Shown here piece by piece: positions 1 through 64,000 of a DNA stretch of 64,000 nt. The notes under the pieces are model-generated. The model was not told the DNA's origin, did no database searches, and saw only the letters and a program-made list of their open reading frames with translations. A program made the translations under genes and the position numbers. Source of the stretch: Planctomycetota bacterium (GTDB lineage: Bacteria; Planctomycetota; Phycisphaerae; UBA1845); NCBI GenBank assembly GCA_024276605.1, contig JAJRWX010000023.1, positions 17,538-81,537 on the forward strand. Direction: 5' to 3'. Within the stretch, counting starts at the first letter, position 1; each line of letters starts with the position of its first letter.

Positions 1-173
1 AATACCTCGCAATTTGATCCAAGCGTCGTATATCCTTCTACCGTGGCATGATGATGAATATGACAATCATCACCGATCACCACGTGTGGGCCTAGGTACG
101 CCATGGGACCAACGACTACGTTACGTCCAAGCGTAGCGCCTGGATCAATCACAGCTTGAGAATGAATACTCAC
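1..173 (-). CDS. lpxA: UDP-N-acetylglucosamine acyltransferase LpxA, N-terminal part (runs off window start)
   Basis: Manual minus-strand translation from GTG at 173: VSIHSQAVIDPGATLGRNVVVGPMAYLGPHVVIGDDCHIHHHATVEGYTTLGSNCEV, a left-handed beta-helix hexapeptide pattern typical of LpxA; lies directly downstream of lpxC-fabZ. Not in the ORF track. Confidence 0.85.
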   Translation of the reverse strand, partial: MSIHSQAVIDPGATLGRNVVVGPMAYLGPHVVIGDDCHIHHHATVEGYTTLGSNCEV

Positions 174-195
174 AAGTCACGTATCTCCGTCCATT

Positions 196-1515
196 TTATC
201 GCTTTTCCGAATCGGTCAGCATAAATTTAATTTCCGCCTCAGCAGCGACTTCTCCATCTACACTCGCATAACCCTTCACATGGCCCGACGTAGGCCGCAC
301 ACGCAACGCTTCAACTTCCAACATCAACTGATCGCCGGGACGAACCATACGACGAAATTTGACTTTATCCAATCCCAGCAGCACAGCGACCTTACCCTTG
401 TGTTCCAGTGCCTGACTCAGCAGGATACCACTCATCTGCGCTAAAGCCTCTATGATAAGCACACCCGGCATGATCGGGTCGCCGGGATAATGCCCCTGAA
501 AAAAAGGTTCATTCGCCGTTACATTCTTAAGCCCAATGACCTTGGTCAATCCCTGGATGTCAACAATACGATCCACCATCAAAAATGGATATCGATGCGG
601 AAGGATGCGGTGAATCTGATGGATATCGATTACCGGATGACGGCTATCACGACCACTTGACTCGGTCTTATCATACTGTGTTCTAAGCGCCCGAACGAGC
701 TGATGATTAAGGGCATGTCCACTCTTACGAGCCAGCACGCGCCCCACAATAGGCCGACCAAGCAACGCCAAGTCGCCGACAAGATCGAGAATCTTGTGCC
801 TCACGCATTCGTTTGTATACCGGAGCGGATTGTCAATGGGGCCATCTTCGCCATACACCAATATATCCTGGTAAGTAAGATGGACACCAAGCCCGGCGGC
901 ATGCATTTGCTCCGCTTCAGACTTGAGGACGAAAGTACGCGCCGGTGCAATATCCTTCGTGAAACGATCCGGTGTGATGGAGACGCGATAACTTTGCACA
1001 CCGATCGGATTGTCCTCTCCATAATCAAGCTCGTAGGCAATATGCAATACTTCCGCATCACCATCCAGCAGCGGTAGCGCAACCAACTCGGTATCTCCCT
1101 GAACCACGCGAACGGGTTCGCCAATTACGCATGGATCGCGATAGGCATCCTGTTGTTGAATGCCGGCCTCTTTGATGGTCTCAACGAATGGCATACCGCT
1201 ACCATCCACGCCGGGCAATTCATCGGCATCAAGTTCAATTTGTACGTTGTCAATACCAAGCCCGGACAACGCGCCTAGGACATGCTCAACGGTTTCAACC
1301 GCGACGGACCCGTTTTGAATCGCCGTGCGACGAGCGCGCTTGGTGACATTTTCCACCCGCGCCGCGACACGGGCCGGAGGCGACTGATCGGTACGAACGA
1401 ACCATATACCGGTGTGGGGTTCACCTGGGCGCAAACGCACCGAAACCGGCTCACCCGTAAACAAACCGCGCCCGGATAGCTGAACGTCATGATCAATCGT
1501 AAGTTGATGTTGCAA
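196..1515 (-). CDS. lpxC/fabZ: Bifunctional UDP-3-O-acyl-N-acetylglucosamine deacetylase / 3-hydroxyacyl-ACP dehydratase (LpxC-FabZ fusion)
   Basis: 439 aa; LpxC motifs (VETVEHVLGALSGLGIDNVQIELDADELPGVDGSGMPF, HKILDLVGDLALLG) followed by FabZ motifs (ILPHRYPFLMVDRI, NEPFFQGHYPGDPIMPGVLIIEALAQ). Confidence 0.95.
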   Translation of the reverse strand: MQHQLTIDHDVQLSGRGLFTGEPVSVRLRPGEPHTGIWFVRTDQSPPARVAARVENVTKRARRTAIQNGSVAVETVEHVLGALSGLGIDNVQIELDADELPGVDGSGMPFVETIKEAGIQQQDAYRDPCVIGEPVRVVQGDTELVALPLLDGDAEVLHIAYELDYGEDNPIGVQSYRVSITPDRFTKDIAPARTFVLKSEAEQMHAAGLGVHLTYQDILVYGEDGPIDNPLRYTNECVRHKILDLVGDLALLGRPIVGRVLARKSGHALNHQLVRALRTQYDKTESSGRDSRHPVIDIHQIHRILPHRYPFLMVDRIVDIQGLTKVIGLKNVTANEPFFQGHYPGDPIMPGVLIIEALAQMSGILLSQALEHKGKVAVLLGLDKVKFRRMVRPGDQLMLEVEALRVRPTSGHVKGYASVDGEVAAEAEIKFMLTDSEKR

Positions 1516-1702
1516 TAGTGATCCCTCATCGAGCGATTAACCTTGCCTCCGCCTATGGAAGTAGCAGGCCTTCGCACTCGATGAGTGTATTATGAGCGAA
1601 TCATTCGCTATTTTCAACGTAAGCCCATAATCGGGAAAATGCGCCACCTGAGGTGACTGGTGCACGGCTGGTCACAACCCAACAGACTGCCACCTCAACG
1701 AC

Positions 1703-2290
1703 CTACTTCCCCCCCTTATTCGCTGCGTCATACGCTTGATTCAGATGGGCCACGACGTCGTCTGTAATGTCGACGTTAGGGTGCCAATAAATTACCTTCT
1801 GCAGGACGATTTGCTGCCTGACCTGCGACGTATTCTCCGGAGGCGCATCCGGAAGTTGATCCGCAGCCAGGACAATATCAATACCGCGTTGTTTGGCAAT
1901 ATCGATCACGGCAGCTTGAATATCATCGAAAATAAGCTTTAACGAACCGGCCAGCTCTCGTTCGATGCGTCGTCCTTGGGACTCAACAAAATACTGAAGC
2001 TCAGCCTCATACATTGCCAACTCTTTTTCACGTGCGTAAAATTCGTCAGTTCCGGGTTTGAGTTCCTCTTGAAGTGATCGACCGGCCCGCGTGATTTTAT
2101 CACGTAGCGCATCACGATTCTTATTGAGGTCCGTGCGTACCAACTCAAACCGCGCCTCCAGGTCCGTGCGACGATGATATCGCTCCGACACCTCAGGAAT
2201 ATTTACAACAGCCACCGAAGTCGCACCGAACGACATGGAAGATAAAACCAGCAATAGCCATACACTAATGATAGACTTACGAATTTTCAT
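1703..2290 (-). CDS. OmpH/Skp family periplasmic chaperone
   Basis: Signal peptide plus coiled-coil Skp/OmpH-like sequence (SVAVVNIPEVSERYHRRTDLEARFELVRTDLNKNRDALRDK, FDDIQAAVIDIAKQRGIDIVLAAD); adjacent to bamA and lpx genes. Likely start at internal Met (2290). Confidence 0.85.
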   Translation of the reverse strand: MKIRKSIISVWLLLVLSSMSFGATSVAVVNIPEVSERYHRRTDLEARFELVRTDLNKNRDALRDKITRAGRSLQEELKPGTDEFYAREKELAMYEAELQYFVESQGRRIERELAGSLKLIFDDIQAAVIDIAKQRGIDIVLAADQLPDAPPENTSQVRQQIVLQKVIYWHPNVDITDDVVAHLNQAYDAANKGGK

Positions 2291-2418
2291 GATTGTCTCA
2301 CTTGATAATAAAAGTTGTTTATGTTTCAAAGCTTCTGAAATAGATCGGGATTAGCACCCTCATTGTCGTTTTTCACCGCGTATCCCATGCCTCCCAATCA
2401 ACGATCAACGATTAAGGA

Positions 2419-4803
2419 CTAGAACAATCCGCCTACCACAAAACTAAAAACTTGTTCTTTGTCATCCGTGTCGCTCAAAACGGGGGCTGCGATATTAAAT
2501 TCGAGTGGTATGGGACCAAAAATATTGAGCGTCAACCGAACGCCGAAACCAATGGATACACGATAAACCTCGGAATCGACCGTACCGCTATCTACAAAAA
2601 CATGCCCCCGTACATTGTCGCCGTATAACGGGTAACTATACTCCGCCCCCAATAATACAAGGAAATCGCCGCCGATATTGTTGTCGTCAATACCCTCACG
2701 CTGACCAACCCCACGGAATTCAAACCCACGAATAGAACCGGTACCACCTGCGTAATACCGCTCGAACACGGGAGCGTCTCCAAGAACCACACCGCCCTCC
2801 GACCGCAACTGCAAAACGTGCTTGCGATCGCGCGCGTCAGTGCGAAGCGTTTGATACCAGCGATAACTGGCATTAAGCTTCACAAAAGTATGTTCCCCGC
2901 CGAGTACGCCAAACTGCTCATAAGAAATACGCAAGCGATCTCCACTACTGGGGCGGTATCGGTTATCAGTCCGATCGCGTACCATCGAGCTTTTCAGGCT
3001 TGTGATTAAGTTAGACCCTTCATCCTCGCGAATCTGCCGCGCAGTAAACACCCTGAGATTATCCACTCGAACATCTTCCACGCGCAACGCCAATTCACTC
3101 GACCAGCCGCGCCATCGACCTCGTTCAAAACGCTTGCCGAAACTGACCGTGGTGCCAACACGTCCTTCGTTATAACCATCGCGACCACGACTGAACAGGT
3201 AGGCGCTATAATCAAATCGGATCGGCTTATCAAGAAAATAAGGCTCCGTGAAGTCTAGACGAAAACGGCTGACAGCGGTTCCGGGTTGAAGTTCAAGACG
3301 CATGCGCTGACCAGCGCCGAAGAAAGATCGAAATTTATAAAGTTCTTCCCAACTTGTGGGAGGATCGTAAAGATCAAAGTTACGTAAATCCAGCGTGACC
3401 GTCCCAACCAGTCCGCTATTACTAGTCACCCCCACGCCAAAAATAAAGTCGCCCAGACGCTCCGTCTCTTGAATATCCATCACCACATCGCGCACACCAG
3501 GCTGATCGCCCACAGGGTATACACGGGCGGAACTGAAAATGCGCGTCTGCATCAACTGTTTTTCCGCATGACGGGCAGCTGTCAGATCGAGTAGATCATC
3601 AGGCGGGTATAAATCCAATGCGCGACGAATGACTTTATCCTTGGTTCGCGTATTGCCGCGTACCGCGATTCTTCCTACACGAAACTGCTCACCCTCTTCG
3701 ATGTGAAACGTCAAGCGCACCAGCCCGGGATCGTCGGAAAAAACGCGCATCACGCGTACTGTGGCATGGATATGCCCGATCGCGCCATACTTGTCTCGAA
3801 TCAATCGTGCATCACTTTCTATCTTCGGTCGCTTCACCGTGTCGGATACACGCGAAGCAATCGCCGCTAGCAACTCATCCTGAGAAAACACCGTCAATCC
3901 CGTGAACTGAATCTGCTCGAACCTATACCTCGTGCCTTCATCTATCGTAAACACAAGACGCAGGTTCTGATCTTCACGCGTCTCGCTACGATACTTAACT
4001 TGGGCATCCAAAAATCCCTGATCTCGAAAAAAGCGCCGCAAGCTGGACACATCACTCTCAACCCGCGACGGATCAAACGCCCCAGCACGAATCACCCACA
4101 AAGCTTTTTTCGTTTCGATCTTCTTCTTTAATTCCCAGGCTTCAAAGGCCGTATTACCCTCGAACACTATCTCACGTATCACCACGCGAGCGCCTTCTTG
4201 AATGACATAAACCACCTCACCGCTGGCTTCGATGTGCTCCCGATCAAGCGTCACCGTGACATCGCCATACCCCATATCTCGATACTTCGAGATGATGGCA
4301 TCTTGACCATCACGAACCGCAAACCAATCCAAGACGTCACCCACCTTGAACGCCAACTCGCCGCGCAATTGACCATCTGTCAGCTTGGTGTGCCCCATGA
4401 ATCGAATCTCAGTCACGAGGTGTTTTTCGACGACTTCGAATATCACGCGTAAGCCGCCAGTCGTCTGACGTTGAAGTTGGCGCGTCACGGAAAAAAATCG
4501 ACCGGATTGCTCCAGCCTATTGACCGCACCTGCCAGCACAGCCTCCGTAGCCACATCGCCGATTTCTAATCCCGCCAGTTGGATGGCCATGGAATGGGAC
4601 GTTTGAGATAAGCCGCGAAACTCGATGCCGGCGATGACATCTGAGTCGTCAGGTTGATGCGCTAAGGCTGACGCCGAAAACACGAGGATCATACCGCACA
4701 GCGCCACAGTACCAACCCAGTCAGCCATAACGAGAATCACCTTCTGGCATACCGTCAACATGACGGGCAAACCGGTCAAAATGTTTCTGGGGACTGTATG
4801 CAA
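2419..4803 (-). CDS. bamA: Outer membrane protein assembly factor BamA (POTRA repeats plus Omp85 barrel)
   Basis: 794 aa with POTRA-like repeats (IREIVFEGNTAFEAWELKKKIETK, RVGRIAVRGNTRTKDKVIRRAL) and Omp85 barrel signature (ERYYAGGTGSIRGFEFRGVG). Confidence 0.93.
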   Translation of the reverse strand: MHTVPRNILTGLPVMLTVCQKVILVMADWVGTVALCGMILVFSASALAHQPDDSDVIAGIEFRGLSQTSHSMAIQLAGLEIGDVATEAVLAGAVNRLEQSGRFFSVTRQLQRQTTGGLRVIFEVVEKHLVTEIRFMGHTKLTDGQLRGELAFKVGDVLDWFAVRDGQDAIISKYRDMGYGDVTVTLDREHIEASGEVVYVIQEGARVVIREIVFEGNTAFEAWELKKKIETKKALWVIRAGAFDPSRVESDVSSLRRFFRDQGFLDAQVKYRSETREDQNLRLVFTIDEGTRYRFEQIQFTGLTVFSQDELLAAIASRVSDTVKRPKIESDARLIRDKYGAIGHIHATVRVMRVFSDDPGLVRLTFHIEEGEQFRVGRIAVRGNTRTKDKVIRRALDLYPPDDLLDLTAARHAEKQLMQTRIFSSARVYPVGDQPGVRDVVMDIQETERLGDFIFGVGVTSNSGLVGTVTLDLRNFDLYDPPTSWEELYKFRSFFGAGQRMRLELQPGTAVSRFRLDFTEPYFLDKPIRFDYSAYLFSRGRDGYNEGRVGTTVSFGKRFERGRWRGWSSELALRVEDVRVDNLRVFTARQIREDEGSNLITSLKSSMVRDRTDNRYRPSSGDRLRISYEQFGVLGGEHTFVKLNASYRWYQTLRTDARDRKHVLQLRSEGGVVLGDAPVFERYYAGGTGSIRGFEFRGVGQREGIDDNNIGGDFLVLLGAEYSYPLYGDNVRGHVFVDSGTVDSEVYRVSIGFGVRLTLNIFGPIPLEFNIAAPVLSDTDDKEQVFSFVVGGLF

Positions 4804-4999
4804 CGTTCGTCAACACCGTGAGCCATGACTGCGCCAAAGACCGGCGAATCTTAACGTCAGATCAAGATAAGAGCAAAGTAAACCATCCAACGGTAAGCCA
4901 AGTCCATGACAATTCCGGCTGGATGGGTACGCCGATCCGTGGTCAGTACCGCATGGCGCCAGCCTGCGGACCGGATGAGTCAACATGGCTAACTGCGCC

Positions 5000-5041
5000 C
5001 ATATGCCAGTACGTCACCAAGCTTACGCCAGGTGCTCTGAT
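5000..5041. repeat. Dispersed diverged intergenic repeat, copy C (partial)
   Basis: Reverse complement TCAGAGCACCTGGCGTAAGCTTGGTGACGTACTGGC matches 30267-30302 with a few mismatches. Confidence 0.65.
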
Positions 5042-5096
5042 AATACTCGTCGCCGATTCTGTCACACTCACCCCGCTTAACAAACAGGCAGCACGC

Positions 5097-6512
5097 TTAA
5101 AAAGGTACGCTGCCCTGATCGATCTGTCCGGCGGAAAACGGGACTTCTTGCATGGAGTAGTTGGCGAATCGGGTTAGCTTCTTGTTAAATTGCAATTGCA
5201 CCATACCGGTGGGTCCATTTCGCTGCTTAGCGACGATCAACTCAGCCAAACCCTGCACGGACTCATCCTCCGGCTTGTAATACTCCTCCCGATGGATCAG
5301 CAAAACCACGTCAGCGTCCTGCTCAATCGCCCCGGACTCTCGCAAATCACTCATGATCGGTCGTTTGTCCTGACGACCTTCCGACATGCGATTTAGCTGA
5401 GCCAGCGCTATGATCGGAATGTTGAGTTCTCGGCCAAGACTCTTCAGCGATCGGCTAATCGTTGAAATCTCCTCCTGACGGTTATTGCTGCCGGGGTTGT
5501 GCATAAGCTGCAAATAATCAACAAAAACCGCCTCGATTTCATACTTATTCCGCATACGCCGCGCCGAAGCCCGCAGCTCCATCGCGGTCAAACCCGGCGT
5601 ATCATCCACATATAAAGGTGCTTCGCGAAAATCTTCACGCGCATTAACCACGCGAAACATCTCATCTTCATTAAGCATACGGCGACGCAGTCGCTGCGCA
5701 TCAATACCGGCATGGGCGCACATCAACCGCTGGGCAATCTGATCACAACTCATTTCCATCGAAAAGAACGCCACACGGCGATGCTCAACCATGGCTAGAT
5801 GCTGCGCCATGGTCAACCCCAGCGCCGTCTTGCCCATCGATGGTCGAGCCGCAATGATAATCAAATCACCTGCTTGAAAACCAGTGGTTAATTCATCAAG
5901 CCTGTTAAACCCGGTAGGTAACCCCGTACATTGAGATTGCGATCCTTCTTCCAGTTGCTTAGCCAGCTTCGAGACTGCATCACGGATGGCGACGGTTCGA
6001 CCGCTAACACGCCTTTCGGTCACTTCAAAGATGCGTTGTTCGGATCGATCAAGAATCTCACGCGCTTCTTCCATCCCCGCATAAGCTTGGTCAGCGATTT
6101 CAGAAGCGCATCGAATCAACGAACGAAGCATGCCTTTGTCGCGTACAATCCGCGCATAATGCTCAGCATTGGCCCAGTCACCGAAACTCTCAACCAGTCG
6201 GACCATATATTCCTGACCACCCACTAACTCAAGCATATCACGGCGACGAAGCTCATCCGTCACAATAATCAGATCGATCGCCTTGGTAGGATCGTCATAT
6301 AAATCAATGAGAACTTCAAAGAGTTGTTGATGCGCGGGCACATAAAACCACGCGCTATCAGATAGGGTCATGATTGGGATGACTTCACCAATCGCATCCC
6401 GGCTCATCATCATCGAACCAAGAAGCGCAGCTTCAGCATCGATGTCCTGGGGCGGAACGCGTTCCGCCGTCGGAGTAAACGCTGCCATGCTATGTGTCGG
6501 TGCGGTCACCAT
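5097..6512 (-). CDS. dnaB: Replicative DNA helicase DnaB
   Basis: PPQDIDAEAALLGSMM, Walker A LIIIAARPSMGKTALGLTMAQ, VDYLQLM, SDLRESGAIEQDADVVLLIHREEYY. Probable start at internal Met ~6512; ORF opens at 6611. Confidence 0.95.
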   Translation of the reverse strand: MVTAPTHSMAAFTPTAERVPPQDIDAEAALLGSMMMSRDAIGEVIPIMTLSDSAWFYVPAHQQLFEVLIDLYDDPTKAIDLIIVTDELRRRDMLELVGGQEYMVRLVESFGDWANAEHYARIVRDKGMLRSLIRCASEIADQAYAGMEEAREILDRSEQRIFEVTERRVSGRTVAIRDAVSKLAKQLEEGSQSQCTGLPTGFNRLDELTTGFQAGDLIIIAARPSMGKTALGLTMAQHLAMVEHRRVAFFSMEMSCDQIAQRLMCAHAGIDAQRLRRRMLNEDEMFRVVNAREDFREAPLYVDDTPGLTAMELRASARRMRNKYEIEAVFVDYLQLMHNPGSNNRQEEISTISRSLKSLGRELNIPIIALAQLNRMSEGRQDKRPIMSDLRESGAIEQDADVVLLIHREEYYKPEDESVQGLAELIVAKQRNGPTGMVQLQFNKKLTRFANYSMQEVPFSAGQIDQGSVPF

Positions 6513-7020
6513 GATCGCCGGCCTCCGTGCCGACCTCGGCTGATTCAGCCGATGATTCTTCGCCTTCTTCGTCCGTCTTATCGCGCACCACCCAGACCTT
6601 GATCTGGGCACGAAGATCTTGAGCTAATCGAATATCCACCGTGACATTGTCCAGGTGACGAATAGGATGATCCAGTACGATTTGCTCAGCTTTGACGAAA
6701 TACTGTTCCTCAGCTAGGGCGTCCGCGATATCGCGCGTACTCACCGAGCCGTACAAGACGCCATCTTCGTTCGCTTTAGCGTGAATCGTAACCTCAGCGT
6801 CCGTCAGGCGCTGGGCCAGTGCTTCCAATTCGGCACGTGCTTTGATGTGTTCTTCTTCTGCGATGCGCCGTGCCTCAGCCAAGCGGCGCATGTTTCCTTT
6901 GGTCGGCTCAGTGGCTAAACCATAGGGGATCAAATAATTACGCCCATAACCAGCGGCCACTTCCACGACATCACCGACAATACCCAGTTTGTCGATACTT
7001 TTGCACAGCAGCAATCTCAT
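6490..7020 (-). CDS. rplI: 50S ribosomal protein L9 with acidic C-terminal extension
   Basis: MRLLLCKSIDKLGIVGDVVEVAAGYGRNYLIPYGLA is the L9 signature. Confidence 0.95.
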   Translation of the reverse strand: MRLLLCKSIDKLGIVGDVVEVAAGYGRNYLIPYGLATEPTKGNMRRLAEARRIAEEEHIKARAELEALAQRLTDAEVTIHAKANEDGVLYGSVSTRDIADALAEEQYFVKAEQIVLDHPIRHLDNVTVDIRLAQDLRAQIKVWVVRDKTDEEGEESSAESAEVGTEAGDHGDRTDT

Positions 7021-7132
7021 AGCTCGATACCATCCTCTTTAACGTACGATGCCGTCAATCACGGCTTATTATTATATCATCATACCCCAGCACGTCTCGC
7101 CTCAAGGGCCTCGTTACCCGGAGACGAAAAAA

Positions 7133-7585
7133 TCAAAACGGGATATTTTCATCCGTCGGGGGCGGCGGACTATCATAGCTTCCCGTCTGAGAACCTACAG
7201 GTGCTGCACTGGGGGATTCACTGCGGTTTTCACCACCACCCCGCCTGCCATCACCGCCACCACCTAAGAACGTAAAGTTTTCCACAAACACTTGGTGTCT
7301 ACTACGTTTCTCACCTTCAGGCGTCTCCCATTGATTCAGTTGAAGACGTCCCTCAACAAGTACTTGGCGTCCCTTACTCATATACTGTTTGAACGTCTCA
7401 CCGCTACGTCCAAACAAAGTGCAATCAATGAAGCAAGTATCCTCTCGATCATTGCCTTCACGATCGCGCCATTTACGATTCGTAGCTATGCCAAACTTAC
7501 ACACCGCAGTATTTGATGCTGTGTAACTCAATTCGGGATCCTTCGTGAGGTTTCCCACTAGAACGATTCGATTATAGCCGCTCAT
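7133..7585 (-). CDS. ssb: Single-stranded DNA-binding protein
   Basis: NRIVLVGNLTKDPELSYTASNTAVCKFGIATNRKW..., C-terminal acidic tip ENIPF. Confidence 0.95.
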   Translation of the reverse strand: MSGYNRIVLVGNLTKDPELSYTASNTAVCKFGIATNRKWRDREGNDREDTCFIDCTLFGRSGETFKQYMSKGRQVLVEGRLQLNQWETPEGEKRSRHQVFVENFTFLGGGGDGRRGGGENRSESPSAAPVGSQTGSYDSPPPPTDENIPF

Positions 7586-7644
7586 GACATACCCTCGACA
7601 TTGACAAAGGCTCTATCAACCCAACATTTTATATAAAAAACCAA

Positions 7645-8142
7645 CTAGGCCTCAGCCGAGCCGGCATTGGTCTTATCAGGCGCATCAGCCGTAGCGGTCG
7701 CAACTGGCGCAGCGGTCTTAACGGTAGAATCCTGACCCGAGCTCGCATCAGCCCCGGCGGCGCGTCCACCCGTTTGGGCATCACCTTCGAGATCGTCAAG
7801 ATCACCGCCGCGGCTCTCACCGTGCGTACTACCCCACTGCTCCATGCGTTCCTTCGATACGTCATCCGCCCGGAGGATCAACACACGAAGAATATCTTCA
7901 CTAAGCTTGGCATCGCGTTCAATCCCGCTAATAGCCTCCGGTTTAGACTTAAAATAAGTCAGCACGTACACGCCGCGCTTTCGACCGTCCACCCGATAGG
8001 CTAAACGCCGCTCATCCCATTTTTTACAAAATAGCAGTTCCGCCTCAGCCCGATCCATCAGGCGCCGGACCTCTCCTTCGCACTGTTCAAACGACGCGCC
8101 AAACGTCGGATCGAACAAATACATTGCTTCATATTGGTTCAA
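7645..8142 (-). CDS. rpsF: 30S ribosomal protein S6 with C-terminal extension
   Basis: MNQYEAMYLFDPTF..., KKWDERRLAYRVDGRKRGVYVLTYF; in rpsF-ssb-rplI-dnaB context. Confidence 0.93.
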   Translation of the reverse strand: MNQYEAMYLFDPTFGASFEQCEGEVRRLMDRAEAELLFCKKWDERRLAYRVDGRKRGVYVLTYFKSKPEAISGIERDAKLSEDILRVLILRADDVSKERMEQWGSTHGESRGGDLDDLEGDAQTGGRAAGADASSGQDSTVKTAAPVATATADAPDKTNAGSAEA

Positions 8143-8194
8143 CGCTCTTGATCTCCTGCATGCCGCCTACGCAACCAAAATCATAACCACGCCG

Positions 8195-8785
8195 TTACGG
8201 CTCGACGGGGTCACTGTTAAATCGATTCATGGTCGACTCAGGGCCGTGATGTATCCAATGCTCCACCGCATCCGCCGCACACTTGCGCGACGATACCATC
8301 TCCAATTCCTCCGCCTCGGTGAAACGACTGGTTACGTACACCGAAGGCACACCGACCGGCTTATCAATGCCGACACGTAAACGACAGAATTCGTTCGTGC
8401 CGATCCGATCGATCACATCCTGCAAACCATTATGACTCCCGGCTGATCCTTTTGATCGAAACCGTATGCGACCGAGTGGCAACGCCAAATCGTCCGCAAC
8501 AATCAACAAGTCCGCCAACTCAAGCTTATAAAATCGACCCGCGGCTGCGACTGCCTGACCGGACCGATTCATCCACGTAGTCGGTTTGAGCAACACCACA
8601 CGCTCACCGCTGCAATCAGCATCACCGAACCACGCATGAAATTTTTCCGTCAACATCGAAGCTTGCCAGCGCGAAGCTAACAAATCTACGACATCAAAAC
8701 CGACGTTGTGACGTGTGCCATCGTAACGCTTGCCGGGATTGCCCAAACCGACAACCAGCTTCACGACGCCAACCCCATCAAACAT
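8195..8785 (-). CDS. pth: Peptidyl-tRNA hydrolase
   Basis: KLVVGLGNPGKRYDGTRHNVGFDVVD, LLKPTTWMNRSGQAV, KGSAGSHNGLQDV. Confidence 0.95.
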   Translation of the reverse strand: MFDGVGVVKLVVGLGNPGKRYDGTRHNVGFDVVDLLASRWQASMLTEKFHAWFGDADCSGERVVLLKPTTWMNRSGQAVAAAGRFYKLELADLLIVADDLALPLGRIRFRSKGSAGSHNGLQDVIDRIGTNEFCRLRVGIDKPVGVPSVYVTSRFTEAEELEMVSSRKCAADAVEHWIHHGPESTMNRFNSDPVEP

Positions 8786-8794
8786 CGCATCAAT

Positions 8795-9436
8795 CTACGA
8801 CGCATCCTTTTCAGGCTCGTCACTGCGCACGCGACCGATGATCTCAGGCAGCTCTGCCTTTTCTTCGCCATCAGCCTCTTCCTCGGCCTCCTCCACGGCT
8901 TCACGAACCAAAGCCACCTTATCATCAAGACTGGATAGAGGCTTCACGCTGGCGGGCAGGTCTAAGTCCTTCACTAACAACGCATCCCCGACGCCCAAGT
9001 CCGTCACCAACGGATGCTGTGTGTCGGGTATTTCCGTCACCATGCACTCGACTTCTATTTCCGTCATGATATGCTCGAGAATACCGCCTTCGCTAATTCC
9101 TTTCGGCGTTCCCTTCAACTCGATAGATACCTTCACCGTCACCCGCTCATCTAAATTAACGCGTGACAAATCCAAATGAATCGGCAGATTATCGAGATGA
9201 TCATATTGAACCTCTTTGATCAAATAAGGTAGCTTTTTTTTATTCAGTTCCACCTCAATCATTCGAGCACCATGACCAAGCACAGCCGTCACTTCTCGAA
9301 TGTCTATCGTTACCGCCTCCGGAGCCTGGCCATGACCGTAAATAATCGCGGGCAACTGACCTGCTTCGCGAAGTTTCCGTGATACTCTAGTACCTACTTC
9401 AGTTCGAGGTACTGCTTTCAACTGCTCTGCTTGCAT
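8795..9436 (-). CDS. rplY: 50S ribosomal protein L25/general stress protein Ctc (TL5)
   Basis: LKAVPRTEVGTRVSRKLREAGQLPAIIYGHG, HLDLSRVNLDERVTVKVSIELKGTPKG. Confidence 0.92.
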   Translation of the reverse strand: MQAEQLKAVPRTEVGTRVSRKLREAGQLPAIIYGHGQAPEAVTIDIREVTAVLGHGARMIEVELNKKKLPYLIKEVQYDHLDNLPIHLDLSRVNLDERVTVKVSIELKGTPKGISEGGILEHIMTEIEVECMVTEIPDTQHPLVTDLGVGDALLVKDLDLPASVKPLSSLDDKVALVREAVEEAEEEADGEEKAELPEIIGRVRSDEPEKDAS

Positions 9437-9555
9437 GCCGATTCTCTTCTCCTAAAAGCATTCTCACTTTTGATGTAGCGTCGCAACCTTAATACCATCG
9501 AAACTTTTCGAATCTTATGCCGCTACAAAAAAATCTTGTTCATTGCGATCAGATA

Positions 9556-10536
9556 TCACGCACAAAAAAGTGCGCTCACAGATCGATGTTCATGTATTCG
9601 CCTTATCGCTTCGCCGACCAAATCCGCCACTGATAGTACCGTTAAATTACCGAGACGCTGTGCCACAACCGGACTGATTGGAATCGTATCCGTAACCACA
9701 ATCTCATTCATCTCCGCCGCCAGCAAACGATCCACAGCCGGGCCGGCAAAAACGCCGTGCGTCGCTGCGACATAAACCGCTTCAGCCCCATGCTCGCGCA
9801 CCAAGCGGGCGGCCTCACTGACAGTACCTGCAGTCGTAATCATGTCATCAAACATCATCACGCGCTTGCCTTTTACGTCACCAATAATGTTAACCGCTAC
9901 AGCCTGGTCGCCGGAAACGCGACGCTTATGCACGACTGCCAATTCACCACCGATACGCGATGCAAAATCACTACCAAACTTGATGTTACCGACGTCTGGT
10001 GACACAAAGACGGCATCATGCAAATCACGCTTCAAAAAATGTTCCGCTAGCACGGGAGCCGCGGTGAGATGATCAACCGGAATATCAAAAAAGCCCTGGA
10101 TCTGATCGGCGTGAAGATTCATCGTCAACACGCGATCAGCGCCGGCGGTGGTAATCATATTGGCCACCATCTTAGCTGTGATCGGTGTGCGACCTTCAGA
10201 TTTTCGATCCTGTCGCGCATAACCGTAATAAGGAATCACCGCGGTAATCCGCCGGGCGCTGGCGCGACGAAGGCAATCTATCGTGATGAGAAGTTCCATC
10301 AAGTTGTCATTAACCGGCGGACACGTGGATTGAACAATAAAGCAATCCTTACCACGGACATCCTCGTCGACCTTAATCAGCGTTTCGCCGTCGGGAAACT
10401 TGCCGATAGCCGCACGAGCGCGAGGGGTATCGAGATAGGCGCAAATTTTGTCCGCGAGCGAATCGCTAGCGGTACCACCGAAGATCGCCAGACCATCGGT
10501 GTTCCCACTTCGTGCTCGTCGACTACTCGACGTCAT
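9556..10536 (-). CDS. prs: Ribose-phosphate pyrophosphokinase
   Basis: FPDGETLIKVDEDVRGKDCFIVQS, DRVLTMNLHADQIQGFFDIPVDHL, GKRVMMFDDMITTAGTVSEAARL. Confidence 0.95.
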   Translation of the reverse strand: MTSSSRRARSGNTDGLAIFGGTASDSLADKICAYLDTPRARAAIGKFPDGETLIKVDEDVRGKDCFIVQSTCPPVNDNLMELLITIDCLRRASARRITAVIPYYGYARQDRKSEGRTPITAKMVANMITTAGADRVLTMNLHADQIQGFFDIPVDHLTAAPVLAEHFLKRDLHDAVFVSPDVGNIKFGSDFASRIGGELAVVHKRRVSGDQAVAVNIIGDVKGKRVMMFDDMITTAGTVSEAARLVREHGAEAVYVAATHGVFAGPAVDRLLAAEMNEIVVTDTIPISPVVAQRLGNLTVLSVADLVGEAIRRIHEHRSVSALFCA

Positions 10537-11522
10537 GTCGTCCTCTCTCTCGTATCCTGCATGGGTTCCACGACACCATCATCCCCAATCATGGCCCCAC
10601 TGGCTACATGTGCAAACGGACCGATACGGCAACCAGAACCGATCACCGCACCAACCCCGATCACTGAAAATGGGTATATTGTCGTATCCTTGCCCAAGGT
10701 CACCTCAGTCTCAATCCATGTCGTATCCGGATCAACAATCGTCACGCCATCGTTCATAGCTGATAGTTGAATACGATCCTGCATTAAGCGACCAACTTTC
10801 GCCAAGTCTAACCGGGAGTTAACCCCCGTCGCATCCTCAGCATCAATAGACACCGTCGCAGATACGCCCATTTCTTGCTCACGCATCAACTGTATAACGT
10901 CGGTGATATAAATCTCACCGGACTTGGGATTAGCTTGCACATGCCCAAGCGTATCAAATAGCTTCCCAGCATCGAAACAGTAATAGCTCGGGTTAACCTC
11001 CCGTAACTCTTTCTGCGCCTCGCTGCAGTCGTTGTGCTCCACGATGGCCTCAAGCCGGCCTTCTTCATCACGAACGATGCGCCCGTAGCCGGTCGGATCA
11101 GCCACCGACGTAGTTGCCAGCGTGACGGCATCTCCAGACACCTCACGAGCCTGCAATAAACTGGATAGCGCCGAACGCCTGATGAGCGGCATATCGCCCG
11201 CAATCACAAGCACACTACCATCGAAATCTTTCAACGCCTCGTGAGCACACAATACCGCATGGCCAGTGCCCTGTTGTTCTTTTTGCTCCACCCAACAAAC
11301 GTCGCCGTCTTGCGAAAAAGCGGCTATGACCTCACGTTTTCCATGACCTACAACAACGACGATCTTATCCACGCCTGCCAATCGACAAGCGACAAGGACA
11401 AAGCCAAGCATCGGACGCCCGCAAATTTCATGTAGCACCTTTGGTCGGTCGCTATTCATACGGGTGCTTTTACCCGCCGCTAAAATAATCGCCGCCGTTT
11501 CGCTCAAGCTACTTTCATCCAT
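10533..11522 (-). CDS. glmU: GlmU-like UDP-N-acetylglucosamine pyrophosphorylase (nucleotidyltransferase domain plus short left-handed beta-helix)
   Basis: AAIILAAGKSTRMNSDRPKVLHEICGRPML, EQKEQQGTGHAVL, ...VIGSGCRIGPFAHVASGAMIGD. C-terminal acetyltransferase helix is short compared with full-length GlmU; 4-bp overlap with prs. Confidence 0.8.
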   Translation of the reverse strand: MDESSLSETAAIILAAGKSTRMNSDRPKVLHEICGRPMLGFVLVACRLAGVDKIVVVVGHGKREVIAAFSQDGDVCWVEQKEQQGTGHAVLCAHEALKDFDGSVLVIAGDMPLIRRSALSSLLQAREVSGDAVTLATTSVADPTGYGRIVRDEEGRLEAIVEHNDCSEAQKELREVNPSYYCFDAGKLFDTLGHVQANPKSGEIYITDVIQLMREQEMGVSATVSIDAEDATGVNSRLDLAKVGRLMQDRIQLSAMNDGVTIVDPDTTWIETEVTLGKDTTIYPFSVIGVGAVIGSGCRIGPFAHVASGAMIGDDGVVEPMQDTRERTT

Positions 11523-11556
11523 GCGGAATACGAACGAATACGCAAACCGCAAAAAA

Positions 11557-11627
11557 TTACCCGGCCAGGGCTCGAACCTGGAACGCCAGGACCAAAACCT
11601 GGTGTGTTACCATTACACCACCGGGCA
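11557..11627 (-). tRNA. tRNA-Gln (anticodon TTG)
   Basis: Manual cloverleaf on minus strand: TGCCCGG-TG-GTGTAATGGTAACAC-A-CCAGG-TTTTGGT-CCTGG-CGTT-CCAGG-TTCGAGC-CCTGG-CCGGGTA-A; all stems pair (one G-T in acceptor); loop TTTTGGT gives anticodon TTG. Confidence 0.95.
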
Positions 11628-12075
11628 GCTTGAGTCGACCAAAGATGTCGACGCGACAAACCCGCATGTCGATATTTTAGGACGCCGCAGTCCGAAAGGC
11701 TCGCGGCTGCAGTACCGCACCGGAGGTCTGAACGCCGCGCCGCGAAGAGCCACGCCCACCATGAGCCATACAACCGACTCATACACCCCATTGATGCAAG
11801 TCAACATCGGATCCACCGAAGGGTACACCATTCCACAAACGGCATCCCTCCAGACCGGCAAGAGGTTACGACGGTCAGCATATATTGTCAATGAACGTGT
11901 ATCAACCTACATTTTCAGCACTACCAAGCCTTATACACTCAGAAATACGCTCATACACTATGTTAATGTAGGCAAATTTATAGGATTTCGGTTGCAGACA
12001 TTTCACGCTCGTGCCCGATACTGCGAAAGAGATAACGTTAATACAGGGTATTTGAGTATTATGGGAAGGTATATT

Positions 12076-12285
12076 ATGCAAGCCAAATGGCAACAAAAAA
12101 TGTGGCGATTCGCCCTGTTAAGTTTTGGTGCAACCACGCTCTACGGAAGTGCCTGCAACGCTCGAAATGTGCAGGCAGTCATCGCGGGCGTTGACGCAGC
12201 TACCGGGCAGCTCATCACTGATCAACGCAGAGACCAGCAAAGCAGCTTCGAGGATTTCCTAGATCAGCTTGATCGGGTTTTCTAG
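12076..12285 (+). CDS. Small secreted/exported hypothetical protein (69 aa)
   Basis: MQAKWQQKMWRFALLSFGATTLYGSACNARNVQAVIAGVDAATGQLITDQRRDQQSSFEDFLDQLDRVF: positively charged start, hydrophobic core, then soluble tail. The larger 11464-12285 ORF crosses the tRNA and is unlikely to be real in full. Confidence 0.5.
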   Translation: MQAKWQQKMWRFALLSFGATTLYGSACNARNVQAVIAGVDAATGQLITDQRRDQQSSFEDFLDQLDRVF

Positions 12286-12445
12286 TGTAAGCTGTGCAAG
12301 AAGTGATTGATGCGTTTACACAAGCTCCTTGAACTGATGTATTGTTGCAAGCAGCGTTCGCACGGAGGTGAGCGCTGCTTTGCACACACATTGTACGATT
12401 CTCGCTTGAGTATGCTCCCCGAATCTTTCAGGATAAACCTAACGC

Positions 12446-12883
12446 TTATCCATGCGGGTAGAGGCAGGTTCTTATGTCCATTAGTGATCGTTGTGTGGCG
12501 GTCAGCGCATCCGATGAATATCGCGTGCTGCGCACCCATCGGGTCATGGAAGCATCGTAGTAACGACAACTCATCAGCAGCACAGCCGGGTGCTCCAGGT
12601 GTAAATCTTTTGCCACATGGGCAAGTAACTCACGCTGTGAAGGGGGCAAGGCGAGATCATGCATTAGACCATCAAACAGTTTGTGTGGATCGCCAACCGT
12701 TGGTGACTGTATATTTTTTTGCTGTTGGTAATGATAAATCACGGCAACAGCAAGCACGACGACAGCCAAGATCACAAACACGGCCAATACAGCCGTGATA
12801 GACCCTCCTTCACGAAAATGATCAGCCACGGCCTGTTGGACCGGCGTAAGTACAGCACCATCATGTGGCGTTGATTCATTCAC
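12446..12883 (-). CDS. Hypothetical single-pass membrane protein
   Basis: One strong TM segment (ITAVLAVFVILAVVVLAVAVIYHY); start overlaps the stop of the HEAT-repeat gene, suggesting translational coupling. Confidence 0.6.
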   Translation of the reverse strand: MNESTPHDGAVLTPVQQAVADHFREGGSITAVLAVFVILAVVVLAVAVIYHYQQQKNIQSPTVGDPHKLFDGLMHDLALPPSQRELLAHVAKDLHLEHPAVLLMSCRYYDASMTRWVRSTRYSSDALTATQRSLMDIRTCLYPHG

Positions 12884-14781
12884 GCGGCACCCTCTGATCC
12901 TGGAACAAACATAGGCACCACATTCGCCATCATCTCTTTATCATCCTTTGTTGCGCTCCAGCTTCGTAGCAACCGCTGCGCCCGCCTTCGTACTCGTTCA
13001 TCAGGATCATCTTGTGCCATGCGAAAGACATCCGTCAATATCGTTCTCAGATTTGAACGCTCCACGACCCAGAGCGCACTTAAACGATGAGCGCGGGATT
13101 GATGTTCTAGCATCTCCAATAGCGCTGAAGCTGCCTTCGCATCATTGGCGCGTATCAATGACTTTATCGCGTTAGCACGAATGCGCGCACAAGGTGAGGA
13201 CAGCTTGTCAGCCGTCCCCGTTTCCCGTCCTGAAAAACCCAATTCATCAAGAGCTTCGATCGCATTGGCTACCACCCGCTCGTCAGGGTCGTTGAGCGCC
13301 AGGCGTAAAATACGCTCCGAAATCACGCCGGGGAGTCGTGCCAACATGCACACCGCATTGGATCGAACGTAGTCATCCGGGTCGTGCGATAATTGATATA
13401 CCTGCTCCTGCATCGCAGTAATAAGATCGAGCGAGTGAATAAGTTGCAAGACTTTTATGCGATTCGGCGTTTGCCCGGAAGCGCATTTAGCGCGAAGAAA
13501 CATCAACGTCGAAGCTTGGTGCGAATCCAGGCACTCGCGCATCGAACGAGTACCCACTTCCTGATCTTGCACGATTTGATGCCAAGCAGCCTCCGCGCTG
13601 TCTCGCGCATGCCCTGCGGAATCACCGTCACCCTGAGGTCTGGCACAAGCACCACGTTCAGGATGACGGCGGTGAAGCTCGCGTAGTGCCAGCGTTGCAA
13701 CACGATCACGCCTTCTACCAGCCATGGTTTCGAGAAGATGTGCCGCTTGGTCACTCTGGTCCGCCATAACTTCCCAGATAGCCACTTCTCGTACAACCTC
13801 CGACTCACTACCTAACAATCGACGAAGCTGTTCCAGCTTATCTTGCGAGCGCCCGCCCGAAGCGCACACCAGTCGAGCGGATGTCGCCACCTGCAATTCA
13901 TTCAAACCATCCAATAGCGACGTTTCGCCATACAACCAGGGACTTTGCTTCACCAGTCGAAAACCGTGTTGCACTTGCGGGTTCACGAGTCGCCATGCGT
14001 TATTCAAAATGGCGCATGCAAATATCGGGTCAGTCGTTTGTGAGATGGCCTGAGCAGCCGCGTCTTGCAGTGATGGTATGGTCAACGCCTGCATCGCAAA
14101 GCCCGCCATTTTGGTATCCGTTGATGTCAATAAAATGTCACGCATAGCATGCACAACCGATGCGCGCACATCTGAGGCAAGCTGCCGAATATCCGCCTCA
14201 AGTGCATCCCCCATCCAAAGCGCAGCCTCTAACACACTTCGGCGCTGATGCAAATCCCAACGCATAATGCCCGTCCGTAAACCTTCACATAAGGCTTGCT
14301 TGCATCGGGACAGGTGAACTACGTCACTTGGCGTACCGCAATCTACATCCGCATCAAGCCAGCTTGATGTCATCTCACATAGCGATTGCGCAGCCATCTT
14401 TTGTGTTTGACCACATCGTACGCGCATCGCTTCGCCAAGTAGAGATGTCAGCGCGAGATCCCCGCTGCATCGAATGAACTCGATAGCACTAAGACGCTTC
14501 TTTACATCATTCGATACGATGACCTGTCGAATGGCTGATGATAAATGACGAATGTGGTTCTGCAAAAGCGATTGAAGACGTAGATCAAGCTCAGAAAAAC
14601 GTCCGATCAATGACACCACAACCGGCTGACGCATCCGTTTCACGAGCATGTCAATCGCAGCCTCATCGGCTGGCGACGCGAGATGTGGTAACGCATGCTC
14701 AAGTGCCATATCAACCGCCGGATTGGCATGTTGATCCAGATAGGCAAATACAGTAGGCAGCACCGTTGGCCGTGTCGTCAT
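12880..14781 (-). CDS. HEAT-repeat protein
   Basis: 633 aa with repeated helical motifs such as DPDDYVRSNAVCMLARL, DPDERVVANAIEALDEL, CARIRANAIKSLIRAND, DPDERVRRRAQRLLRSW. Confidence 0.75.
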   Translation of the reverse strand: MTTRPTVLPTVFAYLDQHANPAVDMALEHALPHLASPADEAAIDMLVKRMRQPVVVSLIGRFSELDLRLQSLLQNHIRHLSSAIRQVIVSNDVKKRLSAIEFIRCSGDLALTSLLGEAMRVRCGQTQKMAAQSLCEMTSSWLDADVDCGTPSDVVHLSRCKQALCEGLRTGIMRWDLHQRRSVLEAALWMGDALEADIRQLASDVRASVVHAMRDILLTSTDTKMAGFAMQALTIPSLQDAAAQAISQTTDPIFACAILNNAWRLVNPQVQHGFRLVKQSPWLYGETSLLDGLNELQVATSARLVCASGGRSQDKLEQLRRLLGSESEVVREVAIWEVMADQSDQAAHLLETMAGRRRDRVATLALRELHRRHPERGACARPQGDGDSAGHARDSAEAAWHQIVQDQEVGTRSMRECLDSHQASTLMFLRAKCASGQTPNRIKVLQLIHSLDLITAMQEQVYQLSHDPDDYVRSNAVCMLARLPGVISERILRLALNDPDERVVANAIEALDELGFSGRETGTADKLSSPCARIRANAIKSLIRANDAKAASALLEMLEHQSRAHRLSALWVVERSNLRTILTDVFRMAQDDPDERVRRRAQRLLRSWSATKDDKEMMANVVPMFVPGSEGAA

Positions 14782-14958
14782 ACAAGTTGTATCGGCACAG
14801 CAGCTTAGGACGCTTTCGGGAAAGGTGAGCTTTCATACTTTGCCGGCCACCAAGGCCAACTTCATGCCTTCGCGGGTATGGGTACCCCCCGTATTTCGGT
14901 ACTCCCGAAGGGTGGGGCACCAGTGTCCGCCACCCATCATGTCATGCGTAACGGCGTA

Positions 14959-15138
14959 CTAGACGTCTTCCGGAAGATCGTTTGGATTGATTGGCTCGCT
15001 AACGCAATAGGTGCCATCCAACCACTTACCCAAGTCAATTTGCTTGCATCGCTCACAGCAGAATGGCCGATACGGCGCGTCTTCTCGCCTGGCGACGGTG
15101 ATTATTTTTTGACAGGTTGGACATTCAAAAGTTGACAT
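14959..15138 (-). CDS. yacG: DNA gyrase inhibitor YacG (zinc ribbon)
   Basis: [46 protein letters not shown]: CxxC...CxxRCxxxDLGxW signature of YacG. Confidence 0.85.
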
Positions 15139-15173
15139 AACAAGTGCATACAAGCGGCAACCGATGCGGCTAG

Positions 15174-15542
15174 CTAACCCTGCTTATTCTCTGTCTTTTT
15201 CGTGGAAGGACTCGTCCTCTTCTCGCTAGTAGAGGCTTTGGTTTTCGAGTCCTTCTTAGGCGTATCCTTTTTAGTGGAATCGCTCTTTTTGCTATCGCTA
15301 CTGGATTCCTTGTCTGCCTTCTCAGCCTTTTTATAACCTTCGCTACGGTAATCCGTTTCGTAAAATCCCGATCCCTTAAAGATAATACCACCCCCCGTGC
15401 CGATCCGACGTGAGACGGCTACGCCACAACGGCATTGAGGGTTGTCCTGCTTACGCAACTTGCGTAGAGGGGATTGGGTGATGGATTGAAAAACTTCCGT
15501 CACCGCGCCACACTTGGAGCATTCATATTCATAGGTTGGCAT
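15174..15542 (-). CDS. FmdB-family zinc ribbon protein
   Basis: [32 protein letters not shown]...[22 protein letters not shown]; start at MPTYEYEC. Confidence 0.85.
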
Positions 15543-15615
15543 AACACCATTCCTCGTTACGAACACGGCAACCACATATGTGCATATGCACATCTAGGGG
15601 CCATTACAGTATCAG

Positions 15616-16311
15616 TCATTCGTCGGTCGCCGGGGTCTTCGGCGATGCTTTATCTATAGCTTTGGAAACAATCACGCGGGCCGGTCGTAAGGTGCGCTCA
15701 TGCAGCTTAAAGCCCTTGGTTATTTCTTCTATCACGATGTCCGGTGCACACTCATCCGTAGGTTGTTGCAACATGGCTTCATGCACGTGCGGATCGAAAG
15801 GTTGATGGATAGCTTCGATGGGTTCCAAGCCCGCGTCCGTCATCGCCTTCATAAAATTATCATACACTAACTTGATACCATCCACGACGGAAGCCACATT
15901 GTCCGTACTGGTTGCTGCATCTAAAGACCGTTGAAAATCATCCACTACACTCAACAAAGATTTCATCAAATCCGCATTGGCGAATCGAATCGCTTCCAGT
16001 CGTTGTTGACCGGCACGACGCTGCACGTTCTGCCCTTCGGCTTTTTGGCGCAACAAGGCGTCTTCAAGCGATGCAATTTTATCTTGTAGTGAGTGGATGA
16101 CCTCCTGCGGCGTCATCTCAGGGTTATCTCCCTGACCGCCAGCCGTATCGGATTGATCCACAGCACCAACGTCTTGTGTATCCGCCTGTTCGACATCGTC
16201 AACATTGACTTTATCTACAAAAACGTCGTCAGCCGGAATGGTCGCATCTTCAGTTTGGTTTGATTGGTGACGTTTTTTTTTCATCACATATTCGTCCGTA
16301 TCGAAAGCCAA
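15616..16311 (-). CDS. grpE: Nucleotide exchange factor GrpE
   Basis: Central coiled coil plus RFANADLMKSLLSVVDDFQRSL, FDPHVHEAMLQQPTDE, EEITKGFKLHERTLRPARVIVSK. Confidence 0.92.
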   Translation of the reverse strand: MAFDTDEYVMKKKRHQSNQTEDATIPADDVFVDKVNVDDVEQADTQDVGAVDQSDTAGGQGDNPEMTPQEVIHSLQDKIASLEDALLRQKAEGQNVQRRAGQQRLEAIRFANADLMKSLLSVVDDFQRSLDAATSTDNVASVVDGIKLVYDNFMKAMTDAGLEPIEAIHQPFDPHVHEAMLQQPTDECAPDIVIEEITKGFKLHERTLRPARVIVSKAIDKASPKTPATDE

Positions 16312-16313
16312 CG

Positions 16314-17444
16314 CTAACTATAGTCACCGCTGATGTAATCCATCACTTTATCAAAAAATCCCTTCGACTCCGGAAGCACAGACCGATCCTCCATCTCTGC
16401 GAATTCTCGCAGCAACTGTTGCTGCTTTTTGTTTAGTTTTTTGGGAATTTCAATAAATACCTGTACCAGTTCATCGCCCATTCGTCCGGTGCGCAGGTCC
16501 GGCAGACCCAAACCACGTAAACGAAAAATCTGACCGTGCTGCGTGCCCGATGGGATGGTCAGTTCCGCTTTGCCTGATAGTGTAGGTACTTCCACACTGA
16601 CACCCAGCGAAGCTTGCGTAAAGCTCAACGGCATCGCACAAACTAAATCATTTTGATGTCGCTGCAAAAAAGGATGCGACTTGACACTAACATAACAATG
16701 AAGATCACCGCGCGCCGTCCCATCAGCCGCCGGCTCGCCCTCACCACGAACGCGCACGGCTTGACCGTCTTGGATACCCGCAGGAATTTGTACATTCACC
16801 AATCGTCGTTTCGCTGCTCGGGCCGTACCACGACACGCACTACAGGGACGCGTAATCAGTGTGCCCTGTCCATGACAGGTAGGACAAGCGGTAATCACAC
16901 GACCAAAAAGAGAACCAAGACCACCCGCTTGTTCAACCTTACCGTATCCACCACAGGTCGAACAGGTGGTTCGATCAGAACCGCGGGCTGCCCCCGTACC
17001 GCTACATTCGTCGCACAGGTCGTTTCTCGTAAATTCAATGGATCGCTCGACGCCGCTGGCGACCTCAGCCAACGTCAACTCAACTTGTGTTTGTAAATCA
17101 GTACCGCGGCTACGCCTTCGCCCACCACCAAATCCGCCGAATATATCGGAGAACATCGAAAAGATGTCATCCGTTTGCATATGACTAAAGTCGTGAAGGC
17201 CAGCGCCACCTAAGCCGGCATGGCCAAACTGGTCATACTGTTGCCGCTTGGCTGCGTCGGAAAGAACTTCATAAGCTTCCGCCGCCTCTTTGAATTTGGT
17301 TTCACAGGCCGGATCACCGTCATTGCGATCAGGGTGATATTTGTGGGCAGAACGACGGTAGGCCTTCTTAACCGCATCCGAAGAGGCATCGCGAGAAATG
17401 CCCAACACTTCGTAAAAATCGCGTTTGCCGCCTGTTGAAGGCAT
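16314..17444 (-). CDS. dnaJ: Chaperone protein DnaJ
   Basis: KRDFYEVLGISRDASSDAVKKAYRRSAHKYHPDRN; four CxxCxGxG-type Zn motifs; start at MPSTGGKRDFYEV. Confidence 0.93.
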   Translation of the reverse strand: MPSTGGKRDFYEVLGISRDASSDAVKKAYRRSAHKYHPDRNDGDPACETKFKEAAEAYEVLSDAAKRQQYDQFGHAGLGGAGLHDFSHMQTDDIFSMFSDIFGGFGGGRRRSRGTDLQTQVELTLAEVASGVERSIEFTRNDLCDECSGTGAARGSDRTTCSTCGGYGKVEQAGGLGSLFGRVITACPTCHGQGTLITRPCSACRGTARAAKRRLVNVQIPAGIQDGQAVRVRGEGEPAADGTARGDLHCYVSVKSHPFLQRHQNDLVCAMPLSFTQASLGVSVEVPTLSGKAELTIPSGTQHGQIFRLRGLGLPDLRTGRMGDELVQVFIEIPKKLNKKQQQLLREFAEMEDRSVLPESKGFFDKVMDYISGDYS

Positions 17445-17591
17445 ACGCCTTGGCCTCACACTTGAGCAAGCTCTATTTTTGTGCAGCGGTTGACACGCGC
17501 ATGTCCCAACATTTGTTGGGCCTGCGGTGCCGCACAAAAAGCAAGTATGCTATGAACCACAATCATCCTCTTTTGCCTACGCCTGCCAGGA

Positions 17592-17621
17592 AAACAAAAG
17601 GCGGACACATCGGTCCGCCTC
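17592..17621 (-). terminator. Rho-independent terminator downstream of groEL2
   Basis: 8-bp perfect stem AGGCGGAC/GTCCGCCT with 6-nt loop followed on the minus strand by TTTGTTTTC; lies just 3' of the groEL2 stop. Confidence 0.7.
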
Positions 17622-17649
17622 TTGCCTGGTTACTTATTCATCACTATCT

Positions 17650-19260
17650 CTATCGGACAGCGTGCTCAATTTCCTGATCGTCATCCTTCACGTCGGTCAA
17701 AAGAACCTCCGTCGTGAGCATCAAGCCGGCTACGCTCGCCGCATTCTCTAACGCGACACGGGAGACCTTAGCTGGATCAATAATCCCGGCCTTGATCATG
17801 TCCACGAATTCGCCCTTGCGTGCGTCAAATCCCTGTGTACCACTCTTTTCGAGGATTTGCTCGACGATAACCTCGCCCTCCAGACCGCTGTTTTCCACAA
17901 TCTGTGTGGCAGGTGCGCGAAGGGCCTTAGCGATAATGTCTACCCCTATCTTTTCGTCACCGCGAGCCTTGTCGCGCATCTTGTTGACGGCAGCAATAGA
18001 CCTGAGAAACGCCACGCCGCCACCAGGTACGATCCCTTCCTCCGCAGCGGCTTTGGTGGCATGGAATGCATCGTCAACCAAATCCTTGCGTTCTTTCACT
18101 TCCACTTCCGTCGCACCACCCACGCGAATCACCGCGACGCCACCGGTGAGCTTAGCCAATCGTTCCTGCAACTTCTCACGATCGTAATCACTGGTGCTTT
18201 TTTCGATTTGTCCGCGAATCTGCTCGCAACGAGCTTGAATGTCAGACTTTTTACCAACGCCCTGGATCACCGTTGTAGTGTCTTTGGTGATGACAACTTT
18301 TTTCGCGCTACCCATATCCTTGACTGTCACACTTTCGAGCTTAATACCAAGGTCTTCACTGATAAGCTTGCCACCCGTAACTGCGGCCAAATCCTGAAGC
18401 ATAGCCACGCGTCGGTCACCAAAACCTGGGGCCTTAATCGCGCAACATTTGAGTACGCCCCGCATCTTATTTACCACCAAACCAGCCAGTGCGTCTCCAT
18501 CGACGTCTTCTGCAATCACCAGCAGAGACTTACCCGCAGTCGAAACCGCTTCGAGCACAGGTACGAAATCGCGCAAGTTGGAAATCTTCTTTTCATAGAT
18601 CAAAATGAGCGGATTACTCAGCACACACTCAAGAGACCCCGGATCGGACATGAAGTAAGGAGACAAATACCCCTTATCAAACTGCATACCGTCGACCACT
18701 TCCTTTTCCGTCTCCAGCGCGTCACCCTCTTCAACTTCCACCACACCGTCTTTGCCTACGGCATCCATTGCACTGGCGAGAAGCTTACCGATGGTTTCGT
18801 CACCGTTGGCTGAAATCGTCGCGACCTTAGCAAGATCGTCATTAGAGCGAACCTTGACGGACAACGTCTTGATCGCATCAACCGCAGCCCCTACCGCCAG
18901 CTCAATACCCCGCTTAATAGCCATCGGATTCGCACCGGCAGCTACCGTCTTATACCCTTCACGGAAAATAGCTTCCGCTAATACCGTGGCAGCCGTCGTG
19001 CCATCACCCACGATATCCGAGGTTTTGGTCGCTACCTGGTTGATGAGTTTGGCACCCATATTTTCAAATGGTGAGGGAAGTTCGACTTCCTTACTTACAC
19101 TCACTCCGTCTTTGGTCGCCCGCGGCAAACCAAACGACTTTTGAAGCATTACATTTCGGCCTGTCGGTCCCATCGTGACCTTGACCGCTCTTGCCAACTT
19201 GCTCACACCTTCCAGAATCTCCCGCTTGGCTTCCTGGGAAAACATCATTTGCTTGGCCAT
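17650..19260 (-). CDS. groEL2: Chaperonin GroEL (second copy, lacking a GGM-rich C-terminal tail)
   Basis: [44 protein letters not shown]..., [30 protein letters not shown]-terminus ...[17 protein letters not shown]. Confidence 0.93.
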
Positions 19261-19406
19261 CGACCAATCTCCTATTTCTGTTATCGCCGCAACGCGGCCT
19301 AGTGCCATATGCACCAATAAAGCATTCTCAATACAAGTGCAGCGTGAATGATCAATAAACTACGAGCATATCCACACCCAAGCGCCACCCCCAAGAGCAG
19401 CTTGCC

Positions 19407-19724
19407 CTAGTCCACGATGGCAAGAATATCGCTTTCACGAATCACGACGTATTGCTCAGTACCAAAATCAACTTCGGTGCCGGCATACTTACCGTAAAAC
19501 ACTTCATCGCCAAGAGACACCGATAGCTCACCGCGATTGCCGCTGTCGAGCATTTTACCCGGCCCCATCGCCACGACCGTACCACGTTGCGGTTTTTCAC
19601 GCGCTGCGTCCGGTAAAATAATACCACCGGATGTAACTTCACTAGCCTCACAAGGCTCAATCAATACACGATCGTCCATCGGTCGAAACTTAATCTTCGT
19701 CTTTTTTGCTGTCGCTGTTGCCAT
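19407..19724 (-). CDS. groES: Co-chaperonin GroES
   Basis: KFRPMDDRVLIEPCEASEVTSGGIILPDAAREKPQRGTVVAMGPGK. Confidence 0.93.
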   Translation of the reverse strand: MATATAKKTKIKFRPMDDRVLIEPCEASEVTSGGIILPDAAREKPQRGTVVAMGPGKMLDSGNRGELSVSLGDEVFYGKYAGTEVDFGTEQYVVIRESDILAIVD

Positions 19725-19920
19725 CTCTTTAGTATTCTCCGTATCGGAAAGTAACCACTACGTTGCTATCTACTATCGTATTCTCTCTTTTAACGTGCGT
19801 TATAACCGCCAATCATTTATGGATGATCCCAGTTTCAGTCGCCACGTAAAAATAGAGCCTAACTTAATCGAGCCGCTGGATCACGCGGGCTGCGCTCACG
19901 CGTCAACCTTGCCCATACGG

Positions 19921-21558
19921 CTACATCATACCGCCCATTTCATCCATACCCGGCATCGCACCACCATCGCCTTTTTCCTTAGGCTGATCCGTAATGCACA
20001 CGTCGGTACTCAACAAAATACGGGCTACGCTGCTACCATTTTCCAATGCACTTCGCACAACCTTGGTCGGGTCAATCACACCGGCTTTCATCAAGTCGGT
20101 ATACTCAATCGTATCACCGTTAAAACCGAACGATCCACGCTGCGAAGCAACCTTATGGAGCACCACACCGGGATTCACGCCGGCATTTTCAGCAATCTGA
20201 CGAATAGGCGCCGTGATCGCCTCTCGAACGATCTCAACGCCGGTCTTCTGGTCGCCCTTAAGCTTTAAGTTGTCCAGGGCCTCAACCGCACGAACCAGTG
20301 CAACACCACCGCCAACCACAATGCCTTCTTCCAAGGCTGCTCGAGTTGCGTGCAAGGCGTCTTCCACGCGGGCCTTTTTTTCTTTGAGTTCAGACTCCGT
20401 CGCAGCGCCGACATTGATCTGCGCCACGCCACCGGCCAGCTTGGCCTTACGCTCTTGCAGCTTTTCGGTGTCATAATCAGACGTCGAGGTTGAAATCTCT
20501 TGATCGATTTGCGCGATGCGAGATTTAATATCCGCGGTTGAACCGGCGCCTTCGATCATAATCGTGTCGTTGGCGTCGATACGTATCTTCTTGGCCTGCC
20601 CCAAGTCGCTTATGGAAATTTTCTCAAGATCAAGACCGAGGTCTTCCATGATAGCAGTGCCACCGGTCAACATGGCTATATCGCCAAGCATCGCCTTGCG
20701 ACGATCACCGTAACCCGGGGCTTTCACAGCACAAACTTGTATAATACCTTTGAGCTTATTAACCACCAACGTAGCCAACGCTTCACCTTCCACATCCTCG
20801 GCAATAATGAGCAATGGACGCTTGGTCTTGGCTACCTTTTCCAACAGCGGAACGAGCTTGGGCACACTGCTGATTTTCTTTTCGTAGATAAGAATGAATG
20901 CCTTATCGAGGCGACACTCGACGGCATCCTGATCGGTAACAAAGTGAGGCGACAAAAAGCCGCGATCAAATTGCATACCTTCAACAACGTCGATGGTGGT
21001 TTCAGAAGTTTTTCCTTCTTCAACCGTGATTACGCCATCTTTGCCAACCTTCTCGAAGCAGTCTGCAAGAAGCTTGCCGATGACTGCATCATTGTTAGCT
21101 GAGATTTTGGCGACGTTGATAATATCGTCCTTCTTGTTCACACGAACGGGGCGCGACATGTCTGCGAGTTTGTCCACGATCTTGCGTACCGCAGCTTCAA
21201 TGCCGCGACCGATCGCAAACCCATCCGCGCCGGCGGCGATGTTTTTCAAACCGAGTTTGAAAATCGCTTCCGCGAGAATGGTGGCCGTCGTGGTCCCGTC
21301 ACCGGCGACCTCAGACGTCTTGCTGGCCGCTTCTTTGACCAACTGAGCGCCCAAATTCTCATATTTGTCGGCTAAATCGACTTCCTCAGCCACCGTGACG
21401 CCATCCTTGGTGACAGTAGGACTTCCCCACCCCTTATCAATTACCGCGTTTCGGCCTCTGGGACCTAGCGTTGACTTGACTGCGGCGGCGAGTTTTTCCA
21501 CGCCTTCCCGCAACGCCTGTCTCGCCTCCTGATCGTAGGCTAACTGCTTTACAGCCAT
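19921..21558 (-). CDS. groEL: Chaperonin GroEL (first copy, with GGM-type C-terminal tail)
   Basis: [45 protein letters not shown]..., [17 protein letters not shown]-terminus [14 protein letters not shown]. Confidence 0.95.
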
Positions 21559-21863
21559 GTTGCCGTTCTCCTCAAACCTGCTGGCATTAGAAAAAATAAC
21601 CGTTACATAACGATTTACGTTTTGACTTTGTAGACCGATCGCGGCAGCGCGCAGACCGATCAACCGATGTGTGTACACATTGGGGACCAGAATGCCTGCA
21701 GGGCGGAAGACGACCTAACTCGTTAATTGGCAACAAGTTGCGCTGCGTAGCATATCCGGAAAGTAAAGTTCTCATCCTGCCACGATGGCAGGCCACTGGT
21801 TGGGGATTGATTTAACATGCCAATTTGACAGCAAGGATCGAACCGGAGCATCTGATTCACAAG

Positions 21864-22080
21864 CTAAGCGAGCCGCATGCTTTCGCGGGTGCATGAAAGT
21901 TGGTACGGCGGGTGAGCGGCATGGACAAACGCCGTGGGATCGGGTTTCCCAATGTTCGATGGATGCTGCCCGCGGTGTTTGCCCGTGAGGGTGTAACCAG
22001 AAAAAGCACGGGCAAGCGTCGCCTCGAACGCCTTTCCTGAATCCGCGATACCTTTGCCGCGACGCTTGTCCATGCAACCC
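21864..22080. repeat. Dispersed diverged intergenic repeat, copy A
   Basis: Aligns by eye with 30320-30460 over ~140 bp (e.g. TCCTGAATCCGCGA...CGCGACG; GATGGATGCTGCCCGCGGTGTTTGCCCGTGAGGGTGTAACC vs GATGAATGCTACCAGCAGCATTTGCCCTTACGAGCGTAACC). Confidence 0.7.
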
Positions 22081-22163
22081 CACTCAAGCCCGCTCAAACT
22101 ATCATGCGCCCTCAGGCCATGCGACCGTTGCGATAGCGCCTCCACTTCCGTAAACTCGGCAGC

Positions 22164-23675
22164 ATGGAAACAACGTCAAAAACCAAAATCAATCGGCTAT
22201 CCGAGCACGATGGACAAATCGTCACGCTCAGCGGGTGGGTCTACAACACACGGGTATCAGGCAAAATCGCCTTCGTCATCCTGCGCGACGGCACGGGTAT
22301 GTGCCAATGCGTATTCGAGAAAAGCGACGAGCTAGCTGAAGTATTCGCCACTGTCAAAACACTTTCCCAGGAATCAGCAGTCGAGGTTACCGGGGTCGTC
22401 AACAAAGAGGATCGCTCCATCGGTGGTTATGAAATGAAAGCGTCCGGTTTGAGCGTGGTCCATGCATCCAGCGATTATCCCATTACGCCCAAGCCCCACG
22501 GTATCGATTTCTTGATGAAACATCGCCATTTGTGGTTCCGATCCAAACGACAATGGCACATCATGCGCATACGGTCTACGGTCATCGACCAGATACGCCG
22601 TTTCTTCAACGACAACGGCTTCATTCTCTTCGACTCACCCATTTTCGCCCCCGCTGCCGGTGAAGGTTCGCAGACGCTGTTCAAAGTTGATTACTTTGGT
22701 GACGAGGTCTATCTCGCGCAGACCGGGCAATTGTACCTCGAAGCAGCCTGCATGGCCCACGGCAAAGTCTTCTGTTTCGGCCCGACCTTCCGCGCGGAAA
22801 AAAGTAAGACGCGCCGGCACCTCACCGAATTTTGGATGGTGGAACCGGAGATCGCGTTCGCCAGCCTGAGCGATGTGATAGACCTGGCTGAGGATTTTAT
22901 TTGCTCCATCGTCCAGCGCGTATTGAATGACCATCGTGAAGCGCTGATCGAACTCGGTCGAGACATATCCGATCTCGAAGCCATCCAACGCCCGTTTGTC
23001 CGTCTCGCATACGATCAAGCAGTGGAGTTGCTACACAGTGACAAATCTAAGACCCTTCTAGAAAATGACTTGTCCGAGAAAACGGCCAAGATAGAAGAAT
23101 TAGCTTCAACCATCGTTGAGCTTGAGGAAATCGCCAAAGGCGGCGGTAAGCAGTGGAAAAAGGACAAAGCCGCAGCCGACGCCATTGCCGCCCGTGAACA
23201 GCGCAGCGAGTTAGAGGAGCAGGTCAAAAACATCCCGCATCACATGCAACTCGCAGCCAACTTTGAATGGGGTAGTGACCTGGGCGGTTCTGACGAAACC
23301 ATCATTTCCCGCCTGCACGACCGTCCGGTCTGCGTCACGCATTACCCACGGGGCGTCAAAGCGTTTTACATGCGTCAGGACCGCGAAAACGAAAAGGTCG
23401 TCGAGTGTTTCGACATGCTCGCCCCGCAGGGCTTCGGCGAGATCATCGGCGGCTCAGCCAGAGAAGAAGATTACGATCGGCTGGTCGAGCGCATGAAGCA
23501 AGAACACCTACCGCAAGAGGATTACGAATGGTACCTAGACCTTCGCCGCTACGGCTCCGTCCCACACGGCGGCTTCGGATTAGGCGTAGAGCGAACCCTA
23601 GCCTGGCTATGCGGCCTAAAACACATCAGAGAAACCATTCCCTACCCACGCATGATGGGCAAGTTTTATCCGTAG
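22164..23675 (+). CDS. asnS: Asparaginyl-tRNA synthetase
   Basis: GWVYNTRVSGKIAFVILRDGTG (OB fold), GPTFRAEKSKTRRHLTEFWMVEPE, GEIIGGSAREEDYDRL, DLRRYGSVPHGGFGLGVERTLAWLCGL; carries an unusual insertion (see findings). Confidence 0.95.
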   Translation: METTSKTKINRLSEHDGQIVTLSGWVYNTRVSGKIAFVILRDGTGMCQCVFEKSDELAEVFATVKTLSQESAVEVTGVVNKEDRSIGGYEMKASGLSVVHASSDYPITPKPHGIDFLMKHRHLWFRSKRQWHIMRIRSTVIDQIRRFFNDNGFILFDSPIFAPAAGEGSQTLFKVDYFGDEVYLAQTGQLYLEAACMAHGKVFCFGPTFRAEKSKTRRHLTEFWMVEPEIAFASLSDVIDLAEDFICSIVQRVLNDHREALIELGRDISDLEAIQRPFVRLAYDQAVELLHSDKSKTLLENDLSEKTAKIEELASTIVELEEIAKGGGKQWKKDKAAADAIAAREQRSELEEQVKNIPHHMQLAANFEWGSDLGGSDETIISRLHDRPVCVTHYPRGVKAFYMRQDRENEKVVECFDMLAPQGFGEIIGGSAREEDYDRLVERMKQEHLPQEDYEWYLDLRRYGSVPHGGFGLGVERTLAWLCGLKHIRETIPYPRMMGKFYP

Positions 23676-23681
23676 GGAAAA

Positions 23682-25223
23682 ATGAACGGCGTACTTATGA
23701 AAAACGAAACCATCAACTCATTAAAACCAGCACCGGTTGTTTTTTGCTCATATGCGCACGAAACTTTAGAACACAATGCTTGGGTAAAAAGTCTCGGCGA
23801 AAAACTTCGCGCTGATGGAGTTGATTTACTACTAGATGTCTTTCATCTGGGACTAGGTGACGATTTGATGTTGTTCATGGAAAATATTTCAGAATCTAAC
23901 CGAGTGATTCTCGTGTGTACCCCAACCTACGCAACTAAAGCTAACACAGGAAAAGGAGGTGTTGGCTATGAGCGATCGGTTATCACTTCAGAATTAGCAA
24001 AAAAAATCGACACCAACAAATTTGTTTGCATTTTACGTTCAGGAGACGCCGACAAATCAATTCCTATTTTTGCAAAATCAAAACTTTTTGTTGATTTTCG
24101 TGATGAATTGAAATTTCAAGATTCTTATGATGAGTTGCTGAGCGATTTACATGATGCAAACACAAATCGAGAACCGGTACTTGGACCAAATCGATTTGAA
24201 GTTTCCAACGAAAAGGAATCCGCAAGTACAAGCGCAACCTCGAATGGCTTTACAATACAGAGAGTAAAATACAGCACTGACCTCCTCGATAAAGCTGAGA
24301 TCATTCTTCAAGCAAGAAACAGGATGGAGTGGAAAAAACTACTACTAGAAACACGCAAGAATTTTGTCAATAATATTTGTACCTGGCGTTCAACGGCGGA
24401 GGCTAGGAATCCGAGTGATTATACGCGAGAGGAAATTTTCGAGAGTGGAGTAGATATATGCGAGCCGATGCTGAAGCTTTCCATTTCGGCGGCCTACTCT
24501 GAATTACCTGAATTTCAGAATCAAATAGAATTCATTGATGATCTTCGGAACATTGAGGGATGGCAGGTTTACGGTTGCACCCTACTCATCAGCATGCCAG
24601 ACGCTCTGGCTTACATATATCATCATTTACTAGGCTCGATGCTCATAGAGTCTGACCAACATTTGCGCGCTGTGGAGTTGTTAACATGTACCTTCACTGA
24701 GCGGCGATATCAAGAGACCGTTCCGTTGTGGCAAGAATCACAAATGATGGGCTGGGTCGATTTTCTAGACGGAAATTGTATAACCTCTTGGAAATACATG
24801 ACCAGCATTTTCATCAAACGAACTTGGCTCGATAGATTCTTCTTATCACAAAAACAATTCATTGAGGGGTACAGGGCATATTGCGCGCTGGCTTCCGTGA
24901 TAGAGCTTGCATCTACATTGGGTAGCAGTCAATCAATACAGCAACATCCCGTTCAATCACACGCAGTCCCAACAACATTTCTGCATCCCATTGATCAGAA
25001 TGGTGCAGACTATTCTAGAGTGCTAAGTAAAGCTATTCCGGCAATAGACATACTGGAGACAATTGCCTTACGTTCAAAAACAACCGTCGCAGCCATACAC
25101 GATGCCTGGAACGATTGGTATCTGAGTTGTGTTCGACGACTTGGAGAATACCATTACGGTTCCCTCAGTCGCAAATTAAGCAGAACAGCAGCCCCGTCTT
25201 TACCCCACATCACGACTCGCTAG
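23682..25223 (+). CDS. SEFIR/TIR-like domain protein with uncharacterised C-terminal region
   Basis: N-terminal PVVFCSYAHETLEHNAWVKSLGEKLRADGVDLLLDVFHLGLGDDLMLFMENISESNRVILVCTPTYATKANTGKGGVGYERSVITSELAKK matches the SEFIR family pattern (SYxH...W...L...L...G.D..LD......G.D...FME.....D.VI.VCT..Y..KA....GGVGYE...I..EL). Alternative ATG at 23697. Confidence 0.88.
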   Translation: MNGVLMKNETINSLKPAPVVFCSYAHETLEHNAWVKSLGEKLRADGVDLLLDVFHLGLGDDLMLFMENISESNRVILVCTPTYATKANTGKGGVGYERSVITSELAKKIDTNKFVCILRSGDADKSIPIFAKSKLFVDFRDELKFQDSYDELLSDLHDANTNREPVLGPNRFEVSNEKESASTSATSNGFTIQRVKYSTDLLDKAEIILQARNRMEWKKLLLETRKNFVNNICTWRSTAEARNPSDYTREEIFESGVDICEPMLKLSISAAYSELPEFQNQIEFIDDLRNIEGWQVYGCTLLISMPDALAYIYHHLLGSMLIESDQHLRAVELLTCTFTERRYQETVPLWQESQMMGWVDFLDGNCITSWKYMTSIFIKRTWLDRFFLSQKQFIEGYRAYCALASVIELASTLGSSQSIQQHPVQSHAVPTTFLHPIDQNGADYSRVLSKAIPAIDILETIALRSKTTVAAIHDAWNDWYLSCVRRLGEYHYGSLSRKLSRTAAPSLPHITTR

Positions 25224-25320
25224 TTACATAGTTTATAACTGTGCAGGCCGGATCATCGCTCAAGCACCACCGCGACCTTGCTCGTTCGCAAAATAGCTAT
25301 GATTTGATTATCATACCGAC

Positions 25321-25941
25321 ATGACAATCGACACCATCGTGACAGATCTTCCGCTTCGCTATCAAACGCCCAGCGATTGGGTTGCGCTGGTTATGCAAGA
25401 CCCGCTCGCGTTGCTTAACGATCACGCTCATCTGGAAAAAAAAGCGGCTGGCAATGCGTTGGAATTGCTGAATCGTTGGCCCGAACCAAACCCGCCTGAA
25501 AATTGGGTTAAGGTGATGACGGCTATCGCACGGGACGAAGTCGAGCACCTAGCCATCGTCGTGCGCCTACTCGCTCGTCGCGGCGGGGAACTCACGCGCT
25601 ACCATCGCAACCCCTACGCCGCGCAGCTTCATCAGTTAGTGCGTATGGGACAGGGACGAGATGAACTCATGGACCGACTCATGATTAGTGCCTTAATCGA
25701 GGCACGCTCCTGCGAACGATTCGCGGTCCTGGCAGCGCACTGTGAAGACGAGGAACTAGCTCGTCTATACGCCAATCTCTACACATCAGAAGCGGGGCAT
25801 TACGAAATCTTCATCGGCCTGGCAAGGGAGCTACCGCACATTCGCCTCGTCGATCAGAGATGGGAACAAATGCTCGATGCCGAGGCTGAAATCATTGCCA
25901 GCCAACCGCCGGGGCCTAGTATGCACAGCGGGTTATCGTAG
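25321..25941 (+). CDS. miaE: tRNA-(ms2io6A)-hydroxylase MiaE-like diiron protein
   Basis: LLNDHAHLEKKAAGNALELLNRWPEP, ARDEVEHLAIVVRLLARRGG, ALIEARSCERFAVLA, LYTSEAGHYEIFIGLA: E/ExxH metal ligands and MiaE family pattern. Confidence 0.88.
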   Translation: MTIDTIVTDLPLRYQTPSDWVALVMQDPLALLNDHAHLEKKAAGNALELLNRWPEPNPPENWVKVMTAIARDEVEHLAIVVRLLARRGGELTRYHRNPYAAQLHQLVRMGQGRDELMDRLMISALIEARSCERFAVLAAHCEDEELARLYANLYTSEAGHYEIFIGLARELPHIRLVDQRWEQMLDAEAEIIASQPPGPSMHSGLS

Positions 25942-25999
25942 AACTTATAGCCTAACCTTGTGGCCAATGAAACTAGTGCTTCGTCACTGCTAAGAATTC

Positions 26000-26112
26000 G
26001 GGTGGCATGGGTAAGTCCCGATGTATCCCGACGTATAGTCGGGATACATCGGGACTTACCCGTGTAGCTCCGGTGGCCACCACGGGCAATAAAAGCCTTA
26101 CCCATGCCACCC
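26000..26112. repeat. Nested perfect inverted repeats (24-bp and 16-bp arms)
   Basis: GGGTAAGTCCCGATGTATCCCGAC (26009-26032) / GTCGGGATACATCGGGACTTACCC (26038-26061), 5-nt loop; GGGTGGCATGGGTAAG (26000-26015) / CTTACCCATGCCACCC (26097-26112). Confidence 0.9.
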
Positions 26113-26149
26113 AACGCCTCCCAACAATGATGGGGCCATGCCATCCATG

Positions 26150-26656
26150 CTAGCTCTGACAAGTTGATCCGTGCTCAGCCATCTGTTTGAAAAACTCTTC
26201 CGCAGCTTGACCGATTTCCTCCGGTGTAAGGTCTTTGATGTGTGTCGCAATGCCCCATACGTGACCAAAGGGATCACGCAGTTGACCATATCGATCACCC
26301 CAGAACGCATCCATCGGAGGCATGGTCGCGGTGGCGCCTGCTTTGACTGCTTGATCATATACGGCATCGACGTCTTCAACATAAAGATGAATGGTAACAG
26401 TCGTCCCTTTGAGCGTCTCCGGCGATACACACCCTTTACCCTGTGGCATTTCTCCGGCTAGCATCACATGAGAATTACCGATACGAACTTCTGCGTGCAT
26501 CACCCCTTGTCCGTCCGGACCCGGCATGCGACATATTTCTTCCGCACCAAAGGCCTGCTGATAAAATTCTATCGCTTTCGCCCCATCCCGCACGACAAGG
26601 TGAGCAGATACCGTATTAAATCCCTCTGGAATTGGTTTCACTGTGGCCATAATCAT
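26150..26656 (-). CDS. VOC-family (PhnB/glyoxalase-like) protein
   Basis: VSAHLVVRDGAKAIEFYQQAFGAEEICRMPGPDGQGVMHAEVRIGNSHVMLAGE..., DAFWGDRYGQLRDPFGHVWGIATH. Confidence 0.9.
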   Translation of the reverse strand: MIMATVKPIPEGFNTVSAHLVVRDGAKAIEFYQQAFGAEEICRMPGPDGQGVMHAEVRIGNSHVMLAGEMPQGKGCVSPETLKGTTVTIHLYVEDVDAVYDQAVKAGATATMPPMDAFWGDRYGQLRDPFGHVWGIATHIKDLTPEEIGQAAEEFFKQMAEHGSTCQS

Positions 26657-26832
26657 ACGCTCCTTTCATTGACGGGTATCTTCACTTACATCTCGCATCT
26701 GACTTCTGCCCGCCATGCCTGCAGATACGTCTCACAAGGATACAACCCAACCACAACCTAACAAATATAAAACATCTTGTCAACCGGCAACATACACGCA
26801 CAAAATACTAAATCTTATCTTACAACGTGTTA

Positions 26833-28932
26833 TTATAAAAAGCTTGCACGTAAACGCTTAAGCACTTTCCCCCACGCACGATCGAAATACCCATAGCAAG
26901 TATCCCAATCATCCCCTTGGCCAAAGCCAATATGATATAAGGCCAGCTCCGTAAAACCGTCAGCTTGCGATTTCATACGTAAGATGACATGCGTGCGATT
27001 CTCCGCTGTTCTAAGGCTCGGGATGGATGGTGGTGCAATCCATGTAAAAGCCAGTAGTTTATCCGGTACGTAGGCTAGTATTTCGCAACCCTCGCAACCA
27101 CGCTGCCCTTGTTGCGCTTCCGGTTGCATGAACAACTCATAAGCCCCGCCAATGCGTATTTCAACATTGGCCTGCTTGGCGAAAAACTTGGCTAGCCCTT
27201 CTTGCGTTGTCCAAGCGTTCCACACTTGACTCGGTGTAGCTTTAACCAGCACTTTCTTTTTCAACGTGCGCCCCGGCCAAGAAGTTTTTTCAGCAGGCGG
27301 CAACGGCCTTACTTCTACGCCGCGCGCCGACCAATCGATAGGTCCGTCGGTAAATCGTTTGTAAAGCATTTCCAAGAAGACCGGATTATGCTCGATAAAG
27401 TATTCAAAAGCTTTGTCCCACTCTTTACCATCAGGCCAATCGACCATAGTCATGCGCACACGCGTATGATGATCTTCAAGCTCATCCAACAACATCACCC
27501 ATCGCGTTTTTTCCTTTTGTACCTGCGGAAACATCGGCGGTGCGCTGCCCGTGCCGGCTAACATCTGCTTGGGCAATAGCGTAAATAATGTCGTCCCCTC
27601 CATGCCGCGCTGACCTGGCGGCGCATTGGGTCTAAAGTGGTATTCGTACGTCCCTCCAGGCTTTAACGCCATCCGCCCACCAGGACAATAGAATTCTCGC
27701 GCACCTTCTATCGTAGCCAATGCACGCCAAACGGATGCTCGCGAAGCCGGGACATCAATCTCAAAATCAAGCCGCTTCAATGGTTTCCGGGTCACCGTTA
27801 CCTTCACATGCCCATGTTGATGCGAAGTTGAATCAACATCCTCGCGAATTGCGGTATTTTTACTACCCTCAGATTTTGCGATAAAATATTTGTTAAGTTC
27901 TTTCAGCGTCCAATCATTCCCCATCTTAAAAAAACTTCTCATCCTTTGAGATTGTTCACTCTCATCGTATCCCATGCCAACAATGCGTATACTGGTGCGT
28001 CGCGGTGATAACGCCTCGAAATACATCACCGACCAAGTCTTCGCTATCGCATCCTTAAATGGAAACGAAGCGGGTGGTTTGGTCGCTTTGAGTGAGATCA
28101 TACGCTGCGGATCAAAACTTAGGATGGTGTTCTCAATCGTATTAGCATCGCCAAGCTTGCCATCTGCGTGATAGTTCGCAAGCATCTTTCCACCAACGCG
28201 TAAGTCAATGATAGCCAGCGGTGCCATCCAAGCAGCTAATCCCTTGGATGTCGCAAACGCATCCCAGACAAAATCCAAGGGGGCATTAATTTCACTTACA
28301 TGAACCAGCGGCGCCAAACTTTCAACGTTTTTTTCATGAGAAGAGGCCTCATCAGAGCTATGCTTAGCGTCCTTCTTATTTGGGTTTGCGTTGGCAACGG
28401 ACGTCTGTACATATTCATTCAAACGTTGGAGTTTACGTTCGTTATTCTTCTCAAAAAGGGCTAGCATTTGCTGGGCGGTATCGCCGGGACCATATCCATG
28501 ACTGGAAATACGCACGCCCGTTTTATCATGGCTAAGATCATCGAAATAGACCACCGTCCATATTTTCAGATAGGCCTCCCGGTACGATAAATTTTTTGGC
28601 GCGGACATCGGTCTAAAGGCAATCATTCGCTCAGGTTCAAAAGTCAGAACTTGTGTCTCGAAAGTTTGCTCATCGCCCAGTTTGCCGTTGGCATTATAAT
28701 TAGTGCGTATGATCCCACCGACACGCAAATCCACTTCAGCCATTTTGACCGACCACTTCATCAGGTCTTCCGGATCGGTAAAGGCCTGCCATACGCGCTG
28801 GATAGGTGCATGAATGACAGACGCCACTTCAAAAGAAGAACGCTGCGCATAGGTAAAACCAGACAGCACAAAAACAAAGGGGACGATTATTATCCTAGAT
28901 TTACTACACATACAGGCTTCTCCCATCCTCAA
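26833..28932 (-). CDS. Exported protein with four tandem SRPBCC (AHSA1/START-like) domains
   Basis: Signal peptide (SRIIIVPFVFVLSGFTYAQ) followed by four AHSA1-like units beginning ...APIQRVWQAFTDPEDLMKW, ...APLDFVWDAFATSKGLAAW, ...ASRASVWRALATIEGAREF, ...ATPSQVWNAWTTQEGLAKF. Confidence 0.85.
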   Translation of the reverse strand: MRMGEACMCSKSRIIIVPFVFVLSGFTYAQRSSFEVASVIHAPIQRVWQAFTDPEDLMKWSVKMAEVDLRVGGIIRTNYNANGKLGDEQTFETQVLTFEPERMIAFRPMSAPKNLSYREAYLKIWTVVYFDDLSHDKTGVRISSHGYGPGDTAQQMLALFEKNNERKLQRLNEYVQTSVANANPNKKDAKHSSDEASSHEKNVESLAPLVHVSEINAPLDFVWDAFATSKGLAAWMAPLAIIDLRVGGKMLANYHADGKLGDANTIENTILSFDPQRMISLKATKPPASFPFKDAIAKTWSVMYFEALSPRRTSIRIVGMGYDESEQSQRMRSFFKMGNDWTLKELNKYFIAKSEGSKNTAIREDVDSTSHQHGHVKVTVTRKPLKRLDFEIDVPASRASVWRALATIEGAREFYCPGGRMALKPGGTYEYHFRPNAPPGQRGMEGTTLFTLLPKQMLAGTGSAPPMFPQVQKEKTRWVMLLDELEDHHTRVRMTMVDWPDGKEWDKAFEYFIEHNPVFLEMLYKRFTDGPIDWSARGVEVRPLPPAEKTSWPGRTLKKKVLVKATPSQVWNAWTTQEGLAKFFAKQANVEIRIGGAYELFMQPEAQQGQRGCEGCEILAYVPDKLLAFTWIAPPSIPSLRTAENRTHVILRMKSQADGFTELALYHIGFGQGDDWDTCYGYFDRAWGKVLKRLRASFL

Positions 28933-28947
28933 ACTGATCCGTTCTCG

Positions 28948-29382
28948 TTATGACCATCCACCAATGATGGCCCCCATCGTGGCAATGCATATAAGCTCAT
29001 GACACGTATCTATCAAAAACGCCGGTATGGATTTGCTATAGGCGGCATTTCTCGCAGCACCCAGCGTAGCCGATATACCTAACCATATCAGCGCCCCCAT
29101 CAACGCGCCTTGCATGGTTGTCGTAATCCCAAGCCTCGCAAACACAAGCGCAATCACGGTAGCCATGATCAAATCACCAAGAATAAAAATACCGAAATTG
29201 CGCATCTGCTGCTTCTGCATAACGGCTAATTCATCTTCCTTAAATCCATGCACACTGACCCAGGCTTTAGCAAAGACAGCACCATACCATGCACCGCCGA
29301 TGAAAAATGTAGCCACAGCGTAAACCACTACAGCCAACCAATTGATCGAACCGAAATCCAGTGCCATAACAAAGTCCTCCAA
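28948..29382 (-). CDS. DUF1761-like membrane protein
   Basis: INWLAVVVYAVATFFIGGAWYGAVFAKAWVSVHGF..., small four-TM protein matching the DUF1761 pattern. Confidence 0.75.
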   Translation of the reverse strand: MEDFVMALDFGSINWLAVVVYAVATFFIGGAWYGAVFAKAWVSVHGFKEDELAVMQKQQMRNFGIFILGDLIMATVIALVFARLGITTTMQGALMGALIWLGISATLGAARNAAYSKSIPAFLIDTCHELICIATMGAIIGGWS

Positions 29383-29450
29383 ACGTTTTCACTTAGCCAA
29401 CACACGAACGAGAAGATCGACATACATCATCAATTCACTATGTTTACCGG

Positions 29451-30101
29451 TCATGCCACGCCTTCATCCGGATCGGTAAGCAACTGGGAGATATACCTGC
29501 GCAACATATCAACACCCGCATCGAACGGTTCTATACGTCTGTACGACCGTGCTAACATCACGCCCCCCTCCATAGTCGTCAATACAAATGTCGCCAGCTT
29601 GTCACGATCTACATAATCGTGCAATCGCGCTCCCACTTCCTCAAAACATCTGCGAATAGCCAAGCGCCATCCTTCGAAGTTGTCCGCAATCCCCTGACGC
29701 ACCACGTCACTACGTGTACACATTTCCAAAGCAAGATTTCCAATCGGACAGCCATGCGTAAACCCGGTCATTTCGAGCATTTGCCGATATCCTTTGAGAA
29801 TCTCAAACACGCGTTCGATAGGGTCGCTCACCCGTTGAAAAGCAGGTTCAATCACGACAGGCCATAGCAGTGCCTTATATTCGTCCAGGACAGCAACCAG
29901 CAAATCCTCTTTCTTGGGGAAAAAGTAATAGAGGCTACCACTGTTCACACCGGCCTGCTTCAGAATATCCTTAACACTAGTCTTCTCAAATCCCTGCGTG
30001 AGAAAAAGTTCCCGCGCCGCCTCGATCAAACGGCCCTTGGTTGAGTGATCCCCAGCTAATTCACCGGCCTTAGCTTCAAGGCCCTTCTCATCACCCATCA
30101 C
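29451..30101 (-). CDS. TetR/AcrR-family transcriptional regulator
   Basis: TKGRLIEAARELFLTQGFEKTSVKDILKQAGVNSGSLYYFFPKKEDLLVAVLDEY. Confidence 0.92.
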   Translation of the reverse strand: MMGDEKGLEAKAGELAGDHSTKGRLIEAARELFLTQGFEKTSVKDILKQAGVNSGSLYYFFPKKEDLLVAVLDEYKALLWPVVIEPAFQRVSDPIERVFEILKGYRQMLEMTGFTHGCPIGNLALEMCTRSDVVRQGIADNFEGWRLAIRRCFEEVGARLHDYVDRDKLATFVLTTMEGGVMLARSYRRIEPFDAGVDMLRRYISQLLTDPDEGVA

Positions 30102-30239
30102 TCACCGCCCATCAACATCAACCACCCGAAAACAGCATCATACTCAAAAAACCGTACTTTGTTGAACGTTCAACTAACAGTGTACATCAACGAATCAGAT
30201 GAGTCAAGTACGTATTGTATAGATTTCAGTCCAAGGGAG

Positions 30240-30465
30240 ATTCTGGGCAGCGACAGTTTCGACTTGGGCATTGTCAGAGCACCTGGCGCAAGCCTGGTGA
30301 CGTATTGGCTGTGAAGTGGCATAGGCGAACGCTGCGAAATAGGGCTTCCGAATACCCGATGAATGCTACCAGCAGCATTTGCCCTTACGAGCGTAACCGA
30401 AGGACAGCCCGGGAAAACGTCACCCAAAACGACTCTCCTGAATCCGCGACGACTTTGTCGCGACG
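30240..30465. repeat. Dispersed diverged intergenic repeat, copy B
   Basis: Shares ~140 bp with copy A (21864-22080) and ~40 bp (TCAGAGCACCTGGCGCAAGCCTGGTGACGTATTGGC) with the reverse complement of 5000-5041. Confidence 0.7.
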
Positions 30466-30753
30466 GAACTTACTGGGAGTGTTGTCAAGCCCACGCAAGA
30501 AGCGTCCATCGCAGATCAAGCGAAAAGGTGCATATCGCAGGTCTGATGCCCGTTGTATTTCGTAGAACGGTTGGCGCATGTGTTTACAGGTGTAGTAGGA
30601 AATCGGCTCAATGGTCCCCCTCCCGCATTGGGGCACGTCATCTGAAATCCCTCAGCGTCTCGCCTCTGGGGCCTCTTCGCTTGCGAACCACGAAGACATG
30701 CTGATAATCCTGGCTCACCGGTTCACAACAACGTTATTGGGAGTTTATGTCTT

Positions 30754-30978
30754 ATGTTTTCAATCGACGGTCAAACCACTGTTCGAGAACTACTCACGAA
30801 GCATCCCTGCGCCTTCGACGTGCTCGTGTCATACGGCATGTGTCAGGATTGCAAGGACAATCCACCTCCCGTTCCCCTTGAGCATTTCGCCCAAAAACAC
30901 TGCGGTGGCGATCTCCACAACCTTATCGAACAAATCCAAAAAAAGTGCCAGGAAGGCATGGCCCCTTTTTCTTCTTAA
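30754..30978 (+). CDS. Small ScdA_N/DUF1858-like cysteine-containing protein
   Basis: MFSIDGQTTVRELLTKHPCAFDVLVSYGMCQDCKDNPPPVPLEHFAQKHCGGDLHNLIEQI; pattern resembles N-terminal domain of RIC/ScdA iron-sulfur repair proteins; 6 bp upstream of the symporter gene. Confidence 0.65.
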   Translation: MFSIDGQTTVRELLTKHPCAFDVLVSYGMCQDCKDNPPPVPLEHFAQKHCGGDLHNLIEQIQKKCQEGMAPFSS

Positions 30979-30984
30979 GAGGAA

Positions 30985-32529
30985 ATGATGCCTGAAACTA
31001 CTGTCGTGAACACAACCGTCGTTGGGGTGTCATTCGTCGTGTACACCCTCGCGATCGTGGCTATCGGGTTATATTCGGCTAGGTTTGCTAAACGAAGTGA
31101 TGAGGATTACTTTTTAGCTGGTCGATCGCTCGGGGGTTGGGTCGCGGCGCTGTCCGCCTCGGCTTCGAGTGAATCCGGATGGGTGACATTGGGACTCGTC
31201 GGCTGGGCGTTTGCCTCCGGCGTTCAAGCTTATTGGATTATCCCGGGTTGCCTGCTTGGCTTTTTGTTCAACTGGTTCGTCCTCGCCGGGCGTTTGCGGG
31301 ATCGCTCTATCAAGTTGGGTGCACTCACCATACCGGACTTTTTTTCGTTCAATTTCAAAGAGCGCTACCCACTACTCAGAACACTCTCCGTGTTTATCAT
31401 TCTTGCGGCTATGATGTTATACGTTGCGGCACAATTAGCTGCAGCGGGTAAGGCGTTCACCGCTACGTTTGACGGCGTGGACTATCGCGTTGGGGTGTTG
31501 ATCGGAGCCGGCATCGTGTTGCTATACACCGTCATCGGCGGTTTTCGAGCGGTCTGTTGGACCGACTTTCTGCAAGCGCTGTTGATGGTCGGCACCTTAG
31601 TAGCCTTTCCCATTTACTTGCTAGTGACGCAAGGTGGATACGGCTTCATCCAAGAGCAGCTTAGCACGGTTGATGATTCATTGCTGCGATTCACACCGGA
31701 TAAAAGCGGACCTGCGCTACTGGGATTTTTTTTAGGGGCCGGCGCCTTGGGCATAAATTTTGGCTATCCCGGCCAACCACATGTCTTAATTCGTTTCATG
31801 GCACTGCGCAGCCGAAAGGATGCGCTCGTCGGTGGTGTTGTGTCTATGACCTGGGGACTATGTGTGTATTGGGGGGCTGTAACTGTCGGACTGATGGCAC
31901 GCGCCATGACGGCGGCTGGCGCATCCTGGGGGCAATTGATGCTGGATCAAGAAACCTCCGGGGTTTATCAGGAACTTGGCCTGGTACTCTCAGCCATGCA
32001 CATGCTACCGCCGGTGATGGCCGGGATGGTACTTGCGGCTGTGCTAGCTGCGATTTGTTCCACGGCAGACTCTCAGCTCGTCGTCGCTGCTAGCGCCGCG
32101 GCTAATGATTTCTATGCGAGACTACTCAGCAAAAAACCGGGCGCTTCGCATATGCTGGTCAACCGTATCGTTGTATTGACGATCGGTATCGGCGCGGTTC
32201 TGTTAGTGCTCTACGATAGATCGGATGTGAAAGTATATGAATACGTGTTGTCCTACGGCTGGGCGATGTTGGGCGCAGCCTTCGGTCCGCAGATGATCCT
32301 ACTTCTATTGTGGAAGCGAGCGTCCTACGCAGGATGTGTATCCGGCATGCTCACCGGGTTTATCGTAGCCATCGCCTGGAAGCTTTTCTACGACCCCACA
32401 ACCACCGGCATCGAAGTATACAACCTACCGCTAGCCTTCGTGGTAGCATTGGTGGTGAATGTCATGGTAAGCTTGGTTATGCCATCGACAATCAGTGGAT
32501 TCGACGAAAAAGAAAAACAATCCAACTAA
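30985..32529 (+). CDS. Sodium:solute symporter (SSS family, PutP-like)
   Basis: FAKRSDEDYFLAGRSLGGWVAALSASASSESGWVTLGLVGWAFASG, FTATFDGVDYRVGVLIGAGIVLLYTVIGGFRAVCWTDFLQALLM, many TM segments. Confidence 0.92.
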   Translation: MMPETTVVNTTVVGVSFVVYTLAIVAIGLYSARFAKRSDEDYFLAGRSLGGWVAALSASASSESGWVTLGLVGWAFASGVQAYWIIPGCLLGFLFNWFVLAGRLRDRSIKLGALTIPDFFSFNFKERYPLLRTLSVFIILAAMMLYVAAQLAAAGKAFTATFDGVDYRVGVLIGAGIVLLYTVIGGFRAVCWTDFLQALLMVGTLVAFPIYLLVTQGGYGFIQEQLSTVDDSLLRFTPDKSGPALLGFFLGAGALGINFGYPGQPHVLIRFMALRSRKDALVGGVVSMTWGLCVYWGAVTVGLMARAMTAAGASWGQLMLDQETSGVYQELGLVLSAMHMLPPVMAGMVLAAVLAAICSTADSQLVVAASAAANDFYARLLSKKPGASHMLVNRIVVLTIGIGAVLLVLYDRSDVKVYEYVLSYGWAMLGAAFGPQMILLLLWKRASYAGCVSGMLTGFIVAIAWKLFYDPTTTGIEVYNLPLAFVVALVVNVMVSLVMPSTISGFDEKEKQSN

Positions 32530-32743
32530 TAAACATTTCCCTACTATGAATCGAATGAGGGCGAAGTAGGGCATTTACTGAGCATCAACGACTTTTTCCA
32601 TTCGAGTTACCAACAACTAATGACAGAATAATACGCATAAAAACAGCGAATATCTGGTTGGTTAATACTGTGCAAGATGGTATGCTTACGTTCGCATGTT
32701 TGGGCTATGATATCGGTTTGACCGCATCTGAAGGAGATACGCG

Positions 32744-33484
32744 ATGAACAAAATGATTGGATTGACGGTTGGCTTGTCTATGATCTGCGCCTACGCGCGG
32801 GCTGATGAAAAGCCGGCGGAGTCTGAAGCTGTCCAGATTCTGAAAAAGGTTGACGCCGCCGCACGTGCTGTCAAGGCCGTGAAGTATCACGTGAAGGGTA
32901 AAGGAACCGGATCCATTGCTGCGCGAGCCGGAGAAATTGAAGCTACCGTTATTTTTACCGGCCTCGTAGGCATGGCACCGGAGAAATATTTTTGTGACGC
33001 CCGTGTGAAAACGCCCGGGTCCAAGGAAGCTAAACACATCACCGTAGGCAGCGATGGCGAAGAATACTATTTACTCGACCATACGGAAAAAAAAGCCTAC
33101 GTGGATATTGACCCAGCGGTCTTAGGCCTCATGGGCCGCGTGCCGCAGAGCTTAATCATGATCGAATTTCTGCACCCCACACCGTTTCAAGATGAGATCG
33201 ATGGTAAGGCACAAAAACTCCTTAGCACAAAAACGATTGATGGTGTCGAATGCTATGTGATTGAAGTGGAATATAGCATGAATGATCGTAAGGCTGTATG
33301 GAGTTTTGGCAAAAAAGATTATTTGCCCAGGGAGCGATTAGATCAATTCGCTATGCCTGATGGCAGTAAAGCCGGGCAGTTGAAGGTGATTACCAATCTT
33401 GATGTCCATCCGAGAATCGACGATAGCATTTTCAAGTTCAAACTACCCAAAGGGTACACCAACATCGATGATTTTGCGCCTTAG
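32744..33484 (+). CDS. Exported DUF2092/LolA-like protein
   Basis: Signal peptide MNKMIGLTVGLSMICAYARA; AVQILKKVDAAARAVKAVKYHVKGKG ... YLPRERLDQFAMPDG. Confidence 0.6.
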   Translation: MNKMIGLTVGLSMICAYARADEKPAESEAVQILKKVDAAARAVKAVKYHVKGKGTGSIAARAGEIEATVIFTGLVGMAPEKYFCDARVKTPGSKEAKHITVGSDGEEYYLLDHTEKKAYVDIDPAVLGLMGRVPQSLIMIEFLHPTPFQDEIDGKAQKLLSTKTIDGVECYVIEVEYSMNDRKAVWSFGKKDYLPRERLDQFAMPDGSKAGQLKVITNLDVHPRIDDSIFKFKLPKGYTNIDDFAP

Positions 33485-33518
33485 TACATAGCGAGAAACT
33501 ATTTATTCAATGTCAAGC

Positions 33519-33553
33519 CCGATGCAACAGTAACAAGTCGCATCGGTTTTTTT
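33519..33553 (+). terminator. Rho-independent terminator between convergent genes
   Basis: CCGATGC (33519-33525) / GCATCGG (33540-33546) followed by TTTTTTT (33547-33553). Confidence 0.7.
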
Positions 33554-33569
33554 ACAACTTGATCGCACT

Positions 33570-34034
33570 TTACGCAAATTCATCTTCGCACAGCACATAA
33601 TCGCCAAGCGACATACCAAGCTTACGATAAGTCTGCTGCGCGTGCTGGTTTGTATGAAAAACATATAGACGAATACCGCACACGTCGGATCGCTTTTTCG
33701 CCAACGACCGAATGTGCTTATACAACGCACTAAACACGCCCTTGCGACGTGCACCCGGTTCGACGTAGACACTTTGTATCCACCAGAACCAACCATTGCG
33801 CCAATCGCTCCACTCAAACGTGACCATCGTCTGACCGACTACGCCGCCACCCAACTCAGCTAGGAAATACTGGCAACGGTTGGGATCACCCAGCGCAGCC
33901 TTTACACCCTCGTGAGATATCGCTTCGTCCAGATGCTTATCTTCAGTCTCCAGTGCCATCGCGCGGTTGTACCCGACAATGGTGTCAAGATCATGCATCT
34001 CAGCATCACGTATTAAAACATCAAAACTATTCAC
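33570..34034 (-). CDS. GNAT-family N-acetyltransferase
   Basis: VLIRDAEMHDLDTIVGYNRAMALETE..., QSVYVEPGARRKGVFSALYKHIRSLAKK, FHTNQHAQQTYRKLGM. Confidence 0.9.
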   Translation of the reverse strand: MNSFDVLIRDAEMHDLDTIVGYNRAMALETEDKHLDEAISHEGVKAALGDPNRCQYFLAELGGGVVGQTMVTFEWSDWRNGWFWWIQSVYVEPGARRKGVFSALYKHIRSLAKKRSDVCGIRLYVFHTNQHAQQTYRKLGMSLGDYVLCEDEFA

Positions 34035-34363
34035 GGCGGGTTACCTCCTGACAACGTAGCCGAATGCGCGTGATGTTTCGACGCGTATTTTGGAGAGATC
34101 GCAATAAAAGGCTTACCTAGCCATTTTTTGATGACAATCAGCTCGCCCATATCGTTGCCCTCCATCCAATGGCCAACGCCCTGCATTACATAACTCATCA
34201 CGACAAGACCTACCGGCCGCCACCAAAGTAACCATGCGTCGTCGATGAACTGTACGACGCCCAAGTACACAGCTACAGGCAACATGGGAATCCCTATCGC
34301 ATGAAGCACCTGCGAAGCCGGGTGTTGATGTCGGGCCATCCAATGTCTCATCCACGTAGGCAT
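34031..34363 (-). CDS. DUF962/Mpo1-like small membrane protein
   Basis: WMARHQHPASQVLHAIGIPMLPVAVYLG..., GHWMEGNDMGELIVIKKWLGKPFIAISPKY: HxxxxxxHxxGIP pattern of Mpo1-like/DUF962. Confidence 0.65.
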   Translation of the reverse strand: MPTWMRHWMARHQHPASQVLHAIGIPMLPVAVYLGVVQFIDDAWLLWWRPVGLVVMSYVMQGVGHWMEGNDMGELIVIKKWLGKPFIAISPKYASKHHAHSATLSGGNPP

Positions 34364-34370
34364 GATTTCA

Positions 34371-34432
34371 TCGTAATAGGGTTAACTACCGGTAACAAGC
34401 ATGGGGGCAGCGCACCACCATCAGAGCCGCAC
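34371..34432. repeat. 62-bp direct repeat, copy 1
   Basis: TCGTAATAGGGTTAACTACCGGTAACAAGCATGGGGGCAGCGCACCACCATCAGAGCCGCAC; copy 2 at 34531 has two mismatches. Confidence 0.9.
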
Positions 34433-34530
34433 AACCGGCGTCGCTGTCTTGTGTGGTTCACCGGACGGTTACAAGTGGATCACCATCATCGACTCCCCCA
34501 GGTCCAAAAAGAAGGACCTGGGTCACCCAG

Positions 34531-34592
34531 TCGTAATAGGGTTAACTACCGGTAACAAGCATGGGGGCAGCGCACCGCTATCAGAGCCGCAC
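34531..34592. repeat. 62-bp direct repeat, copy 2
   Basis: TCGTAATAGGGTTAACTACCGGTAACAAGCATGGGGGCAGCGCACCGCTATCAGAGCCGCAC. Confidence 0.9.
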
Positions 34593-34869
34593 GGCGCAAG
34601 CCTGCGGTCAGCGGACTTAAAAACGCCAACGCCTCTTATCTTCCCCGTCACCAAGCTCGTCCCGATGTACATCGGACGTGCTCTGGTCAGTGCAGCGACG
34701 AGTAAAACCCACCTAACCGGCCACTGACAACAAAAGACACAAAGTCAATTGCCATCCTCGCCAAACACTCGGCAACATCGTTATCCGATGCTATGCTACA
34801 CGAGCGTAAGGATATCCCACTGGGAAAAATGAATAATCCAAGACGACTGTCCAAAGGAGTCATACGACC

Positions 34870-36660
34870 ATGTTAAGACGATCACGAACCCATCTAACCC
34901 TGTCGCTTTTATTATTATGCGTACCAACATTTGGTAATGACGCCACCCGAAAAGCCGTTGATTCGGTACCGTCGGATGCGATGGCGTTTTTGTGTATTCC
35001 CCACCTCGCCACACTTGATGCCGATGTCCAACAACTCGTTAAAGACCTCGAACTTACCGCCTTTGTTCCACCACCCATGCAATCGTTGGTAGCCGCCTTA
35101 AAAATGAACTTACCCATGTTGGCTGATCTCGATGAAACAGGTCCGATCTGCGTTGTGGTCATGCCTTTTACCGTGCCCGCTGAAATCCAATCCAAAGTCG
35201 CCTTGATATTGCCAGCCGCACAACCAAAAACCATGATTACCACCCTTGGCGGTCAAACGGAAGAAGGCGGCGTTTGGCCGATCAATTTCATGGGGCAAAG
35301 TCAATTCGCAGTGGCAAAAGAAAAAGCCGTTATCTTGGCACAAACGAAAGAAGTCGCACTGGCTATCGCTCAAAGCAAAAGCCATTTAACCACCAAACTC
35401 AACCCTGATGAATTAAAAGTGATGGCGGACCTCGACATCATCCTTTGGATTAGCACGCAACAGGCGACTAAAGTTTTCAAGCCGCAAATCGACGCCATGT
35501 TGGCCATGTTTGCCATGATGCAAGCCCAACAAGGCGGACCGCTCGCCCAACAACAGGCTGACATGACTAAAAGTCAAGTCGATATGTTTGTACTTGGCAT
35601 CAAGTCCATCACGATCGGTATTTCCCTGAATAAAGCGGGGTTAGCTTTTCGCGCAGCCATGTCGGTCAATCCTGGAACTGAGCTGGCTTCTCAAATGAAA
35701 CTAGCCGACACCAAGGATGCGCTGCTTACCGGTCTTCCGCTAGGCAAGTACATACTCGCTGTCGGGCAGAAAATACACCCCGACCAAGCTAAAGCCGCCA
35801 TGAAACAAATAGACATGTACTTCGACATGGCCGGCGAGGTCGAAGGCGTTTCTAAAGAAAATATGACCGAGCTAAAGGGTATCTTCACAAACATTTTGTC
35901 AGATATTACATCCTATGCCATGACGATCGAAGCGTTGCCACCCGGCGATCAAGGTCTCATCGGTCTTACACAAGTTATGGAAACAACTGATGCGGCCAAG
36001 GTCGTCTCACATAGCAACCGCATGATTGCGATTGGCATGGAGGCCTTGGCTGCCTTGATGAAAAATGCTGATGAGGATTTACCTGCGCTTAACGACTTTG
36101 TGATACACGCCCCCAAAGCCGAATCGGGACCAGCCGGCCCCGTGGCACAGGTTCGCGTTGACTTCACCAAAATCGATGAGATAGACGACGAAGACCTGGA
36201 AGAGATGCTCAAGGTTATCGGTAAAGAAGGCCTCGTCATCCGCATGGCTGCCGCCGATGCCAAACACGTTGTCGTCACCGTGGGTGGGGGAAAAGCATAC
36301 TTTGATCGTGCCATCGCTACAGCCAAATCCAATCAGACACCGATGGCTAATGACGTGGGTATCAAAAAAGTAGCCACGCATCAGCCGGTTAGTCGCGCAT
36401 CGGTCTTGTACCTCGCGCTGGACCACGGTATGGAATTAGTCAATAACATCAAGACCATTGTTCATGGCCAACCATTACCCATGCCTGTACCCACAGTAAA
36501 CGCCCCCATCGCCCTCACTACTTCAGGTGGCGACAGTTGGACACGATTTGATTTGTTCTTCCCAACGGATCTTCTAATAGCTGCCAAAAACATCGGCATG
36601 GGTATCGCTATGGGAGGCGCGGCACCACCACCCGAACCAGCTGCACAACCCGGTTCGTAG
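34870..36660 (+). CDS. Exported hypothetical protein (596 aa)
   Basis: Signal peptide MLRRSRTHLTLSLLLLCVPTFG; long uninterrupted ORF with consistent codon use; no recognised domain. Confidence 0.65.
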   Translation: MLRRSRTHLTLSLLLLCVPTFGNDATRKAVDSVPSDAMAFLCIPHLATLDADVQQLVKDLELTAFVPPPMQSLVAALKMNLPMLADLDETGPICVVVMPFTVPAEIQSKVALILPAAQPKTMITTLGGQTEEGGVWPINFMGQSQFAVAKEKAVILAQTKEVALAIAQSKSHLTTKLNPDELKVMADLDIILWISTQQATKVFKPQIDAMLAMFAMMQAQQGGPLAQQQADMTKSQVDMFVLGIKSITIGISLNKAGLAFRAAMSVNPGTELASQMKLADTKDALLTGLPLGKYILAVGQKIHPDQAKAAMKQIDMYFDMAGEVEGVSKENMTELKGIFTNILSDITSYAMTIEALPPGDQGLIGLTQVMETTDAAKVVSHSNRMIAIGMEALAALMKNADEDLPALNDFVIHAPKAESGPAGPVAQVRVDFTKIDEIDDEDLEEMLKVIGKEGLVIRMAAADAKHVVVTVGGGKAYFDRAIATAKSNQTPMANDVGIKKVATHQPVSRASVLYLALDHGMELVNNIKTIVHGQPLPMPVPTVNAPIALTTSGGDSWTRFDLFFPTDLLIAAKNIGMGIAMGGAAPPPEPAAQPGS

Positions 36661-36753
36661 TTTAAGCATCGGGCGAATACATACGCTTGGCTTATTCATG
36701 CTATAACGCCGAGTTTCATGTAGCGCTGGGTGCCCCATTCTTCGCGTAGCGAA

Positions 36754-36818
36754 GGGTGGGGGAAGGAGGATTCCCCGAGACTTTTCTGATCATGAATCAG
36801 TCCCCCACCCTATCCTCC
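36754..36818. repeat. Inverted-repeat element (hairpin)
   Basis: GGGTGGGGGA (36754-36763) / TCCCCCACCC (36801-36810), with a smaller CTGAT..ATCAG stem inside. Confidence 0.6.
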
Positions 36819-37013
36819 GGAAAAGATGGTGCATCCCTTTCCAGCCTGCACGAGTTACGATGACGCTGCAGGCAAGATGCCTGCGCTATCAGTTTATAGG
36901 CCCTTACTCACCAACGCAGACAGGAATCAACACATACTGACACTACACTTTTACATTTTAGAGATATAATCACACGTCACTTAACGGATCATTATGCAAC
37001 GTATGAGGAAACC

Positions 37014-37748
37014 ATGGATACAACAGATTATAACAAACACACCAATCAACCGATGGGTACCTGTTCGGGGAAATTACGATTTTTGTGGAGAAACTGGCTT
37101 AAACCCATGGCTATCGTGCTCGTCGTCTGCGGCTCTTTTCGTTCAGCCGTGGCAGATTGGAATATCGTACCTACGGCCTCGATGAATCCTACGATCGTCG
37201 AAGGTGACCGCATTTTCGTAAACAAATTAGCCTATGGCCTACGCATTCCTTTTACCATGACCAAATTATCACATTGGTCCGCGCCCCAACGAGGCGATGT
37301 AGTCGTTTTCTTTTCACCGGAAAATGGACAACGACTGGTCAAACGCGTTGTAGGTATTCCCGGAGACCGGGTAGCGATGAGAAATGGACATGTCTATGTC
37401 AACGATCAGCCGGCATCCTACGCCCCGATCGATCAGGACATACTAAAAGATTTGCAAAGCGAGAAACGCCGGCAACATCAATTTGCCACCGAAATCATTG
37501 ATGGTCAATCGCACCCCATCATGATCGCCGATCAGCCAACGCCCTCGCGAAATTTTCCAGTAGTCAAGGTTCCCGACAACCAATACTTCATGATGGGTGA
37601 CAATCGCGATCACAGTCGAGATTCACGTTGGTTCGGATGTGTCAGTGAGAAATTCATAGTCGGACGCGTCAATTCGGTGGTCCTTTCTCTTGACGCGGAT
37701 AACTATCATCTGCCCAGATGGGATCGCTTCTTTCAACCACTTCCGTAG
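37014..37748 (+). CDS. lepB: Signal peptidase I
   Basis: VPTASMNPTIVEGDRIFVNKLAYG (catalytic Ser), GQRLVKRVVGIPGDRVAMRNGHVYVN (catalytic Lys), YFMMGDNRDHSRDSRWFGCV. Confidence 0.93.
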   Translation: MDTTDYNKHTNQPMGTCSGKLRFLWRNWLKPMAIVLVVCGSFRSAVADWNIVPTASMNPTIVEGDRIFVNKLAYGLRIPFTMTKLSHWSAPQRGDVVVFFSPENGQRLVKRVVGIPGDRVAMRNGHVYVNDQPASYAPIDQDILKDLQSEKRRQHQFATEIIDGQSHPIMIADQPTPSRNFPVVKVPDNQYFMMGDNRDHSRDSRWFGCVSEKFIVGRVNSVVLSLDADNYHLPRWDRFFQPLP

Positions 37749-37763
37749 AAGATGACAAGATAA

Positions 37764-38984
37764 TCAATGGGCTACGATGGACGACGTGAGTACATCCAGC
37801 GCCAATGCCATTTGTGGATCACGTCCTGAGCTATAGGGTAAGGGTCGCCGAACTAAAAAGTCGGGCTGGGTAGGGTGGTGCTCCAACATAAAACGATACC
37901 ACGGTAGCATCAAAAAACCGTCACTTCCCACACTGTTGGTACGTTGTACATCGACCGCCGTAACCTCACCGGGGGTTGGCGCCCCCACCAGCACCGCGCG
38001 ACCAGCCCGCCGCACGGCATCTACGACAATCTCTTTGGCGCTACGTGTACCGGAATCCGTCAAAATAACTACGGGCTTTTGCCATGGCGTAACACGGGGA
38101 ACGCCACCGGTTCGCGATCGATTACCCAACAAAAACCACATCGCTGCTTCCGTCCGACCACCTACACCATCACGAAAATCCAACAGTAAACCATCCACAT
38201 CATCTTCAACCAGCGACAATCGACGAAATACGGTCGGCGGGGCAAGAAGTGTCCAAATATGTGCATAGGCAAATTTTCGGTTGTCGTGTTCAACAATCCG
38301 CACACTCTGAATCATGGCTCGCTGAATCGCCAAAGCAAAGTTTTCGAGTATAGGTGTCAAAGTTACGTCATAAGTGGTTTTCGGATCGCGACGTAACGTG
38401 ACAACCACCGGCTGACCTTCCTTGTGCCTGAAAGAATCAACCTCGGCATATGCCTCACCATCAACAGCCACCAATTCGTCACCAACTAAAATACCGCACC
38501 CCACAGCCGGCGAACCTTCCAACACGCCCCGCACAAACCATTTTCCCTCAATGCGCTGCGTCACCAAGCCGACATGGGCCACCTTGACAGCTTGAAGATA
38601 TGGCTCCCAGTCGCCGCGCAAATGCCAATACGACCATTCTCGGTCGGTCATATACTGGAAATGTGAAATCTCCGCATCGTGTAACATCGCATTAAGCTCA
38701 CGCGCAAAATCGCTATGCGTCTTAGCCGACTTGATGCTATCTTGATATTGCTGTTGCAGTTGGCGCCATCGTTGAACCCCCACAAGACCCTTTACATGAG
38801 AGTTATCAATGCGCTGCATGACATCCAATAAACGCGCTTCAGCGCCTACTTCCGTAAATGTCTGCAACTGAGGACGTACGGCTGATTCTGCAACTGACTC
38901 GCTGCCACATAGCGAGATGGAAACAATCACCCAAAGCGCATTAAGACCAAATGATGAAAATGGCGTTCGATACAACCTCAGCAT
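37764..38984 (-). CDS. Exported PDZ plus S41-family peptidase (CtpA-like)
   Basis: Signal peptide; PDZ segment (GVLEGSPAVGCGILVGDELVAVDGEAY); S41 core (VILTDSGTRSAKEIVVDAVRRAGRAVLVGAPTPGEV). Confidence 0.8.
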   Translation of the reverse strand: MLRLYRTPFSSFGLNALWVIVSISLCGSESVAESAVRPQLQTFTEVGAEARLLDVMQRIDNSHVKGLVGVQRWRQLQQQYQDSIKSAKTHSDFARELNAMLHDAEISHFQYMTDREWSYWHLRGDWEPYLQAVKVAHVGLVTQRIEGKWFVRGVLEGSPAVGCGILVGDELVAVDGEAYAEVDSFRHKEGQPVVVTLRRDPKTTYDVTLTPILENFALAIQRAMIQSVRIVEHDNRKFAYAHIWTLLAPPTVFRRLSLVEDDVDGLLLDFRDGVGGRTEAAMWFLLGNRSRTGGVPRVTPWQKPVVILTDSGTRSAKEIVVDAVRRAGRAVLVGAPTPGEVTAVDVQRTNSVGSDGFLMLPWYRFMLEHHPTQPDFLVRRPLPYSSGRDPQMALALDVLTSSIVAH

Positions 38985-39200
38985 ATGAATCCTCTCCCCA
39001 CAATGCGGCGCGTTGCTTCTAGGAAAAAATATTCAAAAACAACCTTACAAAAATGTCATAGCAATTCAGGTACCGAAATCGCAATACGGCTCTCAGCTAC
39101 GACACCACATGATTATAGCGGATCAGACAGTCAATCCCAAGAAAAAAGTCTACCCACCAGAAACGACGAGCGCAAGCCATGACTCTCGCATACAAGCCTA

Positions 39201-40496
39201 TTACCCGGTCGTACCCTGTAAACCTGCGACATGTGTTGGTGATAACATCTCAAACTTATGCGCCACTTCAGTCGCACGTCCCGACAGCTTATCCTCTACG
39301 AATACCTTTAGAATATAATCGCCGGCTGGAAGGGTGGCCGGTAGCGTGACGCGCTGGGCCACAAAAAAATCGCGCCGCTGTCGCCTACAACGATCCACAA
39401 TTTCAGGCTGCTCGTCCTGCCAAACCGTCTTTCCGTCTTCCGTGAGCACCTCCAGATGCGTTCCAAGTACCGTGCGAAACATACCGTCCGCATCTCGACC
39501 ACTGCTTAGGTGATCGATCTCACTATACACAATGGTCTGTACACGTTGCCCGGTCACAAACGCGTTCAGCGGCATCTCCTCATAAATTCCAAAATTCGTC
39601 ACACTTTGACAAAAGACGGTATTCGACACGACAGGGTCCGCTTGACCAACGATCTTGGCGTGCAGCGCATCCAATGCCTCCACCGCGTCATCCGTTGGCA
39701 TGACAGGATTCAACAGCGAAGCATGTACCTGCTCTACGGCATGCAATAATGCACCCAACGTCTCCTGCACATCCAACCCCAGCGATGACAGCAAGGACGG
39801 ATCATCCGTAGGTTGAGCGAGCGCGAGTTCCACAAATTTCAGCGACCACACATTAGCCAACGTTGTGTCATCTTGAACTTGATCTCGAAAATATGACAAA
39901 ATGCGATCCTGCGTAAGCACTTCCCCCCCACCCGCATGCATGGGTTGATTTGATACTTCGTTAACCACTTCAACCGTCGGCATAACCTTCAACTGTGAGG
40001 CACTACGCACAAACACACGTTGAATCGCCGGAATAGCCACCGGACGACGTCCCACAACCGAAGAAGACATGGTGTCGCGAGCCAACATCGTGTCACCTTC
40101 ATATCGCGTCGTCGGCGTCAATACCGTCGAGCGAAACACCGGCTGCTCTCGCGTTTTTTCGTGCCCGGCGTGCTCATCTGCATGCCCAACTTTTGCGACC
40201 GGCAAGGCCGTTGATATAGTTTCTGTGGAGCCCTTGCCGCGGGCTGCATATGCTTGCGTACGCGCAAGAAATTCCTCGATGGCGGTGGACAACGGTTTTT
40301 CCACCTTCAACGGCGTAGACGCAGCCATCGTGGAAGAGGACTGCGGAGCAGGCGCTGATGACACATGACGGGTTTGACTCACTTGCTGGGGTCTAACGTA
40401 TGGGCCGAGAGCGCAACCACTCATGCCGGTTAACACCGTACCCAACACGATAACCATACCTACCTTAATACATCTTCCTGATCCTATGCACTGCAT
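39201..40496 (-). CDS. Putative lipoprotein, hypothetical
   Basis: Lipobox VLTGMSGC near the N-terminus; 431 aa, no recognised domain. Confidence 0.6.
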   Translation of the reverse strand: MQCIGSGRCIKVGMVIVLGTVLTGMSGCALGPYVRPQQVSQTRHVSSAPAPQSSSTMAASTPLKVEKPLSTAIEEFLARTQAYAARGKGSTETISTALPVAKVGHADEHAGHEKTREQPVFRSTVLTPTTRYEGDTMLARDTMSSSVVGRRPVAIPAIQRVFVRSASQLKVMPTVEVVNEVSNQPMHAGGGEVLTQDRILSYFRDQVQDDTTLANVWSLKFVELALAQPTDDPSLLSSLGLDVQETLGALLHAVEQVHASLLNPVMPTDDAVEALDALHAKIVGQADPVVSNTVFCQSVTNFGIYEEMPLNAFVTGQRVQTIVYSEIDHLSSGRDADGMFRTVLGTHLEVLTEDGKTVWQDEQPEIVDRCRRQRRDFFVAQRVTLPATLPAGDYILKVFVEDKLSGRATEVAHKFEMLSPTHVAGLQGTTG

Positions 40497-40530
40497 ACTT
40501 CACCATCCTTGGATATTCGCCTGTGTCGCC

Positions 40531-41496
40531 CTATGAAGGGGTTCGACGAATAATCATTTTCTCAACCGTACTGGACACCGTGGATAATCCAGTCTTTACA
40601 GCTACTTCCGCACCCACCAAGTCAGCCTGTAGCCCCTCAAGCATATCGAGCGAACATCGCTGTAACGTACGCTTCACCGCAGCCGGATCCGAATAAAGTT
40701 TTCTCGCCAGCATGGCCACGGACACACCATTGTCAAAATCGATCTTCGCATCTCGAAGTCGGCGCACGCCCCACGCCAGCCCCGCCACCGCACGGGCCGG
40801 CGCAGCTAAGTCCGTAGCCATTACCTGATCCCAATGCGACAAGGCGCTGCGCACATCACCTGCGGTCATCGCGTCTGAAACGGCAAATACTTTTTCTTCT
40901 CGATGTCGTCCGGTCAGTGCCTCGATATCTTGCTCGCTGATCTCACTGCGCCTCCCCACAAACACTGACAGCTTAGCCAGTTCAGCATCAAGTGCCGTAA
41001 TCGAGTCACCAACATGATCGCGCAAACGTCGTGCCGCCTCAAACCCTACATGCTTGCCGTAGGTCGTCTTCGCTCGTGAAACCAACCAACTCGACACGCC
41101 CCTACCCTTGGGAGACTCACAAACAAAGACCGTGCCCGAGGCTGCAATCAGCTTGTATAAGCGCGTATTTTTCGGCAACGTCTTACAGATCAATACCAAT
41201 GTGCCATCGACCGCCGGATCTTTACAGTAACGCTCCAACGCAGCTCGGTTCGCCGAAATAAAGGTATCCGCCGCATCGACAATCACCAATCGACGACCAC
41301 CCAACAGCGATAAGGTGCGCACTTCATCGAGCACATCAACCAACTTGGCTTTGCTACCATCCACTTCGACGACCGATGCCGGATCAAACGCCTCGCCCAT
41401 GGCATCCTTGATCCCCTGCAAAGCATCGAGCAGAAAAAGACGCTCCGTGCCGACAATCGCGTAAACACAAGCACACGCTTGAGACGAAGAGGACAT
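40531..41496 (-). CDS. holA: DNA polymerase III subunit delta (HolA-like)
   Basis: VYAIVGTERLFLLDALQGIKDAMG, TLSLLGGRRLVIVDAADTFISANRAALERYCKDP, SWLVSRAKTTYGKHVGFEAARRLRDHVGDSITALDAELAKLSVFVG. Confidence 0.85.
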   Translation of the reverse strand: MSSSSQACACVYAIVGTERLFLLDALQGIKDAMGEAFDPASVVEVDGSKAKLVDVLDEVRTLSLLGGRRLVIVDAADTFISANRAALERYCKDPAVDGTLVLICKTLPKNTRLYKLIAASGTVFVCESPKGRGVSSWLVSRAKTTYGKHVGFEAARRLRDHVGDSITALDAELAKLSVFVGRRSEISEQDIEALTGRHREEKVFAVSDAMTAGDVRSALSHWDQVMATDLAAPARAVAGLAWGVRRLRDAKIDFDNGVSVAMLARKLYSDPAAVKRTLQRCSLDMLEGLQADLVGAEVAVKTGLSTVSSTVEKMIIRRTPS

Positions 41497-41514
41497 TTAT
41501 TTAGCTTCCTTTCC

Positions 41515-42771
41515 CTAACGAACCGTCCGACTGCCCATATCCATCAGCGACAAACGCTTGCGCGATTCATCAATCACCGCATGCGCGTTCGGATCGATCT
41601 GTGTGGCCCGGGCATAACACTCTCGGGCCAGCATCTCATCCCCCTGAAAGATAGCCACATCGCCCAGATGCATCCAGGTCTCCGCATCGTCGGGTTGATA
41701 TCGCAAAATGGTACGCAATCGCTGAGCAGCCTGACTGTACTCTCTACGTTGGCGATGTACACGGGCTGATCCTAACAAAGCACTGCGCTGCGCTGGTGCT
41801 TGCCGTAAGGCCAACTCATACGCCCCCTGAGACCGATCGAAATCTCCCAGCAGATACAAAATGTCAGCCATCTCCGTCAGCGCCTCCGTCATAGACGGAT
41901 TTAGCTTGATGGCATGTCGAAGCTTTGCCACGCTACGACGATAATCCTGCTGGTCGCGTAGACTTAACGCCTCAGCATAAAGCCGAGCGGCTCGTGTTTT
42001 ATCCGTGTCCTGACGACTGTCATACACAGGTTCTGGCATGGTCGTAGACGCGCCCATCGTCGGACGAGACCTGGAAGGTGTTGTCAGCATGGACGCCACC
42101 GCTGTGCGGCGTAGACGTACTTCACGGGACTCACTAAGTACGCGATTCCCACCACGATCGGTAACCGCCACCCGCACGGAAAGTCGCCCCACCAACCCTT
42201 CAGGGATGGGCCAATCATAACGCCCGGTATTCGATAAAGGCCTATCAAACATAGGCTCCCACTGGTCGCCGTCTTCACGTTGGTATGACAGCTCAATCGG
42301 ACGATCAGTCAAATGCGTATCAACAGCGTTCCAGCGTAGTTGCAACAACGAACGGCCAAGATGCTCGATCTGCCGCAATTCATGCAATTGTACGATAGGG
42401 GGTGTGAAATCAACAAAAGCTTTATGATGCGCTTGCGATTGAGGCCTGGGTATTCCACTTGACACCCCAACCTCATTCGTGATCACAAAGAAAAACTCGT
42501 ATTGCCCTTCCTCCGTAGCGACAAACGCTATCGGGGATTGCCGATCTCCATCCGTGCCGTACAAACGCCAATCCCCGCTCGTACCCGTGCGATACCACAA
42601 CTCAACCTGCGTGACGGGTAGCGCATCGGCGTTAATCAAATACCCGATGTCGAATCGTTGGGACTGCACTTGCTGCACAGGCTCAGCCACACTTACAGGT
42701 ATGAGGGATGGCCATAAAGCCACAAAAACTATAACCCGTAGATCGAAGATGTGTACACGCAGCATATCCAC
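41515..42771 (-). CDS. Exported TPR-repeat protein
   Basis: Tandem TPRs in the C-terminal half (MTEALTEMADILYLLGDFDRSQGAYELALRQAP, RSALLGSARVHRQRREYSQAAQRLRTILRYQP, AETWMHLGDVAIFQGDEMLARECYARATQIDP); N-terminal signal sequence. Confidence 0.8.
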   Translation of the reverse strand: MDMLRVHIFDLRVIVFVALWPSLIPVSVAEPVQQVQSQRFDIGYLINADALPVTQVELWYRTGTSGDWRLYGTDGDRQSPIAFVATEEGQYEFFFVITNEVGVSSGIPRPQSQAHHKAFVDFTPPIVQLHELRQIEHLGRSLLQLRWNAVDTHLTDRPIELSYQREDGDQWEPMFDRPLSNTGRYDWPIPEGLVGRLSVRVAVTDRGGNRVLSESREVRLRRTAVASMLTTPSRSRPTMGASTTMPEPVYDSRQDTDKTRAARLYAEALSLRDQQDYRRSVAKLRHAIKLNPSMTEALTEMADILYLLGDFDRSQGAYELALRQAPAQRSALLGSARVHRQRREYSQAAQRLRTILRYQPDDAETWMHLGDVAIFQGDEMLARECYARATQIDPNAHAVIDESRKRLSLMDMGSRTVR

Positions 42772-43284
42772 CAGCCGCTTTCATTAAATTGTCAATGCGC
42801 GCTCATCCATGACCGCCCGTGGCCAAGTATCGGCACCCAAATACGTAGCGCTACATTAAATACGGGATGTGCTACACGTCGAAAAATGACGTCTCGACGT
42901 TACGGAAACGATATTCGTAACAACGAATTATTTCGTTGATAACCCTGAAATGCAGTCCGACAATCAGTCCCTGCACTGCTAACGAAGATTCCTGCTCATC
43001 TCGTTAACGTCGGCCCTTAAAATGTGTCTAACTAAAGCAATAACATAAGGTTACGTCAATATATGATAAATTACCCATCGCACTGCCACTATACTGCAAC
43101 GCAACATGCCTACCTGCAAACAATTATTTATTTAACCAAGAAACTGTGCAAATGTGAGCGCAAAAGGTGGAAACTGCCGATTATTGCTTTGCGATGGTCG
43201 GGACGGTCTGATAGACTTCCCGGCGGTTGGCCGACGCCGGTCAACAATGACCAGACCAATTGAGTTATTTGGAGAAGAATCCAT

Positions 43285-43464
43285 ATGGAGGATTACGAAC
43301 GACTACGCGAGTTGGTTGAGTCTGCAGCTGAAGACATCAAGAAGGCCAGCGGCGGTAACAAAGCGGCGGGTACGCGCGTGCGGAAAACCATGCAGGAAAT
43401 CAAGGAAGCCGCACAGACGGTCAGAAAGAAGATTCTTGAGGTCCGTTCCCAAGAAGCAGCATAG
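43285..43464 (+). CDS. Histone H1-like (Hc1-type) small basic protein
   Basis: Manual translation from ATG at 43285: MEDYERLRELVESAAEDIKKASGGNKAAGTRVRKTMQEIKEAAQTVRKKILEVRSQEAA*; GNKAAGTRVRK..M..IK matches the Hc1 family pattern. GGAG ribosome-binding site just upstream. Not in the ORF track. Confidence 0.8.
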   Translation: MEDYERLRELVESAAEDIKKASGGNKAAGTRVRKTMQEIKEAAQTVRKKILEVRSQEAA

Positions 43465-43546
43465 ACTATTCACGACAACGGAAGCAGTGCAAACCCACGG
43501 TGGGAGTCTGCGCTTTTGAGCGTTGTATTGTACTCAGGCCCAACTT

Positions 43547-44023
43547 ATGCCCCCACAGCTACTTATTGACCCGGCGAAGGTCGATCTGACGCGGGTCTGC
43601 CTGACGAAAGAGCAGATATACGATTTGCTGCCACACCGTCACGAGTTTTCGTTGCTCGATGGTGTGTGTTACAGTGATCCTGTGTTACCTGGAATGATCG
43701 CGTTTTGCGACGTGACGCCGGAGGCATGGTGGGTGCGCGGGCATGTGCCCGGTATGCCGCTATTACCCGGTGTTCTTATGCTGGAGATGGCGGCCCAACT
43801 CTCCGCTGTACAAGCCAAGCTTCATCATGGTTTTGATAACTTCGTCGCTTTCGGAGGTGTCGATTCGTGCAAGTTTCGAGAAACGGTCGTTCCTCCCGCG
43901 CGCCTATACATTGTGTCGGTTGGTCGAGGTGCCAGAAAACGTCGCATTATTGCAGATACACAAGGCATGATCGACGGACGTGTCATTTTCGAAGCTAACA
44001 TCACCGGACTGGGGATTCGTTAA
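43547..44023 (+). CDS. FabZ-like 3-hydroxyacyl-ACP dehydratase (hot-dog fold)
   Basis: YDLLPHRHEFSLLDGVCYSD..., WWVRGHVPGMPLLPGVLMLEMAAQLSAVQAK. Confidence 0.85.
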   Translation: MPPQLLIDPAKVDLTRVCLTKEQIYDLLPHRHEFSLLDGVCYSDPVLPGMIAFCDVTPEAWWVRGHVPGMPLLPGVLMLEMAAQLSAVQAKLHHGFDNFVAFGGVDSCKFRETVVPPARLYIVSVGRGARKRRIIADTQGMIDGRVIFEANITGLGIR

Positions 44024-44109
44024 CCCGTGGTCATCAAGCAGTCACCCATAGCGCTTGCGCTACAGCGGGTCCATGACACTTTCGGCGACTTCAGCGTCGT
44101 ACCTGAATA

Positions 44110-44390
44110 CAGCCTGAAAGGCTGACCGAAAGTAGCCGTGGGCAAGTCCGCCGCAGGCGGACGCCGCTCACGGTAAACCCAACATGCGTTCCATTCGACC
44201 CTGCAGGGGTCGCACAAGCGCCTCGTCGCACACATCTCGCAGAATAGACGACCCTTTCAGGGTCGAGCGTCTTGGTGTTGGAGCAATCCGGTGGCGGCGT
44301 CCGCCTGAGGCGGACGCCGCCACCGGCTACTCCAGAGCAGGCTTTCAGCCTGTAACAACTGCCGCCGATTCTGTCACGGACCCTGCAATC
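44110..44390. repeat. Cluster of short palindromes (REP-like)
   Basis: CAGCCTGAAAGGCTG (44110-44124), GTCCGCCGCAGGCGGAC (44146-44162), CGACCCTGCAGGGGTCG (44196-44212), CGACCCTTTCAGGGTCG (44249-44265), 18-bp perfect stem CCGGTGGCGGCGTCCGCC-TGA-GGCGGACGCCGCCACCGG (44288-44326), CAGGCTTTCAGCCTG (44338-44352), then ACTGCCGCCGATTC repeated twice. Confidence 0.85.
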
Positions 44391-44511
44391 ACTGCCGCCG
44401 ATTCCGTCATACACCCCGCTTCAGCCTCCTTCGCTTTAGCGACTCGCTTTTTTGAATCCATCTTCCGGGAAATGATGAGTATTGACCGCTACACAATAAA
44501 AGAGCTTTGCG

Positions 44512-45831
44512 TTAGTGACGAGCACTATTACCACGAATTGGTTCGTGACAGTGCGGGCAACACATGGTTTTAAGCTTGGTCCAGCGTTGGGCGTAGACAT
44601 GTTCTCGGCATTGTAGTTCCTGTGCTCGTGCATCAATCTCTTGCTTGCGCCGATCTTGCTCTGCAGCGGCCGCCAAAATATCATCCTTTTGCTGCTGCAT
44701 CAAAGCCAACTGGGCCATTAGCTCGTGCTCACGCTTTGACAACTGATCTTGATACTGCGTTAAATCATGAAGTTGGCCACGAAGCTGTGCATCCTTAGCG
44801 TCAAGTTCCAACACACGAGCGGTTAGGTCAGCATCTTGCCGGGTAAGCTTCTGGGCGTCGTCTTGAAGCTTGGCTTCCCACTTATTGAGTCTCTGCCATG
44901 ACTCCGTTATATCGCCTTCAAGCTTGGACAACTGGTTTCCGATCTCTCCGAGCGTTTCTTGCGGTGCTTCACCATGCATCGACGACTGCAAAATCTCAGT
45001 CATAGGCGTTTGTTCTTCCACGCCAGCCGCAATGAGATCGAGTTCACCGCCCTGTTCTGTTGGACCGTCTTCAACAAACTCCTTGTGCGAAGTGTCGGGA
45101 GATGGCGATATCTCGGACACTTCTTTCGTTTCATCCGCCCCCTCCCATACTAAAGCTAGTGTAAATGGTCCTACACCTAACCTGTCACCACTAATGAGTT
45201 TCGATTGCTCCACCTGCACGCTATTCACACTGACACCACTCACGCTACCTAGATCGAAAATAGCACCACCATCGAGATACTTAAACAGCACGGCATGACG
45301 AGGTGACACTTGGTCATGTTGCACCATAATATCCGCTAACTCATGGCGACCGATCAGCGCAACCGCTGCCGATAGTTCCCAGGTAGTGTCCGTATGAGAT
45401 AGACTGATACGAATCGGTTTCGCAAACTGCGTAGGCTCCACAAACTGTCGCCCGCTAGCGGAATCATCGCTGTCCCCTTCCGGTATGCGGATAGCCACTT
45501 GAATTTTCGTACCGCCAACAACGACCACGTCACCATCACTAAGAACCATTAAATCCACCGGTTTACCATTGCACATCGTACCGCCGGAGGTGTGCAAATC
45601 TTTCAGCAACACCTCTGATCCCGTATTCACAATCACGCAATGGGATTTACTGATTAACTGATCACGAAGGACGATGTGCGAAGGACGGCGGGAACCTAAC
45701 AGCGTAACCGGGCGTCGTATATTCCAGGTCTTTTGCCCGGCAGTGCCCATACCGGCTGTAACACGCACCTGAGGTGCTGAAGACGGCAACTCGAGATCAC
45801 CGCGAACAGGTTGCACAAGTAACGCATTCAT
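44512..45831 (-). CDS. Tandem FHA-domain protein with coiled coil and C-terminal CxxC motif
   Basis: FHA-1 (VTLLGSRRPSHIVLRDQLISKSHCVIVNTGSEVLLKDLHTSGGTMCNGKPV), FHA-2 (VALIGRHELADIMVQHDQVSPRHAVLFKYLDGGAIFDLGSVSGVSVNSVQV), long coiled coil, CCPHCHEPI near C-terminus. Confidence 0.85.
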   Translation of the reverse strand: MNALLVQPVRGDLELPSSAPQVRVTAGMGTAGQKTWNIRRPVTLLGSRRPSHIVLRDQLISKSHCVIVNTGSEVLLKDLHTSGGTMCNGKPVDLMVLSDGDVVVVGGTKIQVAIRIPEGDSDDSASGRQFVEPTQFAKPIRISLSHTDTTWELSAAVALIGRHELADIMVQHDQVSPRHAVLFKYLDGGAIFDLGSVSGVSVNSVQVEQSKLISGDRLGVGPFTLALVWEGADETKEVSEISPSPDTSHKEFVEDGPTEQGGELDLIAAGVEEQTPMTEILQSSMHGEAPQETLGEIGNQLSKLEGDITESWQRLNKWEAKLQDDAQKLTRQDADLTARVLELDAKDAQLRGQLHDLTQYQDQLSKREHELMAQLALMQQQKDDILAAAAEQDRRKQEIDARAQELQCREHVYAQRWTKLKTMCCPHCHEPIRGNSARH

Positions 45832-46261
45832 TTCCGCCCTCCCCCAATTATCTGCAAAACCCCAACCAAGCGTCCTGGGATATCGACAACACGATTTGTT
45901 AATCTATCCCCGGAAAAGATCGACTTCACCAGACGATTGTCTAAGCAGGGTGCATCAGGCCCGCCATAGCACAACGCGCTTATTTACATAGCGTCGCAGC
46001 ACGAAAAAAGTCGGAACAATCCAAGCCTTAAACCGCCACGCCATAAAAAAGCTTGTACTAGACAATCTCATCGCCCGAATCCAGGCGATACCACATAGCG
46101 AGAAACAGCCTATCGCTTGTATCAACCAGGCAAACTAGGCTATCTCTCCACTACAAGATACGATGTAGGATACCTGCGGGGCAAATGACAGAGCTTTGCG
46201 GACGTGATTGATTTTATAAGAACAAAGCGGCTTTTTTTTGCCGCCCATCCAAGGAGTACCT

Positions 46262-47002
46262 ATGACAGTCTCGCAGCGGACCATCCTTTTGACCAACGAC
46301 GACGGTTATACATCGCCCGGTATCATAGCCGCTTATCAGGCCATCCGTCATCTCGGCCATGTTCACGTCGTCGCACCGAGTAGCGAACGGTCCGCTTGTA
46401 GCCATACGATCACACAGAAAGGTCCGATTATCGTCAAGCGAATCACCCATCAGCCGTTTGGGCAAATATTCGCCGTCGATGGAACACCCGCGGATTGCGT
46501 TCGTGTCGCTCTGACTGAGTTGATCACTGAGTCTGTCGATTTGGTCGTGTCCGGTATCAACCACGGCGCTAATGCCGGGGTGGATACCTTCTACTCGGGC
46601 ACCGTCGCGGCTGCCCGAGAGGCGGCGATCATGGGTGTGAAAGGTATCGCTATATCTCAAGCACTGCGCAAAGACCTGGACACGGATTGGTCCGTGACTG
46701 CTAGTACAGCGGCGATTGTCATGGATACCATCATGGACGAATCTCTACCCGCGCCTGGATTCTGGTCCATCAACCTACCCGCACCCATTCCCGATAATCC
46801 AAAAGAGCACATTCACCGCGTCCCAACCTCCATCGCAGCCGCGCCGATGAGTTTCGATCGCCACACCAAAGACGAGGGCCAAACATTCGAGCTAACCTAT
46901 TGCGGTAACTATTGGGTACGAGAAGATGAAGAAAAGACGGATTACACCGTGGTACGCAACGGTGGCATCACCGTGACACCCATTCCGCTAAGAGCCGTGT
47001 AA
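46262..47002 (+). CDS. surE: 5'/3'-nucleotidase SurE
   Basis: TILLTNDDGYTSPGIIAAYQAI, VVAPSSERSACSHTIT, VDGTPADCVRVAL, VVSGINHGANAGVDTFYSGTVAAAREAAIMG. Confidence 0.95.
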   Translation: MTVSQRTILLTNDDGYTSPGIIAAYQAIRHLGHVHVVAPSSERSACSHTITQKGPIIVKRITHQPFGQIFAVDGTPADCVRVALTELITESVDLVVSGINHGANAGVDTFYSGTVAAAREAAIMGVKGIAISQALRKDLDTDWSVTASTAAIVMDTIMDESLPAPGFWSINLPAPIPDNPKEHIHRVPTSIAAAPMSFDRHTKDEGQTFELTYCGNYWVREDEEKTDYTVVRNGGITVTPIPLRAV

Positions 47003-47044
47003 ATGCGCAGTTGCCATCGTACCCAGGTAGTGCGAGTCGACCTG

Positions 47045-47245
47045 CCTCCGCACGCATATCAACATCGCAGCGGGTGAAACCCGCCCTACCTTCGTCATGT
47101 CAAATGAAGCGCCAAATCCGAGCGGCGAGCGCGAGCGACCCGTGTCTTCAAAACGCCATAGACGCCGCAATCACGTAACGCGGGTGCCAATAGTGGAGGC
47201 AGGTCAACCTTTCGCCAATTGGCATTGGCGAAAGAACGACCTGCC
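47045..47245. repeat. Intergenic repeat family copy 1 (includes a 48-nt hairpin at 47198-47245)
   Basis: CCTCCGCACGCATATCAACATCGCAGCGGGTGAAACCCGCC; CCAAATCCGAGCGGCGAGCGCGAGCGACCCGTGTCTTC (47113-47150); hairpin GGCAGGTC-AAC-CTTTCGCCAAT-TGGC-ATTGGCGAAAG-AAC-GACCTGCC. Confidence 0.9.
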
Positions 47246-47308
47246 CTACCGGACTGCGTGGACGTCTATTATCAATGGCTACAATCCAGTCCCTGTCTAC
47301 GTTATAAA

Positions 47309-48460
47309 TTAATCTACGGCACGACTCGGTGGAACATCCTCCATTGGTAGGTCGTGAGATTTTAACACGCCTAGAGAAATCCCAATTCTCCTCAGTTGGA
47401 TCATTTCGGGCCGCATGTTGGGACGGAAACTACCCCCCTTTTTATCGCAGTGTTGCGCACGGGCTAGTATAGAATCTCGAATTTCGCTTTTGGGCAATCC
47501 TAATTCCACGGCTCGTTCAATCGCCCACGCTCGCACGTCCGCGTATGGATCTTCATCAGAGGCGATATATTCTAAAAGATTTTTCGGAGGGTGCTGTAGC
47601 TCAATTTTCTGGATACTGTGTTTAATGAACAGGCGCATTGTAGGATTATCCTTAAACGGTGCTCGCAAAGACTTGAGATTGTCCAATATTTCTTCGTCAC
47701 CAAGATAAGCAAGTGTCGCAGCGGCTCCGGCGGAAATGCCGCCTCCCATTTGTTGATTGTTTGCAGGTTCTCGGAAAATTTTACGGAGACCTTCACGAAA
47801 ATCGGGATCGTCTAAACTTACTACAGACGCATAAGTAAGAGGTATAGGATAGTCACGAAGCATGGAAAGCGCAAACGCTTGGCGCTGTGCCTTTGGTCCA
47901 TTGCAGGCCTCCAAAATTTGCGCCCAATGAAAAATACGTGGGGGGGTGGTAAATCCCGTTTCGTAAAACTCCGCTGTAAGTGTGAAAGCTGGTTCACAAT
48001 CAGTCATGACTGCCTGAAGCTGGCCAATTCCCTCAAGCTTACCGGCACCTGAAAAAAGTATACTCATTGCGTGCATCGTAGGCGGGTCACCCCACCGACG
48101 ACCAGCTGGTGTTGCCATCCTTTCGTTCGCCTTCGCTAGCCAACCACGCACGATGCCAATAAAGTCTCTTGCGATTTCCTCGTCAGCGATCTCACAAGCC
48201 ATTGGTATGCACTCGATCAATATATTCCTTGGAGTTATGTCGTTAGTAAGCATAGCGCGTATTTTCTGCCAAGCCGCTTTGTCGCCAATGGAACAGGCAT
48301 CTTTAACTTCCTCAATACGTCTTGGCGAAGGCAGCCTACCACCTGCGGCAAGGCTACGAAAACGTGCATCGATGACATCGAGGCAGGCCGAGGTTCCATT
48401 TGCTGGCACCTGCACCATGAAAACGAGCGAGATCAGCGTCGTCGAGAATGTAATTATCAT
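47309..48460 (-). CDS. Exported hypothetical protein, tandem paralogue 1
   Basis: Signal peptide MIITFSTTLISLVFMVQVPANGTSA; extensive similarity to the next gene (SACLDVIDAR, EVKDACSIGDKAAWQKIRAMLTNDITPRN, EYIASDEDPYADVRAWAIERAVELGLPKSEIRD). The ORF extension to 48574 is repeat-derived, so start set at 48460. Confidence 0.7.
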   Translation of the reverse strand: MIITFSTTLISLVFMVQVPANGTSACLDVIDARFRSLAAGGRLPSPRRIEEVKDACSIGDKAAWQKIRAMLTNDITPRNILIECIPMACEIADEEIARDFIGIVRGWLAKANERMATPAGRRWGDPPTMHAMSILFSGAGKLEGIGQLQAVMTDCEPAFTLTAEFYETGFTTPPRIFHWAQILEACNGPKAQRQAFALSMLRDYPIPLTYASVVSLDDPDFREGLRKIFREPANNQQMGGGISAGAAATLAYLGDEEILDNLKSLRAPFKDNPTMRLFIKHSIQKIELQHPPKNLLEYIASDEDPYADVRAWAIERAVELGLPKSEIRDSILARAQHCDKKGGSFRPNMRPEMIQLRRIGISLGVLKSHDLPMEDVPPSRAVD

Positions 48461-48496
48461 CAGTGACTTCTTAATGGATTTTCCAGGTTTCACCCA

Positions 48497-48538
48497 CCTC
48501 CGCACGATCATCATAATCGCGGCGGGTGAAATCCGTCC
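48497..48538. repeat. Intergenic repeat family copy 2 (partial)
   Basis: CCTCCGCACGATCATCATAATCGCGGCGGGTGAAATCCGTCC. Confidence 0.75.
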
Positions 48539-48601
48539 GGTGTCGCTGCGTGAATGTCTATTACTAATGTCCATATTCCTTGCTATAGATTACGTCATGG
48601 C

Positions 48602-49759
48602 CTACGGTTTTTTGCGGCCCTCTGGAATATCTTCCGAAGGAAGATCGTGATCCTTCAGTACACCCAAGGAAATCCCGATTCTCCTAAGCTCGACAAGTTC
48701 AATCCGCATGTTTGGGTAACGTCCGCGCCCTATAGGCTTACAATGTTGAGCGTAGGCAAGCACAGCTTCTCGAATGTCGCTCTTTGGCAATCCGATTTCC
48801 ACGGCCCGTTCAATCGCCCACGCTCGCACGCTCACATATGGATCTTCGTCAGAGGCAATATATTCTAAGAGTTTCTCAGGAGGGTGCTGCATCTCAATCT
48901 TCTGAATGCTGTGTTTGATGAACATGCGCATCGTAGGATTATCCTTAAAGGGGTCACGAAGCGCCTTGAGATCATTCAAGATTTCTTTATCGCCAAGATG
49001 CGCAAGCGTCACCGCGACGCCAGCAAAAACACCGTCTGTATTATCTCGACCGTAGACAGTATCTTGAAAGAGTTTACGGAGATCCTTGCGAAAATTGGGA
49101 TCATCCAAGCTTACGACTGGCGGATGGTGAAGAAGATTTCCATAAACGTTAAGCATAGAAAGTGCAAACGCTTCGCGCTGCGCCTTTGGGCCGCAACATG
49201 CGTCGAGAACGTCCCACCAACGAAAGCGCCGCCGAATAAGCATGAATTCCGCTTCGCAAATTGTTGCTGTAAGCGTAAACGCTGGTTCACAATCAGTCAT
49301 GACAGCCTGAAGCTGACCAAGCCCTTCGATGGCAACAACACCCACCAGGCCTACGCGAATCGAATGCTTGGTTGGCAGCCCGCCCAATGTACGATCGGTC
49401 GGTTGTGTTGGTCTGGCTATTTTCTTCGCCTCTGCCAGCCAGCCGATCATGATGCCAATGAGATCATTAGCGATTTCCTCATCGGCGATCGCACAGGCTA
49501 TACGGATGCTCTCTGACCGAACATTCCTCGGAATTATGTCATTCGTTATAGTCCTACGTAGTTTTTCCCAAGCGGCTTTATCGCCGACTGTACAAGCGTC
49601 CTTAACTTCTTGCATATGAACAAGCGGAGACGATGTGACAGCAGCCGCAGCCTTACTTTGACGTGCATTGATTACGTCGAGGCAAGCCGAAGCGCCAGGA
49701 ACTTGTACTTGAGCCATGAGAGCGAGGGAAAACAATGTCGTTAAGCATGTAGTTGTCAT
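48602..49759 (-). CDS. Exported hypothetical protein, tandem paralogue 2
   Basis: Signal peptide MTTTCLTTLFSLALMAQVQVPGASA; paralogous to 47309-48460 along its whole length. Confidence 0.7.
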   Translation of the reverse strand: MTTTCLTTLFSLALMAQVQVPGASACLDVINARQSKAAAAVTSSPLVHMQEVKDACTVGDKAAWEKLRRTITNDIIPRNVRSESIRIACAIADEEIANDLIGIMIGWLAEAKKIARPTQPTDRTLGGLPTKHSIRVGLVGVVAIEGLGQLQAVMTDCEPAFTLTATICEAEFMLIRRRFRWWDVLDACCGPKAQREAFALSMLNVYGNLLHHPPVVSLDDPNFRKDLRKLFQDTVYGRDNTDGVFAGVAVTLAHLGDKEILNDLKALRDPFKDNPTMRMFIKHSIQKIEMQHPPEKLLEYIASDEDPYVSVRAWAIERAVEIGLPKSDIREAVLAYAQHCKPIGRGRYPNMRIELVELRRIGISLGVLKDHDLPSEDIPEGRKKP

Positions 49760-49792
49760 CAGTTTCTCCTCTATGGATTCTGACGGGTTTTA

Positions 49793-49991
49793 CCTGCTTC
49801 CGCACGCACATCAAAATCGCGGCGGGTGGAACCCGCCCTACGCCGTGTCAAAACGTAGCGCCAAATCCGAGCGGCGAGCGCGAGCGACCCGTGTCTTCAA
49901 CACACCATAGGCGCCGCGAGCACATAGAATTCTCATAGTGTGTGTGACCATCCCGAGACACCGGGCGCTGGCGCTTGCGGCTCGGATTTGG
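49793..49991. repeat. Intergenic repeat family copy 3 plus an inverted diverged copy
   Basis: CCAAATCCGAGCGGCGAGCGCGAGCGACCCGTGTCTTC at 49861-49898 and the reverse-complement variant CCAAATCCGAGCCGCAAGCGCCAGCGCCCGGTGTCTC at 49955-49991. Confidence 0.85.
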
Positions 49992-50071
49992 CGGGGGAGA
50001 CGGTATCCACGCACCGCGACGGTGATGTATGTACGGAGGCGGCTCAATTTGTATAGTGGGAAACATGTTCT

Positions 50072-53000
50072 TTAACGTCCCCTTCTCATACTCTTGCGTC
50101 GTTTATCTTGGCCATCCTGGGCGGCGCAGTGCGTGATGTAACCTGCTTCATTTTTGGAAATCAATCCATCCTTGCGCCAATGCCTGGACAAGTGCGCCAC
50201 GCAACGCACGTAACTGCCATGATGACGAGCCTTATCACCACACACGCTGAGTTTGTCCATCATGCTGCAACCATGCTCAAGAAAGACATTGGCCACGCCA
50301 CTGTCGCAGCCATTAATAACAACCGTACCTGAAACAACGGAATCGGGGCATTGATCACAATCATCGGCATAACCATCCATGTCGCCATCCGGCTCGCATT
50401 CATCCGGGACGTGGTTATCGTTGCAATCCTCACTCGTATCGCTGGAAATATCGCACTCGTCAGGTATCGCGTTTTGATTACAATCTTGCTCGACGTCATC
50501 TTGGATGTCACAAGAATCGGCTACGCCGTTCTCGTTGCAATCCGCTTCACATTCGTCGAGAAAACCATTGACGGTGCAATCCTGCGAGGTGCCATCGCTC
50601 ACATCACAAGAATCAAGTACACCGTTTTCGTTGCAATCCGGTCCGCTGAGACCGTAGGACAATAAAACAGGGTTAGTTTGGCCATACAAATCTTCACTTG
50701 AGCCGATGAAGGCCGTATGACCACTAATAGCCAATGAGTTTCCAAAAGAAGCCATGGGATTGTCCCCTGGTGATAAAAGCAGGCGCTCTACAACCCAATT
50801 TTCTTCTCGGCGGTGAAAAACGAGAACAACCCCTTCAGTTTCCTGCCAGGATCTTATTAACCCACTCATCAAAATGCGATCTCCATCCATCGCAACCAAT
50901 CGACCCAATAAGTTAATCCCCGCTAATGCAGGAGCCTGAATCTTGGCTTCTAGTACCCATTCGTTCTCCTGCAATCGATACACATAACCGCCACCGCTAA
51001 ATACGCCGGTTGAAGGTCCGGTTGGATTTCCAACAAGGAGCACACCATGATCTAAGGCTAATGCGCTACCAAATCTCCTGAAATGCTTTGTGTTATCGAG
51101 CGTCAGCGTGGCTTGCTCAATCCATTGACCATCTCTATAGCGAAAAACATAGACGGGACCGTTTTCCCGACGGCTCGTCGTTCCAACCACAATCGTATCC
51201 TGGTCAACGGCTAGGGCAGCACCAAACGCAAGTGTCCGATTTTCATCGTTGTTGACAAACTTGGACTCGAATTTCCATGTTGATCCGTCAAACCGAAACA
51301 CGTATACCATGCCATAGGGAGCTGTGTTGGGAGTGGACGACGAAATAACCGCAAGGTTTTCTGTCAGTGCCACAACCACGCCGAAATTTTTATCCACTTC
51401 ACCCTCGGGTAGTGTAAGCTTCGCCCGCTGCGACCAACCGCTACCGTCTCTCTCGAAAATATAGGCTGACCCGGCGGATGGTCCGGCTACGTCATCGCCG
51501 GGAGCGCCAATGAGAATACGGTTTTCGTGTACGGAAATCGACGAACAAAAACGATCATCGCTACTGCCATCATGGGCAAACAGTATCTCGTCCAAGCCCC
51601 AACCCGTATGTGTAGATTGGAAAACAAAAGCCGCATTCCTAAAGTACCCTCTATCATCTTCTCCACTTGAACAAGCGGCTACGATGTCGTCATGCATCGA
51701 CAAATAGTGCGGAAATGTATTTAGCGTGAACTGGCCCTGTGCGATCACCTCACACTCGTCAGGTACGCCGTTATCGTTGCAGTACTCACTCTCACCGTTG
51801 GAAATATCGCAGGAATCCGCCTGAGCGTTTCCGTTGCAATCGATTTCAAAATCATCCGGAACCCCATCGCCGTCACAGTCGATACATGGAGCACCAGGCT
51901 CAAGATTGAATACATACGCAGCGCCGCAGTTGTCGCCCGCAGTACAGTCATTTCTGGGTGCTCCTACAATGGCTGTACCACCGCTCACAGAGACAGAACC
52001 CCCAAGCCAATCGTTCTCCTTGGCATCGGAGGCGATCAGCTTACGCTGTTCGACCCAACTAGTTCCGTTGAAATGATATACGTAGGCAGCGCCACAGCTG
52101 CTGCCAACCGCGCAATCATCACGGCTTGCCCCTACCACAACGGTGTTCCCACTCGCGGAGACAGAATTCCCAAAAAAATCGCCTTCCCCCGGATCGGATG
52201 CCGTCAGCTTTTGCTCTTCAACCCAACTGGTACCATTGAACCTGAACACATACGCCGATCCACAAAAATTTCCCGCTTCACAGTCCTCAATAAAATTCCC
52301 TATCACGACTAAGTCCCCGCTTACCGAGACGGATGACCCGAATTGATCACTCACCCCCGCGATAGAGGTTGTCAGCTTTTGCTCCTCAACCCAACTGGTT
52401 CCTTCGAAGCGAAATGCATACACCGATCCACAGTTGAAGCCCACACAGCCAGCGTGCCGTGCTCCAATCATGACAGTATCTCCACTCACGGACACGGACT
52501 TACCGAATGCACCTTCCCATACCGCATCAGAAGCTGTCAGCTTTTGCTCTTCAACCCAAGAGTTTCCATCGAATCGGAACATGTATGCCGCACCGCAACC
52601 AGAACCCGCAGCGCATCTATTGTTAATTTCTCCCACAACAACAGTGTGTCCACTCACTGAGACTGACCACCCGAAATTGTCACCTCCATACGCATCGGGG
52701 CCGACTAGCTTCTGTTCCTCAACCCAAGAGGTGCCGTTAAAACGGAACACATAAGCAGCCCCGCAGTTTGAGCCAGCCGCACAATCTTCCCATATTGCAC
52801 CCACCACAGCCGTGTTCCCACTCACCGAGAGGGAATAACCGAATAGGTCACCCCCATCCGCGTCTGAGGAGGTTAACTTTTGCCTCCCAACCCAAGATGT
52901 CCCGTTAAATCTATAGACATATACCGACCCGCAATTTAAGCCCACAGCGCAATCGTCCTCCCACGCCCCAACCATGGCCGTATCCCCGCTCACGGAGATT

Positions 53001-53140
53001 GATATTCCGAACCCGTCATTCTCCGCCACGTTGGAGGCAGTGAGCTTTTGTTGCTCAATACATTGAGCCTGCGATGGTGTTCCAGAAACACAGGCCAATA
53101 CCACTACCGCCACTGCTGCGATCGTCACGTGCTTGCGCAT
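50072..53140 (-). CDS. Exported FG-GAP/beta-propeller-type repeat protein with Ca-binding-like DCNxNGxxDxCD repeats
   Basis: Signal peptide; at least six repeats of the type 'VEEQKLTASDAxxxDxFGxSVSVSGxTVVVGA..DCAxGxxCGAAYVFRFNGTSW'; C-terminal DCNENGVLDSCDVSDGT.../DCNENGVADSCDIQDD.../DCNQNAIPDECDISSD repeats. Confidence 0.85.
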   Translation of the reverse strand: MRKHVTIAAVAVVVLACVSGTPSQAQCIEQQKLTASNVAENDGFGISISVSGDTAMVGAWEDDCAVGLNCGSVYVYRFNGTSWVGRQKLTSSDADGGDLFGYSLSVSGNTAVVGAIWEDCAAGSNCGAAYVFRFNGTSWVEEQKLVGPDAYGGDNFGWSVSVSGHTVVVGEINNRCAAGSGCGAAYMFRFDGNSWVEEQKLTASDAVWEGAFGKSVSVSGDTVMIGARHAGCVGFNCGSVYAFRFEGTSWVEEQKLTTSIAGVSDQFGSSVSVSGDLVVIGNFIEDCEAGNFCGSAYVFRFNGTSWVEEQKLTASDPGEGDFFGNSVSASGNTVVVGASRDDCAVGSSCGAAYVYHFNGTSWVEQRKLIASDAKENDWLGGSVSVSGGTAIVGAPRNDCTAGDNCGAAYVFNLEPGAPCIDCDGDGVPDDFEIDCNGNAQADSCDISNGESEYCNDNGVPDECEVIAQGQFTLNTFPHYLSMHDDIVAACSSGEDDRGYFRNAAFVFQSTHTGWGLDEILFAHDGSSDDRFCSSISVHENRILIGAPGDDVAGPSAGSAYIFERDGSGWSQRAKLTLPEGEVDKNFGVVVALTENLAVISSSTPNTAPYGMVYVFRFDGSTWKFESKFVNNDENRTLAFGAALAVDQDTIVVGTTSRRENGPVYVFRYRDGQWIEQATLTLDNTKHFRRFGSALALDHGVLLVGNPTGPSTGVFSGGGYVYRLQENEWVLEAKIQAPALAGINLLGRLVAMDGDRILMSGLIRSWQETEGVVLVFHRREENWVVERLLLSPGDNPMASFGNSLAISGHTAFIGSSEDLYGQTNPVLLSYGLSGPDCNENGVLDSCDVSDGTSQDCTVNGFLDECEADCNENGVADSCDIQDDVEQDCNQNAIPDECDISSDTSEDCNDNHVPDECEPDGDMDGYADDCDQCPDSVVSGTVVINGCDSGVANVFLEHGCSMMDKLSVCGDKARHHGSYVRCVAHLSRHWRKDGLISKNEAGYITHCAAQDGQDKRRKSMRRGR

Positions 53141-53258
53141 GGTTTTATCCCCTTTTCTTATGGAATTAGGTATGATTTCAACGCTTCCAGGTTAGCTCTT
53201 TCTACGCCCCCACTCTTAAAGAACCACAAGCCAAGGCAGGTAGGCCGGGTTCGAATAG

Positions 53259-53433
53259 CCTCCGCGCACGCACCAACATCGCGGCGGGTGAAACCCGCTC
53301 CAAATCCGAGCGGCGAGCGCGAGCGACCCGTGTCTTCGGAACGCCATAGACACCGCGAGCACGTAACGCGGGTGCCAACAGTTGAGGCAGGTCAACCTTT
53401 CGCCAATTGGCATTGGCGAAAGAACGACCTGCC
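53259..53433. repeat. Intergenic repeat family copy 4 (48-nt hairpin at 53386-53433)
   Basis: CCAAATCCGAGCGGCGAGCGCGAGCGACCCGTGTCTTC at 53300-53337 and the same hairpin as 47198-47245. Confidence 0.9.
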
Positions 53434-53587
53434 CTACCGGGCTGTGACAAAGCACTAGCCTTATTATAGGCCTACCAACACTCACTATCTTGTATAACAC
53501 CAACGGCGCATGAACGACGGAAGAAAAATATGAAAATGTACGTTTTTGGGGAATATTTTTTGTGGCTAATGTCAAACCGGCGTTGAT

Positions 53588-54154
53588 CTACTTGAAACGG
53601 CGGACGGTTTCATCGGTTACCAGCATGTTCACCGGTCTGTCTAAAGGCCCCATGGGGATAGTGGTTGGCGAGACTTGCATTTCCAGGGCGAAACCACAGG
53701 CAGTGCCCTCAAATTCGGCGTGGGATAAGAAACGATCGTAAAAGCCGCGACCCCGACCCAGACGATTGCCGAACTCGTCGAAGGCTACGCCGGGAACAAT
53801 CACTAGATCGATCAGGGACGTAGGGAAGGGAATGCCGGTCACCGGCTCGCGGATGCCCATCGGTGTCACGATAAGGTCATCTGTAAGCGAACGAATCTCC
53901 ATCGCCAACATGCGCCGTTGATTCCAACTCACCTTGGGCGCCAACACACGTTTGCGATCCTGCCACGCTCTAAGCACCAGCGCAGACGTGTCCGGCTCAG
54001 TCGGTAGTGACAGAAATACCATAATCACTTCCGACTTAATGTATTCGGGCTGCTCAAACAGCCGATGACACACGCGCAGCGACTTAGCACTTCGCACATC
54101 GGCGGGCATGTCAGCTAGAAGCTTTCGATATCTTTGTCGTAGTTCTTTTTTCAC
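53588..54154 (-). CDS. 5-formyltetrahydrofolate cyclo-ligase
   Basis: KKELRQRYRKLLADMP..., DLVIVPGVAFDEFGNRLGRGRGFYDRFL. Confidence 0.92.
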   Translation of the reverse strand: MKKELRQRYRKLLADMPADVRSAKSLRVCHRLFEQPEYIKSEVIMVFLSLPTEPDTSALVLRAWQDRKRVLAPKVSWNQRRMLAMEIRSLTDDLIVTPMGIREPVTGIPFPTSLIDLVIVPGVAFDEFGNRLGRGRGFYDRFLSHAEFEGTACGFALEMQVSPTTIPMGPLDRPVNMLVTDETVRRFK

Positions 54155-54268
54155 TGCCGACTCGGCACTGAAAACGCAGCCACATTCGAGCGTCTTATCA
54201 CAGTCAAACTCGGGAGAAGTCTACTCGACCCGATATCAACACATAAGACAATGTTAGTTACGCTTTCT

Positions 54269-55708
54269 CTATTCGTTTTCGGCCCTTAGGCGACGAACCT
54301 GTTCCAAATACGCCTTGGCTACTGCTTCCCACCCACGCTCCGTGGGCAGGTAATATCGCTTGTCCACACCAAGGTAGTCTTGATCCACTATAGCGTCTTG
54401 TGCGTCGTGGGGGTACTGGTATCCGACGCCGGAACCAAGTTTTTCCGCGCCTTTATATGAGGCTGATCGCAGATGCCTGGGGACCGGTATCGACTGCCCG
54501 GTACGAACATCTTCCGCAGCACCCCAGATCGCTTTCGCAGAAGCATTGGACTTTTGAGCGCAGGCCAGGTAAATCACCGCCTGGGCCAAGATCAACTGAC
54601 ACTCAGGCATACCCACAACAAGCGTGGCTGAGGCGGCTGCCTGGGCAAGAATCAGGCCTTGTGGGTCGGCGTTGCCAATATCTTCGGACGCACTAATAAC
54701 GACCCGCCGTGCGACAAATCGAGGATCTTCCCCCCCTTCCAACATCCGCGCCAGCCAATAAACAGCCGCATCCGGATCGCTACCACGAATGGATTTGATC
54801 ATCGCACTAATCGAATCGTAATGGACATCACCATCCGCATCATAAGTCAGCGCTTTCCGTTGAATCGACTCCTCGGCGACTTTCAGATCAATAACCACCG
54901 TAGCCCCACCGGAAGTTGAAACTTGCGAAAGGACGGCGATTTCCAAGGCCGTCAGGGCACGTCTGGCATCACCGTCGGCAACTTTCGCTAGGTGATCCGC
55001 AGCCTCTTTTGTCAGTGTGATGTTATGCTTGCCCAAGCCTCGATGCGCATCATGAATAGCACGATATAACAGTTGCTTGAGATGCTCGGATGACAATAGC
55101 TGAAACTGAAAGATTTGACTGCGTGAAATCAACGGGGAGTTCACAGCGAAAAACGGGTTTTCCGTCGTCGCCCCGATCAAAATCACCGTGCCATCTTCCA
55201 CATCTCCCAGAAGCACATCCTGCTGCGATTTACTGAAACGGTGCAACTCGTCCACGAACAAGATCGTCCGCTCACCCGCAGTCTCCAAGCGTTGACGGGC
55301 TTGGTCGAGAATCGCACGGACTTCCTTAACCCCCACCGCGGCGGCATTGACCTGTGCAAAATAAGCTGATGTGGTTGCCGCAATAACCATAGCCAGCGTG
55401 GTTTTACCCGTACCAGCTGGTCCATAGAAAAGTGCGCTGGTGAGCCGATCAGCTTCGAGCATCCGTCGAAGCAGCTTCCCTTCGCCTAAAAATTCTTCCT
55501 GTCCTAGAAATTCTTCCAAGGTAGCCGGCCTCATCCGCACGGCCAACGGCTCCACCTGTGATCTATGCTGTTTTTTCTGCGCTGCGAATAAGTCCACTGC
55601 AAACTCCCGATTGGCCTCATTATAGGTCGGTAGCGGGATTTCGTCCCCTATGGTGAAGGCAACGCCTTGGTGTTCGATTTTCAGGCTCTCAGAAGGCTTC
55701 TTTGCCAT
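54269..55708 (-). CDS. rarA: Replication-associated recombination protein A (RarA/MgsA AAA+ ATPase)
   Basis: PLAVRMRPATLEEFLGQEEFLGEGKLLRRML, SALFYGPAGTGKTTLAMVIA, TILFVDELHRFSKSQQDVLLGDVEDGTVILIGATTENPFF. Confidence 0.93.
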   Translation of the reverse strand: MAKKPSESLKIEHQGVAFTIGDEIPLPTYNEANREFAVDLFAAQKKQHRSQVEPLAVRMRPATLEEFLGQEEFLGEGKLLRRMLEADRLTSALFYGPAGTGKTTLAMVIAATTSAYFAQVNAAAVGVKEVRAILDQARQRLETAGERTILFVDELHRFSKSQQDVLLGDVEDGTVILIGATTENPFFAVNSPLISRSQIFQFQLLSSEHLKQLLYRAIHDAHRGLGKHNITLTKEAADHLAKVADGDARRALTALEIAVLSQVSTSGGATVVIDLKVAEESIQRKALTYDADGDVHYDSISAMIKSIRGSDPDAAVYWLARMLEGGEDPRFVARRVVISASEDIGNADPQGLILAQAAASATLVVGMPECQLILAQAVIYLACAQKSNASAKAIWGAAEDVRTGQSIPVPRHLRSASYKGAEKLGSGVGYQYPHDAQDAIVDQDYLGVDKRYYLPTERGWEAVAKAYLEQVRRLRAENE

Positions 55709-55831
55709 TTCTACCTACCAAGCCGATAATAGAGGAGTCGGGGGGTCGTCACATGCGTGCCGACTCGGTCCAAAGATTCGGCTTTTCCAAAGCACCCGGC
55801 TAAGTCATGCGCTGAGGAGGCGCGTAAGCCT

Positions 55832-57658
55832 ATGTGTGGGATTATTGGTTACGTCGGTCGACGGGCAGCCCTGCCGATTATGATGGATGGTTTGCGGCGA
55901 CTGGAATATCGTGGTTACGACTCCTCCGGTGTCGCGCTGGTTAAGCCGGAAAAAGTCACGGTCATTAAGTCGGCTGGTCGATTGTCCGTCCTTGAAGGTG
56001 GGCTTGATTATGACACCAACTTGGAAACACAAGGCATAGGGCATACGCGCTGGGCCACGCACGGTGCGCCGACGGACATCAACGCTCACCCACATACTGA
56101 TTCGAGCGGCAAGATCGCTATCATCCATAACGGTATCATAGAAAACAACCGCGCGCTACGCACTTATCTCGAACAAAAAGGTGTCACCTTCCAAAGCGAT
56201 ACGGATACCGAAGTGCTCGCCCAACTCATCGGACAATTGTATGACGGCGACCTTGAACAAGCCGTGCGACTCGCGCTGCGTGAAGTCTCGGGCACGTATG
56301 GTATTGCGGTCGTTTGCGCTGACGAACCTGATTTGATCATCGCCGCGAGGAAAGGTAGCCCGCTGATCGTGGGTGTCGGTCAGGGGGAACATATCCTCGC
56401 CTCCGACGCCGCGGCCATCCTCGCCCATACCACACAAGTCGTTTACATTAGTGACAATGAAATGGCACGTATAACACCAGACAATCTTAGGATTACCACA
56501 CTGGAGGCCATCCCCGTTGCCAAAGAAACCGAAGAGATTGAATGGTCGCTCGATCAGATCGAACTAGCCGGCTATGAACACTTCATGCTCAAGGAAATCT
56601 ACGAACAACCGGAGTCCCTGGAAAACTGTCTGAGCGGTCGAATCGACTTAGCAGAGGGCATGGTACATCTCGGTGGATTGGCGGATTGTGCCCGCGAACT
56701 CGCACGGGCCAAGCGTATTATTGTCACCGGATGCGGCACCGCATGGCATGCGGGACTGGTGGGCGAATATTTATTTGAAGAATTGTTACGCGTGCCTACC
56801 GAAACCGAATATGCCAGCGAATTCCGCTACCGTAATCCGGTGATCGATGACGGGACCATTGTGATTGCGGTTTCACAAAGTGGCGAAACCGCCGACACAC
56901 AGGCCGCCATTCGTGAAGCCAAGCAGCGCGGCGCGCTAGTGCTCGGTGTGGTTAACGTGGTGGGATCGACCATCCCGCGAGAAACTGACGCCGGCGTTTA
57001 TTTGCACGTCGGCCCGGAAATCGGGGTCGCCAGCACCAAGGCGTTTACCGGGCAGGTTACAGTACTAGCCCTGATCGCGAGTTATCTCGGGCGAAGAAAA
57101 CATCTTTCCCCAACAGCCGCCGCACAGTTTATCAAGGCGCTGTCGGAAATACCTGATCAGATTCGCGCAACGCTACAACACGCAAGCACCGCCAAACAAG
57201 TAGCTCAGCAATATGCCAATCGCGAGAACTGGCTCTATCTCGGACGTGGTTACAATTATCCCGTAGCTTTGGAAGGTGCGCTGAAGCTAAAAGAAATCAG
57301 CTACATTCACGCTGAAGGCTTACCAGCCGCCGAAATGAAACACGGCCCGATCGCACTCATTACCGACGGTATGCCTGTAGTTTGCATTGCGACCAGCGGC
57401 ACGCAATACAATAAAATTCTTAGTAATATGTCCGAGGTGCGTGCTAGAGGTGGAAGTGTTATCGCCATCGCCACGGAAGGCGACCGAGACATCCAAGACG
57501 TAGCGGATCACGTACTATACGTGCCGGATACCATCGAACCATTACAGCCGTTGCTCACCGTGATACCGCTTCAACTGATCGCCTACCACGCCGCAGTCAT
57601 GCGCGGTTGCAACGTGGATAAACCAAGAAACCTTGCGAAAAGTGTTACCGTGGAATAG
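55832..57658 (+). CDS. glmS: Glutamine--fructose-6-phosphate aminotransferase (isomerizing)
   Basis: MCGIIGYVGRRAALPIMMDGLRRLEYRGYDSSGVAL, HTRWATHGAPTDINAHPHTD, two SIS domains, C-terminal DKPRNLAKSVTVE. Start placed at MCGIIG (Cys nucleophile). Confidence 0.97.
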   Translation: MCGIIGYVGRRAALPIMMDGLRRLEYRGYDSSGVALVKPEKVTVIKSAGRLSVLEGGLDYDTNLETQGIGHTRWATHGAPTDINAHPHTDSSGKIAIIHNGIIENNRALRTYLEQKGVTFQSDTDTEVLAQLIGQLYDGDLEQAVRLALREVSGTYGIAVVCADEPDLIIAARKGSPLIVGVGQGEHILASDAAAILAHTTQVVYISDNEMARITPDNLRITTLEAIPVAKETEEIEWSLDQIELAGYEHFMLKEIYEQPESLENCLSGRIDLAEGMVHLGGLADCARELARAKRIIVTGCGTAWHAGLVGEYLFEELLRVPTETEYASEFRYRNPVIDDGTIVIAVSQSGETADTQAAIREAKQRGALVLGVVNVVGSTIPRETDAGVYLHVGPEIGVASTKAFTGQVTVLALIASYLGRRKHLSPTAAAQFIKALSEIPDQIRATLQHASTAKQVAQQYANRENWLYLGRGYNYPVALEGALKLKEISYIHAEGLPAAEMKHGPIALITDGMPVVCIATSGTQYNKILSNMSEVRARGGSVIAIATEGDRDIQDVADHVLYVPDTIEPLQPLLTVIPLQLIAYHAAVMRGCNVDKPRNLAKSVTVE

Positions 57659-57750
57659 GTCAGCGCACTTTTGCCAGGTATATCATGGCATTCCGTCATT
57701 CCCGCGAATGTGGGAACCATGGAGGACAGGATGTCTGTCGATACACCGCT

Positions 57751-59382
57751 TTATTTTTGATTCAGTGAGATAGCCTTCTCCGGACTGATTTTTTGTGTCG
57801 CCGTCGCGGCATGCAGATCGCTCCATGCTAGTCGTAGACGAATGCGCGCTCGGGCAAGATTGGCATCTGCGGTAATATAATCTCGCTGCGTCTCGTTGAG
57901 TCTGGTGAGAGGTTGTTTTCCACCAAGGTAGGCCGCTTGCACGATACGGCGATTCTTAAAAGCCGTTTCCAAAGCCTCGCGGCGAATGATGATTTTCTCC
58001 TGCGCCTCCGTAACGGCTATCATCGCTTGCTTCACCTCCGATTGTACGGCCAGCATGACACGTCGCTCGCGTGCGATGGTTTCATCAAGCCGAGCCTGCG
58101 TTTCTCGTACGCGTGCTTCGATCGCACCACCGGTATACAGCGCCCATCGAATGGCCAGGAATGCTGCGGAGGTTTGATCTTCATTGCTGTATCGGACAGT
58201 CGTATTACTATTTAAGCCCCAAGACCCTGAAGCAGCTACAAGGGGGTACGAAAGACCCTGGGCTGCGCGAACTTGGGCCTCACGACTGCGTGTCAAATGT
58301 TTTAGTTGCGCCATATCGGGACGAAACGTCATCGCATCTTGCATACACTGTTGCGAAGAAGGTTTGGTCATCGCTTCGGGTGTTTCCATTTGTAGGGGAG
58401 AAAGATGGATTGTGGCAGGTAGATCAACGCCATCCAACCCCATGAGTTCCGCCAGCGCGACTCGCCCTATTTCACGATTACTCCGTGCGGTGGTCACGTT
58501 GGCCTGGGCAACGAGTAAAAGCACGCGAAAGTTGTTGACATCGGATGATGTCGCTCGTCCGGCGGTTTTGAGCTTTTCAGTTTCTTCGAGTTGCTCTCGA
58601 CTAAATATTTCATCGGCTTTAGCGATGCGCACCTGCTCCTGGGCAAGTTGGACGCGAAAAAATGTAGCGTCGACCGCTTGCACAATCAACCTTTGCATAT
58701 CCACCAATGCCATGGCTGATGCCCGATGAATATATTTAGCGGCCAACAGTTGTGCATCCCGGATGAACCCATCAAACACCGTCCAACTCAACGAGAAACC
58801 TGACGTGTGTTCACTAAAAGCGCTGCGACGCGGCTTGTCTACATCGTCTCCTAGCACTAGATTGCGCAGCGCTTCGGTAAGGAAGTTTGTGCTTTGAGGT
58901 TCCGGTGTCGCAATAGCATTTGGCGCTATCAACGACTCGAAACGATTGTTATTAGAAGGTGTTTGAAAAACACGCGTCGTGTTGTGGGCGAAAAATAGTT
59001 GTGGTAGATATTGTGCGCGGGCTTCGTCAATTCTAGCCGCGGCGGATTCAAGTCTGGCCTGAGCTATGTGAATATCAGGATTGGCCCGCACCGCAATCGC
59101 TCGGGCATCTTCGAGCGTCAATTCACCTTCGGGTAGCATACGTTTGGCCTCATCCATAGGCACAGGTACTCCGTAGGTGCTTATGCGTAGCGAATCTTCA
59201 GGTGGCAATTCAGCTAGCGCTTCTCGGTGACGTTCTATCATGGTCTCCCAGGGAGTGGGTGGGGCATGACATCCACTAAGAAAAATCAACCAACAAGATA
59301 TGGTTAACCCTATGTACGTACTATGGCTATGCGTGCGAGGTCGCAATGAACTCAGGCTCGTATATTCTTGACGGTTTGTCAT
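57751..59382 (-). CDS. TolC-family outer membrane efflux lipoprotein
   Basis: Lipobox-like LIFLSGC; LTLEDARAIAVRANPDIHIAQARLESAAARIDEARAQYLPQL; second TolC repeat in C-terminal half. Confidence 0.88.
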   Translation of the reverse strand: MTNRQEYTSLSSLRPRTHSHSTYIGLTISCWLIFLSGCHAPPTPWETMIERHREALAELPPEDSLRISTYGVPVPMDEAKRMLPEGELTLEDARAIAVRANPDIHIAQARLESAAARIDEARAQYLPQLFFAHNTTRVFQTPSNNNRFESLIAPNAIATPEPQSTNFLTEALRNLVLGDDVDKPRRSAFSEHTSGFSLSWTVFDGFIRDAQLLAAKYIHRASAMALVDMQRLIVQAVDATFFRVQLAQEQVRIAKADEIFSREQLEETEKLKTAGRATSSDVNNFRVLLLVAQANVTTARSNREIGRVALAELMGLDGVDLPATIHLSPLQMETPEAMTKPSSQQCMQDAMTFRPDMAQLKHLTRSREAQVRAAQGLSYPLVAASGSWGLNSNTTVRYSNEDQTSAAFLAIRWALYTGGAIEARVRETQARLDETIARERRVMLAVQSEVKQAMIAVTEAQEKIIIRREALETAFKNRRIVQAAYLGGKQPLTRLNETQRDYITADANLARARIRLRLAWSDLHAATATQKISPEKAISLNQK

Positions 59383-59415
59383 AACGCATCCTTGTGACTG
59401 TGTATCGTCACTCTT

Positions 59416-62400
59416 TTACACAGTTTCCCCAACAGCCTCCTGAGCGGCGTGTTCAACACACTCCGGGGTAGGTAATGATCCTCCACGTCGTAACCAATAG
59501 GCCCAACGTTTTATGTCGTTGGTTACCATAAACATAGCGGGCACAATGAAGAGCGTAAGCAACGTTGCAAACATAAGTCCAAATACCATTGAAATCGTTA
59601 AGGGAATCAGCGCTTGCGCCTGTGAACTCGTCTCAAAAAGCAGTGGCAACAATCCCACGACGGTTGTGATCGATGTCAGAACGACGGCACGAAATCTCTC
59701 TTCGCCCGCTCTGGCCACCGCCTTGCAGACACTCGCGCCTTCAGACATATTTCCGTTGATGCGGTCAACCAGCACCAACGAATCATTAACCACAATACCC
59801 GCCAACGCCACCATACCAAATACGCTCATGAGCGTGACATCTGATCCCATGATCATATGCCCCACAATAGAACCCACCATACCTAATGGGACCGCACCAA
59901 GAATAATCATCGGTTGAATATACGATCGTAGGGGCAAACCAATCAGTGCATACATGATGGCCAAAGCAATGATCATTCCGCGCGCTAAGCTACTCATCGA
60001 CTCTTCAATACGTGCCCGCTGACCCTCTACTAAGTAAATAACTCCAGGAAATCTTCGAGTGATATCGGGTAGGAAACTTTGCGATATCGTATGTATCACT
60101 TGTTCGGCGTTAGCGCGTCGCTCATCCAAATCAGCTTGGATACGTATACGCCGTCGGCCATCCTGCCTACCGATTGAAGCATATCCACGTACCAGTTTTG
60201 TATCCAACACTTCACTAAAAGGTATTTCAACGCCGGCCATAGTTCGCAGGCGCATTTTTTCGATAGCCCCTAAACTACGTCGATCATCAGCCCCATAGCT
60301 TACGACAACATCCACTTCTTCATCGCCGCGTTGCAGGTGGACCGTATCACCGCCCATCAAACCCTGTCGCAGTTGTGAAGCCACATCAGCCACAGTGAGT
60401 CCTAAGTTACCGGCGTTAGGTTTGAGCCGAATCTGAAGTTCGCGTTTGCCCGGATTAAGATCGTCGGTAACGTCAAACACCCCTTCGTAGGTGGCAAGCT
60501 TGGCTTTAACCTCATCCGCTGCCTGACGTAATTGATGTAAATCTTCACCCAGCAAACGTATTTCCAGTGGCTTTTCCGTCGGCCCTAGTTCCTGGCGCGT
60601 GATGGTAAATATCTCCACGTCGTAGATGGTGCCAATATGTTGTCGCCATCTTTCGATCACCAGCGATAAATCGATATCACGGTCTTCCGCCGCCATCAAT
60701 TCGATATAGGTCTCACCGTAGGCACTACCTCGATCGGGAACAAATTCCGCCCATTCACCTACAGACGAATAAACATGTTGTACCAACACCCCTGGCTTGG
60801 CCGGCTTGATTGATGGATCATCGTTGAGCATGCGCGCAGCCTGCTCCATACGGTTGACCGCAGCTTTGGTCGTGGCAATCGGTGTTCCCTCTGGAAAGCG
60901 AACCTTGGCCCGCAATGTATTGCCGTTCACCTTGGGAAACAGCACAAAAGGCGTACGACCGCCGAACACCAAACCGATCGAAACAAACACGCTGGCACCT
61001 GCTATCGCGAGTACGATACCCCGATGAGATAAAGACCATTGAACGGCAGGTCGGTAATATGTGATAACAAACGTTTCAATGATATGATCCAGCTTTTTTC
61101 GAGTACGGAATCGCCAGTTCTCACAGTCCGCTTGCTCCTCACTCACCCATTCAGCCAAGTGAGCAGGTAAAATAGCAAACGCCTCAATCGCTGATGCGAC
61201 CACCGTGGCAATCACCACGACTGGTAAGACGTAAATAAGTTTCCCCATGACACCTTCTACGAACATCAATGGTATGAATGCGGCGATAGTCGTAAGTGAA
61301 GATAGTAATACGGGAATCGCTACTCTTCTGGTTCCCACAGCAGCAGCAAATTTAGGCGCAAGTCCATCGCGTGTTTGTTTACGAATCGCCTCCGCGATGA
61401 CAATCGCATCATCCACCACGATGCCGGTAGCCATCAATAACCCCAACAAACTAATCATATTGATCGTACCGTCCGTCATCCCCAACACGGCCACGGCCCC
61501 GGCAAACGCGATGGGAATTCCCAAGGCTACGGCTATCGTCGATCGCAAATCCATAAATAATAGCAGCGCGAACACAACGAGAACCATACCGGTTACACCG
61601 TTCTTCAAGAGCATCGTCAAACGACCATCAACATCGCGTGACGCATCGGCCCACGTAGTCAAATGAATACCTTCGGGTAAATCATGCTTAGCTGAGTCAA
61701 CGTAGTGACGTACGATGGCTGCAATCTCACTGATATCTTCCGGCCCGGTTTTGGACACAGTAATCATCGCACCGGCCTGTCCGTCGACCCTGCCGTATAG
61801 CGAGACATCTTCAAATGAGTCATGCACCTGTGCGACCTGACCTAACCGCACCGTCGCACCGTCCGGTCGGGCAATAATGACCAGTTCGGAAAAATCAGCC
61901 GCATTGTAACGCTGTCCTAATGTGCGAACGCTGATCTCCTCATGCTGCGTACGCACCGTACCTGCCGGCAGATCCAAACTACCCGCATTAATCGCATCGA
62001 TAACATGCTGAAACGTCAGCCCATATCGTTGTAACGCCTCTTCAGATAGTTTGATCGATATCTCGTAATCTCGAACACCGGCTATGCTAACCTGCGATAT
62101 CTCAGGGTTAGCCACTAGATCATCACGAATTTGTTGTGCGACGTGTTTGATGGTGTCTTCGGGTACATCACCGAAAATGCCGATGTTGATGACCACGCTA
62201 CGAATAATCACTTCAATGGCGACAGGATCTTTGGCGTCCGGCGGGAAAGTCGAAATCGCCTCCACCTTGTTACGAATCTGCTGCAATACATCGGCTGTTG
62301 ATGAAATAGACGTATCCACAGCGGCCACAACTAGGCCGACGTTATCCCGCGCTATAGAGGATAGCTCCCATATCCCCGGTACACCCTGAATGGCCCGTTC

Positions 62401-62649
62401 TATTTTGACGCAGATGCTCTGCTCGATGTCCTCGGGAGTAGCGCCGGGATATGGCACGGTGACTAAGATGTTATCCACATTCGTATCTGAATAAGTCTCG
62501 CGTGGTAATTGGCGCGCAGATACGACGCCGGCGATGATGATACCAAGCGCAAATAGGTTCGCCATCACCGGGTTGCCTACGATGGCACCGATAAGCCCAC
62601 CGGGTTGCTGCTTCATATCAGATAAGCTCCGCCCAAACCCATTCCGCAT
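59416..62649 (-). CDS. RND-family efflux transporter (AcrB/HAE1-like permease)
   Basis: 1077 aa; LPRETYSDTNVDNILVTVPYPGATPEDIEQSICVKIERAIQGVPGI, GIVVDDAIVIAEAIRK, GMVALAGIVVNDSLVLVDRIN. Confidence 0.93.
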   Translation of the reverse strand: MRNGFGRSLSDMKQQPGGLIGAIVGNPVMANLFALGIIIAGVVSARQLPRETYSDTNVDNILVTVPYPGATPEDIEQSICVKIERAIQGVPGIWELSSIARDNVGLVVAAVDTSISSTADVLQQIRNKVEAISTFPPDAKDPVAIEVIIRSVVINIGIFGDVPEDTIKHVAQQIRDDLVANPEISQVSIAGVRDYEISIKLSEEALQRYGLTFQHVIDAINAGSLDLPAGTVRTQHEEISVRTLGQRYNAADFSELVIIARPDGATVRLGQVAQVHDSFEDVSLYGRVDGQAGAMITVSKTGPEDISEIAAIVRHYVDSAKHDLPEGIHLTTWADASRDVDGRLTMLLKNGVTGMVLVVFALLLFMDLRSTIAVALGIPIAFAGAVAVLGMTDGTINMISLLGLLMATGIVVDDAIVIAEAIRKQTRDGLAPKFAAAVGTRRVAIPVLLSSLTTIAAFIPLMFVEGVMGKLIYVLPVVVIATVVASAIEAFAILPAHLAEWVSEEQADCENWRFRTRKKLDHIIETFVITYYRPAVQWSLSHRGIVLAIAGASVFVSIGLVFGGRTPFVLFPKVNGNTLRAKVRFPEGTPIATTKAAVNRMEQAARMLNDDPSIKPAKPGVLVQHVYSSVGEWAEFVPDRGSAYGETYIELMAAEDRDIDLSLVIERWRQHIGTIYDVEIFTITRQELGPTEKPLEIRLLGEDLHQLRQAADEVKAKLATYEGVFDVTDDLNPGKRELQIRLKPNAGNLGLTVADVASQLRQGLMGGDTVHLQRGDEEVDVVVSYGADDRRSLGAIEKMRLRTMAGVEIPFSEVLDTKLVRGYASIGRQDGRRRIRIQADLDERRANAEQVIHTISQSFLPDITRRFPGVIYLVEGQRARIEESMSSLARGMIIALAIMYALIGLPLRSYIQPMIILGAVPLGMVGSIVGHMIMGSDVTLMSVFGMVALAGIVVNDSLVLVDRINGNMSEGASVCKAVARAGEERFRAVVLTSITTVVGLLPLLFETSSQAQALIPLTISMVFGLMFATLLTLFIVPAMFMVTNDIKRWAYWLRRGGSLPTPECVEHAAQEAVGETV

Positions 62650-62765
62650 CTTCCTTCACTTCGTACCGGCCAACTCAACTGCTTGCGTAGTGTCCTTCCC
62701 GATGATGACGTGTCAATACGATAGAGCAGCCACCACGACATATCCGCCTCATTATCAATGTATCG

Positions 62766-63440
62766 TTACATCCAAAATTTATTGACGCGAATGTCTTCAA
62801 CGAGTGACAGAATTCGATCGCGCAGCTCACGCGTGATGCGTACGATTTGCTTAGCTTCTGAGAGTCCCTCGTATGCCGGACTCCATGGCTCACCAATATT
62901 GAAGCAAAATGGCCCACGTATTACATTAACCATACGAAAAAGATGTCCGTCGATCACTTGACGCTTCTTGGGGTTTTCGCGCAGACAATGCCTTGGCACC
63001 AGTAAGGCTATGGGGACGATAGGAACTTGGGCAGCGAGATAAATTCGCGCAACACCGGGCATGAATCGTCCCAATGAAAAGGTCTCCTGAATATCACCCT
63101 CGGGTGCGATGATCACCGGCTCACTTTTTTTCAAATACTTGACCGACTTTTCAACCACTGAATGCGCGTCCGGCGTGAATGCATTGATAGACTCCATGGC
63201 ATCGAGGCATTTGGTACCCATCCAGGATTGATAGCCCGGACCAATGATGTAATGAACCGGTTCGTTCACGACGGGTGTCAGCCAAAATCCGTCGTGTGAT
63301 GAAATGTGGTTGACAGCGTATATTTTTGGGCCTGGCGGAATCCTATCACGCCCCCAAACGTGCGTCTCGATGAAGCAACGCTGATACAGTTTGACACCGT
63401 ACCTGTTGATACCATGCAGTATTCGGGGGAATAAATTCAT
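62766..63440 (-). CDS. 1-acyl-sn-glycerol-3-phosphate acyltransferase-like (PlsC) protein
   Basis: YAVNHISSHDGFWLTPVV (motif resembling NHxSxxD), VIIAPEGDIQETFSLGRFMPGVARIYLAAQVPIVPIAL. Confidence 0.75.
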   Translation of the reverse strand: MNLFPRILHGINRYGVKLYQRCFIETHVWGRDRIPPGPKIYAVNHISSHDGFWLTPVVNEPVHYIIGPGYQSWMGTKCLDAMESINAFTPDAHSVVEKSVKYLKKSEPVIIAPEGDIQETFSLGRFMPGVARIYLAAQVPIVPIALLVPRHCLRENPKKRQVIDGHLFRMVNVIRGPFCFNIGEPWSPAYEGLSEAKQIVRITRELRDRILSLVEDIRVNKFWM

Positions 63441-63549
63441 GACAGTTGCTGAGTCGCCGGCATTCTGTTACCGGAGAAGTCCCACTTATGTTACAGCAAG
63501 CCGCAAGCTTTAGCCTCCGTGGCGTTACCACGAGAAAACGAGACGTGCT

Positions 63550-64000
63550 TTAGTGAATGACGCTACGGTGTAACTCCACAAATTTCGGTAGTATGACGCC
63601 GGGTGCCAATTGCTCAGCAAACGCACGCGCCGCGTCAGCACACGCTCGATGGTATGGTTTATCAGATACCAACTCGACACACCGATCGGCTAGATTAGGC
63701 AGTTCATTTTCTCCGATAACGTCTACACCGTTGCCAGGTGAAATGGTACCCGCGAGCCCACCGGAACGTAACACAATCGCAGGCAACCCGCAGGCCATCG
63801 CTTCAGCCAATGTCAATCCGAATGTTTCCAATACCGAGAGCTGCACAAAAACATCGGCCTGTTGATACGCGGCCAGAAGATCGTCACCGTGCAAAAAACC
63901 CGTCACTCTCGCTCCCCATTTGCGTCTTAGCTCATCGCTACATGGGCCGTCTCCCACGAATACGGTACTGATGCGCTCGTCACAAACTAAGTGTTTACAG
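63550..64000 (-). CDS. Glycosyltransferase family 1/4, C-terminal part (runs off window end)
   Basis: Frame open to the window end: KHLVCDERISTVFVGDGPCSDELRRKWGARVTGFLHGDDLLAAYQQADVFVQLSVLETFGLTLAEAMACGLPAIVLRSGGLAGTI: GT4 nucleotide-sugar binding pattern. Confidence 0.9.
   Translation of the reverse strand, partial: CKHLVCDERISTVFVGDGPCSDELRRKWGARVTGFLHGDDLLAAYQQADVFVQLSVLETFGLTLAEAMACGLPAIVLRSGGLAGTISPGNGVDVIGENELPNLADRCVELVSDKPYHRACADAARAFAEQLAPGVILPKFVELHRSVIH

Follow-up and report, generated by a model that had tools for sequence, protein, structure and literature searches.

The window, that is, the whole stretch of 64,000 nucleotides analysed here, carries between asnS and a miaE-like tRNA hydroxylase gene an intact open reading frame with an ATG start, which encodes a 513-aa protein with an N-terminal SEFIR domain and an all-helical C-terminal module (Table 1). 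The gene, referred to below as the SEFIR-module gene, stands alone, and neither a defence nor a mobile neighbour is present at the locus. Since the asnS stop codon lies at 23673-23675, the gap between the two genes is 6 bp, in line with the initial annotation. The latter had also described the frame as AT-richer than its neighbours, and a GC and codon analysis bore this out: its GC content is 0.426 against a mean of 0.519 for window genes (z -4.4; 37 long window genes), and it ranks last of these 37 in GC, in GC3 and in codon score, making it both the most AT-rich and the most codon-deviant. No transmembrane segment is evident in the 513-aa protein (best 19-residue hydropathy 1.3).

Table 1. 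Positions of the SEFIR-module gene, its parts and its neighbours in the window.
Feature	Position	Strand	Basis
asnS (asparaginyl-tRNA synthetase), upstream neighbour	22164..23675	+	proteins 89-90% identical in G001 and G002 (sister genomes)
Stretch without G001 counterpart at either flanking block	23677..25285	.	blastn: G001 homology up to 23676 (asnS block) and again from 25286 (miaE block)
SEFIR-module gene	23682..25223	+	ATG start, intact ORF, 513 aa
SEFIR domain, aa 18-168	23733..24185	+	PDB 5y8e alignment aa 18-153; Pfam 20-118/20-153; Foldseek; 16-domain alignment
Glu97 codon (GVGYE), presumed catalytic glutamate	23970..23972	+	16-SEFIR alignment; role by inference
Linker, low confidence, aa 169-195	24186..24266	+	model pLDDT <50 across aa 162-198
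All-helical C-terminal module, aa 196-510	24267..25211	+	five-row alignment A5; AlphaFold2 of module alone; homology tests
miaE-like tRNA hydroxylase, downstream neighbour	25321..25941	+	Pfam MiaE 4.6e-44; orthologues G001:C31, G002:C82

History of the locus

The groEL-groES-groEL-asnS block upstream is conserved in the genus, including the sister genomes G001 and G002. The miaE-VOC-SRPBCC-DUF1761-TetR block downstream is also conserved in both sisters, but away from the asnS block. In the window the two blocks meet with only the SEFIR-module gene between them, and the stretch without a G001 counterpart coincides almost exactly with this gene. No SEFIR gene was found behind asnS in 19 genomes of the family (both sisters and 17 others), in a few of which the contig ends soon after. 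Because of this absence in the sisters and of its deviant composition, the gene is, as far as sequence comparison can tell, an acquired, non-core gene, recent relative to the genus, and the horizontal acquisition proposed initially was thus upheld. The accompanying claim of an insertion behind asnS held in part: the gene does adjoin asnS, but as the flanking blocks lie apart in the sister genomes it sits at a rearrangement junction, and a clean insertion at this site is not proven. Searches around the gene for flanking direct repeats returned only short, chance-like ones, and no tRNA insertion site was found, the only tRNA being 12 kb off.

Behind asnS, G001 has an AT-rich co-directional gene for a 397-aa HNH_5 protein (L027:7294-8487, minus strand), while G002 has an AT-rich co-directional HD-domain (dGTPase-like) gene together with one for a 174-aa DarG-C-like protein (L028:6926-8785, minus strand). 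Ordinary genes occupy the place behind asnS in other genera of the family, which makes a fixed defence slot less likely; the position is possibly a genus-specific variable slot. Two further features of the window were noted. At 17650-21678 (minus strand) one groES lies between two different groEL genes, an order kept in the sister genomes, and at 26833-28932 lies a gene for a 699-aa protein which, by reading of its sequence, contains repeated SRPBCC/AHSA1-like stretches, its G001 orthologue having only 366 aa.

A SEFIR domain joined to a helical module

The N-terminus had been described as SEFIR-like, and profile searches of the 513-aa protein agreed with this. In Pfam, both TIR_2 (2.6e-13, 51 bits against a cut-off of 28) and SEFIR (PF08357, STIR clan; 5.1e-7, 30.5 bits against a cut-off of 23) were matched, and the PADLOC bSEFIR profile gave 6.3e-60 over aa 8-255 of the protein, but only over profile positions 37-261 of 412. 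The closest solved structures in a PDB profile search were the bacterial SEFIR domains 5y8e (9e-18) and 5y8f (~1e-17), the best TIR reaching 0.07. For the full-length AlphaFold2 model, built from three sequences (mean pLDDT 67), Foldseek placed 5y8e first (E 6.5e-7, TM (target) 0.80; best TIR 4.6e-3), and its matches in the PDB and viral libraries were confined to the SEFIR half. By sequence and by fold, the N-terminal domain is a SEFIR domain.

Ten residues are invariant across 16 aligned SEFIR domains (L42, G46, D52, G59, E67, Y83, V94, E97, P128 and P165). Glu97, found in 16/16, aligns with the TIR glutamate in 3/5 TIR outgroups, and it is presumed to be catalytic by analogy with TIR enzymes, e.g., E192 of SpbK (PMC11984713). 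In the same alignment the window protein is unusual in Cys22, where nearly all others have Ile, and in Gly39, where all others have Ala.

The C-terminal region had been said to match no recognised family, and this still stands. Searches of the roughly 320-aa tail in Pfam, PADLOC and PHROGs found no family, and there was no profile match in the PDB. AlphaFold2 of the module alone, on the five-row alignment A5, predicted a fold made entirely of helices (pTM 0.76, mean pLDDT 69), for which Foldseek against the PDB found nothing at E<=0.001; the best match had an E of 0.1, and only non-specific helical proteins were returned.

SEFIR genes were also encountered in other settings. G002 carries elsewhere a gene for a canonical bSEFIR protein (L036:8423-10003, minus strand) on a contig that also has a gpA-type phage terminase gene, and G001 has a gene for another kind of SEFIR protein, in which a hydrophobic stretch follows the SEFIR domain (L037:5857-6993, minus strand), near transposase and recombinase genes. 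In P2-like phages of Klebsiella and E. coli, SEFIR/TIR genes lie between the replication and portal genes (L060:3992-5425, L066:2992-3420), an interval that is a usual site of accessory defence genes in such phages.

Recurrence of the module with other TIR-superfamily partners

In the parts of one phylum and the few reference collections that we searched, the module appeared in five proteins, all from Planctomycetota. It occurs with three kinds of TIR-superfamily partner, namely SEFIR domains, a Cap12/Pycsar-like TIR domain and a KGGVGR ATPase encoded beside a TIR gene. The module follows a SEFIR domain in three proteins, one being that of the window. The second, 40% identical to it, is encoded in G023 (JADFMZ010000053.1), a MAG from the same family of Planctomycetota, where the gene (L035:2671-4185, plus strand) lies 26 bp behind hsdM, a type I restriction-system gene, and has an in-frame TGA where a conserved Trp is expected (W34 in the window protein). 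The third is found in G164, of the same phylum but another family, in a region with a tape-measure gene. Here a 336-aa upstream ORF of no recognised family (L082:11006-12016, minus strand) sits between the SEFIR-module gene and a phage integrase gene and overlaps the start of the former by 4 bp; its product is a possible partner of the SEFIR-module protein. The initial annotation had regarded the system as self-contained for want of an adjacent partner; this is plausible, but the G164 copy does have the overlapping ORF upstream.

The other two carriers are of a different make. In G759, a genome of the same class, the module makes up the C-terminal part of a 642-aa ATPase with the KGGVGR motif (NCBIfam 3.5e-42). 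This ATPase matches the PADLOC phage-defence candidate PDC-M28B (8e-24), and its gene overlaps a TIR gene lying upstream. A 158-aa ORF without a family match (L104:9842-10318, minus strand) precedes this pair, and the three may form one cassette. G801 belongs to the family of G759 and encodes a 500-aa protein with the module behind a Cap12/Pycsar-like TIR domain; this domain assignment rests on a Pfam match of 0.017 and 15.6 bits, under the cut-off of 24.7, and a PADLOC TIR effector match of 0.0017. The G759 and G801 proteins share 63% identity over 371 aa, the entire module included.

The first match beyond the SEFIR carriers (E 7e-7) came when genomes were searched with a profile of the SEFIR tails. 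With hmmsearch the G759 protein scored 3.3e-7, the best of 2000 shuffled sequences 0.6, and no shuffle control fell below 0.2. Comparison of the SEFIR tails with the TIR-associated tails by hhalign gave a P of 3e-6 over 271 columns, with a score of 48.8, whereas none of 200 column-shuffled controls exceeded 26.6. These comparisons show the module to be, at the sequence level, a separate, transferable domain recombined among TIR-superfamily partners. Since the TIR-associated modules are only 18-19% identical to that of the window (alignment A5), it is the shared architecture that suggests a shared function.

The module was not matched in plasmid and phage collections or in a scan of viral contigs. 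A single-protein search of genome contigs found no relative of the window protein, and an alignment-based scan of them only the G023 contig and SEFIR proteins of other architecture. Among the best-matching KGGVGR ATPases from 392 genomes of the phylum, the module was absent in those retrieved. A literature search on KGGVGR, or on SEFIR in Planctomycetes, yielded nothing useful.

Possible function and competing explanations

SEFIR systems reportedly cause abortive infection by depleting NAD+ (PMC12322248, PMC12774641, PMC11084316), and according to a review phages escape SEFIR, among other systems, through mutations in structural genes (PMC10286901). In SpbK, a single-gene TIR protein, and in the TIR-like Swarozyc, a separate domain detects the phage portal, and this binding brings the TIR-type domains together (PMC11984713, PMC13174449). 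The same plan is seen in the window protein, with a presumably enzymatic TIR-superfamily domain, a flexible linker and a large non-catalytic module. SpbK, from Bacillus subtilis ICEBs1, resembles it as a single-gene TIR-superfamily protein with a separate non-catalytic domain, and acts by abortive infection via NAD+ loss (PMC11984713), but its catalytic domain is TIR, not SEFIR, and its sensor domain is short (94 aa) and N-terminal. Swarozyc similarly joins a TIR-like NADase to an auxiliary domain that senses the portal (PMC13174449), but has DUF4062 where the window protein has SEFIR; DUF4062 was not among the Pfam matches of the latter up to E 10. TIR and KGGVGR ATPase cassettes (NCBIfam NF047398; PADLOC PDC-M28B) share the same C-terminal module in their G759 member, yet comprise two genes with an ATPase, and the other KGGVGR proteins retrieved do not have it. 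Cap12/Pycsar-type TIR effectors (PF10137) have a counterpart in G801, in which such a TIR-like domain is joined to the same module. The known effectors of this type are gated by cyclic-nucleotide-binding domains, and none was seen here.

With moderate confidence, we favour a reading in which the SEFIR-module gene would by itself bring about abortive infection: its protein, triggered through the module, would consume NAD+ in a Glu97-dependent way, the NADase activity, the phage trigger and the oligomerisation being what we infer. In the resting cell the SEFIR domain would be monomeric or held inactive. The module would recognise a phage product or an infection-linked change; by analogy the product would most likely be an oligomeric structural protein, and a phage structural protein is our leading guess for the target. 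The triggered module would bring SEFIR domains together, these would cleave NAD+ via Glu97, and the infected cell would stop growing before phage release. The module would be a regulatory domain whose partners are SEFIR, a Cap12-like TIR domain and, alongside a TIR protein, a KGGVGR ATPase; being common to three kinds of TIR-superfamily system is what is expected of a sensor or switch part. The original suggestion that the C-terminus would be a sensor or oligomerisation module has gained support from this recurrence. In favour of abortive infection we counted the SEFIR assignment by sequence and fold, the invariant Glu97, the three partner kinds, the relatives in defence or mobile contexts (behind hsdM, beside a phage integrase), the similarity of the G759 ATPase to PDC-M28B and the acquired state of the gene. 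Against it we counted the restriction to five carriers, all Planctomycetota, with no plasmid, phage or viral-contig match, the lack of a defence or mobile neighbour at the window, the sub-cut-off TIR-like match of G801 and the missing structural match for the module.

It is possible, if rather unlikely, that the protein depletes NAD in defence but that its module serves solely for oligomerisation or autoinhibition, in response to a host-side signal (a metabolite, a nucleotide, stalled translation), and does not sense phage proteins. The placement of the G759 module on the ATPase and not on the TIR protein, as expected of a regulatory or assembly part, and the predicted helical fold without a recognisable ligand-binding family would fit such a role. 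The portal binding of SpbK and Swarozyc by an extra domain (PMC11984713, PMC13174449) and the SEFIR escape mutations reported in structural proteins (PMC10286901) argue against it.

A two-component system, in which the module binds a partner or signal made elsewhere and the SEFIR domain produces or responds to a signalling nucleotide rather than just consuming NAD+, appears improbable. The overlapping 336-aa ORF of G164 is consistent with it, as is the G759 module, which works with a TIR gene in trans, but no partner lies beside the window gene and only hsdM beside the G023 copy. Moreover, the canonical bSEFIR of Millman et al. 2022 reportedly acts as a single gene.

This bSEFIR/SEFIR anti-phage protein is PADLOC PDLC03957, and the window protein resembles it in the N-terminal SEFIR with the same motifs and the invariant Glu, as well as in its stand-alone gene and patchy distribution. 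That it is an ordinary canonical bSEFIR with a merely diverged C-terminus, and nothing new, is nevertheless very improbable and, judging from the sequences, already contradicted, even though the PADLOC profile covers aa 8-255 and both tails look mostly helical. A canonical profile built from six proteins aligns to the window protein only as far as aa 199, and the two tails did not match by hmmsearch and reached a probability of 0.3% by hhalign; the roughly 320-aa C-terminus is therefore not the canonical tail. A homology of the tails, suspected by eye from helix patterns, was ruled out by these searches. The window tail does match the TIR-associated modules, against which the canonical tail gave no hhalign match, and in the SEFIR-domain tree the module carriers group in a clade of their own (support 100/96), with canonical bSEFIR in a separate one (97/90). 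Finally, a domesticated or decaying acquired gene without a current immune role, or a cell-signalling scaffold, is hardly credible, since the in-frame TGA of the G023 relative and the absence of defence neighbours at the window are set against an intact window ORF, conserved SEFIR residues kept except at Cys22 and Gly39, and relatives in defence or mobile contexts.

Beyond the abortive-infection reading favoured above, we tentatively propose that the module may be an unrecognised phage-sensing family recombining among SEFIR, Cap12-like TIR and TIR/KGGVGR-ATPase systems, each of which would respond to one and the same feature of the phage, an idea that could well prove wrong. If true, one sensor would be wired to three different NAD-consuming outputs. 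SEFIR proteins are already known as anti-phage effectors; what is new is a module that recurs behind other TIR-type systems, and its profile can be used for finding further carriers. With one non-catalytic module on three TIR-superfamily outputs, the way in which SEFIR proteins sense infection becomes directly testable.
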